This document shows, piece by piece, positions 1-64,000 of a stretch of DNA of 64,000 bases. Location: contig NZ_CP087164.1 of assembly GCF_021172045.1 (NCBI RefSeq), forward strand, positions 496,001 to 560,000. The letters are read 5' to 3'. A program made the translations under genes and the position numbers. A model generated the notes under the pieces. That model did not search any database. It was not told where the DNA came from and saw only the letters and a program-made list of their open reading frames with translations. How positions within the stretch are numbered: the stretch's first letter is position 1; every line of letters begins with the position of its first letter. The stretch comes from Capillimicrobium parvum. GTDB taxonomy: Bacteria > Actinomycetota > Thermoleophilia > Solirubrobacterales > Solirubrobacteraceae.

Positions 1-555
1 CACGCCCTCGGCGACCTTCTCCGCGCCGCCGACCGTTCGCGCGGCGAGCTTCGTCCTCGTGTTGAACGCCTGCGTCATGCGCCGCTCGGCCGGCGACCGG
101 GCGGCCGGCAGCAGGCCGAGCTGGCGGGCCACCGTCATGCCGTCTAGGTAGGCGTCGTTGGCGACCAGCAGCCCGTCGCCCACAACGAAGTTGTCGACGA
201 GCTCCAGGTCGATCCGTGCACCGTTGGGCGCGATCCCGTTCCAGCGGCGCGTGCCCGCGAACGTGCCGCTCAGCCGCGAGCGGATCGTGCACCGCTCGGC
301 CTCGGCCGTGCAGGAGAGCTCCTCGAAGCGCAGGTCGGGAAACGAGGCCAGCAGGCCGCCGAAGTACTCGCGGATGCCGTCGGGTGCGATGAGCTCGGCC
401 TGCCCGTGCAGCACGTCCCGGCCGCCCGGGGCCCAGCACGCCACGGCGGCGTCGAGGTCGCGCTCGGACAGCGCCTGCAGGTACGCGCGCGCCACCCGCG
501 CCGTTGTCGCTTTCGACGGGCGGGCTGGGCTGGCCGGTTCGTCCGTCGACGCCAC
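1..555 (-). CDS. SnoaL-like / ester-cyclase-type protein (3' end outside window)
   Basis: The minus-strand frame is open from a GTG at 555 to the window edge, giving 185 residues without a stop. The first ~145 residues look like the SnoaL/NTF2-like ester cyclase fold: a helical start with ARAYLQALSERDLDAAVACW, then DGIREYFGGLLASFPDLRF and a late LELVDNFVVGDGLLVANDAY strand. Proteins of this family are small cone-shaped barrels; some are polyketide cyclases, most have no known substrate. About 40 more residues follow, rich in Arg, which is longer than the usual ~140-aa family member. A TAGACT hexamer lies 8 nt before the GTG, supporting this start. It is divergent from the hydrolase at 577. 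Specific function unknown. Confidence 0.7.
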   Translation of the reverse strand, partial: MASTDEPASPARPSKATTARVARAYLQALSERDLDAAVACWAPGGRDVLHGQAELIAPDGIREYFGGLLASFPDLRFEELSCTAEAERCTIRSRLSGTFAGTRRWNGIAPNGARIDLELVDNFVVGDGLLVANDAYLDGMTVARQLGLLPAARSPAERRMTQAFNTRTKLAARTVGGAEKVAEGV

Positions 556-563
556 GACGTGCG

Positions 564-569
564 AGTCTA
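564..569 (-). promoter_or_regulatory. -10 hexamer TAGACT for the SnoaL-like gene
   Basis: TAGACT ends 8 nt before the GTG at 555 and there is no Shine-Dalgarno sequence in the gap, fitting a leaderless promoter. It is one of the repeated TANNNT-start arrangements in this window. Confidence 0.5.
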
Positions 570-576
570 AAGGCGC

Positions 577-1584
577 ATGCCCGCCCCCGCACGAAAGCGC
601 GAGCTCGGCCGCGGCGAGCGGGTCCTGCCGGGCCTCTGGCGGCTGCGGCTGCCGCTGCCGTGGCCCGGGATCCCGCACGGCAACGCCTGGGCGATCGCGG
701 CGGGCGACGGCATCGTGCTCGTCGACACCGGCATCCACGCGCCGGGGTCGATGGCGCATCTCGAGCGCGCCCTGGACATGGTCAACCTGCGCCTTGACTC
801 CGTGCGCCTGCTCGTGTGCACCCACGCGCACCCCGACCACTTCGGCCAGGCCGCGACGATCGTGGAGCGGACCGGCTGCGAGCTGTGGCTGCACCCGAAC
901 CACGGCCACATGTCACGGGCGGCCAACGACCCCGCGCTGTGGCTGGAGCACCGCCTCGAGATCGCGCGCCAGAGCGGCGTGCCCGAGGACGTCCTGCGCC
1001 GCTACATCGAGCAGCGCCGCCACTCGAGCGACCTCGGCATCGCGGGCTTCGTCGAGCCCGACCGCAATCTGGTCGACGGCGTGACGGTCCCGACCGACCT
1101 CGGCGACTGGCAGGTCGTCGAGACGCCGGGGCACGCGCCCTCGCACGTGTGCTTCTTCCAGGCCGAGCGCCGGTTGCTCATCTCCGGCGATCACCTCCTC
1201 GGCCGGGTGACGCTGCACTTCGACTTCGGCTACACGCCCGATCCGGCGGGCGAGTTCCTGGAGTCGCTGGAGAAGGTCGAGGATCTCGGCGCGCGGCTGT
1301 GCATGGCCGGGCACGGCCGCACGTTCACGGACGTGCGCACCCACGTCCACGCCTACCGGCAGCTCGTCGCGGAGCGCCTGCAGGCGGTGCTCGACACGAT
1401 CGCGTTCGAGCCGCTGACCGGCATCGAGATCGTGCCGCACGTCTTCGGCCGTTCGCCCGACGAGATGATGGTGGCCGAGTGGATGTCGGAGACGCTGTCG
1501 TACCTCCAGCACCTCGAGATGACGGGGCGCGCCGAGCGGGTGAACGGCGCGGACGGCGAGCCGGAGCGCTGGCGCGCGGCGTAG
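577..1584 (+). CDS. Metallo-beta-lactamase-fold hydrolase
   Basis: A 335-residue MBL-fold protein. The metal site is complete by eye: THAHPDH near residue 82 (HxHxDH motif), the next histidine in TPGHAPSH near 184, the bridging Asp in ISGDHLL near 202 and the final His in MAGHG near 246. The C-terminal ~80 residues form the winged-helix-like tail (YRQLVAERLQAVLDTI...) seen in the long MBL group that includes hydrolases of thioesters and lactones. No signal peptide, so cytoplasmic. It is monocistronic, divergent from the SnoaL-like gene with a 21-nt gap. Substrate cannot be told from sequence. Confidence 0.88.
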   Translation: MPAPARKRELGRGERVLPGLWRLRLPLPWPGIPHGNAWAIAAGDGIVLVDTGIHAPGSMAHLERALDMVNLRLDSVRLLVCTHAHPDHFGQAATIVERTGCELWLHPNHGHMSRAANDPALWLEHRLEIARQSGVPEDVLRRYIEQRRHSSDLGIAGFVEPDRNLVDGVTVPTDLGDWQVVETPGHAPSHVCFFQAERRLLISGDHLLGRVTLHFDFGYTPDPAGEFLESLEKVEDLGARLCMAGHGRTFTDVRTHVHAYRQLVAERLQAVLDTIAFEPLTGIEIVPHVFGRSPDEMMVAEWMSETLSYLQHLEMTGRAERVNGADGEPERWRAA

Positions 1585-1684
1585 GCCGGGGCCTGAGGGT
1601 GAACGCACGGGGGCCCGCCTCCGGTCGCGTGCGCCGGTACTCCAGTCCGCGGTCGGCACGGGCGACCGTCGGCATCCCTGGACA

Positions 1685-1710
1685 AACCTTGCCAAACTCT
1701 TGTCAAGGTT
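1685..1710. promoter_or_regulatory. 26-bp inverted repeat upstream of metF
   Basis: The left half AACCTTGcCAA and right half TTGtCAAGGTT form a dyad centred at 1697/1698, with 10 of 13 positions matched between half-sites. It lies 20-45 nt before the metF ATG and ends 4 nt before the candidate -10 at 1715, where a repressor would block the promoter. No regulator for it is encoded nearby. Confidence 0.6.
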
Positions 1711-1714
1711 GGTG

Positions 1715-1720
1715 TATGCT
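1715..1720 (+). promoter_or_regulatory. -10 hexamer TATGCT for metF
   Basis: TATGCT lies 9 nt before the ATG at 1730, so the transcript would start at or within a few bases of the start codon. A possible -35 TTGCCA at 1689-1694 is inside the inverted repeat, but its 20-nt spacing is poor. Confidence 0.45.
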
Positions 1721-1729
1721 TGCGCCGCG

Positions 1730-2656
1730 ATGCGCATCGACAAGCTCTTCGGCCAGGGCGAGCCGGTCTTCTCCTTCGAGTTCTTCCCGCCCAAGACCCC
1801 CGAGGGCGAGGCCAACCTGTTCCAGGCGGTCGAGGAGCTGCGGGCCCTCGATCCGGCCTACGTCTCGGTGACCTACGGCGCCGGCGGCGGCACGCGCGAC
1901 AAGACGCTCGACATCGTCACGCGGATCCGCCGCGACTACGGCCTGGAGGCCATGGCGCACTTCACGTGCGTCGGGGCGACGGAGCGGGAGCTGCGCGACA
2001 CGCTCGACCGCTTCCGCGACGCCGGCATCGAGAACGTCCTCGCGCTGCGCGGCGATCCGCCCCAGGGCCAGGACGAGTGGGTGCGCACCGAGGGCGGGCT
2101 CGAGCACTCCGCCGAGCTCGTGGCCCTGCTCGCCGGGGGCTACCCGTTCGCGGTCGCCGGCGCGTGCTTCCCGGAGACCCACATCCACGCGACGAGCCGC
2201 GAGGACGACCTGCGCCACCTCAAGGCCAAGGTCGACGCCGGCGTCCAGTTCCTCATCACCCAGCTGTTCTTCGACAACGGCGTCTACGAGGACTTCGTCG
2301 CCCGCGCGCGCGAGATCGGCATCGACGTCCCGATCGTGCCCGGCATCATGCCGATCACGAACGTCGCGCAGATCAAGCGGATCACCGAGCTGTGCGGCAG
2401 CGGCCTGCCCGGCCACCTCCTCGCCCAGCTCGAGGCGCGTGCCGAAGATCCGGGCGCGGTCAGCGACTTCGGCGTCGCCTACGCCACCCTGCAGTGCGCC
2501 GAGCTGCTCGCCATGGGCGCGCCCGGCATCCACTTCTACACGCTGAACCGCTCGCCCGCGACGCGCGCGATCCTCTCCGCGCTGCAGCTCATGCGGCCAT
2601 GGGCCCGCGCGCCCCGGGCGGCTCTGCGCCGCGCAGCCGCACCGGCAACTTCGTGA
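1730..2656 (+). CDS. metF: Methylenetetrahydrofolate reductase
   Basis: A 308-residue MTHFR of the FAD-containing TIM-barrel family. It reduces 5,10-methylene-THF to 5-methyl-THF, the methyl donor for methionine synthesis. FSFEFFPPKTPEGE (residues 14-27) is the family signature with the catalytic Glu. PAYVSVTYGAGGGTRDKTLD, TCVGATERELRDTLD, LALRGDPPQ and FLITQLFFDN follow in the usual order, and PIVPGIMPI is present. The ATG at 1730 was chosen because the -10 and operator-like dyad lie immediately upstream; a start at 1700 would put coding sequence over them. The 3' end overlaps the convergent P450 gene by 68 nt, and the last ~15 residues (Ala/Arg rich) are probably dispensable. Confidence 0.95.
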   Translation: MRIDKLFGQGEPVFSFEFFPPKTPEGEANLFQAVEELRALDPAYVSVTYGAGGGTRDKTLDIVTRIRRDYGLEAMAHFTCVGATERELRDTLDRFRDAGIENVLALRGDPPQGQDEWVRTEGGLEHSAELVALLAGGYPFAVAGACFPETHIHATSREDDLRHLKAKVDAGVQFLITQLFFDNGVYEDFVARAREIGIDVPIVPGIMPITNVAQIKRITELCGSGLPGHLLAQLEARAEDPGAVSDFGVAYATLQCAELLAMGAPGIHFYTLNRSPATRAILSALQLMRPWARAPRAALRRAAAPATS

Positions 2657-3857
2657 GCTGGTTGGCGAACTGCGTCGCCGCGTGGCGCGGCTCGCCGGCG
2701 AGCTCCATCGCCGGGTAGCGCGCCAGCGTCTCCTGGAACATGATCTGCAGCTCGAGGCGGGCGAGCGCGACCCCGAGGCAGAAGTGCCGGCCGCCCGCGC
2801 CGAACGCCTGGTGCTCCGTCGTGCGGGTGATGTCGAAGCGGTCCGGATCCTCGAAGTGCGCCTCGTCGCGGTTGGACGACACGTACCACATGACGACCTT
2901 GTCGCCCGCCCTGATCGGCTGACCGCCGAGCTCGACGTCGCGCGTGGCGGTGCGCCGGAAGTGGGCGAAGGCGGGGAACATCCGCAGCGACTCCTCGACG
3001 GCGCCGGCGACGAGCGCCGGGTCGTCAAGCACCATCGCGCGCTGGTCGGGGTTCTCGATGAGCGCGCGCATCCCGCTGCAGTAGGTCGCCTTCGTGCTGT
3101 CGTTGCCGGCGGCGACGAGCAGGAAGAAGCCCATGACGATCTCGTGCTCCTCGAGGCGCTCGCCGTCGACCTCGGCGTGCACGAGGACGCTCGTGAGGTC
3201 GTTCGTGGGCTGCTCGCGGCGCTCGGCGATCAGCCGGCTGCAGCGCTCGAAGATCTCCGGCACGTCGCGCTCCATGACCGACGCGACGCCGTGCGGGTTG
3301 AGCTCGGGGTCGCCGGCGCCGAGGATCGAGTTCATCAGGCGCGCCCAGTCGGCGTCCTCGGAGGGCGGGATGCCCATGAACGAGTGGATCACGCGCGAGA
3401 CGATCGGCTGCGCGACGTCGCTGACGAGGTCGCAGGTCTCGCGGCCCTCGAGCCGGTCGAGGACGTCGACCGCGATGGCGCGGATGCGGTCCTCGTGCTC
3501 GGCGATGCGCTTCGGCGTGAACCCGCGCTGGAACAGCGCCTTGAGACGGTCGTGCTTCGGCGGGTCCATCCCGATGAACATCGCCGAGATCAGCTCGACC
3601 GGCATGACGGCGTTCGTCACGCCGGTGATGCCGTGCGCCGACGAGTACGTCCGCCAGTCGCGACTGACGGCCTGGACGTCGTCGAACGTGGTCACCGACC
3701 AGAACCCGGCCTCCTCGGGGTACTCGGTCAGCTCCGACGTCCAGTGCACCGGGCACTGCCCGCGCAGCCGGGCGAACAGCTCGTGCGGGGGGCCGTCCTG
3801 CCACAGCTCGCGGTCGGCGACCAGGACCTCGTCGAGGGCGATGGGATCGGTGGACAC
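2589..3857 (-). CDS. Cytochrome P450
   Basis: A 422-residue soluble bacterial P450. The I-helix oxygen-activation motif is AGNDSTK near residue 250. The K-helix ExxR is ESLR near 288, and the heme-binding loop is FGAGGRHFCLGVALAR near 355, with the Cys thiolate ligand. This resembles actinobacterial class I P450s that act on lipids, sterols or terpenes; FHEDRIRAIAVDVLDRLEG-type and PPKHDRLK regions fit that group. No ferredoxin or reductase is adjacent. GTG start at 3857 has a good Shine-Dalgarno (GGAGG, 6-nt spacing). A TetR-type operator sits ~50 nt upstream, so expression is probably repressor-controlled. Substrate unknown. Confidence 0.93.
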   Translation of the reverse strand: MSTDPIALDEVLVADRELWQDGPPHELFARLRGQCPVHWTSELTEYPEEAGFWSVTTFDDVQAVSRDWRTYSSAHGITGVTNAVMPVELISAMFIGMDPPKHDRLKALFQRGFTPKRIAEHEDRIRAIAVDVLDRLEGRETCDLVSDVAQPIVSRVIHSFMGIPPSEDADWARLMNSILGAGDPELNPHGVASVMERDVPEIFERCSRLIAERREQPTNDLTSVLVHAEVDGERLEEHEIVMGFFLLVAAGNDSTKATYCSGMRALIENPDQRAMVLDDPALVAGAVEESLRMFPAFAHFRRTATRDVELGGQPIRAGDKVVMWYVSSNRDEAHFEDPDRFDITRTTEHQAFGAGGRHFCLGVALARLELQIMFQETLARYPAMELAGEPRHAATQFANQLTKLPVRLRGAEPPGARGPMAA

Positions 3858-3906
3858 GGCGAGCCTCCGGGGCCGGACTGCGGCGGACGGGGTGAGCGTA
3901 CAGCGC

Positions 3907-3926
3907 GACTGGCTGGATAGCCAGTC
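3907..3926. promoter_or_regulatory. TetR-type operator candidate upstream of the P450
   Basis: GACTGGCT-ggat-AGCCAGTC is a perfect 8+8 palindrome with a 4-bp centre, followed directly by a further AGTC. It lies 50-70 nt before the P450 GTG and in the intergenic space after the small gene's stop at 3942. Length and symmetry match TetR-family operators; the cognate repressor is not in the window. Confidence 0.55.
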
Positions 3927-3941
3927 AGTCCGCGCGACGCG

Positions 3942-4226
3942 TCAGGCGCGCGGCTCGACGGGCAGGTTCTCGGCCACCATCGGCCGGCCGTCGGGCAGCG
4001 TGTAGCGGACGTCGACCGAGTGGTGCGCGCGGTACGTGCCGATGCCGAACGCGCCGAGCAGCCAGCGCCCGAACCCGAGCTTGCCCTCCTGGGCCAGGGC
4101 CTGGTGGAAGACGAGAACGCGGCCGCGCCGCTCGTAGTCGGTGCCCTCCTGCTGCGGCACGCCGTTGACGTAGACGTCGAACGGCGGCGTGACGTCGGGC
4201 GGCAGGCGGACGGCGGAGCGCTCCAT
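3942..4226 (-). CDS. Conserved small protein of unknown function (94 aa)
   Basis: The ATG at 4226 gives 94 residues: MERSAVRLPPDVTPPFDVYV, then a short beta-rich segment (NGVPQQEGTDYERRGRVLVF), a hydrophobic turn LGFGRWLLGAFGIGTY and a C-terminal strand pair ending in PVEPRA. I do not recognise a named family, though the NGVxQxEGxDY...LVF pattern looks like a conserved actinobacterial small protein. It lies between the P450 and the PucR gene on the same strand, 11 nt after the PucR stop, so it could be co-transcribed with pucR. A much longer frame through here up to 5996 is antisense noise. Function unknown. Confidence 0.65.
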   Translation of the reverse strand: MERSAVRLPPDVTPPFDVYVNGVPQQEGTDYERRGRVLVFHQALAQEGKLGFGRWLLGAFGIGTYRAHHSVDVRYTLPDGRPMVAENLPVEPRA

Positions 4227-4237
4227 GGCGCGCAAGC

Positions 4238-5911
4238 CTAGTTGTGCAGCCGCGCCAGCTTCAGGGCCAGCTCGAGCGACAGGAGGTCCTCGCGGGCGAG
4301 GTCGATCCGGGCGACGCTCTGGATGCGGTCGAGCCGCTGGCGCAGCGTGTTGGGATGGATGAAGAGCGCCTTGGCGGTGGTCGTGACGCTGCCGCGCTCG
4401 GCGAGGTAGCGCTCGAGGGTGCGGGTCAGCTCCGTGCGCCGCCGCCGGTCGTACTCGATGAGCCGGGTGACGGCGCGCTGCTGGGCGCCGTCGAGGAGCT
4501 CGGCCGCGGGCAGCCGCACGAGGTAGCGGTAGGCGCCCAGGCCCGCGTGCTCGAGCGAGCCACCCGCCGGGTGCAGCGCCTGCGCGACCCGCGCGGCGTC
4601 GCCCGCCTCGGCGAGGGCGCGGTCGCCCTCGTTCAGCCCGCGCCGGGGGCTGCTGCGCCCGACCGCGACGCCCTCGGCGCCGGCGAGGCGCTCGAGCTCG
4701 CCGTCGAGGTCGGCGGAGCGCGGCACCGGCAGCAGCGCGCGCACGCGGTCGCGCCCGGCGTCGCACAGTGCCCCCGGGACGATCCGCCGCAGCCGGCCCT
4801 CGACGCGCTCGGCCTGCTCGGGCCACGGCGTGTCCGCCGCCGTGCCCGGGAGGACCGCGACGAGCACGTGGTCGCGGGTCAGGTCGCAGCGGGCGGCGCG
4901 GGCGCGGGCCTCGGCCACCGCGACGTTGCCGGCGTCCAGCGCCTCGAACAGGTCGCGGACGATGTTCTCCTCGGTCAGGCGCTCGATGAGCTCGGCCTTC
5001 TTCAGCGCGACCGCGAGCTGGTGGGCGGCGGCGCGCAGCAGCCGCGCGTCCTCGTCGCCGAAGCCGCGCTCGGCGACGGCGGCGAGCGCGCCGAGGTGCT
5101 CGGAGCCGGCGGTCAGCGGGACGGTCAGGACCGTGCCCTCCCGCGCCGCGTCGGCGTGGAGCGCCTCGATGAGCTTGGCGGTTCCCTCGCGCTCGGCGGG
5201 GTCGGTGACCGGAGGATCGGCGGCCGCGAGCTCCAGGCGCTCGTCGCCGCTGTCGCGCAGGTACAGGCGCACGGCGCCGGCCCCGAGCAGGCCGCGCACG
5301 CCGCTCGTCGCGAGCGCGTAGAGCTCCTCGCGCCCGTCGACCGCGGCGATGTCGCGGCTGAGCACGGACAGCGACGTCAGCGCCGCGACCTGGCGCCGGG
5401 TCTCCTCGTAGAGGCGCGCGTTCTCGATCGCCCCCGCCACGAGCGACGCGACGTGGACGAGCAGGTCGAGCACCTCCTGGCCGAACTCGCGCGGCGCCCT
5501 CGTGTGCAGCACGACGACGCCGATGACCGCGTCGCTGCGGCCCACGATCGGCACGGCGACCATGGACTGGAAGCGCTCCTCGTCGAGCTCGGGCACGAAG
5601 CGCATCCGCGGATCGGCGAGCGCGTTGTCGCGGATGAACGCGGGCTCCCGGTGGCGCGCGACCCAGCCCGCGAGCCCCTCGTCCATGCCGAGCTCCACGC
5701 GGCCGACCGCGTGGGCGAAGACGCTCGACGCGGCGCGTAGCCGCAGGCGGTCGCCGTCGCGCAGGTACACGAAGCACGCGTGGCAGTCGGTCGCCTCCGT
5801 GAGGACCTCGACGATGGCCGGCAGCACCCGCTCGGGGTCCGGGCCGTGGGCGACCGCGGCGATGACCGCGTAGAGGGTGTCGCGCTCCAGCGTGGTGGTC
5901 GGGGTGTCCAC
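4238..5911 (-). CDS. PucR-family transcriptional regulator with GAF domain
   Basis: A 557-residue regulator. Residues ~15-165 form a GAF domain (FVYLRDGDRLRLRAASS, GLAGWVARHREPAFI, VPIVGRSDAVIGVVVLH). A second, weaker GAF-like segment covers ~180-310, and a PucR-type middle region follows. The C-terminal ~60 residues carry the PucR HTH (TRTLERYLAERGSVTTTAKA followed by LFIHPNTLRQRLDRI). The family regulates purine catabolism and other nitrogen-source genes, so divergent placement next to the glutamine synthetase operon makes it the likely local regulator (inference). The GTG start at 5911 has TAGGCT 8 nt upstream. Ligand is unknown. Confidence 0.88.
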   Translation of the reverse strand: MDTPTTTLERDTLYAVIAAVAHGPDPERVLPAIVEVLTEATDCHACFVYLRDGDRLRLRAASSVFAHAVGRVELGMDEGLAGWVARHREPAFIRDNALADPRMRFVPELDEERFQSMVAVPIVGRSDAVIGVVVLHTRAPREFGQEVLDLLVHVASLVAGAIENARLYEETRRQVAALTSLSVLSRDIAAVDGREELYALATSGVRGLLGAGAVRLYLRDSGDERLELAAADPPVTDPAEREGTAKLIEALHADAAREGTVLTVPLTAGSEHLGALAAVAERGFGDEDARLLRAAAHQLAVALKKAELIERLTEENIVRDLFEALDAGNVAVAEARARAARCDLTRDHVLVAVLPGTAADTPWPEQAERVEGRLRRIVPGALCDAGRDRVRALLPVPRSADLDGELERLAGAEGVAVGRSSPRRGLNEGDRALAEAGDAARVAQALHPAGGSLEHAGLGAYRYLVRLPAAELLDGAQQRAVTRLIEYDRRRRTELTRTLERYLAERGSVTTTAKALFIHPNTLRQRLDRIQSVARIDLAREDLLSLELALKLARLHN

Positions 5912-5919
5912 GTCCTCCG

Positions 5920-5925
5920 AGCCTA
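5920..5925 (-). promoter_or_regulatory. -10 hexamer TAGGCT for the PucR gene
   Basis: TAGGCT ends 8 nt before the GTG at 5911. The purine-rich GGAGGA in the gap is too close to the start codon to be a normal Shine-Dalgarno sequence. Confidence 0.45.
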
Positions 5926-5927
5926 GA

Positions 5928-5964
5928 GGTCCATACCAGGGTGCATATGGGCACGGTGCACATA
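5928..5964. promoter_or_regulatory. Three direct repeats GGTSCAYA, candidate PucR sites
   Basis: GGTCCATACC (5928-5937), GGTGCATATG (5940-5949) and GGTGCACATA (5955-5964) share GGTSCAYA, at 12- and 15-nt spacing. They occupy the 120-nt gap between the divergent PucR gene and the glutamate-synthase-like operon, just upstream of the PucR -10. This is a sensible place for autoregulation and operon control. No footprint is known to me. Confidence 0.4.
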
Positions 5965-6031
5965 CAAGCCACGGCGATTATGCGCGTTCGGACCATGGGC
6001 GGCCGCGAGCGGCGCTGGGAATCTCTGGCCC

Positions 6032-6994
6032 ATGTGCGGTATAGCCGGACTCTTCGCCAAGACGCGGGACACCGAGGCGCGACTCGGGACCGACCTCGCC
6101 GCGATGCTCTCAGAGCTCGCGGCCCGCGGGCCCGACAGCGCCGGGGTCGCCATCTACCGCGACCCGGTGCCCGAGGGCTCCGTGAAGCTCTCGCTGCTGC
6201 ACTCGCGTGGCGACGAGCCGGACTGGGCTCGCGTCGCCGCGGATCTCGGGCACGCCCTCGGGGGGCACGTTGCGCTCGAGGTCCGCGGGGGCTCGTGCGC
6301 GATCGCCCGCGCCGATGCGGGCGGTGCGGAGGCAGAGGCCTGCCTCCGTGCCGTCGCCCCGGACATCTCGGTCATCGCCACCGGGCAGGCGATCGAGCTG
6401 ATGAAGCGCGCCGGCGCGCCGGCCGAGCTCATCGTCCGCTCCGGCCTGTCGGCCCTCGAGGGCACGCACGCGCTCGGCCACACCCGCATGGCCACCGAGA
6501 GCCGCGTGACGACCGAGCACTCGCACCCGTTCTCGACCGGGCCCGACCTGTGCCTCGTGCACAACGGCTCGCTGTCGAACCACAACCGGCTGCGGGCGTC
6601 CCTGCGCCGCGAGGGGCTGACCTTCGCGACCGACAACGACTCCGAGGTCGCCGCCGGGTACCTGACCTGGCGGATGGCGGGCGGCGCGACCCTGGACGAG
6701 GCGCTCGAGGGCGCGCTGCGCGATCTCGACGGGTTCTTCACGTTCGCCGTCGGCACGCGCGACGGCTTCGCGGTGCTGCGCGACCCGGTGGCGTGCAAGC
6801 CGGCCGTCCTCGCCGAGACCGACGACTGGGTGGCGATGGCGTCCGAGTACCGGGCGATCGCGGTGCTGCCGGGGGCCGAGGACGCCGAGGTCTGGGAGCC
6901 CGTCCCGGGCCGGATCTACTCGTGGTCGCATGAGGGGGAGGGCACCACCCGCCCCGACGCCTCGACTCGTGGCGACCTCACGGGGGTGGTCTGA
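6032..6994 (+). CDS. Class II glutamine amidotransferase subunit (MgsA/GlxB-like)
   Basis: A 320-residue Ntn-type amidotransferase equivalent to the N-terminal domain of glutamate synthase. The protein begins MCGIAGLF, so Cys2 becomes the N-terminal nucleophile after Met removal. GHTRMATESRVTTEHSHPFS and LVHNGSLSNHNRLR are the conserved glutamine-binding segments. Known relatives are MgsA of N-methylglutamate synthase and rhizobial GlxB, which hydrolyse glutamine and pass ammonia to the FMN subunit. It is the first gene of four; the next starts two bases after its stop. The start is fixed by the need for Cys at position 2. Confidence 0.9.
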   Translation: MCGIAGLFAKTRDTEARLGTDLAAMLSELAARGPDSAGVAIYRDPVPEGSVKLSLLHSRGDEPDWARVAADLGHALGGHVALEVRGGSCAIARADAGGAEAEACLRAVAPDISVIATGQAIELMKRAGAPAELIVRSGLSALEGTHALGHTRMATESRVTTEHSHPFSTGPDLCLVHNGSLSNHNRLRASLRREGLTFATDNDSEVAAGYLTWRMAGGATLDEALEGALRDLDGFFTFAVGTRDGFAVLRDPVACKPAVLAETDDWVAMASEYRAIAVLPGAEDAEVWEPVPGRIYSWSHEGEGTTRPDASTRGDLTGVV

Positions 6995-6995
6995 C

Positions 6996-7685
6996 GTGAG
7001 CACTGTCGAGGTCGCACCGGCGGTCATCGACCTCGCCGAGACGACGATCCGCGAGCTCAACTCGCGGCTGCATGCCGCGGAGGACGGAGAAGGCTTCCGG
7101 GTGCTGCATCCCGCCGGGCGTCACAGCGTCGCCGCCGGGCTCGACTCCGCGATCGACGTGGAGATCGACGGCCACGTCGGGTACTACTGCGCGGGCATGA
7201 GCGCGAGCGCATCGCTGCGAATCCACGGCAACGCCGGCCCGGGCCTGGCCGAGAACCTGATGTCGGGCCGTGTCGAGGTGACCGGCAGCGCGAGCCAGTA
7301 CGCGGGGGCGACCGCCCACGGTGGGTTGATCGCCATCCACGGCGACGCCTCGTCGCGGTGCGGCATCTCGCTGAAGGGCGCCGACGTCGTGGTCCAGGGC
7401 TCGATCGGGCACATGGGCGCGTTCATGGCGCAGTCCGGGCGGCTCGTCGTGTGCGGCGACGTCGGCGAAGCGCTGGGCGACTCGCTCTACGAGGCGCGGC
7501 TGTACGTGCGCGGGAACGTGGCGAGCCTCGGCGCGGACTGCATCGAGAAGGAGCTGCGCGACGAGCATGCCGCCGAGCTCGCCGAGCTGCTGGCGGCGGC
7601 CGGGTTCGATGCCGAGCCGGGCGACTTCCGCCGGTACGGGTCGGCGCGCACGCTCTACAACTTCCACGCGGATCGGGTGGACTGA
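6996..7685 (+). CDS. GXGXG-motif subunit of glutamate synthase-like complex (MgsB/GlxC-like)
   Basis: A 229-residue protein of right-handed beta-helix type, equivalent to the C-terminal domain of the glutamate synthase large subunit. Repeats of the G-x-x-G-x-x-x-G kind run through residues ~50-190 (IDGHVGYYCAGMSASASLRI, HGNAGPGLAENLMSG, IAIHGDASSRCGISLKGADV). The domain is structural and helps hold the other subunits together. The GTG at 6996 is used because it sits just after the stop at 6994 and gives the usual N-terminus. The last base of its stop is the first base of the next ATG (TGATG), so it is translationally coupled. Confidence 0.88.
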   Translation: MSTVEVAPAVIDLAETTIRELNSRLHAAEDGEGFRVLHPAGRHSVAAGLDSAIDVEIDGHVGYYCAGMSASASLRIHGNAGPGLAENLMSGRVEVTGSASQYAGATAHGGLIAIHGDASSRCGISLKGADVVVQGSIGHMGAFMAQSGRLVVCGDVGEALGDSLYEARLYVRGNVASLGADCIEKELRDEHAAELAELLAAAGFDAEPGDFRRYGSARTLYNFHADRVD

Positions 7686-9010
7686 TGGCGGCAGTCGGTT
7701 GGGATCTGCGCGAGTCCGCGACGTTCGACCGGTCCACGCTGGCCGAGATCCAGCGCGCGGCGACGGAGGGCATCTACGCCATCCGCGGCGGGGGGGCCAA
7801 GCGCCGCGTGCCGCACTTCGACGACCTGCTGTTCCTCGGGGCGAGCATGTCGCGCTACCCGCTCGAGGGCTACCGCGAGCGCTGCGACACCGACGTGATG
7901 CTCGGCACCCGCCACGCGAAGAACCCCATCGAGCTGAAGATCCCGATCACGATCGCCGGCATGAGCTTCGGTGCGCTCTCGGGCGCGGCGAAGGAGGCGC
8001 TCGGGCGCGGGGCGAGCGCGGTGGGCACCAGCACGACGACCGGCGACGGCGGCATGACGCCCGAGGAGCGCGAGTCCTCGAAGACGCTCGTCTACCAGCT
8101 GCTGCCGTCGCGCTACGGCATGAACCCGACGGACCTGCGGCGCGCCGACGCGATCGAGGTCGTCGTCGGTCAGGGCGCCAAGCCGGGCGGCGGCGGCATG
8201 CTGCTCGGCCAGAAGATCTCCGACCGCGTGGCCGGGATGCGCAACCTCCCCAAGGGGATCGACCAGCGCAGCGCCTGCCGGCATCCGGACTGGACCGGGC
8301 CCGACGACCTCGAGATCAAGATCGAGGAGCTGCGCGAGATCACGAACTGGGAGAAGCCGATCTTCATCAAGGTCGGCGCGTCGCGCCCCTACTACGACAC
8401 CGCGCTGGCGGTGAAGGCGGGCGCCGACGTCGTCGTGCTCGACGGCATGCAGGGCGGCACCGCCGCCACGCAGGACGTGTTCATCGAGCACGTGGGGATC
8501 CCGACGCTCGCGGCGATCCCGCCGGCGGTCGAGGCCCTCATCGACCTCGGCGTCCACCGCGACGTCCAGCTCATCGTCTCCGGCGGCATCCGCTCCGGCG
8601 CCGACGTCGCCAAGGCGCTCGCGCTCGGCGCCGACGCCTGCTCGATCGGCGTCGCCGCCCTCGTCGCGCTGGGCGACAACGACCCCGGCCTCGCCGACGA
8701 GTACGCCGCGATCGGCAGCGCGCCCGGCTTCTACGACGCCTGGCACGAGGGTCGCGACCCGGCCGGCATCTCGACCCAGGACGAGGCGCTCGCCGCGCGC
8801 CTGGACCCGGTCCGGGCGGGGCGCCGCCTGGCCAACCTGCTGCGCGTGATGACGCTCGAGACGCAGACGATCGCCCGAGCGTGCGGCAAGTCCCATGTTC
8901 ACAACCTCGAGCCCGAGGATCTCGTCGCGCTGACCGTCGAGGCGGCGGCGATGGCGCGGGTGCCGCTCGCCGGCACGTCGTGGATCCCCGGACGGGAAGG
9001 AAGCCAGTGA
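7685..9010 (+). CDS. FMN-binding glutamate synthase-like subunit without Fe-S cysteines (MgsC/GlxD-like)
   Basis: A 441-residue TIM-barrel protein equivalent to the FMN/synthase domain of GltB. ITIAGMSFGALSGAAKEALG (~80-99), GEGG-type loop TSTTTGDGGMTPEE, QGAKPGGGGMLLG and the FMN-binding SGGIRSGADVAKALALGADA are clear. In typical relatives a C-x5-C-x4-C motif (ending CPVGIATQ) binds an Fe-S cluster. Here the matching residues are Pro347, Trp353 and Asp358 (the last two in WHEGRDPAGISTQ), so the cluster is absent. The frame is continuous and otherwise well conserved, so this looks like a true variant and not decay. ATG overlaps the previous stop; GTGA overlap joins it to the synthetase. Confidence 0.9.
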   Translation: MAAVGWDLRESATFDRSTLAEIQRAATEGIYAIRGGGAKRRVPHFDDLLFLGASMSRYPLEGYRERCDTDVMLGTRHAKNPIELKIPITIAGMSFGALSGAAKEALGRGASAVGTSTTTGDGGMTPEERESSKTLVYQLLPSRYGMNPTDLRRADAIEVVVGQGAKPGGGGMLLGQKISDRVAGMRNLPKGIDQRSACRHPDWTGPDDLEIKIEELREITNWEKPIFIKVGASRPYYDTALAVKAGADVVVLDGMQGGTAATQDVFIEHVGIPTLAAIPPAVEALIDLGVHRDVQLIVSGGIRSGADVAKALALGADACSIGVAALVALGDNDPGLADEYAAIGSAPGFYDAWHEGRDPAGISTQDEALAARLDPVRAGRRLANLLRVMTLETQTIARACGKSHVHNLEPEDLVALTVEAAAMARVPLAGTSWIPGREGSQ

Positions 9011-10341
9011 GTACCCCGAGCCCCCTGAGCGGCACCATCGAGGTTCCCGAGCTGCCGGACGAGGTCCAGTACGTCGCCGTCCAATGGGTCGACGTCCACG
9101 GCGCGAGCAAGGCGAAGATCATGCCGCGCGCCGCGTTCCCCGACGCCTGCGCGCCCGGCGGCGGCGCCGGCTTCGCCGCGTTCGCCAACCACGGGTTCGC
9201 GCGCGGCCCCGAGCACCCCGAGTTCCTGACGGTCCCCGACCCCTCGACGCTCCTGCAGCTGCCGCACCGGCCGGAGATGGCGGTCGTGTTCGGCACCGTC
9301 ATGGACGGCGATGCGGTGGCGACCTGCGACGCGCGGTCGATCCTCGCCCGCGTCCAGGCGATGGCGGCCGAGCGCGGGCTGGCGCCGATCGCCGGCATGG
9401 AGCCGGAGTTCTTCCTCCTGCGCGAGAACGAAAGCGGCACGCTGGTGCCCTACGACGCGCTCGACGTGCTCGACAAGCCCTGCTACGACCTCAAGGCGCT
9501 GCTGCGCGTGTCGCCGGTGCTGACGGAGATCGTCGGGGCGATGGAGACGCTCGAGTGGCCGGTGAGCGCCCTGGACCACGAGGACGCCAACGGCCAGTAC
9601 GAGATCAACTACATGCACGCCGACGCGCTGACGACCGCGGACCGGTTCACGCTGCTGCGCACGATCATCGCCGACATCGCCGACCGCCACGGGGCGATCG
9701 CGACGTTCATGCCCAAGCCGCTTGCGGGCCGGACCGGATCGGGCGGGCACGTGCACATGTCGGCGCAGGCCGACGACGGCTCCAACCCGTTCGCCGATGA
9801 CGGCGATCCTCGCGGGCTCGGCCTGTCGCGGACGGCGTACTCCTTCATCGCCGGGGTGCTCGACCATGCGCGGGCGCTGAGCGCGCTGGCGATGCCCACG
9901 GTGAACTCCTACCGGCGGCTGTACTCGAGCGGCGGGATCTCGGGCGCGTCCTGGGCGCCCGACGCGATCGTCTACGGCGCGAACAACCGCACGGTGATGC
10001 TGCGGGTGCCGGGGTCCGGGCGGTTCGAGAACCGAGCGGTCGACGCGGCGTGCAACCCGTACCTCGCGCTCGCCGGCATGGTCGCGGCCGGGCTCGACGG
10101 CGTGGAGCGCGGGCTCGATCCGGGCGCGCCGATGACGGGCATGGCGCAGCCGCTCGGCGTGCCGACGCTCCCGCGCACCCTCGCCGAGGCGCTCGACGTC
10201 CTCGAGCTCGACACCGTGATGCGCGACGCGCTCGGCGAGGAGGCGATCTCCGAGTTCATCGCGGTCAAGCGGGCGGAGTGGGGCTCCTACATGGAGTCGG
10301 TGTCCGCGTGGGAGCAGAACACGTACCTGCGCCGGACCTGA
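9007..10341 (+). CDS. glnT: Type III glutamine synthetase (GlnT/GmaS-like)
   Basis: A 444-residue protein of the glutamine synthetase superfamily, in the GlnT/GmaS branch. GMEPEFFLL (~130) holds metal-binding Glu residues, DHEDANGQYEINYMHADAL is the second metal/substrate region, and GGHVHMS holds the catalytic His. NSYRRLYSSG and a late RFENRAVDAACNPYLA match the C-terminal active-site loop. The family ligates ammonia, methylamine or another amine to the glutamate gamma-carboxyl group using ATP. As the last gene of the operon it would feed its glutamyl-amide to the amidotransferase/FMN proteins encoded before it, as GmaS does with MgsABC. The 3' end overlaps the convergent ATP-pyrophosphatase gene by 77 nt. 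Confidence 0.92.
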   Translation: MSTPSPLSGTIEVPELPDEVQYVAVQWVDVHGASKAKIMPRAAFPDACAPGGGAGFAAFANHGFARGPEHPEFLTVPDPSTLLQLPHRPEMAVVFGTVMDGDAVATCDARSILARVQAMAAERGLAPIAGMEPEFFLLRENESGTLVPYDALDVLDKPCYDLKALLRVSPVLTEIVGAMETLEWPVSALDHEDANGQYEINYMHADALTTADRFTLLRTIIADIADRHGAIATFMPKPLAGRTGSGGHVHMSAQADDGSNPFADDGDPRGLGLSRTAYSFIAGVLDHARALSALAMPTVNSYRRLYSSGGISGASWAPDAIVYGANNRTVMLRVPGSGRFENRAVDAACNPYLALAGMVAAGLDGVERGLDPGAPMTGMAQPLGVPTLPRTLAEALDVLELDTVMRDALGEEAISEFIAVKRAEWGSYMESVSAWEQNTYLRRT

Positions 10342-10990
10342 GGTCCAGGTAGGCGAAGCGGCCGTCCGGGCTGGTCCAGCGGCCGGCCGGCTGGACCGCG
10401 AGCGGGCGCGCGAAGATCGGCCCGCCGAAGACGAACGTGTGGAACTCGCCGTTCTCGCCGCACGGGTCGGCGGTGGGCGGGAGGTCGGTGAGCAGGCCGC
10501 GGTCGAAGGTCCGGCCGAGGAGGTCGTGGGCGATCTGCTCGCCGTCGACGGAGACGAGGATCGCCCGGAAGCCCGCGTCGATGAAGGCGTGGGCGAGCGG
10601 CCCGGTGTCGCGGCCCCAGAGCGGGAACGCGGCGGCGAGTCCGGCATCGTGCATGCGGGCCTCGCGGTAGGCGCGCAGGTCCTCGAGGAAGAGGTCGCCG
10701 AACGCGACCGTGTCGACCGCGTCGAGCGGCGGCCGGGCGAACGCGGCGCGCAGCCGGTCCTCGTAGCTCGCGTTGGTCGCCGCGGGCGGGATGGCGATGG
10801 CGTGGAGGGGCAGACCGGCGGCGGCCGCCTGGGCGCGCAGCAGGTCCATGGCGACACCGTGATGGGGGACGGTGCCGGTCGTCTCGTCGAACGTGGTCAG
10901 GAGGAGATCGGGCGGCGTGCCGGCTTGGCGCAGGGCGTGAAGCGCGAGCGCCGAGTCCTTGCCGCCGCTCCACGAGAGTGCCGTCGCCAC
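10265..10990 (-). CDS. ATP-pyrophosphatase of the DUF71 / Dph6-like family
   Basis: A 241-residue adenine nucleotide alpha-hydrolase. The PP-loop SWSGGKDSALAL starts at residue 6. LLTTFDETTGTVPHHGV, a NASYEDRL segment, AFGDLFLEDLRAYRE, FPLWGRDTGPLAHAFI and SVDGEQI are the familiar DUF71 blocks. Archaeal and eukaryotic members amidate diphthine; bacteria lack diphthamide, so the bacterial role is unknown (some act in B12 salvage). The GTG at 10990 is directly before the PP-loop, with TACGGT 6 nt upstream. The ~25 C-terminal residues after YLDLRSG read into the glnT 3' end and look non-native. Confidence 0.85.
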   Translation of the reverse strand: MATALSWSGGKDSALALHALRQAGTPPDLLLTTFDETTGTVPHHGVAMDLLRAQAAAAGLPLHAIAIPPAATNASYEDRLRAAFARPPLDAVDTVAFGDLFLEDLRAYREARMHDAGLAAAFPLWGRDTGPLAHAFIDAGFRAILVSVDGEQIAHDLLGRTFDRGLLTDLPPTADPCGENGEFHTFVFGGPIFARPLAVQPAGRWTSPDGRFAYLDLRSGAGTCSAPTRTPTPCRSPTPPA

Positions 10991-10993
10991 GCC

Positions 10994-11010
10994 CGCACCG
11001 TATCGGTGCG
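10994..11010. promoter_or_regulatory. 17-bp palindrome in the divergent promoter region
   Basis: CGCACCG-TAT-CGGTGCG is a perfect 7+7 dyad with a 3-bp centre, lying over the -10 of the ATP-pyrophosphatase gene (10997-11002) and 31 nt before the YgjP-like gene. It could be an operator or a simple hairpin. Confidence 0.4.
10997..11002 (-). promoter_or_regulatory. -10 hexamer TACGGT for the ATP-pyrophosphatase gene
   Basis: TACGGT ends 6 nt before the GTG at 10990, with no Shine-Dalgarno sequence, fitting a leaderless transcript. Confidence 0.45.
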
Positions 11011-11025
11011 GTCTGCCGTGGCGCG

Positions 11026-11031
11026 TATCGT
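11026..11031 (+). promoter_or_regulatory. -10 hexamer TATCGT for the YgjP-like gene
   Basis: TATCGT ends 9 nt before the GTG at 11041 in the divergent intergenic gap. Confidence 0.4.
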
Positions 11032-11040
11032 GGCCGGGCC

Positions 11041-11709
11041 GTGAGTGCCGGGCCGCTGGACATCGACTACACCATCCGCCGCTCTGCGCGCGCGCGGCGC
11101 GTGCGCGTGACCGTCGACCCCCACACCGGCGTGGAGGTCGTCCTGCCCGCCCGGGCGGCGGAGGGCGAGGCGGCGCGCGCGGTGGCTCAGCTCCGGGGCT
11201 GGATCGAGGCGCGGATGCTCGAGGCCGCGGCCGTGCGCGAGCGGATCGCCGCGCGCGGGGCGACCGTCCCGTATCTCGGCACCGATCTGCGGCTCGTGCC
11301 CGAGCCGGGACGCACGCGCGTGCACCGGCGGGGTGACGCGCTGCTCGTGCCCGCGGGCGACGCCGCGCAGCCGGCGCTCGAGCGCTGGTACCGGCGCCAG
11401 GCGCGCGACGAGATCGCCCCACGCCTCGACGATGCGGCCGCCGCGCTGGGCCGCCGCTATGCGTCGCTGTCGATCCGCGCCCAGCGCACCCGCTGGGGTT
11501 CGTGCTCGTCGACCGGTGCGATGAGCTTCAACTGGCGCCTGCTGCTCGCGCCCGCCGAGGTGCTCGACTACGTCGTCTGGCACGAGGCGTGCCACCTGGC
11601 GGTGATGGACCACTCGCCGCGGTTCTGGGCGCTCGTGGCCCGGCACTGCCCCGGCTATCGGGAGCCGCGGCGCTGGCTGCGCCGCCACGGAGCCACGCTG
11701 GTGCTGTGA
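11041..11709 (+). CDS. YgjP-like (DUF45) zinc metallopeptidase domain protein
   Basis: A 222-residue protein of the YgjP/SprT-like gluzincin group. The N-terminal half is beta-rich (IRRSARARRVRVTVDPHTGV). The C-terminal half has the family signature: QRTRWGSCSSTGAMSFNWRL, then VVWHEACHLAVMDHSPRFW, where HExxH and the following DHS...FW supply the zinc site. No signal peptide. Substrate unknown. The GTG at 11041 follows a TATCGT hexamer. The GTGA overlap with the downstream PfkB-type kinase makes this a two-gene unit. Confidence 0.88.
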   Translation: MSAGPLDIDYTIRRSARARRVRVTVDPHTGVEVVLPARAAEGEAARAVAQLRGWIEARMLEAAAVRERIAARGATVPYLGTDLRLVPEPGRTRVHRRGDALLVPAGDAAQPALERWYRRQARDEIAPRLDDAAAALGRRYASLSIRAQRTRWGSCSSTGAMSFNWRLLLAPAEVLDYVVWHEACHLAVMDHSPRFWALVARHCPGYREPRRWLRRHGATLVL

Positions 11710-12554
11710 GCGCTCCGCGCGCCGCGGTCGTCGGGCACGTGGAGTGGGTGGACTTCGCGGTGGTCGACCGGCTGCCCGCGCCGGGCGAGATCGTGCACGC
11801 CCACGAGGCGTTCGCCGATGTCGGGGGCGGCGGCGGGATCGCGGCCGTGGCGATGGCCCGGCTCGCGGGCGGCGCGCAGCTCTTCACCGCGCTCGGCGAC
11901 GACGCGCACGCGGCCGCGAGCGAGCGGGCGCTGCGCGCGCACGGCGTCACCGTCCGGGCGGGACGGCGCGAGCGGGGGCAGCGCCGCTGCTTCACCCATC
12001 TCAGCACCGCCGACCGCGAGCGCGCGATCACGGTGCTCGGCCCCCGGATGATGCCGAGCGGCGACGACCCGCTCCCGTGGGAGGCGCTCGGCGACCTCGA
12101 CGCGGTGTTCGTCACGGCGGGCGACGCGGCGGCGATCCGCCGCGCCCGCGCCGCCCGGATCGTGGTCGCGACCCCGCGCGCGGCGCCGGATCTGCTGGAC
12201 GCGGCGATCGCGCTCGACGCGGTGGTGTTCTCGGATGCCGACGCGGGGGAGCGGGGGATCGCCGAGACGCTCGACCCGGCGCCGGCGCTCGTGATGCGCA
12301 CTCGGGGCGCCGCCGGCGGGGTCTGGGAGACGAGCGCCGGCGCGCCCGGCGCCTGGGCCGCCGCGCCGCTGCCCGGCGAGCCGGTCGACGCGTTCGGCTG
12401 CGGCGACGCGTTCGCGGCGGCGGTGACGCTCGGGCTGGCTGCGGGCGTCGGCGTGGAGCGCGCCGCGGCGTTCGGGGCGCGGGTGGGAGCGGCGGTGGTG
12501 TGCGGTCGCGGCCCGTACGGCGCGCGGCTGGAGGACGTCGCGCGGCCGTGGTAG
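11706..12554 (+). CDS. PfkB/ribokinase-family carbohydrate kinase
   Basis: A 282-residue sugar or nucleoside kinase. The N-terminal GHVEWVDFAVVD strand, the GGGGGIAAVAMARLAGG loop and the C-terminal anion hole/catalytic motif DAFGCGDAFAAAVTLGLAAG (DTxGAGD signature, catalytic Asp in GCGD) are present. At 282 residues it is slightly short for the family. It starts inside the stop of the YgjP-like gene, so it is co-translated. A hairpin after the stop may end the transcript. The substrate cannot be assigned. Confidence 0.85.
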   Translation: MSAPRAAVVGHVEWVDFAVVDRLPAPGEIVHAHEAFADVGGGGGIAAVAMARLAGGAQLFTALGDDAHAAASERALRAHGVTVRAGRRERGQRRCFTHLSTADRERAITVLGPRMMPSGDDPLPWEALGDLDAVFVTAGDAAAIRRARAARIVVATPRAAPDLLDAAIALDAVVFSDADAGERGIAETLDPAPALVMRTRGAAGGVWETSAGAPGAWAAAPLPGEPVDAFGCGDAFAAAVTLGLAAGVGVERAAAFGARVGAAVVCGRGPYGARLEDVARPW

Positions 12555-12569
12555 CGCGCCGTTCCGCGG

Positions 12570-12616
12570 ACGTGCGTCAGGTTCGTCCCGAGTGGTGGGC
12601 AGAAAGTGACGCACGT
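12570..12616. terminator. Inverted repeat between convergent genes
   Basis: ACGTGCGTCA (12570-12579) and TGACGCACGT (12607-12616) are perfect 10-bp complements separated by 27 nt, located after the kinase stop (12554) and before the convergent small gene's stop (12636). No T-tract. A bidirectional factor-independent terminator of actinobacterial type is the simplest reading. Confidence 0.45.
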
Positions 12617-12635
12617 GTCGCGGTGCTCGGGCGGC

Positions 12636-12992
12636 TCAGGCCGCCGTCAGCACGCGCCGCAGCGCGTCGACCGCCGTCTCGCCGCGGTGCGGCTGCACGA
12701 CCTGCTTGCTCACCCGCCCGGTCCACGCCTCCGCCGACGCGTCGCCGCGCAGGTCGACGCCGGCGGTGACCTTCGCGAGGAACCGCTGGGGGCCCGCGAC
12801 CTCGGCGCGGACCGCGACCTGGGCGACCGGATCGATGCGGCGGTGGAAGACGCGGGCGGTGTCGCGGTGCGCGTCGCCGGAGGAGGCGTCCAGGCGGTGC
12901 GCCATCGCGTCGAGCGCGGCATCCAACGACGCGAAGCGCTCAGTGGTGACCTTCGAGCCCACCCGCACGGTGAGCTTCCAGCTCTGCGCCAT
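12636..12992 (-). CDS. Conserved hypothetical protein (118 aa)
   Basis: The ATG at 12992 gives 118 residues: MAQSWKLTVRVGSKVTTERF, a helix SLDAALDAMAHRLDA, and a beta-rich second half (VAQVAVRAEVAGPQRFLAKV, then GVDLRGDASAEAWTGRVSKQ). No domain is recognised with confidence. Its ATG overlaps the stop of the GNAT acetyltransferase gene (ATGA), so the two are translationally coupled and may work together. The alternating strand/helix pattern suggests a small alpha/beta domain. Function unknown. Confidence 0.7.
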   Translation of the reverse strand: MAQSWKLTVRVGSKVTTERFASLDAALDAMAHRLDASSGDAHRDTARVFHRRIDPVAQVAVRAEVAGPQRFLAKVTAGVDLRGDASAEAWTGRVSKQVVQPHRGETAVDALRRVLTAA

Positions 12993-13528
12993 CAGGCGGC
13001 GGCGAGCTCCGCGGTCACCTCGTCCACCTCGCCGTCGTGCACGGACACGAGCCGCTCGGAGATCGCGGCGAACAGACGGTGCGCCGGCTCGTTGTCGGCC
13101 AGCATGGTGGCGGTGAAGTGCGTCACGCCGCGGGCCCGGGCGGCGTCGGCGAGCGCGAGGCCGATCCGGCGCCCGATGCCCTGGCCCTGGTAGCAGTCGC
13201 CGACCACCACCGCGATCTCCGCGGTGCCGGGCCGGTCGTCGAGCCGCACCCAGCGGCCGACCGCCACGAGCTCGCCGGGATCGTCCGCGCGCACCGCGAC
13301 GAGCGCGTAGTGCTGGCAGCCGTCCACCTCGGTGAGGTAGCGCAGCTCGCTCGAGCTCAGGTCGGACCGGGGCGCCAGGAAGCGCCGGCGCCGCGTCTCG
13401 GCCGAGAGGCGCTGCATGCCCTGCTGGAGCAGCGTGGTGTCGCTGGGGCGGATCGGCCGGATGACGAGGGAGGGCGGCACATGCGCATCGTCGCACGTCG
13501 CGACGATGCGCAGTGTGGCGTCCATCAC
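12992..13528 (-). CDS. GNAT-family N-acetyltransferase
   Basis: A 178-residue GNAT protein. LVIRPIRPSDTTLLQQGMQR opens the fold. Core strands include EIAVVVGDCYQGQGIGRRIG, whose QGQGIG is the acetyl-CoA pyrophosphate-binding motif A, and HFTATMLADNEPAHRLF is motif B. FLAPRSDLSSSELRYLTEVD resembles GNATs fused to or related to Pat-type protein acetyltransferases. Acceptor unknown. It lies just after the citrate synthase stop (4-nt gap) on the same strand and overlaps the downstream 118-aa gene. The ATG at 13528 is used; the next Met is residue 2. Confidence 0.85.
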   Translation of the reverse strand: MMDATLRIVATCDDAHVPPSLVIRPIRPSDTTLLQQGMQRLSAETRRRRFLAPRSDLSSSELRYLTEVDGCQHYALVAVRADDPGELVAVGRWVRLDDRPGTAEIAVVVGDCYQGQGIGRRIGLALADAARARGVTHFTATMLADNEPAHRLFAAISERLVSVHDGEVDEVTAELAAA

Positions 13529-13532
13529 TGGG

Positions 13533-14864
<1,332 letters not shown>

Positions 14865-14929
14865 CAAGTGCTCCTGTCTGCTGCCTCTTACCCTCGAACG
14901 CGACAGCGTAGAGCAGGATCCTTAGCTGC

Positions 14930-15253
14930 CTACCTACGGCGCCACATGCGGCCGAAGCGCCGACCCTTCGCGGCGCGGTACTCCGGGGCGCCTTTCGGGT
15001 CGCGCTCGGGCAGCGCGGCGAGGGCGTCCGCGTCGATCGCGAGCTCGACCTTGAGGTTCGTGATCCGCGCCACCTCGGGCGCGTCGACGAACCGCGGGCC
15101 GTGCGGGGTCTCGACGTCCAGGCCGTCGAAGATGTGCTCGGCGCGGTTCTCGAGCACGCGCACCACCGTGCCGCCCGGCGCCCCCTCGCTCGTGACGACG
15201 GGGGCTCCCGGCTCGAGCAGCTTGTAGGAGATCGCGTGCTCGTCGTCGATCAC
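14930..15253 (-). CDS. Conserved hypothetical protein (107 aa)
   Basis: A 107-residue protein beginning MIDDEHAISYKLLEPGAPVV. The central part is a short beta-barrel-like sequence (GGTVVRVLENRAEHIFDGLD, VETPHGPRFVDAPEVARITN) resembling small PRC-barrel-type modules, followed by an Arg-rich tail RRFGRMWRRR. PRC-like identity is a guess. It lies upstream of citrate synthase on the same strand (66-nt gap) and downstream of a small membrane protein. Function unknown. Confidence 0.6.
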   Translation of the reverse strand: MIDDEHAISYKLLEPGAPVVTSEGAPGGTVVRVLENRAEHIFDGLDVETPHGPRFVDAPEVARITNLKVELAIDADALAALPERDPKGAPEYRAAKGRRFGRMWRRR

Positions 15254-15287
15254 GGTGCCCGCCTCTGCGACCAGACCCGCGCGAGCG

Positions 15288-15518
15288 CTAGATGCTCGTG
15301 ATGATCGCCGTCGACATCGCTGCCGCGACGAGCGCGACGCTCACCAGCATGGTCAGCCGGGCGGCCACCGCATTGCCGGGGAACTCGGGCCGCGCGATGC
15401 CGGCGAGCGAGACGAGGACGGCCCATGCGGCGAGCGCTCCGCCCGCGATGTAGAAGGCGGTCTTCGACCCCTCGTCGGCCTTTCCGATCTCCGCGAGGAT
15501 CAGGGCGAACGTGCTCAT
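15288..15518 (-). CDS. Small two-helix membrane protein (76 aa)
   Basis: 76 residues with two predicted membrane helices (TAFYIAGGALAAWAVLVSLA at ~20-39 and a second at ~53-72 ending MSTAIITSI). There are no charged residues in the helices except at the loop. It starts inside the stop region of dcd (ATG overlaps the dcd TGA), so it is translated from the dcd mRNA. No family recognised. Confidence 0.65.
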   Translation of the reverse strand: MSTFALILAEIGKADEGSKTAFYIAGGALAAWAVLVSLAGIARPEFPGNAVAARLTMLVSVALVAAAMSTAIITSI

Positions 15519-16081
15519 GGCCGCAAACCGTACCTGCTCTCGGTGGCCTCGACCTGCCCGTGGTAGTGCGAGCCCAGATCGGGGTGCCCGTAGGGCAGTT
15601 CGGCGGGCCGGTCGAGGGCCATGAACGAGAGCTGCGCGATGGGCAGCTGGGGGTAGAGCTTGATCGGGACGCGCGTCAGGTTGGTGATCTCGAGCGTGAG
15701 TGTCCCCTCGAAGCCCGGATCGACGAAGCCGGCCGTCGCGTGGACGATGAGCCCGAGCCGGCCGAGCGAGCTCTTGCCCTCGATGCGCGCGACGATGTCG
15801 TCCGGGATCGCGACGCGCTCCTCCGTCACCCCGAGGACGAACTCGCCCGGGTGGATGACGAACGGCGCGCCCTCGTCGACCGCGACGTGCTCGGTGAGGT
15901 TCGTCGGCGGATCGCGCAGGTCGATCGCCGACGTGCGGTGGTTGTGGAAGACGCGGAAGGAGTTGCCGAGCCGCAGGTCGACGCTCGCGGGCTGGACCAG
16001 ATCAGGGTCCCACGGCTCGATCCGGATGCGCCCGTCGGCCACGAGGCGGCGGATCGTTCCGTCGGACAGGACGCTCGACAT
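15515..16081 (-). CDS. dcd: dCTP deaminase
   Basis: A 188-residue trimeric dCTP deaminase/dUTPase-fold protein that makes dUMP precursors for thymidylate synthesis. The Dcd signature is complete: QPASVDLRLG (~32), RIEGKSSLGRLGL (~112) with the catalytic-region Ser, and VHATAGFVDPGFEGTLTLE (~126) with the catalytic Glu. C-terminal LSFMALDRPAE and a GSHYHGQ turn follow. The actinobacterial members often both deaminate and cleave the pyrophosphate (bifunctional), but this cannot be decided here. TACTGT lies 7 nt before the ATG. The small membrane protein follows with a 4-nt overlap. Confidence 0.95.
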   Translation of the reverse strand: MSSVLSDGTIRRLVADGRIRIEPWDPDLVQPASVDLRLGNSFRVFHNHRTSAIDLRDPPTNLTEHVAVDEGAPFVIHPGEFVLGVTEERVAIPDDIVARIEGKSSLGRLGLIVHATAGFVDPGFEGTLTLEITNLTRVPIKLYPQLPIAQLSFMALDRPAELPYGHPDLGSHYHGQVEATESRYGLRP

Positions 16082-16088
16082 GCGGCGA

Positions 16089-16094
16089 ACAGTA
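16089..16094 (-). promoter_or_regulatory. -10 hexamer TACTGT for dcd
   Basis: TACTGT ends 7 nt before the dcd ATG at 16081 with no Shine-Dalgarno, a leaderless arrangement. It lies just after the stop of the preceding small gene (16102). Confidence 0.5.
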
Positions 16095-16101
16095 ATGCGG
16101 G

Positions 16102-16365
16102 TCAGCTGACGCCGCTGCGCCGGCGCGACACCGCGCGCACGCGGGCGGGGCTGGCCGGCACCGGGCTGCCGCGGTGCGGGCCGCGCCGCGGCAGCGGCCG
16201 CAGCGGCGGGCGCGGATGCCGCGGGATGCGGCTGCCTCCGTCATCGCCGCCGTCCTCACCGCTCTCCTGCTCCGGCCCCTGGTGGATCGCCCACCACACG
16301 AGATAGAGCAGCGCGAGGATCGGCAGCTTCAGGAAGACCATCAGATAGACAAAGGTCCAGCCCAT
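16102..16365 (-). CDS. Small single-helix membrane protein with Pro/Arg-rich tail (87 aa)
   Basis: The ATG at 16365 gives MGWTFVYLMVFLKLPILALL followed by YLVWWAIHQGPE, a strongly hydrophobic membrane segment. A short acidic linker (EQESGEDGGDD) and a 45-residue tail of Pro and Arg, ending in RRRSGVS, follow. The helix-first layout is typical of small anchored proteins. A longer start at 16407 is possible but adds only a Pro/Arg stretch. No family recognised. It lies upstream of dcd on the same strand. Confidence 0.6.
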   Translation of the reverse strand: MGWTFVYLMVFLKLPILALLYLVWWAIHQGPEQESGEDGGDDGGSRIPRHPRPPLRPLPRRGPHRGSPVPASPARVRAVSRRRSGVS

Positions 16366-16438
16366 TCCCCTCCGTGGGAGGCTACCCGGGCGGGGGTGCC
16401 CGCACAACCGCCGTGTCAGCGGCCGTGCGCCGGGTGCC

Positions 16439-17383
16439 TCAGCGCCCGTGGATGTAGTCGTCGACGATCCGGTACATCGTCCGCGCGTGGCCGCCGTGGT
16501 CGAGCAGGCCGGTGTCCCAGCGGTTCGCCGGCTGGCTGAGCCAGTTGTAGACGTAGATCCGCTTGATGCGCTTCGAGATCGGGACGATCTTGCGGAACAG
16601 GTAGCGCATCGCCTTCGTCGCGCGCGCGTCGCTCGGGTGGAAGTTCTGGCGCCCGTCGGCGGTCTGGAACGAGACGATGCCGCCGGTCTCGGTCAGCCAG
16701 ACGGACCCCTTCGTCGCATCGAGCACCGTGCGGACGCCGTCGGTCTGGAAGTGGTTGACGTCGCCCCAGTTGTGCAGGCCCCACAGCCGCGGCCGCAGCC
16801 GCTGCGACTCGGCGACCGAGGCGAACGTGCCGATCCAGCGCGAGAGGATCGAGTTGTCGAGCACGTCGGCGGCGACGATCGTGCAGCGGCGGCACTGCTG
16901 CTTGACGATCTTGAAGTACTGCACGGCCTGGACCGGGTCGCGGTACGTCGGCTGGGTCGGCGCGTTGGCCTCGTTCCACGGCGACAGGTACCGGATCGTC
17001 GGGTACTTCGCGCGGAACGCCTTGATCGCGCGCGCGTAGTCGGGCTCGGACGGCTTCGTGCACGGCTCGTGCGGGCAGTTGTCGCCGGCCGAGTGCTCGA
17101 ACGCGACGAGCACCTGCTTGTTCGACGCCTGCGCCGCCGCGAGCCACTGGTCGAACGCGACCGAGGACAGCGAGTCCGGCTGCAGTGCGATGTCCCACGG
17201 GAGGATGTAGCGCACGTACTTGATCCCCAGCGGCGGGAACAGCGGGTTGGAGAACATCGAGAGGTTCTGGTCCGAGATCCCGACACCGGGACGGGCCTGG
17301 GCGCTGGGCACGAGCGAGAGGCCGACGACGACCGCGGCGAGCAGCAGCGCGGCCATGCGGCACGAGAGGCGGGACGGGCGCAT
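16439..17383 (-). CDS. Secreted glycoside hydrolase-like protein (clan GH-A fold)
   Basis: A 314-residue exported protein. Residues 1-30 are a signal peptide (Arg-rich start, hydrophobic LLLAAVVVGLSLVPS, cleavage after AQA). The rest resembles TIM-barrel glycosidases of clan GH-A (GH5/GH39-like): YLSPWNEANAP near 140 supplies the Asn-Glu acid/base pair, and VWLTETGG near 220 the likely nucleophile Glu. A barrel-end NWLSQPANRWDTGLLD follows. The substrate is unknown. The other member of this type in the window starts at 39805. TAGGTT lies 9 nt before the ATG; the qor-like gene diverges from the same 39-nt gap. Confidence 0.8.
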   Translation of the reverse strand: MRPSRLSCRMAALLLAAVVVGLSLVPSAQARPGVGISDQNLSMFSNPLFPPLGIKYVRYILPWDIALQPDSLSSVAFDQWLAAAQASNKQVLVAFEHSAGDNCPHEPCTKPSEPDYARAIKAFRAKYPTIRYLSPWNEANAPTQPTYRDPVQAVQYFKIVKQQCRRCTIVAADVLDNSILSRWIGTFASVAESQRLRPRLWGLHNWGDVNHFQTDGVRTVLDATKGSVWLTETGGIVSFQTADGRQNFHPSDARATKAMRYLFRKIVPISKRIKRIYVYNWLSQPANRWDTGLLDHGGHARTMYRIVDDYIHGR

Positions 17384-17392
17384 CGCTCCAGA

Positions 17393-17398
17393 AACCTA
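17393..17398 (-). promoter_or_regulatory. -10 hexamer TAGGTT for the glycosidase-like gene
   Basis: TAGGTT ends 9 nt before the ATG at 17383; it is back-to-back with the plus-strand hexamer at 17411. Confidence 0.45.
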
Positions 17399-17410
17399 GC
17401 GAGGGCCCGG

Positions 17411-17416
17411 TAGTTT
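17411..17416 (+). promoter_or_regulatory. -10 hexamer TAGTTT for the quinone oxidoreductase gene
   Basis: TAGTTT ends 6 nt before the ATG at 17423, too close for a Shine-Dalgarno, so the message is probably leaderless. Confidence 0.5.
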
Positions 17417-17422
17417 CGGTGC

Positions 17423-18376
17423 ATGCGCGCGATCCAGATCCAGGAGTTCGGCGGCCCGGAGGTCCTCGAGCTGGTGGAGCTGGCCACGCCGGAGCCCGCC
17501 GCCCACGAGGTGCGCATCCGCGTGAGCCTCGCCGGGATGAACTTCGCCGACACCCACCAGCGCGAGAACGTCTACCTCGCCAGGCAGGAGCTGCCGCTCG
17601 TTCCGGGCGGCGAGGTCGCGGGCGTGCGCGAGGACACGGGCGAGCGCGTCGTCGCGCTGACCGGCACCGGGGGCTACGCCGAGTACGCCACGGCGCCCGG
17701 CTCGCTGACCTTCCCGATCCCCGGCGACGTGGAGGACGGGACCGCGCTGGCCCTGCTCATCCAGGGCCTGACCGCCTGGCACCTGTACCGCACCGCGGGC
17801 CGCGTGGCCGGGGGCGAGAGCGTCGTCGTGCACTCCGCCGCGGGCGGCGTGGGCTCGCTGGCGGTGCAGCTCGGCAAGGCGATGGGCGCCGGCCGCGTCA
17901 TCGCGACCGCCTCCTCGCAGGACAAGCGCGCGCTGGCGCTCGAGCTGGGCGCCGACGTCGCGGTCGACGGCGCGCCCGACGGCCTCGCCGAGCGCCTGGT
18001 CGAGGCGAACCTGGGCGAGCCGGTCGACGTCGTCTTCGACATGGCCGGCGGCCGCGTCTTCGACGAGTCGCTGGCCGCGCTGGCCCCGTTCGGGCGGATC
18101 GTCGCCTACGGGATCGCCTCCCGCGAGGTCAACGAGATCCGCACCAGTCGGCTCATGCGCACCAGCCGAACCGTCGCCGGGTTCTGGTTCACGCACCTGC
18201 TGGAACGCCCGGCCCTGCTCGACGAGGCGCTGGCCGACCTGTTCGCCAGGGTCGCCGCGGGCGAGCTGCGGGTAGTCGTCGGCGGCGTCTACGGGTTGAG
18301 CGAGGTGGCGCGCGCGCAGGTCGACCTGCAGGAGCGCCGCACGACCGGCAAGCTGCTGCTGGACCCGATGCGGTAG
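17423..18376 (+). CDS. NADPH:quinone oxidoreductase / zinc-independent alcohol dehydrogenase family
   Basis: A 317-residue medium-chain dehydrogenase/reductase of the QOR type. The N-terminal GroES-like domain (AIQIQEFGGPEVLELVEL, GMNFADTHQRENVY) lacks the zinc-binding Cys/His set. The Rossmann domain shows VVVHSAAGGVGSLAVQLGKA (~132-151), an AAGGVG variant of the NADPH motif, and VDVVFDMAGG. Members reduce quinones or enones with NADPH. Single gene, followed 22 nt later by the DEAD-box helicase, which has its own -10. Substrate unknown. Confidence 0.88.
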   Translation: MRAIQIQEFGGPEVLELVELATPEPAAHEVRIRVSLAGMNFADTHQRENVYLARQELPLVPGGEVAGVREDTGERVVALTGTGGYAEYATAPGSLTFPIPGDVEDGTALALLIQGLTAWHLYRTAGRVAGGESVVVHSAAGGVGSLAVQLGKAMGAGRVIATASSQDKRALALELGADVAVDGAPDGLAERLVEANLGEPVDVVFDMAGGRVFDESLAALAPFGRIVAYGIASREVNEIRTSRLMRTSRTVAGFWFTHLLERPALLDEALADLFARVAAGELRVVVGGVYGLSEVARAQVDLQERRTTGKLLLDPMR

Positions 18377-18384
18377 ACACCCAC

Positions 18385-18390
18385 TAGCCT
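18385..18390 (+). promoter_or_regulatory. -10 hexamer TAGCCT for the helicase gene
   Basis: TAGCCT ends 8 nt before the GTG at 18399; GGAG in the gap could act as a weak Shine-Dalgarno only if transcription starts further upstream. Confidence 0.4.
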
Positions 18391-18398
18391 GGAGTGAC

Positions 18399-19820
18399 GT
18401 GACGACATTCGCCGATCTCGGGCTCTCCGAGACCACTCTCCAGGCACTGCGCGATGTCGGCTACGAGAAGCCGTCCCCGATCCAGGAGCAGGCGATCCCG
18501 CCGCTGCTCGAGGGGCGCGACGTCATCGGCCAGGCCCAGACCGGGACCGGCAAGACCGCCGCGTTCGGCCTGCCGATGGTCGAGCAGGTCGACCCCTCCG
18601 TTCCGGAGATCCAGGCGCTCGTGCTGACCCCGACCCGCGAGCTGTGCATCCAGGTCACCCAGGCCCTGCGCTCCTACGGCACCACGAAGGGCATCGACGT
18701 GGTCGCGGTCTTCGGCGGCGCGCCGATCCGCACGCAGCAGGCGCAGCTGCGCCAGGGCGGCCACATCGTGGTCGGCACCGTGGGCCGCGTGCTCGACCTC
18801 ATCTCGCGCAACTCGCTGGTCCTGCACGACACCCGCTACGTGGTGCTCGACGAGGCCGACGAGATGCTCGACCTCGGGTTCCTCGAGGACGTCGAGAAGA
18901 TCCTGCGCCTCACCCCCAACGGCCGGCAGACCGCGCTGTTCAGCGCGACGATGCCGCCGCCGATCCGCAAGCTCGCCGACAGCTACCTCTACGACCCCGA
19001 GCTCATCAAGGTCGAGGCCGAGACGCTGACGATCGACACCGTCGAGCAGTTCCAGCTCGACGTCAAGCAGGCCGACAAGCCGTCCAAGCTCGTCGAGGTG
19101 CTCAAGGCCGAGCGCCCGGAGCAGGCGATCGTCTTCTGCCGCACGAAGATCCGCGTCGACCAGCTCAACCGCACGCTCAACGACAAGGGCCTCAACGTCA
19201 AGGCGCTGCACGGCGATATGACGCAGGGCTCTCGCGACGGGGTCATGCTCGCCTTCAAGGCGCAGCGCCTGCCGATCCTCATCGCCACCGACGTCGCCGC
19301 CCGCGGCCTCGACATCACGTCGGTGACCCACGTCATCAACTACGACATCCCGACCTCCCCCGACGTCTACGCGCACCGCATCGGACGCACCGGGCGCATG
19401 GGCCGGACGGGCCGCGCGATCACGTTCGTCGAGCCGCGCCAGAAGCACGACCTCGAGGCGATCGAGAAGCACATCGGCACGTCGATCGCCCCCTGGAGCG
19501 AGGGCGCGCACACGGCGCCCGCCGAGGTCCGCGAGCGGCCGCGGCGCCACACGAAGCCGCACGTCTCGCGCAACGGCGACGAGCGCTTCGTGACGCTGTT
19601 CTCGCGGGGCGGCACCGCCGACGGCCTGGAGGTCGCCGACCTCGTCAAGGCGGTCACCGAGAAGGCGCAGATCGACGGCGAGGCCGTCCGCGACGTGCGC
19701 CTGCTGCAGCGCTTCGGCCTGCTGTCGGTCCCCGCCGATCAGGCCCAGCGCGTGGTCCAGGCGGTCAACGGGACGACCGTCAAGGGCCACCAGCTCGAAC
19801 TGGAGCCCGCCCGGGCATAG
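18399..19820 (+). CDS. DEAD-box RNA helicase with DbpA-type RNA-binding tail
   Basis: A 473-residue ATP-dependent RNA helicase. In order: Q motif (SPIQEQAIPPLL, ~28), Walker A AQTGTGKTAAF (~46), PTRELCIQ, DEAD as LDEADEMLDLGF (~150), SATMPPP (motif III), FCRTKIRVDQLNR, DVAARGLDI and motif VI HRIGRTGRMGRTG (~325). The C-terminal ~75 residues (FVTLFSRGGTADGLEVADLV, then GLLSVPADQAQRVVQ) match the DbpA/DeaD RNA-binding domain, which suggests a role in ribosome assembly or mRNA decay. No long basic tail. Upstream is the quinone reductase; downstream an NlpC-type lipoprotein begins 10 nt after the stop. Confidence 0.95.
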   Translation: MTTFADLGLSETTLQALRDVGYEKPSPIQEQAIPPLLEGRDVIGQAQTGTGKTAAFGLPMVEQVDPSVPEIQALVLTPTRELCIQVTQALRSYGTTKGIDVVAVFGGAPIRTQQAQLRQGGHIVVGTVGRVLDLISRNSLVLHDTRYVVLDEADEMLDLGFLEDVEKILRLTPNGRQTALFSATMPPPIRKLADSYLYDPELIKVEAETLTIDTVEQFQLDVKQADKPSKLVEVLKAERPEQAIVFCRTKIRVDQLNRTLNDKGLNVKALHGDMTQGSRDGVMLAFKAQRLPILIATDVAARGLDITSVTHVINYDIPTSPDVYAHRIGRTGRMGRTGRAITFVEPRQKHDLEAIEKHIGTSIAPWSEGAHTAPAEVRERPRRHTKPHVSRNGDERFVTLFSRGGTADGLEVADLVKAVTEKAQIDGEAVRDVRLLQRFGLLSVPADQAQRVVQAVNGTTVKGHQLELEPARA

Positions 19821-19830
19821 CCGCGGCACG

Positions 19831-20622
19831 GTGCGCCGGCGGATCGCGCTCATCGCTCTGACCTGCATGGCGCTCTCCGGCTGCGCCTCGCAGTCCGGCG
19901 ATCCGGCGCCGCAGGCGAGCATGCAGGCCTGGAGCTTCCCGCGGGAGCTGTTCATCCCGCAGGTCGACGTCGACGTACCGGCGCCGCCGCCCGACCGCGC
20001 GGCGCAGCGGCGCGTCGCGGCCAAGCGGCTGGCGAAGGCCGAGCGGCGGGCCGCCGCCCGGCAGAGGACGAGCGCGATCTCTCCCGGCGCGCCGAGCGAC
20101 GCGGAGATCCGCGCCCAGCTCGAGCAGCTGTACGGCGCGGACGCGGCGGGCGCGGGCGGCGCGGGCGGCGCGCCCGCGGCTCCGGGCGCCGCCGTCGAGC
20201 TCGAACGCGTCGTCGCGCTGGACCGCGGCGAGGCGGTGGCCCCGCCCGACGCGCCCGACGCCGTGCAGCGGATCGTCGCCGCGGCCAACCAGGTCGCCCG
20301 GCTGCCGTACGTCTACGGGGGCGGGCACGGCGGCGCCGAGGGCATGTTCGTCGACAGCGCCTACGACTGCTCGGGCTCGGTCTCCTTCGCGCTGGCCAAC
20401 GCGGGCCTCATGGACCGGCCGATGACCTCCGGCGAGATGACGCGCTGGGGCTCGCCCGGCCAGGGGCGGTGGGTGACGATCTACGCCAACGACGGCCACG
20501 CGTTCATGGTGGTCGGGGGCGCGCGCTTCGACACGGTCGGCCTGCGGCAGACGGGCTCGCGCTGGCAGCAGCCGTTCCGGTCCATCCGCGGCTTCGTCGC
20601 GCGCCACCCGCCCGGCCTCTGA
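19831..20622 (+). CDS. Lipoprotein with C-terminal NlpC/P60 peptidase domain
   Basis: A 263-residue exported protein. The N-terminus has a lipobox (MALSGCASQ, Cys19 lipidated), so it is probably membrane anchored outside the cell. Residues ~35-145 are a charged, Ala/Pro-rich linker with coiled-coil character ([18 protein letters not shown]). The C-terminal ~115 residues are NlpC/P60-like: [11 protein letters not shown], then [13 protein letters not shown] with the nucleophile Cys, and GHAFMVVGG with the catalytic His. Such enzymes cut peptidoglycan peptides. GTG start 10 nt after the helicase stop. Confidence 0.85.
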
Positions 20623-20656
20623 GGCCCGGCGCGGCCGACGTGCGACCCTGTGGGGC

Positions 20657-21115
20657 ATGTCGACCGCAACGATGCACACCAACCACGGCCCCATCGAGAT
20701 CGAGCTCTTCGAGGAGGACGCCCCGAAGACCGTCGGGAACTTCAAGAAGCTCGCCGACCAGGGCTTCTACGACGGGCTCACGTTCCACCGCGTGATCAAG
20801 GACTTCATGATCCAGGGCGGTTGTCCGCAGGGCACCGGGACCGGCGGCCCCGGCTACACGTTCGAGGACGAATTCAACGACCACAAGATCGTGCGCGGCG
20901 CACTGGCGATGGCCAACGCCGGACCGAACACGAACGGCTCCCAGTTCTTCATCGTGACCACGGGCGAGGCGCCGTGGCTCGACGGCAAGCACACGGTCTT
21001 CGGGCAGGTGACCGGCGGGATGGACGCCGTCGACAAGATCGAGGGCACGCCGACGGGCCCGGGCGACCGCCCGAAGGATGCGGCGACGATCGAGCGGATC
21101 GAGTTCACCGGCTGA
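20657..21115 (+). CDS. Cyclophilin-type peptidyl-prolyl isomerase
   Basis: A 152-residue single-domain cytoplasmic cyclophilin that isomerises Xaa-Pro bonds during folding. [33 protein letters not shown] (catalytic Arg in FHRVI), [30 protein letters not shown] and [11 protein letters not shown] are the core blocks in normal order. It has no signal peptide or membrane helix, unlike the secreted actinobacterial PpiB forms. Monocistronic or first of two with the CoA-transferase that follows after 14 nt. Confidence 0.95.
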
Positions 21116-21129
21116 ACCCGCATCCGGGC

Positions 21130-22464
21130 ATGCTCGCCGAGGCCTGGGCCGCGCTCGGAGGCGATCCGGCCTCGCTCGTCGCGCCGGCCGTCACGGGCGG
21201 GCCGGGCCCCTTCGGCGGGCCGCTCGCGGTCGACGAGCTCGCGGCCGCCTCGGCCGGCGCGGCGCTGGCCGCCGCGGCCGAGCTCGCGGCGCAGCGCGGC
21301 GCGCCGATGCGGCGCATCGAGCTGGACGCGAGCGGGCTCGCCGCGGCGTTCATGAGCGAGCGCCACCTGCGCCTGGACGGCGCGCCGCCGCCGCCGCCGT
21401 TCGCGCCGCTGTCGCGCTTCGCGCGCACCGCCGACGGCTGGATCCGGCTGCATGCGAACTACCCGCATCATCGTGCGGCGCTGCTGACCGTCATCGAGAC
21501 GGTGGAGGACGCGGCCCGGTGGCGCGGCGAGGAGCTCGAGACGGCGATCGTCGCGGCCGGCGGGTGCGCCGCCGCGATGCGCACGCCGGCGCAATGGGCG
21601 GCGCACCCGCAGGGCGCCGCGGTCGCGCGCCTGGCGCTGCTCGACATGGAGCGGGGCCCGGGCGGCGCGCCGCCCCTGCCCGCGCTGCCGGGCGCAGCGC
21701 CGCCCGCCGCCGGCGTCCGCGTCCTCGACCTCACCCGCGTCATCGCCGGGCCGGTCGGCACGCGGACGCTCGGAGTCCTCGGTGCCGACGTGCTGCGGAT
21801 CGACCCGCCGCAGCTGCCCGAGCTCGAGCAGGGGTGGCACGACGCGGGCCTGGGCAAGCGCAGTGCCCTGCTGGACCTGCGCGACGCCGCGGGCCGCGAC
21901 CGGCTCGAGGCGCTGCTCGCGCAGGCCGACGTGCTCGTCACCGGCTACCGGCCCGGCGCGCTGGCCGCGTTCGGCCTGGATGCCGAAGCGGTCGCCGCGC
22001 GCCACCCGCACCTTGCGACGGTCACGCTCTCGGCCTGGGGGCACGTCGGTCCGTGGGCCGGCCGGCGCGGGTTCGACAGCCTGGTGCAGTCGGCCTGCGG
22101 CATCGCCGCGCGCACCGCGGCGCCCGACGGCACGCCGGGCGTGCTGCCCGCCCAGGCGCTCGACCACGCGACCGGCTACCTCGTCGCCGCCGCCGCGTTG
22201 CGCGCGCTGACCACCCGCACGCGCGACGGCCGCACCCTCCACGCGCGCCTCGCGCTGGCGCGCACCGCGCACTGGCTCATGGCCCAGCCGCCGGTCGACC
22301 GCGAGCCGGCGCCGCTGGATGCGCAGCCGTTCCTGCAGCGCCTGGGGTCGCTCATGGCGGTCGCGCCGCCGGGCGCCCCGGCCGGCCGTCCGCTGCGCTG
22401 GGCCGGCCCGCCGCCTCCCTACGGCCGCGACGAGCCCGCCTTCGCCCCGCGCCGTCTGGAGTAG
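21130..22464 (+). CDS. CoA-transferase family III (CaiB/BaiF-like) protein
   Basis: A 444-residue protein. The C-terminal half has the family III hallmark: RVLDLTRVIAGPVGTRTLGV (~197-216), GADVLRIDPP, GKRSALLDLRDAAGRDRLEA, and VTLSAWGHVGPWAGRRGFDS. The first ~190 residues look like a degenerate second copy of the N-terminal half, as in some actinobacterial members. Family III enzymes move CoA between carboxylic acids via an aspartyl-CoA intermediate. The ATG at 21130 is the first in frame after the cyclophilin stop. The downstream aldehyde dehydrogenase has its own promoter and operator-like palindrome. Confidence 0.83.
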   Translation: MLAEAWAALGGDPASLVAPAVTGGPGPFGGPLAVDELAAASAGAALAAAAELAAQRGAPMRRIELDASGLAAAFMSERHLRLDGAPPPPPFAPLSRFARTADGWIRLHANYPHHRAALLTVIETVEDAARWRGEELETAIVAAGGCAAAMRTPAQWAAHPQGAAVARLALLDMERGPGGAPPLPALPGAAPPAAGVRVLDLTRVIAGPVGTRTLGVLGADVLRIDPPQLPELEQGWHDAGLGKRSALLDLRDAAGRDRLEALLAQADVLVTGYRPGALAAFGLDAEAVAARHPHLATVTLSAWGHVGPWAGRRGFDSLVQSACGIAARTAAPDGTPGVLPAQALDHATGYLVAAAALRALTTRTRDGRTLHARLALARTAHWLMAQPPVDREPAPLDAQPFLQRLGSLMAVAPPGAPAGRPLRWAGPPPPYGRDEPAFAPRRLE

Positions 22465-22468
22465 ATTC

Positions 22469-22484
22469 TTGGCCAGGCGGCCAA
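22469..22484. promoter_or_regulatory. Palindrome at the aldehyde dehydrogenase promoter
   Basis: TTGGCC-aggc-GGCCAA, a perfect 6+6 dyad, lies just after a TAGATT hexamer (22462-22467) and 24 nt before the aldehyde dehydrogenase ATG. Position over the likely transcription start suits a repressor site; a weak terminator for the upstream gene is an alternative. Confidence 0.4.
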
Positions 22485-22507
22485 CCCGCACACCCGAGGG
22501 AGAGACC

Positions 22508-24052
22508 ATGGCCAGCACCGAGACGCAGCCCAGCGGGCCGGGGGACGCCATCCCCGCGGCCGCGGAGATCGCCGTCGAGAACCCGGCGACCGGCGAGGTC
22601 GTCGGCCGCGTCCCCGAGCTCGACGCCGGCCAGGTCGCCGAGATGGCCGCCCGCGGCCGCGCCGCGCAGACCGGCTGGCAGGCGCTCGGCTTCGAGGGCC
22701 GCGGCCGCGTGATGCTGCGCGCGCAGAAGTGGCTCATGGACAACGCCGAGCGCGTCATCCGGACGATCGTCTTGGAGACCGGCAAGAGCTGGGAGGACGC
22801 GCAGAACGCCGAGCTCGCCTACGGCGCCAACGCGTTCGGCTTCTGGGCGAAGAACGCCGGGTCCTACCTCGGCGACGAGCGCGTCCGCAGCTCGTCCCTG
22901 TTCGTCAAGGGCAAGAAGCTGCTCGTCCGCTACGAGCCGCTCGGGCTGATCGGCGTGATCGGGCCCTGGAACTACCCGCTGACGAACTCGTTCGGCGACT
23001 GCATCCCGGCGCTCATGGCCGGCAACGCGGTGATCCTCAAGCCGAGCGAGGTCACCCCGCTCACCTCGCTCATGCTCGCCGACGGCCTGCGCGAGTGCGG
23101 GCTGCCCGAGCACGTCCTGCAGATCGCGACGGGCCGCGGCGACACGGGGCGCGCCGTGATCGGGCACGTCGACATGGTCATGTTCACCGGGTCGACGCGC
23201 ACCGGGCGCCTCGTCGCCAAGGAGGCCGCCGAGCGGCTCATCCCCGTGTCGCTGGAGCTCGGCGGCAAGGACCCGATGATCGTCCTCTCCGACGCCGACC
23301 TCGAGCGCGCCGCCAACGCCGCCGTCTGGTCGGCGTTCATGAACGGCGGGCAGACCTGCATCTCGACCGAGCGCGTCTACGTCGAGGCGCCGGTGTACGA
23401 CGAGTTCGTCGCCAAGGTGACCGAGAAGGCGGGCAGGCTGCGCCAGGGCGTGCCGACCGGCTTCGGCGCGGTCGACGTGGGCGCGGTGACGTTCCCGCCG
23501 CAGCTGGACATCATCTCCGCCCACGTCGACGACGCCGTCGCCAAGGGCGCGCGGGCCGTCGTCGGCGGTCACAAGGGCCCAGGCCCCGGCCGCTTCTTCG
23601 AGCCGACCGTGCTCGTCGACGTCGACCACACGATGGATGCGATGACGGAGGAGACCTTCGGGCCGACGCTGCCGATCATGCGGGTCGCCGACGCCGAGGA
23701 GGCGATCCGGCTGGCCAACGACTCGCCGTACGGCCTCGGCGCCTCGGTGTTCAGCAAGGACGTCACCCGCGGCGAGGCGGTCGCCCGGCGGCTGGACGCG
23801 GGCGCCGTCGACGTCAACGACACGATGCTCAACTACACCGCGCTCGAGCTGCCGATGGGCGGCTGGAAGGCGTCGGGGCTCGGCACGCGCCACGGCGCGG
23901 GCGGCATCCGCAAGTACTGCCGCCAGCAGGCGATCCTCGTCTCGCGCCTGCACCCCAAGCGCGACGTGCACCACTTCCCCTACAAGGAGAAGACGAGCCG
24001 CCTGGTGCTCAAGGGCTTCCGCCTGCTGTGGGGGCGCGGCAAGCGCGACTAG
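22508..24052 (+). CDS. NAD(P)-dependent aldehyde dehydrogenase (succinate-semialdehyde/class 3-like)
   Basis: A 514-residue aldehyde dehydrogenase. The catalytic set is complete: GNAVILKPSEVTPLTS (~175), the cofactor-binding MFTGSTRTGRLVAKEAAERL (~223), SLELGGKDPMIVL (general base Glu) and NGGQTCISTERVYVE with the nucleophile Cys (~283). EETFGPTLPIM holds the second conserved Glu. The long C-terminal tail (LHPKRDVHHFPYKEKTSRLV) and KLLVRYEPLGLIGVI resemble the fatty-aldehyde/succinate-semialdehyde group found with actinobacterial short-chain dehydrogenases. The Shine-Dalgarno GGGAG lies 6-7 nt before the ATG. Substrate not certain. Confidence 0.92.
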   Translation: MASTETQPSGPGDAIPAAAEIAVENPATGEVVGRVPELDAGQVAEMAARGRAAQTGWQALGFEGRGRVMLRAQKWLMDNAERVIRTIVLETGKSWEDAQNAELAYGANAFGFWAKNAGSYLGDERVRSSSLFVKGKKLLVRYEPLGLIGVIGPWNYPLTNSFGDCIPALMAGNAVILKPSEVTPLTSLMLADGLRECGLPEHVLQIATGRGDTGRAVIGHVDMVMFTGSTRTGRLVAKEAAERLIPVSLELGGKDPMIVLSDADLERAANAAVWSAFMNGGQTCISTERVYVEAPVYDEFVAKVTEKAGRLRQGVPTGFGAVDVGAVTFPPQLDIISAHVDDAVAKGARAVVGGHKGPGPGRFFEPTVLVDVDHTMDAMTEETFGPTLPIMRVADAEEAIRLANDSPYGLGASVFSKDVTRGEAVARRLDAGAVDVNDTMLNYTALELPMGGWKASGLGTRHGAGGIRKYCRQQAILVSRLHPKRDVHHFPYKEKTSRLVLKGFRLLWGRGKRD

Positions 24053-24068
24053 TCAGGTTGCGGTGCCG

Positions 24069-24085
24069 ACGCCGGCCGGCGGCGT
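24069..24085. terminator. Short GC hairpin between convergent genes
   Basis: ACGCCG-gccgg-CGGCGT forms a 6-bp stem with a 5-nt loop between the aldehyde dehydrogenase stop (24052) and the convergent receiver-protein stop (24135). It is followed by further GC-rich self-complementary sequence, but no T-run. Confidence 0.3.
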
Positions 24086-24134
24086 GCACGGTGGGCCGGC
24101 CGCGCCTGCCGGCGCGAGGCGGGCCCGTGGGAGC

Positions 24135-24503
24135 TCATGCCAGCTCGTCGACGAGCCGCAGCAGGTCCAGCGGCGAGAACGGCTTGGTCAGGAAGAGGTC
24201 GGCGCCCGCCGCGCGGGCGTCGGGCTCGTGCTCGGAGCCGGCCGTGAGCATGACGATGCGCGTGTCGCGCAGCTCGTCCATGGCGCGCAGGGCGCGGCAC
24301 GTCTCGATGCCGTCCATGCGCGGCATGTCGACGTCGAGGAACACGATCCGGGGACGATGGAGCGCCGCCGCGTCGATCGCCTCATGCCCGTCGGCGGCCT
24401 CGATCAGCGCGAACCCGGACACGTCCTCGAGCGTCGTCGTGATGAGCTTGCGGATGAACGTGTCGTCGTCGACGATGAGGACGGCGGGGCTCATGCCGCT
24501 CAC
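24135..24503 (-). CDS. Single-domain response regulator (CheY-like receiver)
   Basis: A 122-residue stand-alone receiver domain. VLIVDDDTFIRKL holds the acidic pair, VFLDVDMPRMDG the phospho-acceptor Asp (~57), MLTAGS the conserved Thr and LTKPFSPLDLL the Lys. No output domain is attached. The GTG at 24503 overlaps the stop of the HD-GYP gene (GTGA); an ATG at 24494 is an alternative three codons later. It is the last of three genes that begin with a hybrid kinase, so it is probably phosphorylated by that kinase. Confidence 0.88.
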   Translation of the reverse strand: MSGMSPAVLIVDDDTFIRKLITTTLEDVSGFALIEAADGHEAIDAAALHRPRIVFLDVDMPRMDGIETCRALRAMDELRDTRIVMLTAGSEHEPDARAAGADLFLTKPFSPLDLLRLVDELA

Positions 24504-25258
24504 GTCAGCACACCGGCCTCCCGGCGGATGTGCTCGATGGCGTCGTCGGGGACGGAGGCGAACGCCACGACGATCTCGGGATCGAACTGCGTCCCGGCGC
24601 TCTCGACGATCGTCGCCCGCGCGGCTCCCAGCGAGACCGCCGGCCGGTAGGGGCGGTCGGTCGTCAGCGCGTCGAGCGTGTCGGCCACGGCGAAGACGCG
24701 CGCCGCCAGCGGGATCTCCTCGCCGCGCAGCCCGTCCGGATAGCCGTCGCCGTCCCAGCGCTCGTGGTGGTGGCGCACGACCGCCTTGGCCTCCCCGAGG
24801 AACTCGATGCCGCGCAGGATCTGCGCGCCGATGTCCGGGTGACGGGCCATGAGCGTGCGCTCCTCGGGCGTCAGAGGCTCGGGCTTGTAGAGGATCGCGT
24901 CGGGCACCGCGACCTTGCCGATGTCGTGCAGCAGGAAGCCGAACTCGGTCTGCGGGTCGTCGGCGAGCGACGAGCCCATCGCCCGCGCGATCTCGAGGCC
25001 ATAGGCGGCGACGCGCTCGGCATGCTTGCCCGTGTACGCGTCGCGCGCCTCGACGGCGTTCGACAGCGCGCGGACCGTGGCCATGTAGGAGTCCTGCAGC
25101 CGGGAGCGCTGCTCGCGCTCGGACTTGAACGTCTCGCGCAGGTCGGCCGCGTAGCGCTCGAGCTGGCGCGACTGAGCCGCCGCCTCGGCGCGGACGTCCT
25201 CCAGCTCTGCCCGCAACGCCGCCACCTGCTCATCCCGGGACTGCTCACTCGAAGCCAT
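24500..25258 (-). CDS. HD-GYP domain protein (probable c-di-GMP phosphodiesterase)
   Basis: 252 residues. The first ~60 form a coiled coil (RDEQVAALRAELEDVRAEAA and on). The HD-GYP domain follows: GKHAERVAAY, GFLLHDIGKVAVPDAIL (metal-binding HD), MARHPDIGAQIL, RHHHERWDGDGYPDGLRGEE with the GYP motif, and AVADTLDALTTDRPYRPA. Enzymes of this type linearise cyclic di-GMP. It lies between the kinase gene (43-nt gap) and the receiver gene (4-nt overlap), so it is probably controlled by the kinase, with the receiver as partner. No GGDEF cyclase is in the window. Confidence 0.9.
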   Translation of the reverse strand: MASSEQSRDEQVAALRAELEDVRAEAAAQSRQLERYAADLRETFKSEREQRSRLQDSYMATVRALSNAVEARDAYTGKHAERVAAYGLEIARAMGSSLADDPQTEFGFLLHDIGKVAVPDAILYKPEPLTPEERTLMARHPDIGAQILRGIEFLGEAKAVVRHHHERWDGDGYPDGLRGEEIPLAARVFAVADTLDALTTDRPYRPAVSLGAARATIVESAGTQFDPEIVVAFASVPDDAIEHIRREAGVLT

Positions 25259-25301
25259 CGGCTGGGCGAAAACACTAGTGGGAGCACGGGGTCTCGTCGG
25301 C

Positions 25302-27719
25302 TCAGCCTCCGACCTCGGCCGACGGGCGCGACTCGAGCATCCCGAGGACGACGGCGCCCGCGTCCTCGACCGGCAGCGGCTGCGCGTCGAGCCGGGCGAG
25401 ACCGGGCGCCTCGCCGCCGTCGGCGAAGACGACGACCGACGGGCGCAGGCGCCGGCCGCTCAGCTGCAGCCGCGTGACGGCGTCGCCCGCGTCGCGCATG
25501 CCGGCGTCGACGAGCGCGACCTCGAAGCGGCCGGCGCCGCTGCGCCGCGCCGCCTCGTCGGCTCCGGACGCCCACTCGAACTCGACCCCGAGCTCGCCGA
25601 GCGCGGCGCCGACCTGTGCGCGCGTCTGCGGCCGGCCGACGACGAGCACCCGCACGCGCTCCGCGAGCACGCCGGCACCGAGCGCGTCGGCGAGCTCGTC
25701 GGCGTCCAGGCCGCGGTCGACGACCACCTCGCCCGACAGCGCGCCGTGCCGCCCCGACAGGCTCGACACCGCCATCACCGGCATCCCGATCAGGCGCGGG
25801 TCGTCGCGGACGGCGCGCAGCACGCCGAACCCGGCCGCGTGGCCCAGCAGGACGTCGAGGGTCATCGCGTCGAAGTGCTCGGCGGAGAGCCGGGCGAGCG
25901 CGCTCGGCGCGTCGTGGACGGCGACCGCGTCGACGCCCAACGCTTCGAGCGCCGCCACGATCGCCTCCGCGGCGACGGCGTCGTCCTCGACCACGAGCAC
26001 CCGCGGGCCGTGGAGCCCGGCCGGCCGCGCGCCGGGCTCGAGGGCGGGCACGCCCGGCAGCGAGACGACGAAGGTGGAGCCCGCGCCGGGCTTGGAGACG
26101 ACGTCGATCGCGCCGCCCTGCAGGTCGACGAGCGAGCGGACGATGGCGAGCCCGAGGCCGCTGCCGGGCTGGCCGGACCCGGCGCTGCCGCGGGCGCGGT
26201 AGAAGCGTTCGAAGACCCGGTCGGTCTGGTCGGCCGTCATGCCCGGCCCGTCGTCAGCGACCTCGATCCGCACGCCGTGGTCGTCCGCGCACGCCCGCAG
26301 CTCGATGTGCCCGCCGGGCTGCGTGTACTGGTGCGCGTTCGTGAGCAGGTTCGTCATCACCTGGCGCAGGCGCGCCGGATCGGCCATCGCCCGGGGCAGG
26401 TCGGGCGGCAGCTCGAGGCGCAGGTGCTGGTCGCGCGACTGCAGCCGCGGGCCGATGAGCGCGGCGACCTCCCGCCCGATCGCGCCCACGTCCGTCGGGC
26501 GCCGGTGGATCTCGACCCGGCCCGCCTCGACGCGAGCGACGTCGAGCAGGTCGTTGACCATCTCGACGAGGCGGTCCGAGGAGGACAGCACGATGTCGAC
26601 CCACTCGCGCTGGCGCGCGGTCAGCCCGGGGGATGCGCGCAGCAGCTCGACGAAGCCCTTGATCGAGGTCAGCGGGCTGCGCAGCTCGTGCGACGCGGTG
26701 GCCACGAACTCGCTCTTCAGGCGCTCCAGGCGGGCGCGCTCGCTGACGTCGCGCACCGTCCACACGAGGCCGCGCGTGTAGCCGAGCCGCGACGCGGTGA
26801 TCGCCAGCGTGCGCCGGCCGGACTCGACGACCACCTCGCCGGCCAGCGCCTCGAGCGGCTCGGGCAGCGCCGCGACGCCGGCGAGCGGCGTGCCGGCGGG
26901 GAGAGGGCCGAGCAGCTCCTCCGCGCGCGGGTTGTGCTCGACCACCACACCGTCCTCGACGACGAGCAGCCCGTCGCCGAGGCTCTCGATCGTGACGGCG
27001 AGGCGCTCGCGCTCCTCCGCGAGCGCCTGCTGCGCGCGCTCCAGGTCGCCCGCCATCGCGTTGAACGCCCGGCCCACGCCGGCGAGCTCGCCCGGAAGGT
27101 CGTCCTCGACGCGGACGTGCAGGTCGCCGGCGGCGAGGCGGCCGGCCGCGTCGACGAGAGCGTCGATCGGCCGGCGCAGGGCCGCGAGGACGGCGCCGAG
27201 CGCGACGAGTGCGAGCAGCACGGCGAGCACGCCGAACGCCGCGACGACGATCAGCGCGGTGCGGGTGCGCGACGAGGCGTCGTCGGCCGCCTTCGCGCGG
27301 CGCTCGCGCTGGAGGGCGACGAGCTCGGCGAGCGCCGGCCGCGGCGCGATGCTGTCGTCTCCGCCGTCCGCGCGGCGCAGCGCCGACTGCTCGGCGACCG
27401 CCTTTGACAGCAGGCGCGCGCTGGAGGGGTCGTCGGCCGCCAGGCGGCGGGCCGAGGCGACGCCGTCCTCGAACAGCCGGCGCGCGCGTGCCTGCGCCTC
27501 CTCGCGCGACGTCGACTGCAGCGTCGCCTCCTCGGCGATGGCGGCCGCCTTGATCTGCGTGGCCGCCGCCTGCAGCGAGTAGGCGTCGGACAGGTCGTCC
27601 TCGTAGTCGCGCCGCGCGTCGTAGAGCCGGGCCACGCCCAGGCCCGCCAGCGCCGCCAGCACCAGCGTGAGCCCGATGAGCACGAGGCGGAACGAGCGTC
27701 CCACCGACAGCTTGCGCAC
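25302..27719 (-). CDS. Hybrid sensor histidine kinase
   Basis: An 805-residue membrane kinase. TM helices at ~10-30 and ~155-185 flank a ~120-residue helical extracytoplasmic sensor. A HAMP domain (RRPIDALVDAAGRLAAGDLH) and a PAS-like region (~250-345) follow. The HisKA domain has ASHELRSPLTSIKGF (phospho-His), and the ATPase domain has EVADDGPGM and GSGLGLAIV. A receiver at ~555-670 (VLVVEDD, MTLDVLLGHAAGFG) retains its Asp. The last ~115 residues form a second receiver-like fold without the acidic pair (LVVGRPQT), though an Asp remains in LVDAGM. GTG start at 27719. Leads the HD-GYP/receiver unit. Confidence 0.92.
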   Translation of the reverse strand: MRKLSVGRSFRLVLIGLTLVLAALAGLGVARLYDARRDYEDDLSDAYSLQAAATQIKAAAIAEEATLQSTSREEAQARARRLFEDGVASARRLAADDPSSARLLSKAVAEQSALRRADGGDDSIAPRPALAELVALQRERRAKAADDASSRTRTALIVVAAFGVLAVLLALVALGAVLAALRRPIDALVDAAGRLAAGDLHVRVEDDLPGELAGVGRAFNAMAGDLERAQQALAEERERLAVTIESLGDGLLVVEDGVVVEHNPRAEELLGPLPAGTPLAGVAALPEPLEALAGEVVVESGRRTLAITASRLGYTRGLVWTVRDVSERARLERLKSEFVATASHELRSPLTSIKGFVELLRASPGLTARQREWVDIVLSSSDRLVEMVNDLLDVARVEAGRVEIHRRPTDVGAIGREVAALIGPRLQSRDQHLRLELPPDLPRAMADPARLRQVMTNLLTNAHQYTQPGGHIELRACADDHGVRIEVADDGPGMTADQTDRVFERFYRARGSAGSGQPGSGLGLAIVRSLVDLQGGAIDVVSKPGAGSTFVVSLPGVPALEPGARPAGLHGPRVLVVEDDAVAAEAIVAALEALGVDAVAVHDAPSALARLSAEHFDAMTLDVLLGHAAGFGVLRAVRDDPRLIGMPVMAVSSLSGRHGALSGEVVVDRGLDADELADALGAGVLAERVRVLVVGRPQTRAQVGAALGELGVEFEWASGADEAARRSGAGRFEVALVDAGMRDAGDAVTRLQLSGRRLRPSVVVFADGGEAPGLARLDAQPLPVEDAGAVVLGMLESRPSAEVGG

Positions 27720-27799
27720 CTGATCCTTCTATCACCTCCGGCCCCGGGGGGACGGGAGGCGCGCCCGCCGGGCAAGGCGCGTAGCGTTCATCGCACCGC

Positions 27800-28693
27800 A
27801 TGTTCGGCGCCGTGTCCTTCGCCCCGCTGCAGCTCGCACCCGCGACGATCGCGGGCGTCCTGTACGCGGTGCGCGCGCACCACCTCGGCCAGCGCGGCAA
27901 GGCGGTGCCGGTCTGGCGGCAGTCCTGCTTCTACGGGGGGCTGGCCGTCATCGTGGTCTCCCTGACCGCGCTCGGCGACCTCGCCGGCGAGACGTTCGTC
28001 GCGCACATGTCCGAGCACCTGCTGATCGGCGATCTCGCCACGCTGCTGCTCGTCCTGGGGCTCACCGGGCCGCTGCTGGCCCCGCTGCTGCGCATCCACC
28101 TGCTCGACCCGCTGCGCGTGCTCACCCACCCGCTCATCGCGCTGCCGCTGTGGGCGTTCGACCTGTACCTGTGGCACCTGCCCGCGCTGCACGAGGCGGC
28201 GGTCCGCCACGAGGCGCTGCATGCGGTCCAGCACGGCATGTTCATCACCTTCGGCGTCCTGATGTGGATGCCGCTGTTCGGCCCGCTGCCCAAGCCGCCG
28301 TGGTTCGGCAACCTGGCCAAGCTCTTCTACATCATCGCCGTGCGCCTGCTGGGCGGCGTGCTCGGCAACGTGCTGCTGTGGTCGGGGACGGTGCTCTACC
28401 CGGTCTACGGCGAGCCGGTGTCCGACCAGACGACGGCGGCGGCGATCATGATGATCGAGAGCTCGTTCGTCACGCTCGGCCTGTTCGGCTGGCTGTTCTT
28501 CCGGGCCGCGCGCGAGAGCGAGGAGCGCCAGCAGCTGCTCGAGCTGGCGGCGGCGCGCGGCGTGGAGCTCTCCGAGGAGCGCGCCGCGCGGGCGGTCAGC
28601 GCCGGCCGCGGCGACGAGCTGCGCCGCCGGATCGAGGCCGGCGGTTTGACGGCGGCGGGCCATCCCGGCACGAAGCTGTCATGGGATTCATGA
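27800..28693 (+). CDS. ctaG: Cytochrome c oxidase assembly factor CtaG-like membrane protein
   Basis: A 297-residue polytopic protein of the caa3-type CtaG family, which helps insert copper into or assemble cytochrome c oxidase. About seven TM helices. The family's histidines are visible: FVAHMSEHLLIGDLATLLL, LYLWHLPALHEAAVRHEALH and AVQHGMFITFGVLMW. A cytoplasmic helical tail ends in SWDS. The stop TGA (28691-28693) lies inside the left 19-bp direct repeat of the adjacent insertion, which leaves the gene intact. A possible -10 TAGCGT is 12 nt before the ATG. Confidence 0.9.
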   Translation: MFGAVSFAPLQLAPATIAGVLYAVRAHHLGQRGKAVPVWRQSCFYGGLAVIVVSLTALGDLAGETFVAHMSEHLLIGDLATLLLVLGLTGPLLAPLLRIHLLDPLRVLTHPLIALPLWAFDLYLWHLPALHEAAVRHEALHAVQHGMFITFGVLMWMPLFGPLPKPPWFGNLAKLFYIIAVRLLGGVLGNVLLWSGTVLYPVYGEPVSDQTTAAAIMMIESSFVTLGLFGWLFFRAARESEERQQLLELAAARGVELSEERAARAVSAGRGDELRRRIEAGGLTAAGHPGTKLSWDS

Positions 28694-28696
28694 ACC
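28678..28696 (+). repeat. Left copy of 19-bp direct repeat flanking the insertion
   Basis: GTCATGGGATTCATGAACC is identical to 31161-31179. It covers the ctaG stop codon and contains an internal dyad TCATG-ggatt-CATGA. The distance between copies is 2,483 bp. Next to it begins an arm (CAGAACCC... AAGCCAA, 28697-28718) that is inverted at the right end. Confidence 0.85.
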
Positions 28697-28718
28697 CAGA
28701 ACCCGATAGATAAGCCAA
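28697..28718 (+). repeat. Left inverted-repeat arm of the insertion
   Basis: CAGAACCC (28697-28704), GATAGAT, then AAGCCAA (28712-28718). It pairs with the arm at 31137-31160, matching 7 of 8 in the outer block and 7 of 7 in the inner block. Confidence 0.6.
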
Positions 28719-29168
28719 GAATCGCGGGTGAATACGAGCAGTCAGCCCGTCGCTGCTGCTTCTGACGGATGCGGGAGCGGCGCGGCATCCGATCGCGAGC
28801 CGCTGGGCGCCTGCTCGTCGTCCCGAACGAGCGTCGGCGGATCGTCGAGCGAGACGCTCGCTCGTTTCACAAGTGCGGAAATCGACAACGCCGGCGACGC
28901 TGAACGGGATTGCGCACTCGGCCTCCCGCATCGAGGACACTTGCGTCATCGCGTGGCTCCTGCACCTGACGCTTGGCCTGCGCCGCGGGCATCGAGCGCA
29001 CCTGGAAGCCGAAGGCGGTTCTGGCCAAAGCCGCACCGCCTCGTGTGACGACCAGTGCCGGGGGGCGCCGGTCTGGTGGACAACCACCAGACGACGCTGC
29101 GCCGCGTCCGTGAGCCGCAACGAACAATCCTTCGTCGACCGGCGCGGGCGCTCGCCGAGCCGCGTGCG
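28719..29168. other. No gene recognised inside the left part of the insertion
   Basis: About 450 nt without a convincing frame. Open frames on both strands have skewed composition and no family features. The stretch may hold the promoter of the GAP-family gene or decayed sequence. Confidence 0.5.
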
Positions 29169-29849
29169 ATGACCTTCGAGGCGCTCGTCCTGGGGCTTTT
29201 CAGCGGATTACGGCCCGGGACAAGCGTCGGCGCGGTCCTGGCGTTGGTCAAAACGCCAAGGCCGCAGCGGCTACTGCTCTTCTTCACCGCCGCAGGCTTT
29301 GCCTCGAGTTGGGCGATCGGATTGGTAGTGGTCGGGGTCTTCCACGGCGCCAATGTCGCCGTCGGGGGGTCGACGATCACCGGCGTGCTCGACGTCGCCT
29401 TCGGTGCGGCGGCGCTCGGGTTCGCTGCCGGTCTGCAACGGGGCTGGGTTCAACCCACGCGTCGGGACAGTTCGAGCCCGTCGGCAACCGCCGCCGCGTC
29501 CTCGCGGCTAGGCCGGCGCCTGCGCAACCCGTCCGACCGCGTGGCCGCCGCCGCCGGGATAGGGACGCATCTACCTGGGCTCATCTACTTGGCGGCGCTC
29601 AACGCGATCGCCTCCGAACGGCCTGCTCCCGCCGACGTCGCCGTGCAGGTCGCGATCTACGACGCCCTCTGGTTCCTGGTCCCAATCGCGACACTCATCC
29701 TGGTGGTGGTGCGCCCGGGGGCGGCGCTCGCCTATCTCGCCGTCGCGACGGCCTGGGCCCGTCGTCACGAGCACAGCATCCTGCTGTTCGGCTCGCTCGT
29801 TCTCGGCGGCTACCTCATCGTCAAGGGGACGTCCGGTCTTCTCACCTGA
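29169..29849 (+). CDS. GAP-family (Sap/SfLAP-like) membrane protein
   Basis: A 226-residue protein with about six membrane helices in two triplets: residues ~1-100 (LVLGLFSGLRPGTSVGAVLA, then FTAAGFASSWAIGLVVVGVF) and ~130-226. A hydrophilic linker of ~35 residues (RDSSSPSATAAASSRLGRR) separates them. The layout matches the GAP family PF11139, whose mycobacterial members help move glycolipids across the membrane. The motif LRPGTSVGAVL and the second-half GLIYLAALNAIAS are typical. It lies in the lower-GC insertion and is probably cargo. The ATG at 29169 is the first that begins the first helix. Confidence 0.75.
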   Translation: MTFEALVLGLFSGLRPGTSVGAVLALVKTPRPQRLLLFFTAAGFASSWAIGLVVVGVFHGANVAVGGSTITGVLDVAFGAAALGFAAGLQRGWVQPTRRDSSSPSATAAASSRLGRRLRNPSDRVAAAAGIGTHLPGLIYLAALNAIASERPAPADVAVQVAIYDALWFLVPIATLILVVVRPGAALAYLAVATAWARRHEHSILLFGSLVLGGYLIVKGTSGLLT

Positions 29850-30014
29850 ACCGAGCCAACACGGCTGCGTCCGCTTCTCCTGTGCGCCGCCGAGCGTGGC
29901 GACGCGGGCGGTCCGGGAAGGCCGAGCACTGAATCACCGCGAAAGCCAGCAGCACCACTCTGCCGACCTCGCCTGGTGACAGCCCCTCAGGCACGGCTCA
30001 TTCGTGTCACGTCC

Positions 30015-30859
30015 TTACCGGGACGGGGTTGCCGGCGCCTTGGGCTGGAACGGCCTCATCTCAGCGTGGTCCGGGCCGACAATCCCGCACTGGGACTCCG
30101 GCACCTCGTTCCAGACCCCGGCGACGTCGCCGAGGGGCTCGGAGACGATCAGCCGCGCGTTCTCTGAGACCTCCTGGAACAGCTGCCGCCCGGGATAGAG
30201 CTTGCGCAGCGTGGGAACGTCGGTGGTGTAGAACAGCGAGCGGGAGTTCCTCTCGCTGGAGTACCGGAACGCCCAGATGGTTTCGCCGTCGGTGGTCGCG
30301 ATCGTGCCCTGGAACGGGTTCGGCACGCCGTGGCGAGCGGCGACCGCTTCGACGAGCCCGATCGCCTGCTCGACGGCAGCCGGCGGGTCGTTCTCGAGGC
30401 CGAGGGTGAGGGCGAGAAAGAACAGCACCTCGGTGTCGGCCTGGCCTCGGATCTCTGGATAGAGCGACGGGTCGATGGCGAGAACGAGGTCGCGTTTGAC
30501 CGTGGCGAACTCGTTGAGGTAGCCGTTGTGCATGAACAGCCAGCGGTCATGGCGGAAGGGGTGACAGTTGGTCTGCTGCACGGCGCTGCCGATCGCCGCC
30601 CGGATATGCGTGAAGAACAAGGGCGAGCTGATATGACCGGCGAGCTCGCGGAGATTGCTGTCGTTCCAGGCCGGCTCGGTGCTGTGAAAGACGCCCGGCG
30701 TATCGGGGCGCCGTACCACCCGACTCCAAACCCGTCGCCATTGGTCGGCTCGGCCCCGAGATGCGAGTGCAGGCTCTGGGCGACAAGAGAGTTGGGCCCC
30801 TCATAGAGCGCCTCCTGGATCAGGATCGGGGAGCCGGAGTATGCGAGCCAGCGACACAT
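30015..30859 (-). pseudogene. Class II glutamine amidotransferase (YafJ-like), frameshifted
   Basis: The start MCRWLAYSGSPILIQ at 30859 gives Cys2 as nucleophile; the same frame continues through GDGFGVGWYG. The rest of the protein (TPGVFHSTEPAWNDSNLREL, HIRAAIGSAVQQTNCHPF and WLFMHNGYLNEF) continues in another frame to the stop at 30015. Adding one C to the C-run at 30705-30708 would join them as GWYG-AP-DTPGVF, close to the family pattern. Intact length would be ~281 residues. Either a real single-base deletion or a sequencing error in a homopolymer. The gene is inside the lower-GC insertion. Substrate of the family is unknown. Confidence 0.8.
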
Positions 30860-31136
30860 GTGCCACGCCTCTCTGTCGGAGTGCCATACCGGCGTCACGC
30901 GCGTCCGAGCAGCGTCACGGCACGCTGACGCCAGAACAAGCCGGAGGGCCCTACGACCAGATGATCGAGACTCCCGGGCGCTCGGGCATCATTCGAACGG
31001 GGTGATCCACGACCCAGCACGCGCCCCGGACACGGCACCGGTCATGCCGCGAACCTACGACGCACTCCTCTCGCCCGTTCAAGCGACGCAACCAGTTCAA
31101 CCAGCGCAGCACAAGAACGCGATGAGCTAGCCAAAT
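30860..31136. other. No gene recognised in the right part of the insertion
   Basis: About 280 nt between the amidotransferase start and the right arm. No frame has family features. The last part is clearly AT-richer and contains the perfect 14-bp palindrome AGCCAAATTTGGCT (31129-31142), which overlaps the inner block of the right arm. Confidence 0.5.
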
Positions 31137-31160
31137 TTGGCTTGACTGCTTAGGGTTCAG
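31137..31160 (-). repeat. Right inverted-repeat arm of the insertion
   Basis: Reads on the minus strand CTGAACCC (31160-31153), 9 nt, AAGCCAA (31143-31137), the inverted counterpart of the arm at 28697-28718. Confidence 0.6.
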
Positions 31161-31179
31161 GTCATGGGATTCATGAACC
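31161..31179 (+). repeat. Right copy of 19-bp direct repeat
   Basis: Identical to 28678-28696. It contains the ATG (31164) and first codons of the 52-aa gene, so both the ctaG stop and this gene's start survived the insertion. Confidence 0.85.
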
Positions 31180-31322
31180 AGATCACCAAGCTCGCGAAGA
31201 GCCCGCAGGGCAAGAAGGCCCTCGAGGAGGCCCAGCGCCTCGCGAAGGACCCGAAGACGAAGGAGCAGCTCGAGGGCGTGCGCGACAAGTTCGCGTCGAA
31301 GGGCAAGAAGCCGAAGCCCTGA
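31164..31322 (+). CDS. Small Lys-rich protein (52 aa)
   Basis: ATGGGATTCATG opens a frame of 52 residues: MGFMNQITKLAKSPQGKKAL, then helices EEAQRLAKDPKTKEQLEGVR and a basic end KKPKP. It is highly charged with no membrane segment and resembles small actinobacterial helical basic proteins; function unknown. GC and third-position usage match the chromosome, not the insertion. Before the insertion its ATG would have overlapped the ctaG stop by 13 bp, so it was probably co-translated with ctaG. Its present upstream region comes from the insertion, with only AGGG at 31152-31155 as a possible weak Shine-Dalgarno. Confidence 0.7.
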   Translation: MGFMNQITKLAKSPQGKKALEEAQRLAKDPKTKEQLEGVRDKFASKGKKPKP

Positions 31323-31415
31323 GTCCGGCGTCCGAGGGGCGCTCAGGGTCACTCAGGGTCCGTTCAGGGTGCTCACCGATGGTGCGGCGCCCGCGCGGCC
31401 GCGATCCTTGCGGCC

Positions 31416-32657
31416 ATGACCTCTGCCGACCCCGCCACCCCCGCCCGCCCCGCGCTGCGGCGCGACCGAGAGCGCAAGCTGCTGCTCGGCGTCTGCGCCG
31501 GCATCGCGCGGGTCCTCGACGCGGACCCCGCCATCGTCCGCGGCGCCGTCATCCTGCTCGGCCTGTTCACCGGCCCGCTCGCGGTCATCGCGTACGTCGC
31601 CACGGCGGCGGTCGTGCCGCGCGACGACGGGCGCATGCTCCTCGGCGGCGATCCGCCGGACAAGCACGAGAACCTCCTCGGCTGGGGCGCGATCGTGATC
31701 GCCTGCGTCCTGCTGCTCGCCGCCGCGCCGGCGTTCGACGCGTTCTGGATCGACCGGCCGCTGAGCGGCCCGCTGCTCGGCGCGGCGCTGATCGCGGGCG
31801 TCGTCGTGCTCGCGCGGGCCAACCGGGAGCGCTCGAAGGCCGAGCGCGTCGCGGCCGCTCCGTCCGGCGCGGCCGCACCGGGACCCGAGGCCGGCGTGAC
31901 GATGGCGACCGCCTCGGCGCCGCCGCCCGAGGCTCCGACCACCGCGGGTCCCGCGTCCGAGGCCCCCACCTCGTCGCTGGTGCCCACCGTGCGCGTGCGC
32001 CCGAACGGGCCGCTCCCGCCACCGCCGGACGAAGGCGACCGCGACACGTTCGTCGCTCCGCCGCCTCCGCCGGCCAAGCCGCGCGGCCGGTCGATCTTCC
32101 TCATGGTCGCCGGCGTCCTCGTCGCGGCGGCCGCGGTGATCGTCGTCCTCGACGTCCTCGGCGCCTACGACCTGTCCGCGCGCGCCGTGGCGGTCGCCCT
32201 CGGCGCCGGCGCGCTGACCTGCGGCGTCACCGCGGCCATCGGCGCCGGGCGCCGCGGTACGGGCGCCGTGCTGGCCACAGGCGTCGTGCTCGCGCTCAGC
32301 GCGGCCGGCGTCGCCGCGCTGGGGGACAAGCTCGACGACGGCGTCGGCGTGAAGACCGTGCGCCCGGCGTCCGCCGCGCTGCTGCAGCCGGAGTACCGTC
32401 AGGGCGTGGGCGTCCTCGAGCTCGACCTGCGCCGCACCCCACTGCCCGACGGGACGACCCCGGTCAAGGCCGACCTCGGGTTCGGCGAGATCCAGGTCCG
32501 TGTGGCGCCCGACGTGCGCGTCGAGAGCGTCGGCGACACCGATGCCGGCGGCGACCTCGACCCGCGGGTGATCCGCGAAGGTCGCCCGAACCCGGTGCTG
32601 GCGCTCGACGCCCACGTCGACAGCGGCGCGGTGCGCGTGATCCGCGATGGAGGCTGA
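31416..32657 (+). CDS. PspC-domain / LiaF-like membrane protein
   Basis: A 413-residue protein. The PspC domain covers ~15-75 (RKLLLGVCAGIARVLDADPA, then a hydrophobic IVRGAVILLGLFTGPLAVIAYVATAA in two parts). Further TM helices are at ~88-130, then a Pro-rich cytoplasmic or periplasmic linker (PPPDEGDRDTFVAPPPPPAK), and ~235-315 hold three more helices. The C-terminal ~85 residues are a beta domain similar to the LiaF/VraT cell-wall response domain (VKADLGFGEIQVRVAPDVRV). First gene of a coupled set with a PspC-kinase and LuxR-type regulator, a layout like LiaFSR, which senses envelope stress. Confidence 0.83.
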   Translation: MTSADPATPARPALRRDRERKLLLGVCAGIARVLDADPAIVRGAVILLGLFTGPLAVIAYVATAAVVPRDDGRMLLGGDPPDKHENLLGWGAIVIACVLLLAAAPAFDAFWIDRPLSGPLLGAALIAGVVVLARANRERSKAERVAAAPSGAAAPGPEAGVTMATASAPPPEAPTTAGPASEAPTSSLVPTVRVRPNGPLPPPPDEGDRDTFVAPPPPPAKPRGRSIFLMVAGVLVAAAAVIVVLDVLGAYDLSARAVAVALGAGALTCGVTAAIGAGRRGTGAVLATGVVLALSAAGVAALGDKLDDGVGVKTVRPASAALLQPEYRQGVGVLELDLRRTPLPDGTTPVKADLGFGEIQVRVAPDVRVESVGDTDAGGDLDPRVIREGRPNPVLALDAHVDSGAVRVIRDGG

Positions 32658-32820
32658 GCGGCTGCGCGCCGACCGCCTCGCGGGGGCCGCGGTCGCGGTC
32701 CTCGCGGCGTTCGCGCTCGGCGACGCGACCGACGTGGCGACGATGCAGCACGCCGCCGTGCTCGTGGCCGCCATCGGCATCGCCGGGCTCGTGATCCTGT
32801 TGCGAGCGCGGCTGCGGTGA
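32647..32820 (+). CDS. Small membrane protein (57 aa) within the PspC operon
   Basis: The ATG at 32647 overlaps the last codons of the PspC/LiaF-like gene. Its stop overlaps the kinase GTG (GTGA), giving a fully coupled gene. MEAERLRADRLAGAAVAVLA opens with a charged N-terminus and a hydrophobic helix. A second helix (AVLVAAIGIAGLVILL) ends in RARLR. Two short TM helices suggest a small partner of the sensor proteins. Overlap at both ends and intact frame support reality. No family recognised. Confidence 0.65.
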   Translation: MEAERLRADRLAGAAVAVLAAFALGDATDVATMQHAAVLVAAIGIAGLVILLRARLR

Positions 32821-33971
32821 CCGGCACCCGGCTCGAGCGCTCGGCGCGCGACCGGGTGCTGCTCGGCGTGTGCGGCGGCCTGGCCCGGACCCTGGGCGTC
32901 GACGCCGCGCTCGTGCGACTGGCGTTCGCCGCGCTCGTCCTGCTCGGCGGATCCGGCCTCGTCGTCTACGGCGCGCTCGCGCTGCTGCTGCCCGCTCCGG
33001 CCGAGCCGCCCCGGCCCTGGCGCGGGCGCCGGCAGGAGGCGATCGGCATCGCCGCGCTGATGGCGGCGGCCAGCGTCGGCCTTGCGGTCCGCGACCTCCT
33101 CATCCCGCTGCACGTCCTCGTGCCCGCCGCCCTGCTGGCCGGCGGCGTCGCCCTCGTCTGGCGCCAGGTCGTCGCCGGCCGCGCGGGCGGCGAGCGGCCC
33201 GCACTGCGCGAGATCGTGCGCCTCGGCGGCGGGCTCGCGCTCGTCGGCTTCGGCGCCGTCCTGTTCCTCAGCGCCAGCGGCGACCTGGCGCAGGTGTCGT
33301 CCGCGCTCGTCGCCGGCGCCATCGTCGCCACCGGCCTCGGCCTGCTCGTCGGCCCTCGGCTCGCGCGCGCCCGCGCCGACGCGGAGGCCGAGCGCCGCGA
33401 GCGCATCCGCACCGAGGAGCGCGCCCACGTCGCCGCGCGCCTGCACGACTCGGTGCTGCAGACGCTCGCCCTCATCCAGCGCGTCGACGACCCGCGCCGG
33501 GCGCAGTCGCTCGCCCGCCGCCAGGAGCGCGAGCTGCGGGCGTGGCTCTACGGCGGCGAGGAGCCCGGCGAGCCGGCGACGCTCGCCACCGCGCTGCGCG
33601 CCGCGGCGGCCGACGTGGAGGAGCACTACGGCGTCGCGGTCGAGCTCGTGCAGCCCAGCGACGCGCCGCTCGACGACGCCCTCGAGGCGCTCGCCGCGGC
33701 GGCGCGCGAGGCGATGACCAACGCAGGCCGCCACGCCGGCGTCGAGTCGATCTCCGTGCTCGCCCGCGTGGCCGACGGCGAGGCGAGCGTCTTCGTGCGC
33801 GACCGCGGCGCCGGCTTCGATCCGGCGGCCGTGGCCGAGGACCGCCGCGGGCTGCGCGAGTCGATCACCGGCCGGATGGCGCGGGCCGGCGGCCGGGCGA
33901 CGGTCGTCTCGGCGCCCGGCGACGGCACGGAGGTCGAACTGCTCCTGCCGCGAAGATCCTCCACGGCATGA
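32817..33971 (+). CDS. PspC-domain sensor histidine kinase (NarL/LiaS type)
   Basis: A 384-residue kinase. An N-terminal PspC domain (RDRVLLGVCGGLARTLGVDA) is fused to a membrane region of about five helices (~35-180). The HisKA_3-type dimerisation helix has AARLHDSVLQTLALIQR with the phospho-His (~208). The ATPase domain shows AAREAMTNAGRHAGVESISV (N box), VRDRGAGFDPA (G1 box) and a GLRES... segment. The phosphate would pass to the LuxR-type regulator encoded next (ATGA overlap). Fusion of PspC to the kinase suggests the sensor itself reads membrane stress. Confidence 0.9.
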   Translation: MTGTRLERSARDRVLLGVCGGLARTLGVDAALVRLAFAALVLLGGSGLVVYGALALLLPAPAEPPRPWRGRRQEAIGIAALMAAASVGLAVRDLLIPLHVLVPAALLAGGVALVWRQVVAGRAGGERPALREIVRLGGGLALVGFGAVLFLSASGDLAQVSSALVAGAIVATGLGLLVGPRLARARADAEAERRERIRTEERAHVAARLHDSVLQTLALIQRVDDPRRAQSLARRQERELRAWLYGGEEPGEPATLATALRAAAADVEEHYGVAVELVQPSDAPLDDALEALAAAAREAMTNAGRHAGVESISVLARVADGEASVFVRDRGAGFDPAAVAEDRRGLRESITGRMARAGGRATVVSAPGDGTEVELLLPRRSSTA

Positions 33972-34636
33972 ACGTCCCTCTGCGCCGCGTCGTCATCGTC
34001 GACGACCACGAGATCTTCCGCGCCGGCCTGAAGGCCGGGCTCGGCCCCGCGATCCGGGTCGCCGGGGAGGCGGGCACGGTCGAGGCGGCGATCCCGCTCA
34101 TCCGCGAACAGGACCCCGACGTCGTGCTCCTCGACGTCCACCTGCCCGACGGCGGCGGCCAGGCGGTGATCGGGCCCGTCCACGCCGAGCGGCCGGGCGT
34201 GCGCTTCCTCGCGCTGTCGGTGTCCGATGCGCCCGAGGACATCGTCGCGGTCATCCGCGCCGGCGCGCGCGGCTACGTGACGAAGACGATCTCGCCGGAG
34301 GAGCTCGTCGCCGCGATCCACCGGGTCGCCGACGGCGACGCCGTCTTCTCGCCGTGGCTGGCCGGGTTCGTCCTCGACGCCTTCACGGGCGGCGGGTCGG
34401 GCGAAGGCGCCGCCGCGAGCCCGCCCTCCGCGGACCCCGAGCTCGACCAGCTCACGTCGCGCGAGCAGGACGTCCTGCTGCTCATCGCCCGCGGCTACAC
34501 CTACAAGGAGATCGCCGGCCGCCTGCACCTCTCGGTCAAGACCGTCGAGACCCATGTCTCCAACGTCCTGCGCAAGCTCCAGCTCTCCAACCGCCACGAG
34601 CTCACGCGCTGGGCGGCGCAGCGGCGGATGATCTGA
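33968..34636 (+). CDS. LuxR/NarL-family response regulator
   Basis: A 222-residue regulator. The receiver has VVIVDDHEIFRAGL, VVLLDVHLPDGGG (phospho-Asp ~55) and YVTKTISPEEL (Lys). A ~25-residue Gly/Ala linker precedes the HTH: LTSREQDVLLLIARGYTYKE followed by IAGRLHLSVKTVETHVSNVL. Partner of the kinase just upstream; likely targets are its own operon and envelope genes (inference). ATGA overlap with the kinase. Confidence 0.93.
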   Translation: MNVPLRRVVIVDDHEIFRAGLKAGLGPAIRVAGEAGTVEAAIPLIREQDPDVVLLDVHLPDGGGQAVIGPVHAERPGVRFLALSVSDAPEDIVAVIRAGARGYVTKTISPEELVAAIHRVADGDAVFSPWLAGFVLDAFTGGGSGEGAAASPPSADPELDQLTSREQDVLLLIARGYTYKEIAGRLHLSVKTVETHVSNVLRKLQLSNRHELTRWAAQRRMI

Positions 34637-34898
34637 CGGCTCGTCTCGCAACGGGACCGACCACTGGCGCCTCATCTTCCCGTACGACCCCAACGCCCCC
34701 TTCTCGTACGGCGAGGCCGGCTACTCACCCTCCGGGCGGCGCATCGTCTTCCTGCGCTACGGCGCGGGCGGGGCGAGCACCGTGACCAGCGCCCCCGACG
34801 GCACCGACCAGCGCGTCGTGGTCGACGCGGCCACGCTGGACGCCAACGGCGGGGGCCAGCCGGTCTGGCAGCCGCGCCCGGTGCGACGACCCCGCTGA
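34632..34898 (+). pseudogene. C-terminal fragment of a PD40/TolB-like beta-propeller protein
   Basis: The frame is open from 34632 (just after an in-frame TGA) to the TGA at 34896-34898, with no start codon near its beginning. It encodes SRNGTDHWRLIFPYDPNAPF, then SYGEAGYSPSGRRIVFLRYG and APDGTDQRVVVDAATLDANG, ending QPVWQPRP. YSPSGRRIVFLR and the APDGT turn are the repeat unit of PD40/TolB-type propeller blades. Normally such proteins have several blades and a signal peptide; here only about two blades remain. Looks like a 3' remnant left after deletion. Confidence 0.6.
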
Positions 34899-35002
34899 CC
34901 ACCGCCCGGCCCCGCCCGGGCGACCGAGCGGACTCCACAAACGCCCCCCATGGGGCGGGTTCGCGGTGCATCGGCGGGGGCGCCTAGGGTTGACCGACCC
35001 CC

Positions 35003-38000
35003 GTGATCTGCCCTCGCTGCGGCCAGCCGAACTCCGAGCCTGCGCGCTTCTGCTCGGGCTGCGCGGCGCCGCTCGCGGCGCCGTCCACGGCGAGCGCCGA
35101 ACGCAAGCAGGTGACGGTGCTCTTCGCCGACGTCAGCGGCTCGATGGAGCTCGCCGAGCACAGCGGGCCCGACCTCTGGCGGTCGATCATGGAGCGCTTC
35201 TACGTGATCCTCGCGGAGGGGGTCCACCGCTACGAGGGGACGGTCGACAAGTTCACCGGCGACGGGATCATGGCGATCTTCGGCGCCCCGGTGGCGCAGG
35301 AGGACCACGCCCGGCGCGCGTGCTACGCCGCTCTGCACCTGCAGCGCGAGGCGCACGCGTTCGGCGCCCGGCTCCGCGACGAGCACGGGCTCGCGTTCGC
35401 GGTCCGGATGGGGCTGCACTCCGGCGAGGTGGCGGTCGGCTCGATCGGCGACGACCGCGCGCTGACCTACACCGCGCTGGGCCACACCGTCGGCCTGGCC
35501 CAGCGCGTCGAGCAGCTGGCCCAGCCGGGGACGGCCTGCCTGACCGAGCACACGGCGGCGCTGGCCGAGGGCTACCTCGACCTCGAGGAGGTCGGCGTGT
35601 TCGATGTCCGCGGCGCGCGGCGGCCGGTCCGGGTCCTGCGCCTGACGGGCATCGGCGTCGCCCGCGGCCGGCTCGACGTCGCGCGCACCCGCGGCCTGAC
35701 GGGCTTCGTCGGCCGCGACGAGGAGCTGCGCACGCTCGACGACGCGATGGACCGTGCGCTGCGGGGCGACGGGCAGGTGATCGGCATCGTCGGGGAGGCG
35801 GGGGTCGGCAAGAGCCGTCTCTGCCACGAGTTCATCGCGCGCATCGAGCGGCGCGGCCTCACCGTCACTCACGTCGCGGGGCAGGCGCACGCGCGCTCCG
35901 TGCCGCTCGTCCCGCTGCTCGCGTCCGTCCGGTCGTACTTCGGCGTCGGCGAGCGCGACCCCGACGAGGTCGCGCGTGACCGCGTGACCGCCGGGGTGCT
36001 CGGGCTCGACCCGGGACTCGCCGAGGACCTGCCGCTGCTCTTCGAGTTCCTCGGCGTCGCGGACCCTCAGCGCCGCCCGCCGCGGATGGATCCCGACGCG
36101 CGCCAGCGCCATCTCCTGCGCCTGCTCAAGCGCCTCACCCACGCCCGCAGCCTGCGCGAGCCCGGCGTGTTCTTCTTCGAGGACCTCCACTGGCTCGACT
36201 CGGCGAGCGCCGTCTTCCTCGCCAACCAGGTCGAGGCGGTCCAAGGGACGCGCAGCCTCGTCGTCCTCAACTTCCGCCCGGAGTTCCAGGCGCCGTGGGT
36301 CGGCCGGCCCTTCTATCGCCAGATCGCGCTCCTGCCGCTGGGCGACGAGGCGGTCGACGCCCTGCTCGTCGAACTGCTGGGAACGGACGCGTCGCTCGAG
36401 GGCCTCGCGCAGGTCCTCGGCGAGCGCACGCGGGGCAACCCGTTCTTCCTCGAGGAGTCGGTCCAGGCGCTCGTCGAGACCGGCGAGCTCGAGGGCGGGC
36501 GCGGCGCGTACCGCCTCGTGCGCCCGGTGACCGAGATCACGGTGCCGGCGAGCGTCCACGCCGTCCTGTCGGCGCGCATCGACCGGTTGGCGCCGCGCGA
36601 CAAGGACGTCCTGCAGGCCGCGGCGGTCATCGGGACGGAGTTCGCCCTGTCGGTGCTGGAGCGCACCGCGGGGCTCGAGCCGGCCGGGCTCGACGAGGCG
36701 CTGCGGGCGCTCGTCGCGGCCGAGTTCGTCGTCGAGCAGGGCCGGCACCCCGAGACCCGCTACGCGTTCCGCCATCCGCTCACGCAGGAGGTCGCGTACG
36801 GGTCGCAGCTGGCCGATCGGCGTGTGGCCGGCCACGCCGCCGTGGCCGAGGCGATCGTGACCCTGCATGCCGGGCGCCTGGACGAGCGCGCCGCGGAGCT
36901 GGCCGTGCACTGGGCGGCGGCGGGGGAGACGATCGAGGCGGCGCGCTGCCACGCGCGCGCGGCGGCGTGGGCGGGCACGACCGACCCTGCCTCGGCGCTG
37001 CGGCATGCGCGCCGCGCGGCGGAGCTCGCCGACGGCGCCCCGCCCACCCCGGAGACCGTCGAGCTCGGCTTGACCGCGCACCTCTTCTCGCTCGAGTTCG
37101 GTTGGCGGCTGGGCATCTCGCACGACGAGGCGCGGGCGATCTTCCACGCGGCGGAGCGGCTCGCGGCGAGCGCCGGCAACGTGCGTGCGCGCACGATCCT
37201 GCTGGCGATCTACGGCCTCATCCGCGGCATCAACGACGGGCAGCTGCACGAGGGGCTCGCCCTCGCCCGCGAGTCGCTCGGCGTCGCCGAGATGTCCGGC
37301 GAGGCCCACCTGTACATGGCGATCGCGCCGGTCGCCTACCTGTTGCTCGCGACGGGCGACCTGCGCGAGGGCCTGGCGATCTGCGAGCGCGCGCTCGCGC
37401 TCGCCGACGGCGACGCGACGGCCGGCGCCGGCGTGCTGATCGGCTGCCCGGCGGCCCTCGTGACCATCTTCAAGGGCGCGTTCCTGCACGACCTCGCGGA
37501 GGTGGAGCCCGCGCACGACCTCCTCGCCGAGGGCCGCCGGATCGCGCACGACGCGGGCGATCTGGAGACCGTCGGGCTCAGCCACTCGCTCGCCGTCCGG
37601 CTGGCCTACTTCCGCGACGACCCGGCGGGCGCGATCGGGCACGCGCGCCTGGCGCTCGACATCGCCGAGCGCATCGGCAGCACGCAGTCGCGCGCCCGCG
37701 CGTGGCTCGCGCTCGGCACGGCCGAGCGGCTGGCCGAGCGCTGGGAGGCGGCGATCGAGGCGCTCGAGCGCTCGCGCGCCCTCGCCGAGGAGCACCGTGC
37801 CGGCGTCGACGTCGACGGCTGGCGCCTCGCGCTGCTCGCCGAGTGCCATCTCGGCCGCGGCGACCCCGGGCGCGCGCGGCGCCTGGCGAGCGAGGCCGTG
37901 GTGACGGCCCGCGTGCAGGGCGGCTACTTCAGCGAGATCTACGCGAGCGTCGCCCTGGCCCGCGTCTGGCGGGCGGCGGCGGTGCCGGACGTCGCGCCGG

Positions 38001-38110
38001 CGATCCAGGCGGCGCTGAGCCGGGCGGCCGAGCTCGTGGAGCGGGCGGACGCGCGGGCGTTCGCGCCGCTCGTCGAGGCCGAGCTCGCCCACCTCGACGG
38101 CATCGGCTAA
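35003..38110 (+). CDS. Adenylate cyclase-like / AAA-ATPase / TPR regulator
   Basis: A 1035-residue multidomain protein. Residues 1-25: zinc ribbon (CPRCGQPN...FCSGC). ~35-190: class III nucleotidyl cyclase fold with VTVLFADVSGSMELAE and KFTGDGIMAIFG (metal Asp pair). ~230-480: AAA_16 ATPase with GFVGRDEEL, Walker A GEAGVGKSRL and Walker B FFFEDLHWLDSASA. ~500-1035: helical TPR-like repeats. In GHTVGLAQRVEQ the cyclase transition-state Asn is replaced by Gly while Arg is kept, so activity is uncertain. This architecture is common in Actinobacteria and Rhizobia; role unknown. GTG start, TAGGGT 12 nt upstream. Confidence 0.9.
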   Translation: MICPRCGQPNSEPARFCSGCAAPLAAPSTASAERKQVTVLFADVSGSMELAEHSGPDLWRSIMERFYVILAEGVHRYEGTVDKFTGDGIMAIFGAPVAQEDHARRACYAALHLQREAHAFGARLRDEHGLAFAVRMGLHSGEVAVGSIGDDRALTYTALGHTVGLAQRVEQLAQPGTACLTEHTAALAEGYLDLEEVGVFDVRGARRPVRVLRLTGIGVARGRLDVARTRGLTGFVGRDEELRTLDDAMDRALRGDGQVIGIVGEAGVGKSRLCHEFIARIERRGLTVTHVAGQAHARSVPLVPLLASVRSYFGVGERDPDEVARDRVTAGVLGLDPGLAEDLPLLFEFLGVADPQRRPPRMDPDARQRHLLRLLKRLTHARSLREPGVFFFEDLHWLDSASAVFLANQVEAVQGTRSLVVLNFRPEFQAPWVGRPFYRQIALLPLGDEAVDALLVELLGTDASLEGLAQVLGERTRGNPFFLEESVQALVETGELEGGRGAYRLVRPVTEITVPASVHAVLSARIDRLAPRDKDVLQAAAVIGTEFALSVLERTAGLEPAGLDEALRALVAAEFVVEQGRHPETRYAFRHPLTQEVAYGSQLADRRVAGHAAVAEAIVTLHAGRLDERAAELAVHWAAAGETIEAARCHARAAAWAGTTDPASALRHARRAAELADGAPPTPETVELGLTAHLFSLEFGWRLGISHDEARAIFHAAERLAASAGNVRARTILLAIYGLIRGINDGQLHEGLALARESLGVAEMSGEAHLYMAIAPVAYLLLATGDLREGLAICERALALADGDATAGAGVLIGCPAALVTIFKGAFLHDLAEVEPAHDLLAEGRRIAHDAGDLETVGLSHSLAVRLAYFRDDPAGAIGHARLALDIAERIGSTQSRARAWLALGTAERLAERWEAAIEALERSRALAEEHRAGVDVDGWRLALLAECHLGRGDPGRARRLASEAVVTARVQGGYFSEIYASVALARVWRAAAVPDVAPAIQAALSRAAELVERADARAFAPLVEAELAHLDGIG

Positions 38111-38715
38111 TCCGGGAGGAGCTCGTCGAGCGCGCGCGCGGTCTCCGGGGCGCTCGTGTGGTGCACCGTCGCCATGCCTAGCTCGCGCGCCGGCTTGAGG
38201 TTGAACTTCAGGTCGTCGACGAACACGCAGTCGCTCGGCGCCAGCCCGATCCGCTGGGCGCCCATCACGTAGATCGCCGGATCGGGCTTGCGGATGCCCT
38301 CCTCACCGGAGATCACGAGGGCGTCGAACAGCTCGCCGAGCGTCCCGCGGTCGTAGAGCGCGGTGCCCCAGGAGTTCGAGATCAGCCCGGTGGGGATGCC
38401 GCGCCGACGGATCGCGCGGACGAGGTCGAACATCTCCTCGTCCGGGCGCAGGGCAGCGAACATGCGGCCGGCCAGGCCCTCGGGCGCGACGCCTATCAGC
38501 TCCGCCAGCGCGGCGTCGAAGACCGCCTCCTCGATCGCCCCCAGCTCGAGGTCGAACAGCAGCTGCTGCGCCTCCGGGTGCTCGCGGAACGCGCGGCTCA
38601 CCGCGTCGGGCGCCAGACCCTCCAGCGCGCAGAACGCCTCGAAGGAGCCGAACACGCTGGTCGTCAGCACACCGCCGAAGTCGATCAGCAGCCCGCGGCG
38701 CCGGTCAGCCGCCAA
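38107..38715 (-). CDS. HAD-superfamily hydrolase (epoxide-hydrolase N-terminal-like)
   Basis: A 202-residue HAD phosphatase-like protein. Motif I is LLIDFGGVLTTS (first Asp present; the second position is Gly instead of the usual Asp, typical of the sEH-N-like group). Motif II is GLISNSWG, motif III Lys is in EEGIRKPDPAIYV and motif IV FVDDLKFNLKPA. The GGVL-type motif I resembles the HAD domain of ACAD10/soluble epoxide hydrolase. It follows the phosphotransferase gene with an 11-nt overlap, a pairing that also occurs fused in ACAD10 proteins. Substrate unknown. Confidence 0.85.
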   Translation of the reverse strand: MAADRRRGLLIDFGGVLTTSVFGSFEAFCALEGLAPDAVSRAFREHPEAQQLLFDLELGAIEEAVFDAALAELIGVAPEGLAGRMFAALRPDEEMFDLVRAIRRRGIPTGLISNSWGTALYDRGTLGELFDALVISGEEGIRKPDPAIYVMGAQRIGLAPSDCVFVDDLKFNLKPARELGMATVHHTSAPETARALDELLPD

Positions 38716-39781
38716 GGGCCATGGCCTCCGCGCGCTCGGCCAGCTCGAGCACGCCGTCGCCGAACGACTTCAGGTATGGGTCGTCGGTGGCGCCCGAGAC
38801 CGCGCGCTTGTAGTTGCCCTCCATGAAGACGATCGCCTTCCAGACCGCGAGCGTCTGATACCAGCGGATGTCCGTCATCGCGCGGCCGGAGCCCGCCTCG
38901 TAGCGGGCGATCAGCTCGTCGCGGCGCAGGAAGCCCGTCTGGCGGGTCACGTTCGACAGCTCCATCATCATCGGCGGATCGTCGGCCTCGAACCACATGG
39001 CGGTGAGGTAGCCGAGGTCGGCGAGGGGGTCGCCGATCGTCGCCATCTCCCAGTCGAAGATCGCGACGATCCGAGCGGGCGCCTCGGGCGCCATCATCAC
39101 GTTGCCGAGCCGGTAGTCGCCGTGGACGATCGTCGCGGGCGGTGACTCGGGCCGGTTGTCGGCGAGCCACCGACCGACGCGCTCGAACGCGGGAAGCTCG
39201 CGCGTGCGGTTGTGCTCCCACAGGCCGGTCCAGCGGCGCAGCTGGCGCTCGAGATAGCCGGTCGGCTTGCCGAAGCCCTCGAGGCCGGCGGCGCGCCAGT
39301 CGACCGCGTGCACCTCGACGAGGCGGTCGACGAGCTCGACCGACATGCGCCGGCGCTCGTCCACCGAATCGAGCTCGGGCGGGACCGTGTTCGTGACGAC
39401 GTGGCCCTCGATCTTCCCCATGACGTAGAACGGCGCGCCGATGACGGACGGGTCGTCGCCGACGGCGATGACCTCGGCGACGCGCGCCTCGGTGGGCCCC
39501 AGCTTCCGCAGCAGCCCGGCCTCCCGCAGGACGTTGTGGGCCGAGGGCGGCAGCGGGCCCCGCGGCGGGCGGCGCAGGACGCCCTCCCAGCCGTCGCGCT
39601 CGAGCAGGAACGTCACGTTGGAGTGGCCGGCGCCGATCGGGGTCGGCGTGACGGGGCCGGCGCCCAGACCGTGGGCGTCGAGGAAGGCCCGAAGCGGGTC
39701 GAGCACGAGCAGCGGCTCGCGCTCGTGGCGCCGAGCCTCATCATGGGTGGTCACGACATCGTCGACGGCGAGCTCGATCAT
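38705..39781 (-). CDS. APH-family phosphotransferase (ACAD10/11 N-terminal-like)
   Basis: A 358-residue kinase-fold protein of the aminoglycoside phosphotransferase family, in the branch seen at the N-terminus of human ACAD10/11, which phosphorylates 4-hydroxyacids during their breakdown. PIGAGHSNVTFLLERDG (~48), VMGKIEGHVV, catalytic loop VHGDYRLGNVM (~216) with Asp and Asn, and FDWEMATIGDPLADLGY (~235) with the metal Asp. Not a resistance gene by context. TAGGTT lies 8 nt before the ATG. Coupled to the HAD gene; together they match a 4-hydroxyacid catabolic pair (inference). Confidence 0.85.
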   Translation of the reverse strand: MIELAVDDVVTTHDEARRHEREPLLVLDPLRAFLDAHGLGAGPVTPTPIGAGHSNVTFLLERDGWEGVLRRPPRGPLPPSAHNVLREAGLLRKLGPTEARVAEVIAVGDDPSVIGAPFYVMGKIEGHVVTNTVPPELDSVDERRRMSVELVDRLVEVHAVDWRAAGLEGFGKPTGYLERQLRRWTGLWEHNRTRELPAFERVGRWLADNRPESPPATIVHGDYRLGNVMMAPEAPARIVAIFDWEMATIGDPLADLGYLTAMWFEADDPPMMMELSNVTRQTGFLRRDELIARYEAGSGRAMTDIRWYQTLAVWKAIVFMEGNYKRAVSGATDDPYLKSFGDGVLELAERAEAMALGG

Positions 39782-39789
39782 CGCGCCGC

Positions 39790-39795
39790 AACCTA
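39790..39795 (-). promoter_or_regulatory. -10 hexamer TAGGTT for the phosphotransferase gene
   Basis: TAGGTT ends 8 nt before the ATG at 39781; no Shine-Dalgarno in the gap. Confidence 0.45.
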
Positions 39796-39804
39796 CCGCC
39801 CATC

Positions 39805-41241
39805 GTGGCGTTCTTGCTCCTGATGTCCCGAGCCCTTTGTCGGATCCTGCTGACCGCCGCCGCCTTCGCGGCGCTGGTCGTCACGCCCGCGCACGCGTCG
39901 AGCACCCAGCTGCAGACCTTCGAGGCGCCGCGCGACCTGCTGGACCCGGCGACCCGGCCCGCCGCCCTCGACCAGATCGACTCGCTCGGGACCCACGCGC
40001 TGCGCGTCGTCCTGTACTGGCGCAGCGTCGCGCCGTCGGCGACCTCGAGGACGAAGCCCACCGTCGACCTCACCGATCCGGCGAACTACGCATGGGGCGA
40101 GTACGACGCGCTGCTGGCCGCGGCCAAGGACCGCGGCTGGCCGGTGCTGCTGACCGTCTCCGGGCCCGTGCCGAAGTGGGCGACGAAGAGCCGGAAGGAC
40201 TACGTCACGTACCCCTCGGCCAAGGAGTTCCAGACGTTCATGACGGCGCTGGGCCGCCACTACGCCGACCAGGTGTCCATCTGGTCGGTGTGGAACGAGC
40301 CCAACCATCCGGACTTCCTGATGCCGCAGTACACGAAGAAGGGCCACCACCCGGTCTCCGGCAAGACCTACCGGCGCCTCTTCCTGGCGGCGTGGCGCGG
40401 GCTGCGGGCGAGCGGCAACGGCCGCGACCCGCTGCTCATGGGCGAGACGGCCCCACGCGGCACCGGCAAGGTCGTCGCCCCGCTGGCCTTCCTGCGCCAG
40501 GCGCTCTGCCTCGACTCGTCCTACCGGCGCGCGCGCACCTGCGCGAACCTGCCGGCCGACGGGTACGCGCACCACTCCTACTCGACGCGCGAGGGACCGT
40601 TCTTCGTACCGCCGAACCGCGACGACGTGACGATGGGCGTGCTGCGGCGGCTGACCCGCGCGCTGGACCTCGCGGCCCGCGCGGGCGCGGTGCGCTCGAG
40701 GATGCCCCTGTACCTCGACGAGTTCGGCGTGCAGTCCTACCCCGACAAGCTGCTCGGCGTCCCGCTGGCCAAGCAGGCCGAGTACTACGCGATCTCCGAG
40801 AAGCTCGCCTACGACAACCCGCGCGTGCTGTCGTTCTCGCAGTACCTGCTGCGCGACGACCCGAAGAACTCGAAGGGCTCCGGAGGCGGCATCCTCGCGC
40901 AGAGCGCGTTCCCGGGCTTCGAGTCGGGGCTCGAGATGGCCAACGGCAGGCGCAAGCCCGCCTACGACGGGTACCGCCTGCCGCTGACGGTGACCGAGCG
41001 CGGCAGTCGGAGCGCCGTGATCTGGGGCCGTGTGCGCCCGGCGACCGCGGCGACGAGCGTGACGATCCAGTACCGCGACAAGGGCGGCTGGCGGACGCTG
41101 CGGACGCTGCAGACCGCCGCGAACGGGACGTTCGCCACGAGCGCCGAGCGCCGCGACGGCCGCCGGTGGCGGGTCCTGTGGACCGCGCCGGACGGCACCG
41201 CACACCACGGCGCCTCGACCCGCGCCTATCCCAAGGTCTAA
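39805..41241 (+). CDS. Secreted clan GH-A glycoside hydrolase-like protein
   Basis: A 478-residue exported protein. Residues 1-31 are a signal peptide (LCRILLTAAAFAALVVTPAHA). The TIM-barrel domain ~35-390 has VWNEPNHPDF near 157 (Asn-Glu acid/base) and LYLDEFGVQ near 308 (nucleophile Glu), as in GH5/GH39-type enzymes. The last ~85 residues form a beta-sandwich (AVIWGRVRPATAATSVTIQY) of the kind added to secreted actinobacterial proteins. Distantly like the 314-aa protein at 16439. Start: GTG 39805 or ATG 39823; either leaves a signal peptide. Substrate unknown. Confidence 0.8.
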   Translation: MAFLLLMSRALCRILLTAAAFAALVVTPAHASSTQLQTFEAPRDLLDPATRPAALDQIDSLGTHALRVVLYWRSVAPSATSRTKPTVDLTDPANYAWGEYDALLAAAKDRGWPVLLTVSGPVPKWATKSRKDYVTYPSAKEFQTFMTALGRHYADQVSIWSVWNEPNHPDFLMPQYTKKGHHPVSGKTYRRLFLAAWRGLRASGNGRDPLLMGETAPRGTGKVVAPLAFLRQALCLDSSYRRARTCANLPADGYAHHSYSTREGPFFVPPNRDDVTMGVLRRLTRALDLAARAGAVRSRMPLYLDEFGVQSYPDKLLGVPLAKQAEYYAISEKLAYDNPRVLSFSQYLLRDDPKNSKGSGGGILAQSAFPGFESGLEMANGRRKPAYDGYRLPLTVTERGSRSAVIWGRVRPATAATSVTIQYRDKGGWRTLRTLQTAANGTFATSAERRDGRRWRVLWTAPDGTAHHGASTRAYPKV

Positions 41242-41244
41242 TCT
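41239..41244 (+). promoter_or_regulatory. -10 hexamer TAATCT for sixA
   Basis: TAATCT ends 7 nt before the ATG at 41252; it begins within the stop region of the glycosidase gene. Confidence 0.5.
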
Positions 41245-41251
41245 CGCCGCG

Positions 41252-41725
41252 ATGGCGAACCAGCTCTGGCTCCTGCGGCACGGCGAGGCCGAGCCGCACG
41301 ACGCACGCCCCGACGGCGATCGCCGGCTGACCGGCCGCGGCGTCGAGCAGTCCGCGGCCGCCGGCCGCGCACTCGCCCGCCTCTCGCTGCCGGTCCACGC
41401 GGTCTTCACCAGCCCGAAGGTGCGCGCCCGCGACACCGCCCTCGCCGCCTGCGCGGCGCTCGAGCTCGAGCCGATCGAGCACGCCGCGCTGGCCGAGGGC
41501 TTCGATGCGGGCGACGCCATGGAGCTCGTTGCCGCCGCGGAGCCGGACCAGCGGGTCCTCGTGGTCGGCCACAACCCGGACTTCGAGCAGGTCATCTACG
41601 ACCTCACCGGCGCGAGCATCGAGCTCCGCAAGGGCGCGCTGGCCGGCATCCGCATCAAGGGCACCGCCCGGGGCGAGCTCATCGCCTTGCTGCAGCCGCG
41701 CGAGATCGCCGCGCTGGCCGGATAG
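41252..41725 (+). CDS. sixA: Phosphohistidine phosphatase SixA-like
   Basis: A 157-residue histidine phosphatase. WLLRHGEAEPH (residues 6-16) is the RHG catalytic motif; RLTGRGVEQSAAAGRALARL, FTSPKVRARDTALA (phosphate-pocket Arg) and VVGHNPDFEQV (second His) complete the site. In E. coli SixA removes phosphate from histidine phosphotransfer proteins; the actinobacterial substrate is unknown. Leaderless-type promoter directly upstream. A TetR-type gene follows after 10 nt. Confidence 0.9.
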   Translation: MANQLWLLRHGEAEPHDARPDGDRRLTGRGVEQSAAAGRALARLSLPVHAVFTSPKVRARDTALAACAALELEPIEHAALAEGFDAGDAMELVAAAEPDQRVLVVGHNPDFEQVIYDLTGASIELRKGALAGIRIKGTARGELIALLQPREIAALAG

Positions 41726-41735
41726 CGGCGGGACC

Positions 41736-42296
41736 GTGGACGGCCGCACGGCCCGGGCGCTGCGCACGCGCGAGACGATCGTGGAGGCGCTCATCGCCCT
41801 GCTCGAGGAGGGCATGGTCCAGCCGTCGGTCGAGGACATCGCGGCTCGGGCCGCCGTCTCCGAACGCTCGATCTTCGGCCACTTCCACGATCGCGAGGGG
41901 CTGTTCGCCGCGGTTGGCGACCACCAGACGCGGATGCTGCGCGCGGAGTGGGGCGAGCTGCCGCCGCCGGACGCGCCGCTCGAGCGGCGCCTGGAGGAGT
42001 TCGCCGCCCAGCGCGCGCGCATCTACGAGCGGATCGCGCCGGTCCGCCGCGCCGCGCTGCGCATGGAGCCGTTCAGCGAGACGATCCAGCTCAGCATCGC
42101 CGACCTGCGCTCGATCAAGCGCCGCGAGGCGTGGCGGCTGTTCGGGCCCGAGCTCGCGGGCGACCACGTGCGCGGGTCCGCGCTCGCCGCGCTCGCGTCG
42201 TTCTCGGGGTGGGAGGCGCTGCGCCGCGAGCAGGAGCTCTCGGTCGACGAGGCGCGCGTGGCGCTGCGGGCCGGCCTTGAGCGGCTGGTGGGCTAA
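41736..42296 (+). CDS. TetR-family transcriptional regulator
   Basis: A 186-residue regulator. The N-terminal HTH covers ~1-50: RTRETIVEALIALLEEGMVQ, then PSVEDIAARAAVSERSIFGH and FHDREGLFAAVG. The rest is the all-helical ligand-binding domain of ~135 residues (LEEFAAQRARIYERIAPVRR). The GTG at 41736 is the natural start. Its operator is not known; the P450 operator at 3907 is too distant to assign to it. Convergent with the FAD-reductase gene; stops overlap by 4 nt. Confidence 0.85.
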   Translation: MDGRTARALRTRETIVEALIALLEEGMVQPSVEDIAARAAVSERSIFGHFHDREGLFAAVGDHQTRMLRAEWGELPPPDAPLERRLEEFAAQRARIYERIAPVRRAALRMEPFSETIQLSIADLRSIKRREAWRLFGPELAGDHVRGSALAALASFSGWEALRREQELSVDEARVALRAGLERLVG

Positions 42297-43636
42297 CGCT
42301 TCGCCGCGGCTCTGGCGGCGACGAGCACCGGGTCGAGCACGCCGGACACCGGCGGCGCATAGGCGAGGTCGAGCCACTGGATCTCGTCGACCGTCATGCC
42401 GGCCCAGATGCAGGTGGCGAGCGTGTCGATGCGCTTGCCCGCGGTCTGCGAGCCGACGATCTGGGCGCCGAGCAGGCGCCGGTCCTCGCGCCCGGCGACG
42501 AGCTTGACCCACATCGACGCCGAGCCCGGGAAGTAGGCGGCGCGCGTGTCGGTCTTCACGGTCGTCGCCACCACGTCGATGGCGGCCGCCTCGGCCTCGC
42601 TCTCGCTCAGGCCCGTGCGCGCGATCTCGCGGTGGCAGATGCGCGAGATCGCCGTGCCCAGCACGCCGGGGAACGCCAGGTCGCCGCCGGTCGCGTTGAC
42701 GCCCGCGATGCGGCCCTGCTTGTTCGCGTGCGTGCCGAGCTGCAGGTTGACCGGGCGCTCGAGCAGCCGGTGCCACGACTCGACGCAGTCGCCCGCCGCC
42801 CACACGCCGTCGTGGCCGGGGCAGCGCTGGTGGTCGTCGACGCGCAGCGCGCCGGATTCGCCGATCTCGAGGCCGGCCGCCTCGGCCACCTCCGTCGCGG
42901 GCCGGACCCCCGTCGCCATGACCACGTGCTCCGCCGCGATGTCCCCGTCGGACGTGCGCACCCCGCGGGGGCGGCCGTCGCCGTCGAGCAGCACCTCCTC
43001 CACCTGCGCCGACAGGACGACGCGGATGTCCTGGCCCTCGGCGGCGTCCTGGACGTGGGCGGCCATGTCGGCGTCGAGGGTCGTCATCAGCTGCGGCTCG
43101 CGGTCGACGAGCGTGACGCGGAGGTTGCGGTGCACGAGCGCCTCGGCCATCTCGAGGCCGATGTAGCCGCCGCCGATGACGACCGCGTCGGCGCCGCCGC
43201 GCAGGATCTGCCCGCGCAGGCGCCCGGCGGCGTCGATCGTGCGCGCGGGCTCGGTCGCCTCGACGCCCGGGATCGGCGGCGGCGTGGCGTGCGCGCCCGT
43301 CGCGACCACGAGCTGGTCGAACGGCTCGGTCGACTCCCGGCGGGCGTTGCGGTCCAGGACGGTCAGCTCGCGGCGGGCGAGATCGACGGCGAGGACCTCA
43401 TGGCGGATGCGCACGTCGATGCCGTTCGCGCGGTGCTGGTCGGGCGAGCGGGCGATGAGGTCGTCGGACTCGTCGACGAGCCCGGCGACGTGGTACGGGA
43501 TGCCGCAGGCACTGAACGACGTGTAGCCGCTGCGCTCGAACGCGACGATCCCGAGGTCCGGGTCGCGGCGGCGCGCGTTCGCCGCCGCGCTCATCCCGGC
43601 GGCGTCGCCGCCGATGATCGCCAGGCGCTGACCCAC
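42293..43636 (-). CDS. FAD-dependent pyridine nucleotide-disulfide reductase (CoA-disulfide reductase group)
   Basis: A 447-residue flavoprotein. GQRLAIIGGDAAGMSAAANA binds FAD; the next block YTSFSACGIPYHVAG holds the single redox Cys typical of CoA-disulfide reductase/NADH oxidase (SFxxCGxP). LVVATGAHATPPPIPGV, the second Rossmann motif AVVIGGGYIGLEMAEAL (~150), VVMATGVRP and GVWAAGDCVE follow; the C-terminal dimerisation domain ends at residue 447. Uses NAD(P)H to reduce disulfides or perhaps oxygen/persulfides. The GTG at 43636 is adjacent to the FAD motif, with TACGGT 8 nt upstream. Divergent from the glycosylase gene. Confidence 0.9.
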   Translation of the reverse strand: MGQRLAIIGGDAAGMSAAANARRRDPDLGIVAFERSGYTSFSACGIPYHVAGLVDESDDLIARSPDQHRANGIDVRIRHEVLAVDLARRELTVLDRNARRESTEPFDQLVVATGAHATPPPIPGVEATEPARTIDAAGRLRGQILRGGADAVVIGGGYIGLEMAEALVHRNLRVTLVDREPQLMTTLDADMAAHVQDAAEGQDIRVVLSAQVEEVLLDGDGRPRGVRTSDGDIAAEHVVMATGVRPATEVAEAAGLEIGESGALRVDDHQRCPGHDGVWAAGDCVESWHRLLERPVNLQLGTHANKQGRIAGVNATGGDLAFPGVLGTAISRICHREIARTGLSESEAEAAAIDVVATTVKTDTRAAYFPGSASMWVKLVAGREDRRLLGAQIVGSQTAGKRIDTLATCIWAGMTVDEIQWLDLAYAPPVSGVLDPVLVAARAAAKR

Positions 43637-43644
43637 TGTCGCCC

Positions 43645-43650
43645 ACCGTA
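43645..43650 (-). promoter_or_regulatory. -10 hexamer TACGGT for the FAD-reductase gene
   Basis: TACGGT ends 8 nt before the GTG at 43636 in the 49-nt divergent gap shared with the glycosylase gene, which has TACCCT (43670-43675) 10 nt before its ATG. Confidence 0.45.
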
Positions 43651-43685
43651 CCCAGGTGGGCGGCGGGGTTACCCTTGAGCTCGCC

Positions 43686-44534
43686 ATGCCCGAGCTGCCG
43701 GAGGTCGAGATCACCGCCCGCCGCCTCGACGCGGCGCTGCGCGGCGCGGTCATCGAGTCGACGCTTGCGCCCGGCATCAACGCGCTCAAGACGTTCGACC
43801 CGCCGCTGCACGCGCTCGACGGGTCGGCGATCACCGGCGTGCGACGCATCGGCAAGCACCTCGTCGTCGACGTCGCCGGCGACCTGCACCTGCTCATCCA
43901 CCTGATGTCCGCGGGGCGCCTGCAGCTCTACGACAAGCGCGCGTCGCTGCGCGACCGGACGTCGCGTCTGCTGCTGCGCATCGACGACGGGCGCGAGCTG
44001 CGCCTGCGCGAGTTCGGCACGAAGCAGGCGGCGTGGGTGAAGGTCCTGCGCGACGGCGACCTCGAGGCCGACGATGCGGTCGCCACGCTCGGCCCGGAGG
44101 CGTGGCCCGACCCGCCGGCGGACCTCGGCTCGCTGCTCGACGCGCCGCGGCCGCTGCACACGCTGCTGCGCGACCAGCGCGTCATCGCGGGGATCGGACG
44201 CTCGTGGGTCGACGAGATCCTGTGGCGGGCAAGGCTGTCGCCGTTCAAGCGCGGCGACGACCTCAGCGCGGAGGAGGCGGCCGAGTTGCGCACCGCGATC
44301 GTCGAGACCCTCGGCGGCGCGATCGACCACTACGAGCGCGTGGTGCAGCTCCCGATCCCCGACAAGCTCCCGCTGCCGCTCGAGGTGCACCGCCACCAGG
44401 GCGAGCCATGCCCGCGCTGCGGCACGACCCTCGAGGCGGTGTTCTACGAGGACTACGTCATGAGCTATTGCCCGCAGGAGCAGACCGGAGGCAAGGTGCT
44501 CAAGGACCGGCGGCTGTCGCGGCTGCTGAAGTGA
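43686..44534 (+). CDS. mutM: Formamidopyrimidine-DNA glycosylase (Fpg/Nei family)
   Basis: A 282-residue base-excision repair glycosylase. It begins MPELPEVEITARRL: Pro2 becomes the N-terminal catalytic amine and Glu3 the partner. The H2TH region has AGIGRSWVDEILWRARLSPF (~180). The C-terminal zinc finger starts CPRC (~240), but the second pair reads CPQEQ, not CPxCQ, so the fourth ligand is Glu. The rest of the finger tail (GGKVLKDRRLSRLL) is normal. The ATG at 43686 is fixed by the need for Pro2. Confidence 0.93.
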   Translation: MPELPEVEITARRLDAALRGAVIESTLAPGINALKTFDPPLHALDGSAITGVRRIGKHLVVDVAGDLHLLIHLMSAGRLQLYDKRASLRDRTSRLLLRIDDGRELRLREFGTKQAAWVKVLRDGDLEADDAVATLGPEAWPDPPADLGSLLDAPRPLHTLLRDQRVIAGIGRSWVDEILWRARLSPFKRGDDLSAEEAAELRTAIVETLGGAIDHYERVVQLPIPDKLPLPLEVHRHQGEPCPRCGTTLEAVFYEDYVMSYCPQEQTGGKVLKDRRLSRLLK

Positions 44535-44544
44535 CCGTGCCTCG

Positions 44545-45924
44545 TCAGCGGCGCACGCGGAACCCGAGCCGCACGCGCCTGGACTTCGTCCCCGCGGCAT
44601 CCTTGCCCTGCGCGCTCAGGACGTAGCGGCCGACGCTCAAGCCATCGGCGGAGAACGTGCGGGCGTTGGCGCCCTTCGCGCCACGGTCCGTGAACGAGCG
44701 CACCTTGCGCAGGTGGCCGCGGACGCGGCGCCGGAGCGTGAAGCGCACGCTCGCCGCTCCGTTGAGGCGGTAGGTGATCCGGGCGGTGGTGGTGCGGTGC
44801 AGCGGCGTCGGGGCGATCGCCAGGCGCTTGAGGACCAATCGGGTCCCTGCCTGTGGGGCGGGAGGCTGTCCCGGACCGGCCGGCGCGACGTCGCCGTAGG
44901 TGAAGCCGTCGGCAACCGAGGTGGCGCTCGTCGCTCCGGGGTTGGCGACGGTGACGTCGACGGCTCCGGCCGCGTGCGGCGGCGACACGGCTTCGATCCG
45001 CGTGGCCGCGACGCTCACCACGCGGGCCGCAGCATCCCCGAACGCGACGCGGGTGGCGCCCTCGAAGCCGCTGCCGCGGATGACGACGGACGTCCCGCCG
45101 GCGGTCGGACCCGAGTTCGGCGCGAGGTCGGTGACCACGGGCGTCTCGAAGTAGCGGTAGCGCGCGGTGGCGGTGCCGCCCGGGACGGTGACCGTGACGT
45201 CGACGGCGCCCGAGGGGCGGTCGGGCGGCCGGACGACGATCGCGCTGTTCGTGTTCGAGACGATCGTGGCGGGGGTCGAGCCGAAGGCGACCGCGGTCGC
45301 GTTGGCGAGGTGCGCTCCGGCGATCGTGACCGGCGGGCCGTTGCGCAGCGGACCGGCCGCCGAGGTCAGCGACGTGATCGCCGGCGCCGTCAGCGTGACG
45401 TCGGCGTTGAGTTGCAGCTCATAGCCGGTGTAGCTCTGGGTGGGCGTCGTCGGCGTCGCGCCCAGGGCGGGGGCGAACAAGAGGCGGGTTGCGGTCGGCG
45501 TCGCGATCACCGCGACCTCGCCGTTCCTCAGGGTCGCGCCGATCCGGTCGCCTGCCAAGACCGGGAGGCTCGTGGTCATGGCGGTGCCGTCCAGCGACGT
45601 CGCCGGTGCGCTCTCCTGGGCCGCCGCCCACGCGTCGCCGTCGGCATGCGCGACGATCAGCGTCACGCCGGGGCCCTGGCCCATGAGTCGCCACGCGGTG
45701 ATCGTCCCGTCGGCCGGGGCCTGCAGCACCCCGCCGGGCGCGACGATCGACCCGAAGACGTATGAGCACGTCGGCTGTGCGATCGGGCAGACGGCGTAGG
45801 AGGTCGACGGGGCGAGGGTGGGCGGTCCCAGCCGCACGGTCACCGCCTGCGCCGGCGCGACGGCCGTGATGCCGGCGACCACGGCCGCGGCGACGGTGGT
45901 CAGCCATCTGGTGCGCCCCGCCAT
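44545..45924 (-). CDS. Secreted IPT/TIG-domain protein
   Basis: A 459-residue exported protein. Signal peptide at 1-28 (RTRWLTTVAAAVVAGITAVA, cleavage after AQA). Residues ~30-180 are a beta-rich domain of unknown type with two Cys. Two IPT/TIG immunoglobulin-like domains follow: ~185-265 (VTIAGAHLANATAVAFGSTP) and ~268-350 (GPTAGGTSVVIRGSGFEGAT). The C-terminal ~95 residues form another beta domain with many Arg/Lys. The TIG repeats suggest binding to surface polysaccharide or protein. ATG at 45924 was taken over 46026 because it begins the signal peptide. Confidence 0.82.
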   Translation of the reverse strand: MAGRTRWLTTVAAAVVAGITAVAPAQAVTVRLGPPTLAPSTSYAVCPIAQPTCSYVFGSIVAPGGVLQAPADGTITAWRLMGQGPGVTLIVAHADGDAWAAAQESAPATSLDGTAMTTSLPVLAGDRIGATLRNGEVAVIATPTATRLLFAPALGATPTTPTQSYTGYELQLNADVTLTAPAITSLTSAAGPLRNGPPVTIAGAHLANATAVAFGSTPATIVSNTNSAIVVRPPDRPSGAVDVTVTVPGGTATARYRYFETPVVTDLAPNSGPTAGGTSVVIRGSGFEGATRVAFGDAAARVVSVAATRIEAVSPPHAAGAVDVTVANPGATSATSVADGFTYGDVAPAGPGQPPAPQAGTRLVLKRLAIAPTPLHRTTTARITYRLNGAASVRFTLRRRVRGHLRKVRSFTDRGAKGANARTFSADGLSVGRYVLSAQGKDAAGTKSRRVRLGFRVRR

Positions 45925-46039
45925 GTGACGATCATCACGCACAGCGTCGAGGCCAGTCAACCCCCGGCGAGGCCCTGGCCGACGCGGCCGACGACGCTCA
46001 CCCATCGGCTCGAGGTCCACCGCCATCAGGGCGAGCCGG

Positions 46040-46831
46040 CTAACCGCCGCCGCTGATCCCCGCCAGCAGGCCCTTGGTGAACGGGTCGCTGCTCACCGCG
46101 ATGGATCCCGAGTACGGGTACTGGAGGATCAGCGCGGTCAGCAGCCCTGATGCGACGACCACGGCCACCACGACCACGATGAGGACGTCCAGGCTGCCGT
46201 GATGCGTGCGAACGAACATGAACACGCCGACCGTCATGAACGACAGGAAGATCAGGAGCCCGAGCAGTGGCCCGGGGATCGACGTCTCGGCCTTGGCCAC
46301 CCGGTTCTCGCGCTCGGCGAGAAACGTGTTGAGCTGATCCGTCGCGGCCCCGTAGAAGGTCTTCTGCGTCTCGGTCTGCGGTGCGTAGGCCTGCAGCGCC
46401 TCGACGATGCCGACCACCAGGGCGTTGGCGTGGGGATCCGACCGTCCCTCCGCCAGGGTGTCGAACTCATGATCGCGGACCTCCGCCGTGTACCTCGCGA
46501 TGGCCCGCTCGACCGCGAGCCGGTCGGCGTCCGGGAACGCGCGCGCGTCCTGCACGATGGCGCCGAGCGCGTTCGCCTCGTCCGTGACGTCCGACGACGC
46601 GCTGGTGTAGTCGCTGTAGAGGTTCACCACGACGAAGGCGAGGACCAGGGCGAACAGCGTCATCACCATCGCCGCAAGCCCCAGGACGCCCTCCACCGAG
46701 CCCTGATCCCGCCACCGGGCCAGGAAATGGCAGACCAGCCTGAACGCCCCGAGCGCGAGGGCCACGATCGCGCCGATGAACGCCAGCGCCAACGCCCACT
46801 CGGGCACCGCGTTCAGCAGGTCGCGAACCAC
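46040..46831 (-). CDS. DUF4239-like membrane protein (bestrophin-like)
   Basis: A 263-residue protein. TM helices lie at ~12-34 and ~52-74 (VLGLAAMVMTLFALVLAFVV). A ~105-residue helical extracytoplasmic part (VTDEANALGAIVQDARAFPD, ERAIARYTAEVRDHEF) follows, with more helices at ~185-210 and ~215-240. The E/A-rich middle with VxxEANALG is the recognisable signature of DUF4239, also called bestrophin-like. Function unknown. A GTG start at 46831 fits the first helix. Confidence 0.75.
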   Translation of the reverse strand: MVRDLLNAVPEWALALAFIGAIVALALGAFRLVCHFLARWRDQGSVEGVLGLAAMVMTLFALVLAFVVVNLYSDYTSASSDVTDEANALGAIVQDARAFPDADRLAVERAIARYTAEVRDHEFDTLAEGRSDPHANALVVGIVEALQAYAPQTETQKTFYGAATDQLNTFLAERENRVAKAETSIPGPLLGLLIFLSFMTVGVFMFVRTHHGSLDVLIVVVVAVVVASGLLTALILQYPYSGSIAVSSDPFTKGLLAGISGGG

Positions 46832-47000
46832 GGCGCCAGCCTATGCGCGGCCGGTGTGCGTGTGGCGCCGATTCGACGGCCGCTCGACGGGGATCCTCTC
46901 GGTTCGGCAGCCTCGCGCGGCCCGGTGAGGATGACCGGCGTGAACGAACCAGGACCGGAGGCCGACGCGCTCTCGATCCCCGGCGGTCGCGGGTGCGAGC

Positions 47001-48605
47001 TCACGGCGAGGGCGGACCCTGGCCAAGCGGTTGGCCGAACTCCGGGTCGAACGGCTGTCGGTCGGACCGGCACACGGCGCCGCGCGGCGGGGTGGCGAGG
47101 CGGACGAGGTAGGCGCTGATCGCTCGTTTGACGCACGAGCTGGGATCGAGGGGGCTCGTGTGGCTGTAGCCGTCGTGGGTCAGGAGCACGGCGTTGCCCA
47201 GCCGGCGGGCGCTGCGGCGGGCGTTGGCATAGGGCGTGTTCGGGTCGTGGGTGGTGCCGATCACCAGGATGGGGCTCCTGGTGGTCGCGTTCCACGGCCC
47301 GGTGTAGCGGTCCGCGCTGCGAGCGGGCCATGAGGCGCAGGGCGCCCAGCGCCACCAGCTGATCACCGGCCCATAGATGGCGCTGACGTCGGTGATCCGA
47401 CGGACGACCCTGTGCCATGACCGGGGGCCCTGTCGTGACGGACTGTCAGCACAGGTCAGGGCGACGGCCGGTAGGCCGGGGGCGACGGTCGGCGACGAGA
47501 ACACGGTGGTCAGGATCCGCCCCGTCGTTGCGAGGTCCGCGCCGTCGCCGCGCGCCGCGGCGTCGAGCGCAGTGGCCATCTCCGGCCACTTCGCCGGCCC
47601 ACCGCTCATGTCGACCAGGATCGCGGAGAGGGCGTCGCCGTACGTCAGCGGTCCAGGTGGGGTGGCGGATGGTGCCGGCATCGGAGCGCGCCGCAGCCGT
47701 GCCAGCAGACGCTCGACTCGCGTGGCGGCCGACGGGCCGCGTCCCGCCAACGCGCAGCGGGCAGATCCGGCACGGTCGCACAGCGACAGGAAGCCCTCGA
47801 ACGCATGATCGGCATAGCTCAGCTCGTTCACGTATTGCGCTTCGGTGCCCCGCGTGTAGGTGACCGGATCGACGACGCCGTCGAGGACCATCGCCCGTAC
47901 GCGTGTTGGATAGATGTTGGCGTAGGTCTGGCCGATCAAGGTGCCGCCGGAGATGCCGAGGTAGGTCAGCCGCCGGTCGCCGACCAGGCGGCGGAGGTGG
48001 TCGAGGTCGCGTGCCGTGTCGGCGAGCGAGATGTGGCGCAGGAGAGCGCCACTCACCTTCCCGCAGCGGCGTGCGAGTGAGGCGGTCGTGCCCACCTGGC
48101 GCCGAGAGGCCGCGGCGGTGAACGGGATCGACCAGTCGTCGAAGAACGCCGCGCGACGCTTCTCGCGGCGAAAGCAGCGAACGTGGGTGCTCGCACCGGC
48201 ACCACGGATGTCCCAGCCGACGACGTCGAATCGCCCCTGGCCGGCGGCGTCCAACGCCGTGCCATCCTCTCTGACCTTCTCGACCGAGCCGCCCGGGCCG
48301 CCCGGGTTGACGAACAGCGATCCGATCCGCTGCTCGGTCCGGCTGGCGGCGCGGCGGATCACCGCGAGCCGGATCTTGCGGCCGTGGGGACGGTTCCAGT
48401 CGAGGGGCACCGCGACCCGCGCGCACTGGAGCTGCTTGCCGCAGCCGTGCCACGCGATCGCTGTCCTCGCGGTCTGTGCGCGAACGCCCGGGCCTCGCGA
48501 GGCGTTGGCGTCAGCGCTACCGGCGAGCACGATCGCGGCGCAGCAGGCCAGCACCGCGACTCGCGCCGCACCAGCAGAGCCCTCGGCGTCGGGGGCAACC
48601 TCCAT
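47001..48605 (-). CDS. Secreted alpha/beta hydrolase with TAP-like C-terminal domain (S33-type)
   Basis: A 534-residue exported hydrolase. Signal peptide ~12-35. The N-terminal part CARVAVPLDWNRP and SLFVNPGGPGGS (oxyanion region) match the tripeptidyl aminopeptidase/SlpD-SlpE group. Nucleophile Ser is in YLGISGGTLIGQTYA (~220), the acid Asp in VIGTTHDPNTPY (~455) and the His in HDGYSHTS (~485), ahead of a TAP-like C-terminal segment. Such enzymes cut peptides or esters outside the cell. Strong Shine-Dalgarno GGGAGG 8 nt before the ATG at 48605. Confidence 0.87.
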   Translation of the reverse strand: MEVAPDAEGSAGAARVAVLACCAAIVLAGSADANASRGPGVRAQTARTAIAWHGCGKQLQCARVAVPLDWNRPHGRKIRLAVIRRAASRTEQRIGSLFVNPGGPGGSVEKVREDGTALDAAGQGRFDVVGWDIRGAGASTHVRCFRREKRRAAFFDDWSIPFTAAASRRQVGTTASLARRCGKVSGALLRHISLADTARDLDHLRRLVGDRRLTYLGISGGTLIGQTYANIYPTRVRAMVLDGVVDPVTYTRGTEAQYVNELSYADHAFEGFLSLCDRAGSARCALAGRGPSAATRVERLLARLRRAPMPAPSATPPGPLTYGDALSAILVDMSGGPAKWPEMATALDAAARGDGADLATTGRILTTVFSSPTVAPGLPAVALTCADSPSRQGPRSWHRVVRRITDVSAIYGPVISWWRWAPCASWPARSADRYTGPWNATTRSPILVIGTTHDPNTPYANARRSARRLGNAVLLTHDGYSHTSPLDPSSCVKRAISAYLVRLATPPRGAVCRSDRQPFDPEFGQPLGQGPPSP

Positions 48606-48792
48606 GCGGCCGGCCTCCCTTCAGCGGAGTCTCCGCAGTGGGGTGTCCGGCATCATCGGTCACCGGTACGGAACGGACGACACGACCCTACGCCTCTGGA
48701 GCGCGGTGTGCGGACCGCAGATCCCGACAGCCCGTGCGCCGCACGAGCGGCGGCTGTAGGGTGCGTGACCTGGGCGACGGAGTGCCCGACGT

Positions 48793-50073
48793 ATGGACGT
48801 CATCCCACAGAGCGCCGTCGCGGCGCTCAAGCCGCTCTCCCGAGCGATGCACGGAGCGGTTCTCGTTTCGCTGCTGGTGGTCGTGGTCGGTGCCTCGGTC
48901 CTGTCGGCCGCAAGCCCGGCGGCCGGTGCTCTGACCGCTGCGCGTTGGTCGGGAAGCACCTTGCCGCGCGCGACGGCCGCCGGCTCGATGCTGACCCTGA
49001 CCCCGGTGCTGCAGAAGGTGATCTCGCCGCCGCGATGGTTCGAGGGAGCCGATGGCCGCTTCCACATGAAGTACGAGCTCAAGCTCACCAACGCGGCGCC
49101 CGTCTCTCTCGATGTCTCGTCGGTCGAGGTGCGCAGCGGTCGCGGACGGCACATCGACACGCTCTCGGGACCCCGGCTGGCGGCGGCGATGACGCAGCTC
49201 GGCGAGCAGGCGCCGACCTCCACGCTCAACGGGTCGACGGTCGGCATCGTGTGGGTCGACCTCACGTTCCCCACCCGGCGCAGCATCCCGCGCGCGATCG
49301 AACACCGGCTCACAATCGATGTCGGGCCCGGGCGGGGGGTCGGCCCGATGCTCACCCACGTCGGCGGCCGCGCCGAGGTCGCGCACCGCCCCCCGATGGT
49401 GCTCTCGCCCCCGTTGCAGGGCGCACGGTGGACCGCGGCCATCAGCCATCATCGCCGCTCGATCCAGACCGTCAACGGACGTCTGCGAGATGGACAGCGC
49501 TTCGCGGTGGATTGGAATTGTCTCGACGCCCAAGGCCGGACGATGTCCGGCCCGCCCGACGAGCTCGCAAGCTCGCCGAGCTATCGGGCGCCCGTCCTCG
49601 CGGTGCGCGACGCCAAGGTCGTCCAAGCGGTCGACGGGCTCCCCGAGCTGATACCAGGCGAGACGTTCTCCGGTGGACTCGCCCAGGCGGACGGCAATCA
49701 CGTGATCCTGAAGCTGGGTCCCGGCACGTTCGCCGGCTACGCGCACCTTGTTCCAGGCAGCGTGCGGGTGCGCGCTGGTGACCATGTGCGCCGAGGACAG
49801 GTGCTCGGCCTGCTCGGCAGCTCCGGCAACTCGAGCGGCCCGCATCTGCACTTTCAGCTGATGAACCGCCCCTCGCTCCTGGACGCCGATGGGCTGCCCT
49901 TCGTCCTTCGTCGCTTCGAGCTCCAGGGCGACTTCGGCTCGGTCGACGCGCTCGTCGAAGCCGACGCGACGGGGGCCACGCTCGCGATCGACCGGTCCGA
50001 CGCCGGCCCCCGCCGGCGCGTCGGCCTGGTCGGATTCCCCGTGGTGGACCTCCCTCGTCGCGGCCCGCGCTGA
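48793..50073 (+). CDS. Exported M23-type peptidase (LytM-like)
   Basis: A 426-residue exported protein. A membrane/signal segment spans ~20-45 (GAVLVSLLVVVVGASVLSAA). Residues ~50-200 are a beta-rich domain of unknown role. The C-terminal part has the M23 fold: RFAVDWNCLD, ADGNHVILKLGPGTFAGYAHL, VRAGDHVRRGQVLGLLGSSG and SGPHLHFQLM, where H-x-H and the earlier Asp of FAVDW are metal ligands. The first M23 His (normally H-x3-D) reads FAVDW with no upstream His in place, so metal binding may be incomplete. Divergent from the TAP-like hydrolase. Confidence 0.8.
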   Translation: MDVIPQSAVAALKPLSRAMHGAVLVSLLVVVVGASVLSAASPAAGALTAARWSGSTLPRATAAGSMLTLTPVLQKVISPPRWFEGADGRFHMKYELKLTNAAPVSLDVSSVEVRSGRGRHIDTLSGPRLAAAMTQLGEQAPTSTLNGSTVGIVWVDLTFPTRRSIPRAIEHRLTIDVGPGRGVGPMLTHVGGRAEVAHRPPMVLSPPLQGARWTAAISHHRRSIQTVNGRLRDGQRFAVDWNCLDAQGRTMSGPPDELASSPSYRAPVLAVRDAKVVQAVDGLPELIPGETFSGGLAQADGNHVILKLGPGTFAGYAHLVPGSVRVRAGDHVRRGQVLGLLGSSGNSSGPHLHFQLMNRPSLLDADGLPFVLRRFELQGDFGSVDALVEADATGATLAIDRSDAGPRRRVGLVGFPVVDLPRRGPR

Positions 50074-50143
50074 ACCTGCTGCACCGAGAGCGTGCTGTTC
50101 GCGGTCGGGGTAACGTCCGCGCTCCTCTGGAAACCGTGGCGCA

Positions 50144-50632
50144 ATGGAGACCGACACGATGATCGAATCAGGCCAGCCCGCCCCCGACTTCACCCTGCCC
50201 GACCAGGACGGCGAGATCGTGACGCTGTCGTCGCTGCGCGGCAGTCCGGTGGTCGTCTACTTCTATCCCAAGGCCGACACGCCGGGCTGCACGACGCAGG
50301 CATGCGGCGTGCGCGACCACGCGGCCGACTACGACGCCCGCGGCGCGATCGTGCTCGGCATCTCGCCCGATCCGGTGAAGAAGGTCAAGAAGTTCCACGA
50401 CAAGCGGTCGCTGAACTTCAGGCTCCTCGCCGACGAGGATCATGCGGTCGCCGAGGCGTACGGCGTGTGGGTCGAGAAGTCGATGTACGGGCGCACGTAC
50501 ATGGGCAACGAGCGCACGACGTTCGTGATCGATCCCGATGGGGTGATCACCGACGTGCTGCGCAAGGTCAAGCCCGCCGAGCACGACGACCTGGTGCTCG
50601 GGGCGCTGGGCGCGGGCGCGATCGGCGGCTGA
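50144..50632 (+). CDS. bcp: Thiol peroxidase of the Bcp/PrxQ type
   Basis: A 162-residue peroxiredoxin. FTLPDQDGEIVTLSSLRG, then VVYFYPKADTPGCTTQACGV with peroxidatic Cys49 and resolving Cys54 (C-x4-C, atypical 2-Cys type). GISPDPVKKVKKFHDKRSLN and YGVWVEKSMYGRTYMG follow. It reduces hydrogen and organic peroxides using thioredoxin. METDTMIESG: either the ATG at 50144 or that at 50159 could be used; the second would give the more usual family length. A 14-bp-stem hairpin follows the stop. Confidence 0.95.
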   Translation: METDTMIESGQPAPDFTLPDQDGEIVTLSSLRGSPVVVYFYPKADTPGCTTQACGVRDHAADYDARGAIVLGISPDPVKKVKKFHDKRSLNFRLLADEDHAVAEAYGVWVEKSMYGRTYMGNERTTFVIDPDGVITDVLRKVKPAEHDDLVLGALGAGAIGG

Positions 50633-50639
50633 TCGCGTC

Positions 50640-50682
50640 GAGTTGCGCTTTGGCCGCGCCGAGCGAGGCCGAAGCGCAACTC
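50640..50682. terminator. Hairpin after the peroxiredoxin gene
   Basis: GAGTTGCGCTTtGG (50640-50653) pairs with CCgAAGCGCAACTC (50669-50682), 13 of 14 bp, around a 15-nt loop, starting 8 nt after the stop. No T-run, as usual in high-GC Actinobacteria. Confidence 0.5.
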
Positions 50683-50709
50683 GCGCGCACGCGGATAGGC
50701 TCGCCGGCG

Positions 50710-50856
50710 ATGCCCATCGACGTCTGGCTCCAGCACCCGGCGCCGCGCTTCCTGGCCCACGACAGGGCCTGCGCGTCATCCCGTGCTCGGACACCGGCCG
50801 TCCCATCATCGTTGGCGGAAACATCGGCCACCCGTGGACCGAGGAGACGGTCGCTC
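50710..50856 (+). pseudogene. Decayed amidohydrolase remnant
   Basis: An ATG at 50710 opens MPIDVWLQHPAPRFLAHD, very like the N-terminus of PF04909 amidohydrolases (IDTWMQHPTxRFLxHE). After that the frame is lost. In the next frame, the short blocks GLRVIP, TGRPI and IVGGNIGHPWTEE follow within 35 residues; in intact relatives these are spread over ~150 residues. So short conserved blocks survive while the sequence between them was deleted. The stretch ends before the MOSC gene. Confidence 0.6.
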
Positions 50857-50906
50857 GAGGACGCCGCGCGGCGCGGGTTCCACCTGGCGGAAGGCGGCCG
50901 GCCGCG

Positions 50907-51746
50907 GTGAAGCCGGTCGCCCAGCGGACGGCGGGGCGCGACGGCGCGCTGTCGGCGGCCGTCGCGGCGCTGCTCGAGCTCGAGCTCGCCGACACTCCGG
51001 CCGGGCGCGCGGGCGCGGCGCCGCTCGACGCGTGGCAGGCGTGGCTGGCCGCGCGCAACCTGCAGCTCGTGCAGGCGAACGCGCCGCTCGGCTCCGGCTT
51101 CTGGATCGCGGTGCACGGCGAGCGGGCGGTGGTGATGTTCGGCGCGCCGCCCGACGTGGTCTGGGACCCGGGCGCGGGGTGGGGCCGGGGTCAGGACCGC
51201 GCCGGCGAACCCGCTCCCGACGTGGTGTACGTGCTCGCCGCGCTCGACCCGGCGCTCGCGGGCCTCCCCGCCGAGGACCCCGGCGCCGGAACCGTCGAGG
51301 CGATCTACGTGGCCGACGGGAGCGCCGCCCCGCTGCTGCCCCTCGCCGACGCCGAGGCGATCCCGGGGCGCGGCCTGCGCGGCGACCGCTACTTCTACGG
51401 CACCGGGCACTTCTCACGCCCGGGCAAGACGGGTCAGGACCTGACGCTCATCGCCGTCGAGGCGCTCGAGGCGCTGCACGCCGAGAGCGGGATCGCCCTC
51501 AGCGGCGCCGCAGCGCGCCGCAACGTCGTGACGAAGGGCATCGACGTCAACGCGCTCGTCGGGCGCCGGTTCGCGATCGGCGACGTCGAATGCGTCGGGC
51601 GCCGGTGGTGCGAGCCGTGCGCGCACCTGCAGCGGCTCACCGAGCCGGGTGTGCTGCGCGGGCTCATCCATCGCGGCGGCCTGCGCGCCGACATCGTCAG
51701 CGCGGGGCGGATCCGCGTGGGCGATCGGGTGCGCGCCCTCGGCTGA
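50907..51746 (+). CDS. MOSC-domain protein
   Basis: A 279-residue protein. Residues ~1-125 are a domain I do not recognise (LDAWQAWLAARNLQLVQANA, AVVMFGAPPDVVWDPG). The MOSC domain spans ~130-279: AIPGRGLRGDRYFYGTGHFS, QDLTLIAVEALEALHAESGI, RRNVVTKGIDVNALVGRRF, then a Cys pair in VGRRWCEPCAHLQRL, where Cys could bind molybdenum cofactor sulfur. MOSC proteins carry sulfur to metal centres. The GTG at 50907 was chosen because sequence upstream belongs to the amidohydrolase remnant. Confidence 0.8.
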   Translation: MKPVAQRTAGRDGALSAAVAALLELELADTPAGRAGAAPLDAWQAWLAARNLQLVQANAPLGSGFWIAVHGERAVVMFGAPPDVVWDPGAGWGRGQDRAGEPAPDVVYVLAALDPALAGLPAEDPGAGTVEAIYVADGSAAPLLPLADAEAIPGRGLRGDRYFYGTGHFSRPGKTGQDLTLIAVEALEALHAESGIALSGAAARRNVVTKGIDVNALVGRRFAIGDVECVGRRWCEPCAHLQRLTEPGVLRGLIHRGGLRADIVSAGRIRVGDRVRALG

Positions 51747-51758
51747 ACGGCGAACGCG

Positions 51759-52025
51759 CTACTCGCGGTGTTCGCCGAGTCCGCGCCAGTACTGGCGCCC
51801 GGCCCAGCGGTCCAGCCGCCAGGCGCCGAGCGTCACGGCGCCGAGCAGCACGCCGTAGCCGGCCACGCCGCCCGCCCGGTGCTCGACGACCGGCACGCCC
51901 GCCATGAGCCCGCCGAACGCGGCGGCCCACCCGAGCCCGCGCCACGGCACGTCCCACGAGCGGTCGCGCGATGGCTCCTCGGGCGGGCGCTTGTCGCCCT
52001 CGTGGATCAGCCCGACGACGATCAT
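51759..52025 (-). CDS. Small membrane-associated protein (88 aa)
   Basis: The ATG at 52025 overlaps the stop of the exporter gene (ATGA). MIVVGLIHEGDKRPPEEPSR starts the protein; two hydrophobic segments (LGWAAAFGGLMAGVPVV and GGVAGYGVLLGAVTLGAW) follow, then WAGRQYWRGLGEHRE. It is probably a two-helix membrane protein co-translated with the exporter. No family recognised. Confidence 0.65.
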   Translation of the reverse strand: MIVVGLIHEGDKRPPEEPSRDRSWDVPWRGLGWAAAFGGLMAGVPVVEHRAGGVAGYGVLLGAVTLGAWRLDRWAGRQYWRGLGEHRE

Positions 52026-52876
52026 CCGGCATCCAAGGCTACTCCTGGGGACGCGGGTTCTCCAGCGCCAACCCGCTCGCGATGCAGCGCCACCGCGGCC
52101 ACCACCAGCACCAGCCCGCCGGTCTCCACGGCGGTGGGAACCTGGCCGAGCACCACCACGCCGACGAGCGCCGCGGTCGCGGGCATCAGCGCGACCAGGA
52201 GCGCATACGTCGCGCGGGGCAGGCGGCCCATCGCCAGCTGATCGCACACGTACGGGATCACCGACGAGCACAGCCCCACGCCGATGGCCGCCGCGAGCCC
52301 GACCGGATCGGTCAGCCCCGGCAGTGCCGCCCAGCCCGCGAGCGGGGTGACCACGGCCAGCGCGACGAGCATCGCCGCTCCGAGACCGTCGATCCCCGAG
52401 ATCCGCGACACGCGGTGCGCGGTGACGATGTACAGCGCGAAGAGGGCGGCGTTGGCGAACGCGAACGCGAGGCCGACCGCCTCGGCCTCCCAGCGCACGT
52501 TGCACAGGGCGAGCACGCCCGCCGTCGCCAGCCCGAGGGCCGCCCAGTTGCGCGCCGTCCGCGTGCCCATGGCGGCCACGACGAGGACGCCGCCGAACTC
52601 GATCGCGGCGACCGTGCCCAGCGGCAGCCGGTCGATGGCCTCGTAGAAGCAGACGTTCATCACCGCGATCGCGACCCCGAGCGCGACGACCGGGCGCGAC
52701 CACGCCCGCCACGGCCGCCGCACCGCGGCGAACACCACGGCCGCCGTGGCGATCCGCAGCCACGCCACGCCCAGCACGCTTACCCGCGAGAACAGCAGCA
52801 CCGCGAACGCCGGCCCGAGGTAGTGGAAGACCGCCGAGCCGACGAAGTACGCGTGGGGAGGCAGGCGGCGCAGCAT
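52022..52876 (-). CDS. EamA/RhtA-type drug/metabolite exporter
   Basis: A 284-residue polytopic protein with ten TM helices in two EamA repeats: first ~5-130 (WLRIATAAVVFAAVRRPWRA, FYEAIDRLPLGTVAAIEFGG), second ~140-270 (IPYVCDQLAMGRLPRATYAL, LVALMPATAALVGVVVLGQV). RhtA-like members export threonine/homoserine or other amino acids. The divergent Lrp-type gene, 64 nt away, is the probable regulator, as in many amino acid exporter pairs. ATG at 52876 begins just before the first helix. Confidence 0.9.
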   Translation of the reverse strand: MLRRLPPHAYFVGSAVFHYLGPAFAVLLFSRVSVLGVAWLRIATAAVVFAAVRRPWRAWSRPVVALGVAIAVMNVCFYEAIDRLPLGTVAAIEFGGVLVVAAMGTRTARNWAALGLATAGVLALCNVRWEAEAVGLAFAFANAALFALYIVTAHRVSRISGIDGLGAAMLVALAVVTPLAGWAALPGLTDPVGLAAAIGVGLCSSVIPYVCDQLAMGRLPRATYALLVALMPATAALVGVVVLGQVPTAVETGGLVLVVAAVALHRERVGAGEPASPGVALDAG

Positions 52877-52940
52877 CGGCTTGCATGCTGGACCCGAACG
52901 CGCAACGCTTGAAGGGCGAAAGGAAGGAGTTGACCGCAAA

Positions 52941-53411
52941 ATGGCTTCGGAGCCAAGGCGCAACGGGCTTCTCGACCCCACGAACATCCGTCTGATCGAG
53001 GAACTGCAGGCGAACGCACGCCTGACGCTCGCCGAGCTCGGTCGGCGCGTCGGGCTGTCGGCGCCGGCGGTGGCCGAGCGCATGGGCCGCCTCGAGGACG
53101 CCGGTGTGATCACCGGCTACCACGCCGCCGTCGACCCCCGGGCGCTCGGCTACGGGCTCGGCGCGATCCTCCGGATCCGGCCGGCACCGCGCCAGATCGC
53201 CGCGGTCGCCGACCTCGCCCGCGAGACCGGCGAGGTCGCCGAGTGCCACCGGATCACCGGCGAGGACTGCTTCCTCATGCGCCTGCACGTGCGCGACGTC
53301 GAGCAGCTCGAGGAGCTCATCGACCGCTTCGCCTTCTTCGGCCAGACGACCACGTCGATCATGCAGACCTCTCCGGTCGCGAGCCGCCCCGCGCCGCTGC
53401 CGGGGCCGTGA
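52941..53411 (+). CDS. Lrp/AsnC-family transcriptional regulator
   Basis: A 156-residue regulator. The HTH (LDPTNIRLIEELQANARLTL followed by AELGRRVGLSAPAVAERMGR) is at ~13-52 and the RAM/ligand domain (ILRIRPAPRQIAAVADLARE, HRITGEDCFLMRLHVRDVEQ) at ~70-150. Such proteins sense amino acids and control nearby transport genes; here the exporter diverges from it. ATG at 52941 with AGGAAGGAG 11 nt upstream. An in-frame start at 52881 would run into the exporter gene. Confidence 0.92.
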   Translation: MASEPRRNGLLDPTNIRLIEELQANARLTLAELGRRVGLSAPAVAERMGRLEDAGVITGYHAAVDPRALGYGLGAILRIRPAPRQIAAVADLARETGEVAECHRITGEDCFLMRLHVRDVEQLEELIDRFAFFGQTTTSIMQTSPVASRPAPLPGP

Positions 53412-53419
53412 CCGCCGCC

Positions 53420-53425
53420 TACGAT
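53420..53425 (+). promoter_or_regulatory. -10 hexamer TACGAT before the HAD phosphatase
   Basis: TACGAT ends 6 nt before the GTG at 53432. It would give a leaderless transcript starting at that codon and lies inside the frame if the earlier GTG at 53408 is used. Confidence 0.4.
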
Positions 53426-53431
53426 GGTCCG

Positions 53432-54091
53432 GTGGCCATCGACGCCGTGATCTTCGACTGCGACGGGCTGCTCGTCGACACCGAGACCGCCTGGACCCGC
53501 GCCGAGCGCGTCCTCTACGGGCGCCGCGGCGTCGCGTTCACGCTCGACCACAAGCGCGAGCTCCTCGGCACGTCGGGGCCGGTCGCGCAGGCCATCGTCG
53601 AGCGCCACCTCGGTCTCGAGCCGGGCTCCGGCGTGACGCTGCAGCAGGAGATGCACGAGCTCGCCCTGCTCGAGATCCAGCGCACGGCGCCGCCGATGCC
53701 GGGCGCGCCCGAGCTCGTCGCGGAGCTGCGGCGCGCGGGCATGCCGATCGGCCTCGCGTCGAACTCGCCGCACACCCTGCTGCGCCCCAGTCTGCGCAGC
53801 GCCGGCTTCGACACGGTGTTCGGCGCGGTCGTCAGCGCCCAGGACGTCGTGCTCGGCAAGCCGGCGCCCGACGTCTACCTCGAGGCCTGCCGCCGCCTCG
53901 GCGCCGATCCGGCCCGCAGCATCGCGCTCGAGGACTCGCCGACCGGCGTCGGCGCCGCCCGCGCCGCAGGGATGTTCGTCATCGGCGTCCCGTCGCTGCC
54001 CGGCATCGAGCTGACTGGTGCGAGCCTCGTGGCCGAGGCGCTGCACGCCGCCGAGGTGCGCAGCGCGCTCGGCCTTCGGCTCGCCGCCTGA
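53432..54091 (+). CDS. HAD-superfamily phosphatase (beta-PGM/GS1-like)
   Basis: A 219-residue hydrolase. Motif I is AVIFDCDGLLVDTETAW (Asp nucleophile), motif II GLASNSPHT, motif III Lys in VLGKPAPDVYLEACRRLG and motif IV ALEDSPTGVGAARAAGM. A helical cap lies between motifs I and II (EMHELALLEIQRTAPPMPGA). Resembles sugar-phosphate phosphatases/phosphoglucomutases; substrate unknown. The GTG at 53432 is favoured by the TACGAT just upstream; a GTG at 53408 would overlap the Lrp stop (GTGA) and add eight residues. Confidence 0.88.
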   Translation: MAIDAVIFDCDGLLVDTETAWTRAERVLYGRRGVAFTLDHKRELLGTSGPVAQAIVERHLGLEPGSGVTLQQEMHELALLEIQRTAPPMPGAPELVAELRRAGMPIGLASNSPHTLLRPSLRSAGFDTVFGAVVSAQDVVLGKPAPDVYLEACRRLGADPARSIALEDSPTGVGAARAAGMFVIGVPSLPGIELTGASLVAEALHAAEVRSALGLRLAA

Positions 54092-54107
54092 GAGCCGCTG
54101 CGGGCCG

Positions 54108-54113
54108 TACTCT
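54108..54113 (+). promoter_or_regulatory. -10 hexamer TACTCT for the flippase-like gene
   Basis: TACTCT ends 8 nt before the GTG at 54122; no Shine-Dalgarno. Confidence 0.45.
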
Positions 54114-54121
54114 GGCGAGCA

Positions 54122-55159
54122 GTGCCCTTCGCCGACCTCTCGTCCTTCTGGAACGGCGTCGAGTCGTTCTTCTCGAGCCTGGCTGATGTCAACTGGTTGG
54201 CGCTCCTGCTCGGCCTCGTCTTCTTCGGCACCTACCTCAGCATCCGCTCGCGCGCGTACTTCAACGTGCTGCGGGCCGCCTACCCGGGCGAGCGCTTCCA
54301 GTGGCGGCGGATCTGGGGGGCCTACGTCGCGGCGTACGGCTTCAACAGCGTCATCCCCGCCCGCGGCGGCGACGTCATCAAGCTGTTCCTCGTCAAGACG
54401 TCGGTGCCGAACTCGACCTACCCTGCGGTCGCCTCGTCGTTCTTCGTCGAGGCGGTGTTCGACGCGACGATCGCCGTCCCGGTCCTGATCTTCGCGTTCA
54501 CGCAGGGGGTGTTCCCGAAGCCGCCGGACTTCTCGGACCTCGGCGCGTTCGACCTGAGCTTCTTCGCGTCGCACCTGCAGTTCACGCTGTTCCTGATCAC
54601 CGCGGTGGCGATCCTGATCCTCGTCGGCTTCGCAGTGCTGTCGCGCCGCGTCAAGGCGTTCTGGGCGCGGGTGAAACAGGGCGTGACGATCCTGTTCGAC
54701 CGCCGGCGCTACGTTCGCCAGGTCTGGCTCGTGCAGTTCGGCGGCTGGCTGTTTCGCTGCGCGGCGTTCTGGATGCTGCTCGACGCGTTCGGCGTCGGCG
54801 GCTCGGTGCGCAACGTGCTGCTCGTGCTCGGCGTCAACGCGATCGCGTCGCTGCTGCCGTTCACGCCGGGCGGCGCGGGCGTCCAGCAGGCGCTGCTGCT
54901 GAAGGTGTTCGCGGGGACGGCGACGAGCGCCACGGTGGCCGCCTACTCGGTCGGCCAGCAGATCGCGATCGCCGCGTTCAGCCTCGGCCTCGGCTTCGCC
55001 GCGCTCGTGTTCATCTTCAGGTTCCGCTCGTTCAAGGCGGTCATCGCCGCGGGCCGCGAGCACCGCGCCGCCGAGCAGGCCCGGCAGGCCGACGCGCCCG
55101 ACGAGCCGGCGGCGCCGGGGCCTACTGCAGGCCGGCGCGCGCCTCGCGCACGAGCGTGA
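54122..55159 (+). CDS. Flippase-like membrane protein of the LPG synthase TM / UPF0104 family
   Basis: A 345-residue protein with about eight TM helices and the family signatures YVAAYGFNSVIPARGGDVIK (~80-99) and ASLLPFTPGGAGVQQALLL (~238-256). The family PF03706 includes the membrane part of MprF and lipid/glycan carriers. There is no MprF-like synthetase part, so it is a stand-alone carrier-like protein. The C-terminal ~30 residues (Ala/Pro/Arg rich) overlap the convergent 88-aa gene by 38 nt and are probably not conserved. Cargo unknown. Confidence 0.85.
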   Translation: MPFADLSSFWNGVESFFSSLADVNWLALLLGLVFFGTYLSIRSRAYFNVLRAAYPGERFQWRRIWGAYVAAYGFNSVIPARGGDVIKLFLVKTSVPNSTYPAVASSFFVEAVFDATIAVPVLIFAFTQGVFPKPPDFSDLGAFDLSFFASHLQFTLFLITAVAILILVGFAVLSRRVKAFWARVKQGVTILFDRRRYVRQVWLVQFGGWLFRCAAFWMLLDAFGVGGSVRNVLLVLGVNAIASLLPFTPGGAGVQQALLLKVFAGTATSATVAAYSVGQQIAIAAFSLGLGFAALVFIFRFRSFKAVIAAGREHRAAEQARQADAPDEPAAPGPTAGRRAPRARA

Positions 55160-55388
55160 CCGCCTCGGGGAAGACGGTCGCCATGAGCGAGCGGATCTGC
55201 TGCGCCTGCTCGTCGGCGTTGCCCTGCACGTTGACGCGGTTGATGGCGGCCACCGTCATCTGCACGGCCAGGCCGATGGCGTTGTCCGCCCAGGCGAGGC
55301 CCTGCTGACGCTGCATCGACTCGGCGAACTCCGCCATCCGCCGCTGCAGCTCGTCGGGGTCACCGAAGAGGTTCTCGAAACCACCCAT
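55122..55388 (-). CDS. Conserved small helical protein (88 aa)
   Basis: The ATG at 55388 gives MGGFENLFGDPDELQRRMAE and a long amphipathic helix (FAESMQRQQGLAWADNAIGL), then AVQMTVAAINRVNVQGNADE and a short tail ending AGLQ. No membrane segment. A start at 55403 would add five residues and no features. It looks like a soluble helical protein of the kind found next to cytoplasmic regulators; no family recognised. Overlaps the 3' end of the flippase-like gene. Confidence 0.6.
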   Translation of the reverse strand: MGGFENLFGDPDELQRRMAEFAESMQRQQGLAWADNAIGLAVQMTVAAINRVNVQGNADEQAQQIRSLMATVFPEAVTLVREARAGLQ

Positions 55389-55431
55389 GACGCCAGGGTA
55401 CACGCGGGCCGTCGCGGCGACTGCCCGGCCG

Positions 55432-56469
55432 TCAGCGGATGGACCGGCGGCTGAGGTCGAGCGCCTGCTGGGCGTTGTCCTTCGTGACGAAGTTCGGGCC
55501 GGTCGGGATGAGCCCGCGCCGGGCGGGGAACAGCCCGTACCGGGCGAGCTGGCTGAGCAGCACCACCGGCAGGTAGCCCTGCAGGTAGGGCTGCTGGTCG
55601 ACGGCGAACGCCAGCTGCCCGCGGAGCACGGCGTTGAGGACGTCGGGACCGAGGTCGAACGTCGCCACCTTCACCCGGCCGGCGAGCCCCGCCTTGCGAA
55701 CGCCCTCGAGGGCGAGCAGCGCGCCGGTCGAGTTCAGGGTCAGCACCGCCTGCGCCCGGTGGCGCCGCGCCGCGTTTGCGATGCGCGTCGGCGTCGAGGC
55801 GGCCATGTCGTCGATGCCGAGGACGGTCGACACGCCGCCGGCCTCGTGCATCGCCTGGGCCAGCCCGCGGCAGCGGTCGTCCAGGCCCTGGTTGGAGACC
55901 TCCTGGTTGACGCACAGCGCGCGGCGGACCCCACTGCGCGCCAGGCGGCGGCCGGCGAGCAGGCCGGCGCGCCGCTCGGGCTGGCCGAGATGGGCGAGCA
56001 CGCCGAGGCGCCGCGAGACGTTGCTGCCCGAGTTGATGCTGACGACCGGGATCCCGGCCTGCGTGGCGCGGCGGATGACGACGGAGAGGCCCGGCTCGGG
56101 GATCGACACGACGAGCCCGTCGGGCCGGCTGTCGATCGCCTGGTCGATGAGCTCCTGCATGCGCTCGAACGAGTAGACGTCGGGCGCCCGGTAGCTCACG
56201 AGCACGTCCATCTGGCGCCCGGCCGCCTCGGCGCCGTTGCGCACGATCGCCCAGAACGGGCTCGACGCCGGCCCGTGGGTGACGACCGCGATCCGCACGG
56301 CGCCCGAGTCGTTCGCGCGCTGGGGCACCGGCGCCGAGAGGTTGCCGTTGGGCACCAGGACGGGCTTCTCGCGGACGACCTCCTTGTCGCCGCAGCCGGC
56401 GGCGATCGCCGCGACGGCCGCCAGGGCGAGCAGGAGCGCGATGACGCGGATGGCGCCGCGACCGGTCAC
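55432..56469 (-). CDS. Sugar-binding lipoprotein (periplasmic-binding protein family 4/LacI-like)
   Basis: A 345-residue exported protein. The N-terminus (VIALLLALAAVAAIAAGCGD) ends in a lipobox with Cys. The rest is a two-lobe ribose-type binding protein: AVVTHGPASSPFWAIVRNGA, DQAIDSRPDGLVVSI, AGIPVVSINSGS, then TLNSTGALLALEGVRKAGL, VATFDLGPDVLNAVLRGQLA and FAVDQQPYLQGYLPVVLL. Normally it delivers a sugar to an ABC permease; no permease is nearby. The GTG at 56469 overlaps the kinase stop (GTGA), so it is co-translated with the kinase and may be its extracellular sensor. A GTG at 56490 is an alternative. Confidence 0.87.
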   Translation of the reverse strand: MTGRGAIRVIALLLALAAVAAIAAGCGDKEVVREKPVLVPNGNLSAPVPQRANDSGAVRIAVVTHGPASSPFWAIVRNGAEAAGRQMDVLVSYRAPDVYSFERMQELIDQAIDSRPDGLVVSIPEPGLSVVIRRATQAGIPVVSINSGSNVSRRLGVLAHLGQPERRAGLLAGRRLARSGVRRALCVNQEVSNQGLDDRCRGLAQAMHEAGGVSTVLGIDDMAASTPTRIANAARRHRAQAVLTLNSTGALLALEGVRKAGLAGRVKVATFDLGPDVLNAVLRGQLAFAVDQQPYLQGYLPVVLLSQLARYGLFPARRGLIPTGPNFVTKDNAQQALDLSRRSIR

Positions 56470-58001
56470 GTCGGCTCCCGCGGCGTCCACGGCATCCGCG
56501 CCTGGAGATGCGTGCCCTCACCGGGCGGGCTGGAGACCGACAGCGTGCCGTCGATCGCCGACAGCCGGTCCTCGAGCCCGCGCAGGCCGGTGCCGCCCTC
56601 GAGCTCCGCGCCGCCCTTGCCGTCGTCAGTGACGTCGACGACGAGCTCGCCGCCCTCCCGGTGGATGTCGACCGCGCCGAGCGTCGCCCCCGAGTACTTG
56701 GCGATGTTCGTCAGCGCCTCGGCGACCACGAAGTACGCGGTGGACTCGACCTGGTCGGTCAGGCGCTCGTCGATGGCCACGTGGCATTCGGTCGCGACCG
56801 GACTGCGATCGCACAGCGCGGCGATCGCGGGCCCGAGCCCGCGCTCGGTGAGGATCGTGGGATGGATGCCGCGGGCGAGCTCGCGCAGCTCGGCCATCGC
56901 GACCGACAACTGCTGGGAGAGCGTGTCGATCTCGGTCAACAGGCCGGGGTCGTCGACGCGCGACCGCATGACGCGCAGCTGGAGCGAGAGCCCGACGAGC
57001 TGCTGCTGCGCCCCGTCGTGCAGGTCGCGCTCCAGCCGGCGGCGGGCCGCGTCGGCGGCCTCGACGATTCGCAGGCGCGACACCCGCAGCTCCTCCAGCC
57101 GCGCCCGCAGGTCGGCCTTCAGGCGCTCGTTGTCGATCGCCATCGACGAGGCGGCGGCCGCGGCGTCGACCAGCTCGGGGCCGGTGTCCAGCGCGGCGTC
57201 GTGGATGATCGCCGCGACGCGACGGCCGTCGCGGTCGACGGCCGTCCAGGCGCGGCCGGTGCCCGGCTCGGGCAGCGTGACGGACCGGCCGCCCTCGTCG
57301 ACGAAGCGCCCGCGGTCGGGCAGCCAGTAGGCGATCGAGACCGACTGGTCGCCCAGGCTCTCGGCGAGCATCTCGCGGACCGGGCCGGCGGTCGCCGCGC
57401 GCGGGAACAGCAGCGCGCGGCCGACGGTGCGCAGCACGGTGAAGAGGGCGTCGAGGCCCGCGATCGCGAGCACGGCGGTCGGCAGGGCGAGCGCGCCCAG
57501 CACGATGCCGAGCGCCGGCCCGAACGTCCACGGCCCGAGGTAGTCGAGGCCGCCGAGGCCGCCGATGCCCTGGACGGCCAGCTCGACGAGAAGGGCGAGC
57601 AGGACGATCGGCACGAGGGCGAGCGCGAGTGCGAGGATGGTCAGCGGCGCCCGGAGGGCCAGCGAGGCCGCCATGCGCCAGAGCGCGCGGTCCGACAGCA
57701 GGGCCAGCGACCGGCGCCAGGGGCCGCCGGCCGCGCGCGGTGCGGGGGGCAGCGGCGGGATGTGCGCCTCGAGGAAGCGGTTGGCGGCCCGGCGGTCGAG
57801 GCGGGTCAGCCCCGCACACGCGGCGGTCCCCCCGAGCAGCAGCGGCAGGCCGATGGCTGCGACGCTGAGCACCGCCCCGATCAGCACGACCGCGACGGCG
57901 AGCACGCCGAGCACCGCGATCGGAACGCTCACCGCGAGGTAGCCGAGGACACGCCCGGCTCGCGCCATGCGCTGGTCGAGGTTCAGGGCGGCGACGGTCA
58001 T
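56466..58001 (-). CDS. Sensor histidine kinase (NarL/DesK-type)
   Basis: A 511-residue kinase. The first ~200 residues are four or more TM helices of a Sensor-type membrane domain (YLAVSVPIAVLGVLAVAVVL, then RRSLALLSDRALWRMAASLA). A GAF-like cytoplasmic part covers ~210-300. HisKA_3 has ARRRLERDLHDGAQQQLVGL with the phospho-His (~315). The ATPase domain has VAEALTNIAKYSGA, VTDDGKGG and GLRGLEDRL. No response regulator is encoded nearby. ATGA overlap with the DUF4097-like gene upstream and GTGA with the binding lipoprotein downstream. Confidence 0.9.
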   Translation of the reverse strand: MTVAALNLDQRMARAGRVLGYLAVSVPIAVLGVLAVAVVLIGAVLSVAAIGLPLLLGGTAACAGLTRLDRRAANRFLEAHIPPLPPAPRAAGGPWRRSLALLSDRALWRMAASLALRAPLTILALALALVPIVLLALLVELAVQGIGGLGGLDYLGPWTFGPALGIVLGALALPTAVLAIAGLDALFTVLRTVGRALLFPRAATAGPVREMLAESLGDQSVSIAYWLPDRGRFVDEGGRSVTLPEPGTGRAWTAVDRDGRRVAAIIHDAALDTGPELVDAAAAASSMAIDNERLKADLRARLEELRVSRLRIVEAADAARRRLERDLHDGAQQQLVGLSLQLRVMRSRVDDPGLLTEIDTLSQQLSVAMAELRELARGIHPTILTERGLGPAIAALCDRSPVATECHVAIDERLTDQVESTAYFVVAEALTNIAKYSGATLGAVDIHREGGELVVDVTDDGKGGAELEGGTGLRGLEDRLSAIDGTLSVSSPPGEGTHLQARMPWTPREPT

Positions 58002-58735
58002 TGCTCGGCGCTCTCCAGGGTCACGTCGCCGCTCGTGCTCAGCACCTGGATCGTGTACGGCGCGTCCTCGGCGGCGATGACCCCACGCACGAGGCGCCGG
58101 CCCGACGTGCTCTCCACGTCGACGCGGTAGCGGCCGGGCGGCACGATCGACCGGATCGGGCCGGTGGTCGAGCGCAGCGTCAGGCGCTGCGGCGCGCACG
58201 AGGCGGCCGAGTCGATGTCGCCGGTGCGCGTGCGCACGTCCAGCGAGAAGCCGCAGTAGCCCTCGACGCTGACGTCGCCGGAATCGGTGCTCACGTCGAC
58301 CGAGCCGCGGTAGCCCTCGAAGCGCACGCCGCCGGACTCGGTCTTGACCTGGACGGGCACGTTGTCGGGCACGATCAGGCGGTAGTCCACCGAGCAGGTG
58401 TGCAGGAGCGTGTCGGGACAGCGCGACCGCAGCCGGAGGGTCGAGCCCGCGATCCGGCGTTCGACGACCGGCCCGTGGTCGAACGTGAAGCGCTCCGTGC
58501 GCTCGAGCTCGACCGATTCGCGGTTGCCGCCGCGGATGATCTCGACGTTTGCCTCGCCGAGGTCCAGGGACACGCCGTTGAGGGAGCCGCGTACGACGCC
58601 CGTGACCATCCGCTCGGTACGCGTGACGAGGGCGCCGATCGCGAGCGCGACCGCGCACGCGCCGACGATGGCGGCGCAGATGAGCACGAGCCGCCCCCAC
58701 GGCGAGACGTGGGGCGGAGAACGGCGTTCAGACAC
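57998..58735 (-). CDS. DUF4097-like beta-solenoid membrane protein
   Basis: A 245-residue protein with one TM segment near the N-terminus (LVLICAAIVGACAVALAIGA) and a beta-strand-rich outer domain in which segments such as VKTESGGVRFEGYRGSVDV, STDSGDVSVEGYCGFSLDVR and RSTTGPIRSIVPPGRYRVDV repeat about every 20 residues, as in DUF4097 (putative adhesin-like) proteins. These occur with envelope stress sensors. GTG at 58735, TAGAGT 6 nt upstream. First gene of the coupled set with the kinase and the lipoprotein. Confidence 0.83.
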   Translation of the reverse strand: MSERRSPPHVSPWGRLVLICAAIVGACAVALAIGALVTRTERMVTGVVRGSLNGVSLDLGEANVEIIRGGNRESVELERTERFTFDHGPVVERRIAGSTLRLRSRCPDTLLHTCSVDYRLIVPDNVPVQVKTESGGVRFEGYRGSVDVSTDSGDVSVEGYCGFSLDVRTRTGDIDSAASCAPQRLTLRSTTGPIRSIVPPGRYRVDVESTSGRRLVRGVIAAEDAPYTIQVLSTSGDVTLESAEQ

Positions 58736-58741
58736 TCCTGA

Positions 58742-58747
58742 ACTCTA
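58742..58747 (-). promoter_or_regulatory. -10 hexamer TAGAGT for the DUF4097 operon
   Basis: TAGAGT ends 6 nt before the GTG at 58735; the gap TCAGGA has AGGA too close to serve as a Shine-Dalgarno. Confidence 0.45.
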
Positions 58748-58779
58748 ATCGCGTCACCGGGCGTGGGCGCCCGCGGCCG

Positions 58780-58785
58780 TACGCT
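58780..58785 (+). promoter_or_regulatory. -10 hexamer TACGCT for the alpha/beta hydrolase
   Basis: TACGCT ends 7 nt before the ATG at 58793. Confidence 0.45.
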
Positions 58786-58792
58786 TCCCGGC

Positions 58793-59515
58793 ATGCCGAT
58801 CGTCGATGGGGCAGGCGTGCCGCTCTCGTACGAAGCGTCCGGCTCCGGCCCGCCGGTGCTGCTGGTCCACGGGATCGGGACCGGACGGGCCGCCTGGGGC
58901 GCGACCGCCGCCGCGCTCGCGGCGGACGCTCGCGTGGTGGCCTACGACCGGCGCGGCTACGGCGCGAGCGGAACGCCGGAGCCCTACACGCGGACGACGG
59001 TCTCCGAGCAGGCCGAGGACGCCGCGGCGCTGCTGGCGGCGCTCGGCGCGGCGCCGGCGGTCGCCTGCGGAGCGGACCTGGGCGCGCTCGTCGTCCTCGA
59101 CCTGCTGCTGCGCCACCCGGGCGTCGTGTCCGCCGCCGTGCTCGTCGACGCCTCGGCGTTCCCGCTCGTGGCCGAGGCGACGGCCGCCCTTGCCGCCGAG
59201 CGCGAGATGCTGGAGACCGCGCTGCGCGACGAGGGGCCGGGGCCGGCGATCGCCGCCTGGGCGGCGCTGCGGGGCGTGGCCCGGGTCGCGCCTGACGTGC
59301 CGGCGCGCGTGTTCTTCGCCGACTACGGCGCGCAGCCGACGCTGCCGCTGAGCCGTCGCGAGCTGCGTGGGCTCGAAGTCCCGGTGGCGGTGATCGACGG
59401 CCCGGCGCCGCCCGGGTACGTGCGCGCGGCGGGGGACGCGCTCGCCGCGCTGCTGCCGCGGTCGCGGCGCGGCGGCACCGAGGATCCCGCTGCCGCGGTG
59501 CGCGCGCTGCTCTGA
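58793..59515 (+). CDS. Alpha/beta-hydrolase-fold protein lacking a clear catalytic His
   Basis: A 240-residue alpha/beta hydrolase. VLLVHGIGTGRAAWG is the oxyanion-hole segment and YDRRGYGASG the next conserved turn. The nucleophile elbow reads ACGADLGALVVLDLLL with Asp at the nucleophile position, as in dehalogenases/epoxide hydrolases. The C-terminal region after VAVIDGPAPPGYVRAAGDAL has no His where the family has its catalytic one; the protein ends soon after in a Arg/Ala-rich tail. So it may be non-catalytic or altered. Leaderless-type promoter upstream. Confidence 0.8.
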   Translation: MPIVDGAGVPLSYEASGSGPPVLLVHGIGTGRAAWGATAAALAADARVVAYDRRGYGASGTPEPYTRTTVSEQAEDAAALLAALGAAPAVACGADLGALVVLDLLLRHPGVVSAAVLVDASAFPLVAEATAALAAEREMLETALRDEGPGPAIAAWAALRGVARVAPDVPARVFFADYGAQPTLPLSRRELRGLEVPVAVIDGPAPPGYVRAAGDALAALLPRSRRGGTEDPAAAVRALL

Positions 59516-59562
59516 GGCCCGGCGCCAGGTCCGGTGTCGCCGCGATCACGCGGCGAGGACCG

Positions 59563-59568
59563 TAGACT
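59563..59568 (+). promoter_or_regulatory. -10 hexamer TAGACT before the 64-aa gene
   Basis: TAGACT ends 9 nt before the ATG at 59578, matching the leaderless pattern and supporting that short gene. Confidence 0.4.
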
Positions 59569-59577
59569 CCGCGCTCC

Positions 59578-59772
59578 ATGGCACCGCCCAGCCCATGTCA
59601 GCTCGCCGCCCGCGGGCGCCTCGAACGCGTCCTGCGCGTCGTGGGGCCCGCGCTCGACCTCGTCCTGTTGGCGGGCGACCGCCTGTCGCGCGCCGTCGAC
59701 CGTTCCGACGACGAGCCGCTGCCCGCCATCCGCTACCCCGGCGCGCGCCCGCTCTCCGCGGGACGCCGGTAG
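59578..59772 (+). CDS. Short protein of unknown function (64 aa)
   Basis: The ATG at 59578 gives MAPPSPCQLAARGRLERVLR and then a hydrophobic stretch (VVGPALDLVLLAGDRLS), ending with DDEPLPAIRYPGARPLSAGR. One short amphipathic or membrane-associated helix. No family recognised. Evidence that it is real: a -10 hexamer at the standard distance, no other gene in this 272-nt gap, and a membrane protein gene 15 nt downstream on the same strand. Moderate certainty only. Confidence 0.45.
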   Translation: MAPPSPCQLAARGRLERVLRVVGPALDLVLLAGDRLSRAVDRSDDEPLPAIRYPGARPLSAGRR

Positions 59773-59787
59773 CCGGAGCAGTCGATC

Positions 59788-60735
59788 GTGGCCACCGACG
59801 TCGGCACGCGGGAGCAGACGCTCGCCTGGGAGGCCCAGCGGCGCACGCCCGCGGCCGTCGCCACCGCGCTCGCCGGCATCCTGACGCTGGCCGGGCAGAT
59901 CTACCTGCAGACGCAGGTGACGTCCGACTTCCCGACCGTCGGGGAGCTGCAGGCGCTCACCCCGGCGCTCCAGGGCCTCGCGAACGCCGAGGTCAACCCG
60001 GGCGCCGCCGGCATCGAGTTCCTCAACTCGAAGGCCGGCGCGATCATCGCGACGAGCGTCGTGACGAGCATCGGCACGCTGCTGGCGGGCTTCGCGGTCC
60101 TCTATCTCTGGCAAGCCGCGCGCGCTCGCCGCCCCGAGACGCCGACGTTCGCGCGCTGGACGACGATCGGCGGCGCCGTCGCGGTGGCGCTCATGAGCGT
60201 CGTCCTGCAGGTGATCGTGGCGATCAACGCATCGAGCTTCGTCGACGGGACCGACCGATCGCGCGACGCGGTCGAGGCGGTCCACCGCGACGGCGGGCTC
60301 GTCGTGGTCCAGTCGATCGCGCTGGCCGGGCAGCTCGCCTTCGCCTTCTCGTTCGTGATCGTGTCGCTCAACGCGATGCGGGCGGGCCTGCTGTCGCGCT
60401 TCATGGGCGTGCTCGGCATCATCGTCGGCGTCCTGTTCATCATCCCGCTCGGCTCGCCGCTGCCGGTCGTGCAGTGCTTCTGGCTGCTGGCGCTCGCGCC
60501 GCTGTTCCTCGGGCGCTGGCCGAACGGCAACCCGCCCGCGTGGGAGGCGGGCGAGGCGCGGCCGTGGCCGACGCAGCAGGAGATCCGCGAAGCCCGCATG
60601 CGGGCGAAGGGCATCGAGCCGCCGGCGCGCGCCCAGGCCGAGCCGGAGCCCGAGGTCGTCGAGGACGACGCGGCCGAGCCCGCACCTGCGCCGCAGTCGT
60701 CGGCCGCGCGCAAGCGGCGCAAGCGCCGCCGCTGA
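59788..60735 (+). CDS. Multi-helix membrane protein with basic C-terminal tail (315 aa)
   Basis: 315 residues with five or six TM helices: ~22-44 (AVATALAGILTLAGQIYLQT), ~82-105, ~125-150, ~168-192, ~198-216 and ~218-236. A ~35-residue extracellular loop (TVGELQALTPALQGLANAEV) lies between the first two. The last ~70 residues are cytoplasmic, Pro/Glu-rich then ending SSAARKRRKRRR. Resembles uncharacterised actinobacterial membrane proteins; no named family recognised. GTG start at 59788. Function unknown. Confidence 0.75.
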   Translation: MATDVGTREQTLAWEAQRRTPAAVATALAGILTLAGQIYLQTQVTSDFPTVGELQALTPALQGLANAEVNPGAAGIEFLNSKAGAIIATSVVTSIGTLLAGFAVLYLWQAARARRPETPTFARWTTIGGAVAVALMSVVLQVIVAINASSFVDGTDRSRDAVEAVHRDGGLVVVQSIALAGQLAFAFSFVIVSLNAMRAGLLSRFMGVLGIIVGVLFIIPLGSPLPVVQCFWLLALAPLFLGRWPNGNPPAWEAGEARPWPTQQEIREARMRAKGIEPPARAQAEPEPEVVEDDAAEPAPAPQSSAARKRRKRRR

Positions 60736-60747
60736 GCACGCGCCCAC

Positions 60748-60786
60748 TTGGCGATTAGCGTCGCCTCAGGCGACGTTCATCGCCAA
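60748..60786. terminator. Strong hairpin between convergent genes
   Basis: TTGGCGATtAgCGTCGC-ctcag-GCGACgTtCATCGCCAA: a 17-bp stem with two mismatched pairs and a 5-nt loop, starting 13 nt after the membrane-protein stop and ending 40 nt before the convergent methyltransferase stop. Fits a bidirectional intrinsic terminator. Confidence 0.6.
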
Positions 60787-60825
60787 ACGCCTGAGCGGGC
60801 GCGGGCGAGCGGGAAGCGAAAGCGG

Positions 60826-61530
60826 CTACGCGGTCGTGACCGCGGCAGCGCGCGGGATCGCGGCATCGGCGCGGCCGAGGGGCCGCCGTCCGCGGATGAC
60901 CAGCACCTCCTCCTCGCGCCGTCCGGCGGCGAGGAGGCCGCGGGCCTCCAGCGCGCTCACACGGGCGGTCAGGAGGGGGCCGAGGGGACCGCGCCGACGC
61001 GCGACGACGTCGGTGTCGAGCCCGCCGGCGCGCAGGCGCTCGACCGTCTGCTCCGGATCGCACACGGACGAGTGCACGAGCAGCACGAAGCCGCCGGGCC
61101 GCAGGTGGCGCGGCGCCTCGTCGCAGATGCGGTCGAGGATCAGCCGGCCGGTGAGCCCGGCTTCCCACGCGCGCTGCGGTCCGCGGGCCGGCAGCTCGTC
61201 GGACTCGGCCGGGACGTAGGGCGGGTTGGAGACGATCGCGTCGAACCGGCGGTCGCCCACCGCCTCGAAGAGGTCGCCCCGCACGCCGCGGATGCGCGTG
61301 CCGTTCAGGCGAGCGTTGATCCGCGCCGACCAGACCGCGCGCCGGGAGACGTCCACCGCGGTCACGTCGCGCGCGCCCCGCATCGCAGCGCACACGGCGA
61401 GAACCCCGCTGCCCGTGCACAGGTCGAGGACCGAGGCGCGCGGCGGCAGCGTCTGCTCGCGCAGCTGCTCGGCCAGCAGCCACGAGTCGCTGTGGGGTTG
61501 GAATACGCCGGGAAAGGTGATGATGCGCAC
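60826..61530 (-). CDS. PrmC/HemK-like class I methyltransferase
   Basis: A 234-residue SAM-dependent methyltransferase. VLDLCTGSGVLAVCAAMRGA (motif I, ~35), VTAVDVSRRAVWSARINARL and the diagnostic FDAIVSNPPYVP (~105) with NPPY, which binds a planar amide or base. GPQRAWEAGLTGRLILDRIC and HLRPGGFVLLVHSS follow. PrmC methylates the Gln of release factors; this one lacks the PrmC N-terminal domain, so it is better called PrmC-like. The GTG at 61530 is 10 nt from the ATG of the divergent gene; a start further upstream would overlap that gene. Confidence 0.85.
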   Translation of the reverse strand: MRIITFPGVFQPHSDSWLLAEQLREQTLPPRASVLDLCTGSGVLAVCAAMRGARDVTAVDVSRRAVWSARINARLNGTRIRGVRGDLFEAVGDRRFDAIVSNPPYVPAESDELPARGPQRAWEAGLTGRLILDRICDEAPRHLRPGGFVLLVHSSVCDPEQTVERLRAGGLDTDVVARRRGPLGPLLTARVSALEARGLLAAGRREEEVLVIRGRRPLGRADAAIPRAAAVTTA

Positions 61531-61540
61531 GGTGCCGCCG

Positions 61541-62653
61541 ATGAATGCCCCACGGACCGTCTCGGCAAACGCCGCGCGCCTGCGTGCCTCGTTCGACACG
61601 CCCGCACCACCGACCATCGGCGTCGAGGAGGAGCTGATGCTGCTCGACGCCGCGACGCTCGACCTCGCTCCGCGCGCAAGCGAGGTGATCGCCCAGCTCG
61701 ACGGCGACCCCCGGTTCAAGCTCGAGCTGCCCGCCGCCCAGGTCGAGATCGTGCTGCCGCCGCTTCACCGGCCCGCCGACGCGGCGGCGCAGCTCGCCGC
61801 CGCCCGCCGCGACCTGCTGGCCGCCGCCGGCGACGAGCTGCGCCTGGCCGCCGCGGGCCTGCACCCGTTCGCGGCCGATCAGGGCCCGCTCAACCGCGGT
61901 CCCCGGTACGACCGCACCGCGGCCGAGTTCGGCGAGGTCGCCCGCCGTCAGCTCGTCTTCGCCCTGCAGATCCACGTCGCCGTCCGCGGCGCCGATCGCG
62001 CGCTGGCGGTCTACAACGCCCTGCGCTCGTATCTGCCCGACCTCGCGGCGCTCGCCGCCCACGCGCCGTTCCACGCCGGCCGGGACACGGGGATGGCGTC
62101 ATGGCGCCCGGTCGTCTCCCAGATGCTGCCGCGCCAGGGCGTCCCGCCGCGGCTGCGCTCCTGGGACGACTACGCCCACGCGCTGCACTGGGTCGAGGAC
62201 CCGGGCCGGTGGTGGTGGGAGCTGCGCCCGCACCCCGTCCACGGCACGCTCGAGCTGCGCGTGCCCGACGCGCAGGCCACCGTGGCGGATGCGGCGGCGA
62301 TCGTCGCGGTGGCGCAGGCGCTCGCGGTCCGCCTCGCCGAGCGCCACGACGTCGGCGAGCCGCTGCGGGTGCACGACACCTGGCGCATCGAGGAGAACGC
62401 GTGGAGCGCCGGCCGCCACGGCGTGGAGGGCGAGCTGCGCGACCTGGACACCGGCGAGCCCGCGCCCGCCCGCGCCCGCCTGCACGCGCTGCTCGACGAG
62501 CTCGAGCCGGTCGCCGAGCGCCTGGGCAGCGCCGGCGAGCTGCAGGACGCCCGGCGGCTGGTCGAGCGCAACGGCGCGATGGCGCTGCGCGAGGCCTCCG
62601 GCGGCGACCCGGAGGCGGCGACCCGGTGGCTCATGGAACGCTTCACCGTATGA
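61541..62653 (+). CDS. Carboxylate-amine ligase (GCS2 / YbdK family)
   Basis: A 370-residue ATP-dependent ligase of the glutamate-cysteine ligase type 2 family. TIGVEEELMLLDAATLDL (~26) holds the metal-binding Glu residues. LQIHVAVRGADRALAVYNAL (~130), RPVVSQMLPRQGVPP, WWWELRPHPVHGTLELRVPD and HDTWRIEENAWSAGRHGVEG follow. E. coli YbdK has weak gamma-glutamylcysteine synthesis; the true product here is unknown. The downstream M20 peptidase overlaps its stop (ATGA), so the two enzymes may make and cut related amides. Confidence 0.9.
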   Translation: MNAPRTVSANAARLRASFDTPAPPTIGVEEELMLLDAATLDLAPRASEVIAQLDGDPRFKLELPAAQVEIVLPPLHRPADAAAQLAAARRDLLAAAGDELRLAAAGLHPFAADQGPLNRGPRYDRTAAEFGEVARRQLVFALQIHVAVRGADRALAVYNALRSYLPDLAALAAHAPFHAGRDTGMASWRPVVSQMLPRQGVPPRLRSWDDYAHALHWVEDPGRWWWELRPHPVHGTLELRVPDAQATVADAAAIVAVAQALAVRLAERHDVGEPLRVHDTWRIEENAWSAGRHGVEGELRDLDTGEPAPARARLHALLDELEPVAERLGSAGELQDARRLVERNGAMALREASGGDPEAATRWLMERFTV

Positions 62654-63939
62654 CCGATGAGGAACGGGCCGTGCTGGACGCCGTCGAGCGACGCGCAGAC
62701 GACGTCATCGCCCTCGCCGAGCAGCTCATCGGCTTCGACACGACGGCGGGTGCGGGCGGCGACGAGGCCGTGCTCCAGGCCGCGCTCGCCGAGCGCCTGA
62801 GCGCCGCCGGCGCCGACGTCGACGTCTGGGTGCCGGGCCCCGAGGTGGTGGCCGGCAGCCGTCAGGTGCCCGCCGGCTTCGACTTCGCCGGACGCCCGCA
62901 GCTCGCGGCGCGCTTCGCCGGCCGCGGCGGCGGGGGGCCCACCCTCCTGTTCAACGGCCACATCGACGTCGTCCCGCCCGGCGACCCCGCGGCCTGGACC
63001 ACGCCGCCCCAACAGGCCGCGCGGCGCGGCCCGCGGCTGCACGGTCGTGGCGCCTGCGACATGAAGGGCGGCGTGGCCGCCATGGTGATCGCCGCCGAGG
63101 TGCTCGCCCGGGAGGCCGCGCTCGCCGGCGAGCTCGTCGTCTGCACCGTCACCGACGAGGAGGAGACCGGCGCGGGCGGGATCGCCGCCGTCGCCCGGGG
63201 CGTGCGGGCGGACGCCGGCCTCATCCCCGAGCCGACGGGCTTCGACGCGTGGGTCGCCTGCCGGGGCGACCTCATCTGCGAGATCCTCGTCGAGGGACGG
63301 CTCGGGCACGCCGGGATCGAGCATCCGCCCGGTGGCGCGGTCAACGCGATCGACAAGGCCCGGGTCGTCATGGACGCGCTGCGGCGCCTGCACGCCGATC
63401 GCCGCGAGCGCCCCGACCACCGCCACCTGCACCTGTCGCCCGGCCACGTCATCCCGACGCGCATCGCCGGCGGCGACTGGCCGGTGAACGTCCCCGACCG
63501 CTGCGCGCTCACCTACCACGTCGCCTACCTGCCGGCGCACGCGGACGGCGACGGCTGGGGCACCGCGGTCGAGGCGGAGGTGGAGGCAGCGATCGAGAAC
63601 GCCGCCTCCGTCGACCCGTGGCTGGCCGACCACCCGCCCCGGGTGCGCTGGCTGCTCGACATCCCCGCCGCCGAGGTCGAGCCGGGCGCGCCGATCGTCG
63701 AGACCGCCCTGCAGGCCGCCGCCGAGGTCGGGCGTCCGGGGCGCCGCACCGGCCTGGACTCGTGGCACGACGGCGCGACGTTCACGCGCTTCGGCGCGAC
63801 GCCGACCATCGCCATCGGCCCGCGCTCGATCGAGCAGGCGCACACCGTCGACGAGTGGGTCCCGGTCGACGATCTCGTGGACTGCGCGAAGCTCTACGCC
63901 CTCGCGGCGATGCGCTTCTGCGGGATCGCGCGGGGGTAA
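62650..63939 (+). CDS. M20-family peptidase/deacylase (ArgE/DapE/ACY1 type)
   Basis: A 429-residue dinuclear zinc hydrolase. TLLFNGHIDVVPPG (first His/Asp), GRGACDMKGGVAAMVIAAE (bridging Asp), TVTDEEETGAGG (Glu pair), LIPEPTGFDAWVACRG, and the late EQAHTVDEWVPVDDL (last His) give a complete metal site. A dimerisation domain lies between (~195-320; GRLGHAGIEHPPGGAVNAID). Members remove acyl or peptidyl groups from amino acids. Coupled to the GCS2-type ligase. Substrate unknown. Confidence 0.92.
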   Translation: MTDEERAVLDAVERRADDVIALAEQLIGFDTTAGAGGDEAVLQAALAERLSAAGADVDVWVPGPEVVAGSRQVPAGFDFAGRPQLAARFAGRGGGGPTLLFNGHIDVVPPGDPAAWTTPPQQAARRGPRLHGRGACDMKGGVAAMVIAAEVLAREAALAGELVVCTVTDEEETGAGGIAAVARGVRADAGLIPEPTGFDAWVACRGDLICEILVEGRLGHAGIEHPPGGAVNAIDKARVVMDALRRLHADRRERPDHRHLHLSPGHVIPTRIAGGDWPVNVPDRCALTYHVAYLPAHADGDGWGTAVEAEVEAAIENAASVDPWLADHPPRVRWLLDIPAAEVEPGAPIVETALQAAAEVGRPGRRTGLDSWHDGATFTRFGATPTIAIGPRSIEQAHTVDEWVPVDDLVDCAKLYALAAMRFCGIARG

Positions 63940-63948
63940 CGAGCGGGC

Positions 63949-64000
63949 GTGACCCCCCTGCCCTCACCGCGCGGGCCGCTCACGGAGGCGCTGCTCGCGC
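63949..64000 (+). CDS. Start of a further gene (5' end only)
   Basis: A GTG at 63949 opens VTPLPSPRGPLTEALLA and runs off the window edge after 17 codons. The PxPRGPLTEALL pattern resembles the start of iron-containing redox enzyme (HO-like) family proteins, but 17 residues are too few to be sure. Spacing of 9 nt after the M20 peptidase stop is normal for an operon partner. Confidence 0.4.
   Translation, partial: MTPLPSPRGPLTEALLA

Follow-up and report, generated by a model that had tools for sequence, protein, structure and literature searches.

A 2464-bp insertion between ctaG and a small downstream gene, bounded by a 19-bp direct repeat, is probably a non-autonomous transposon

Long or variable target duplications are known from two groups of insertion sequences. 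IS1549 and IS1634 are flanked by direct repeats of 8-514 bp and share the terminal consensus C-----YT (PMC2266710). The IS1202 subgroup produces target duplications of 16-28 bp, and the ends of the IS1202 family begin with 5'-TGT (PMC10132070). Non-autonomous relatives of transposons are also described: Tn3-derived TIMEs and mosaic transposons carry passenger genes and are moved in trans (PMC4133298). Here we describe an insert found in a 64-kb stretch of DNA (the window, the whole of which was analysed) that resembles the TIMEs in having terminal inverted repeats, a target duplication and passenger genes, and in lacking a transposase. TIMEs belong to the Tn3 group, with 5-bp duplications and G-rich ends, and their parents are known, whereas the duplication here is 19 bp long and there is no known parent. 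The features of the locus, in window coordinates, are the following.

27800-28693, plus strand: ctaG, caa3 cytochrome oxidase assembly factor, left neighbour of the insert (Pfam Caa3_CtaG, 6.4e-45)
28678-28696, plus strand: target duplication of 19 bp, left copy, GTCATGGGATTCATGAACC (exact match)
28697-28718, plus strand: left terminal inverted repeat, CAGAACCCGATAGATAAGCCAA (sole paired occurrence in the genomes searched)
28697-31160, no strand: inserted element, 2464 bp, G+C 67.5% (identified by its G+C contrast and its absence from the ctaG/p52 junction of relatives)
29172-29849, plus strand: passenger gene 1, SfLAP/GAP-family membrane protein (Pfam PF11139, 2.3e-19)
30015-30859, minus strand: passenger gene 2, class-II glutamine amidotransferase, EgtC-like, frameshifted (profile and homologue comparison)
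31137-31160, minus strand: right terminal inverted repeat, CTGAACCCTAAGCAGTCAAGCCAA in minus-strand reading (sequence comparison with the left arm)
31161-31179, plus strand: target duplication of 19 bp, right copy, which includes the p52 start codon
31164-31322, plus strand: p52, conserved small 52-aa protein, right neighbour (orthologues directly downstream of ctaG in five relatives)

A preliminary description of the locus, made from the sequence of the window, had reported an exact 19-mer at both borders and a lower G+C content between them, and both observations hold. The two copies of GTCATGGGATTCATGAACC, at 28678-28696 and 31161-31179, agree at 19/19 positions and constitute the sole repeated 19-mer anywhere in the 64 kb; no third site is present in the window at up to three mismatches, and shuffled sequence yields 0 matches. 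The size of 2.48 kb given earlier is the start-to-start spacing of the 19-mers (2483), the insert proper being 2464 bp. Its G+C content is 67.45%, as compared to 73.8% (sd 2.0) for 1132 equal-length windows outside the insert, none of which (0/1132) is as low. The difference extends to third codon positions, where G+C is 0.83-0.89 in the two genes inside and 0.95-0.97 in the neighbours. As a separate matter of composition, AT skew is strong in the stretch 52001-55000, where kilobases close to each other differ in sign (+0.35 at 52-53 kb and -0.33 at 54-55 kb); these are the largest values in the window.

The stop codon of ctaG falls within the left copy of the 19-mer, which is itself the start of the p52 gene (ATGGGATTCATGAACC, encoding M G F M N). 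With both the ctaG stop and the small-gene start lying inside the duplicated stretch, neither reading frame is broken. The empty site that the preliminary description proposed to look for in related genomes is present. In five family members (L025, L027, L028, L030 and L031) ctaG is followed directly by a p52 orthologue, with no insert. In the same-genus genome G003, ctaG is followed by ...GGTTTGAC...ACCATGGGAATCCTGAACC..., where a single copy of the site matches at 15/19 positions (the next-best 19-mer match at that locus reaches only 12/19) and the small gene is reduced to a few codons. The ctaG neighbourhood is thus clearly free of the insert in six relatives, these five family members and G003. 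The ctaG loci of relatives lack the insert, so the arrangement in the window arose by insertion and the 19-bp repeat represents a duplication of the target. The insertion explains how two unrelated genes came to sit between ctaG and the gene that normally follows it, with neither neighbour broken.

In two other same-genus genomes, G001 and G002, the small gene has been lost and no insert of the 28697-31160 kind is present. The interval between ctaG and a PspC-like gene downstream varies within the genus, the small gene being missing or truncated (loci L134 in G002, L135 in G001 and L136 in G003); in G001 the interval contains an apparent aldo/keto reductase, and in G003 apparent remnants of both the small gene and the aldo/keto reductase.

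The nature of the target bears on whether the insert could be a site-specific cassette, as the preliminary description had suggested. A tyrosine or serine recombinase supplied in trans would then have integrated a circular cassette, carrying the 19-mer as its core and inverted arm sites, into an identical core between ctaG and p52. Non-autonomous cassettes mobilized by a recombinase in trans do exist, the 19-mer contains a 5-5-5 dyad around which the arms are inverted, and both neighbouring frames are intact. However, the target, a gene start, is poorly conserved and lineage-specific: even within the genus it is matched at only 15/19 positions, at a site that carries no insert, and the dyad there is degraded (CCATGGGAATCCTGA in the empty site of G003). 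The dyad, previously likened to a recombinase core site, is best read as an incidental by-product of the start of the small gene (ATGGGATTCATGAAC). Nor does the insert contain an integrase gene, and no other copy of the core (in the window or the genomes searched) or of the arms (in the genomes searched) was found. Under site-specific integration the element would moreover have to contain a lineage-specific sequence copied perfectly over 19 nt, a coincidence that duplication by a staggered cut does not need. We therefore consider a site-specific cassette unlikely.

Directly inside the two 19-mers lie inverted repeats, as had been noticed before, although these terminal repeats are imperfect, 22 nt long on the left and 24 nt on the right, and not the 24-nt mirror copies first described. 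The left arm reads CAGAACCC-GATAGAT-AAGCCAA (28697-28718) and the right arm, on the minus strand, CTGAACCC-TAAGCAGTC-AAGCCAA (31160-31137). The arms agree at 7/8 positions of the tip (CWGAACCC) and 7/7 of the inner motif (AAGCCAA). A spacer of 7 nt separates these in the left arm; in the right arm it is 2 nt longer, at 9 nt. Both arms abut the 19-bp repeat exactly, as the ends of a terminal-inverted-repeat transposon do. Of 20,000 position pairs picked at random from the window, 10 had a composition-corrected score as high as that of the arms, as did 4 of 20,000 pairs drawn within the element. A cruder, uncorrected score is less striking (139/20,000 pairs as good) because G+C-rich stretches resemble one another and the arms are A+T-richer. 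A screen for direct repeats of at least 13 nt with inverted ends, run over about 800 kb of related sequence, returned only the 28697-31160 element and G+C-rich chance pairs; with a floor of 10 nt, the same screen of a further 398 kb in stretches of the own genome gave just weak G+C-rich pairs.

These borders are also where an explanation that involves no transposon meets its difficulty. On such a view, a staggered double-strand break took up foreign DNA as it was repaired by end joining, and the repeat arose when overhangs of 19 nt were filled in. This would suit a single-copy insert that encodes no recombinase and in which a passenger gene has relatives within the same family that sit in ordinary contexts. 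It leaves unexplained why inverted repeats should stand exactly at both borders, and we regard such a capture as very improbable.

As the preliminary description had stated, the insert encodes neither a transposase nor an integrase: inspection of all open reading frames and six-frame read-through of the non-coding parts revealed no such gene or remnant inside it, and an Rfam search of the insert gave no match. What it does contain are two passenger genes. The first encodes an SfLAP/GAP-family membrane protein, its open frame reaching upstream to 29055; genes of this family are rare among the relatives searched. The second encodes the EgtC-like amidotransferase, with homologues at 73-78% DNA identity in family and order relatives. 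It is 1 nt shorter than these near 30705, where WYGDTPTPGVFHSTEP is expected, and is consequently split into two frames. The base is missing at a GGCGCCCCG run (window 30690-30720), and its loss may reflect either decay or a sequencing error. The amidotransferase homologues in G017, G032 and G052 lie in ordinary contexts with no element-like ends around them. A plasmid collection contained no relative of the SfLAP gene, and its amidotransferases were only ordinary ones at below 60% identity.

Taken together, the insert is probably a non-autonomous terminal-inverted-repeat transposon with two passenger genes, mobilised by a DDE transposase acting from outside the element and generating duplications of about 19 bp. 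The 19/19 repeat and the insert-free relatives support the earlier view of a real non-autonomous insertion with an unusually long target duplication; a duplicated target whose empty site is found in relatives is what a transposon of this type leaves, and the absence of a transposase inside is what makes it non-autonomous. We favour a transposase making staggered cuts because the inverted tips sit exactly at the border of a direct repeat that is not conserved among relatives. The enzyme, a DDE-type transposase acting in trans, would bind both ends through the tip CWGAACCC and the inner motif AAGCCAA and cut the element out of its donor; at the beginning of the 52-aa gene it would cut the two strands 19 bp apart and join the element to them, and repair of the gaps would create the 19-bp direct repeat. 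What we infer from this arrangement is that the chemistry is of the DDE type, that the enzyme acted in trans and that a 19-bp stagger is characteristic of it. Several points count against a transposon. A 19-bp duplication exceeds the range of most IS families, and transposase binding sites do not usually differ by 2 nt in their spacer, as the two arms do. In the genomes compared, neither a second copy nor an autonomous partner with such ends was found, so that mobility as a unit rests on a single event.

Long duplications could also point to a diverged derivative of a known family, either IS1634/IS1549-like or IS1202-like. The insert's 19 bp fall within the ranges of both, its ends begin with C as in the IS1634/IS1549 consensus, and its imperfect repeats are similar in length to those of the IS1202 group; relatives from the family and the order contain intact IS1634-family transposases. 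The ends themselves fit neither family. They start with CAG/CTG and not the TGT of IS1202, and positions 7-8 are CC on both sides, which departs from C-----YT. The candidate ends of the IS1634-family elements in relatives are different again (for example CCGAAGTTCC and CGGAAGTTTT). A transposase of either family is absent from the insert (for the IS1634 type, by open reading frames and six-frame read-through), and the own genome has no IS1634-family match. Descent from a known long-duplication family is thus improbable. The insert qualifies as a member of neither IS1202 nor IS1634, although it likely works like them in producing a long duplication.

The preliminary description had proposed looking for further copies of the arms and for an autonomous relative sharing them; neither came to light in about 775 genomes or in a collection of 84,980 species. 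The former comprise overlapping sets of 151 genomes (the own genome and 150 relatives), 399 of the class and 396 of the phylum, and in none of them was a facing pair of arms found beyond the 28697-31160 element. Unpaired matches in the class genomes all lie within open frames, and the few matches in the phylum genomes have no partner. The larger collection (one genome per species) gave 27 single matches and viral contigs gave two, about the chance expectation in both cases, and none of them was accompanied by a partner arm and a target repeat. All these patterns demand an exact tip and inner motif, and a parent with more diverged ends would escape them. A literature search for the end sequences of the insert returned nothing relevant.

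The insert could be the first-seen member of a transposon family separate from both IS1202 and IS1634, in which the transposase cuts with a fixed stagger of about 19 bp and recognises ends of the form CWGAACCC...AAGCCAA, but we hold this only as a tentative and rather doubtful possibility. The preliminary description had raised an element of undescribed type, for which a single copy is insufficient proof; with one copy and no enzyme, we leave a new family open and do not claim it. The finding is solid but modest, and the transposase is its interesting part: a third type of end with a 19-bp duplication would be a further handle, if the corresponding enzyme is found.

Within the own genome, the search for a second copy of the element or its arms returned only an amidotransferase paralogue and chance matches. 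An arm-like match at 2,476,634 was rejected, as it lies inside a coding gene. A search for DDE transposases of the DDE_Tnp_1 and rve types yielded few in the genome, and CWGAACCC ends are not paired around any of them. Four near-identical IS copies of about 1,065 bp with an rve-type transposase lie at approximately 628.7k, 988k, 1565k and 3707k (L176-L179); the genome thus has recently active IS, with ends unrelated to those of the insert. A DDE_Tnp_1 transposase is found in a 1,615-bp element whose two copies, at approximately 1,356k and 3,249k (L172 and L173), are 99.9% identical.
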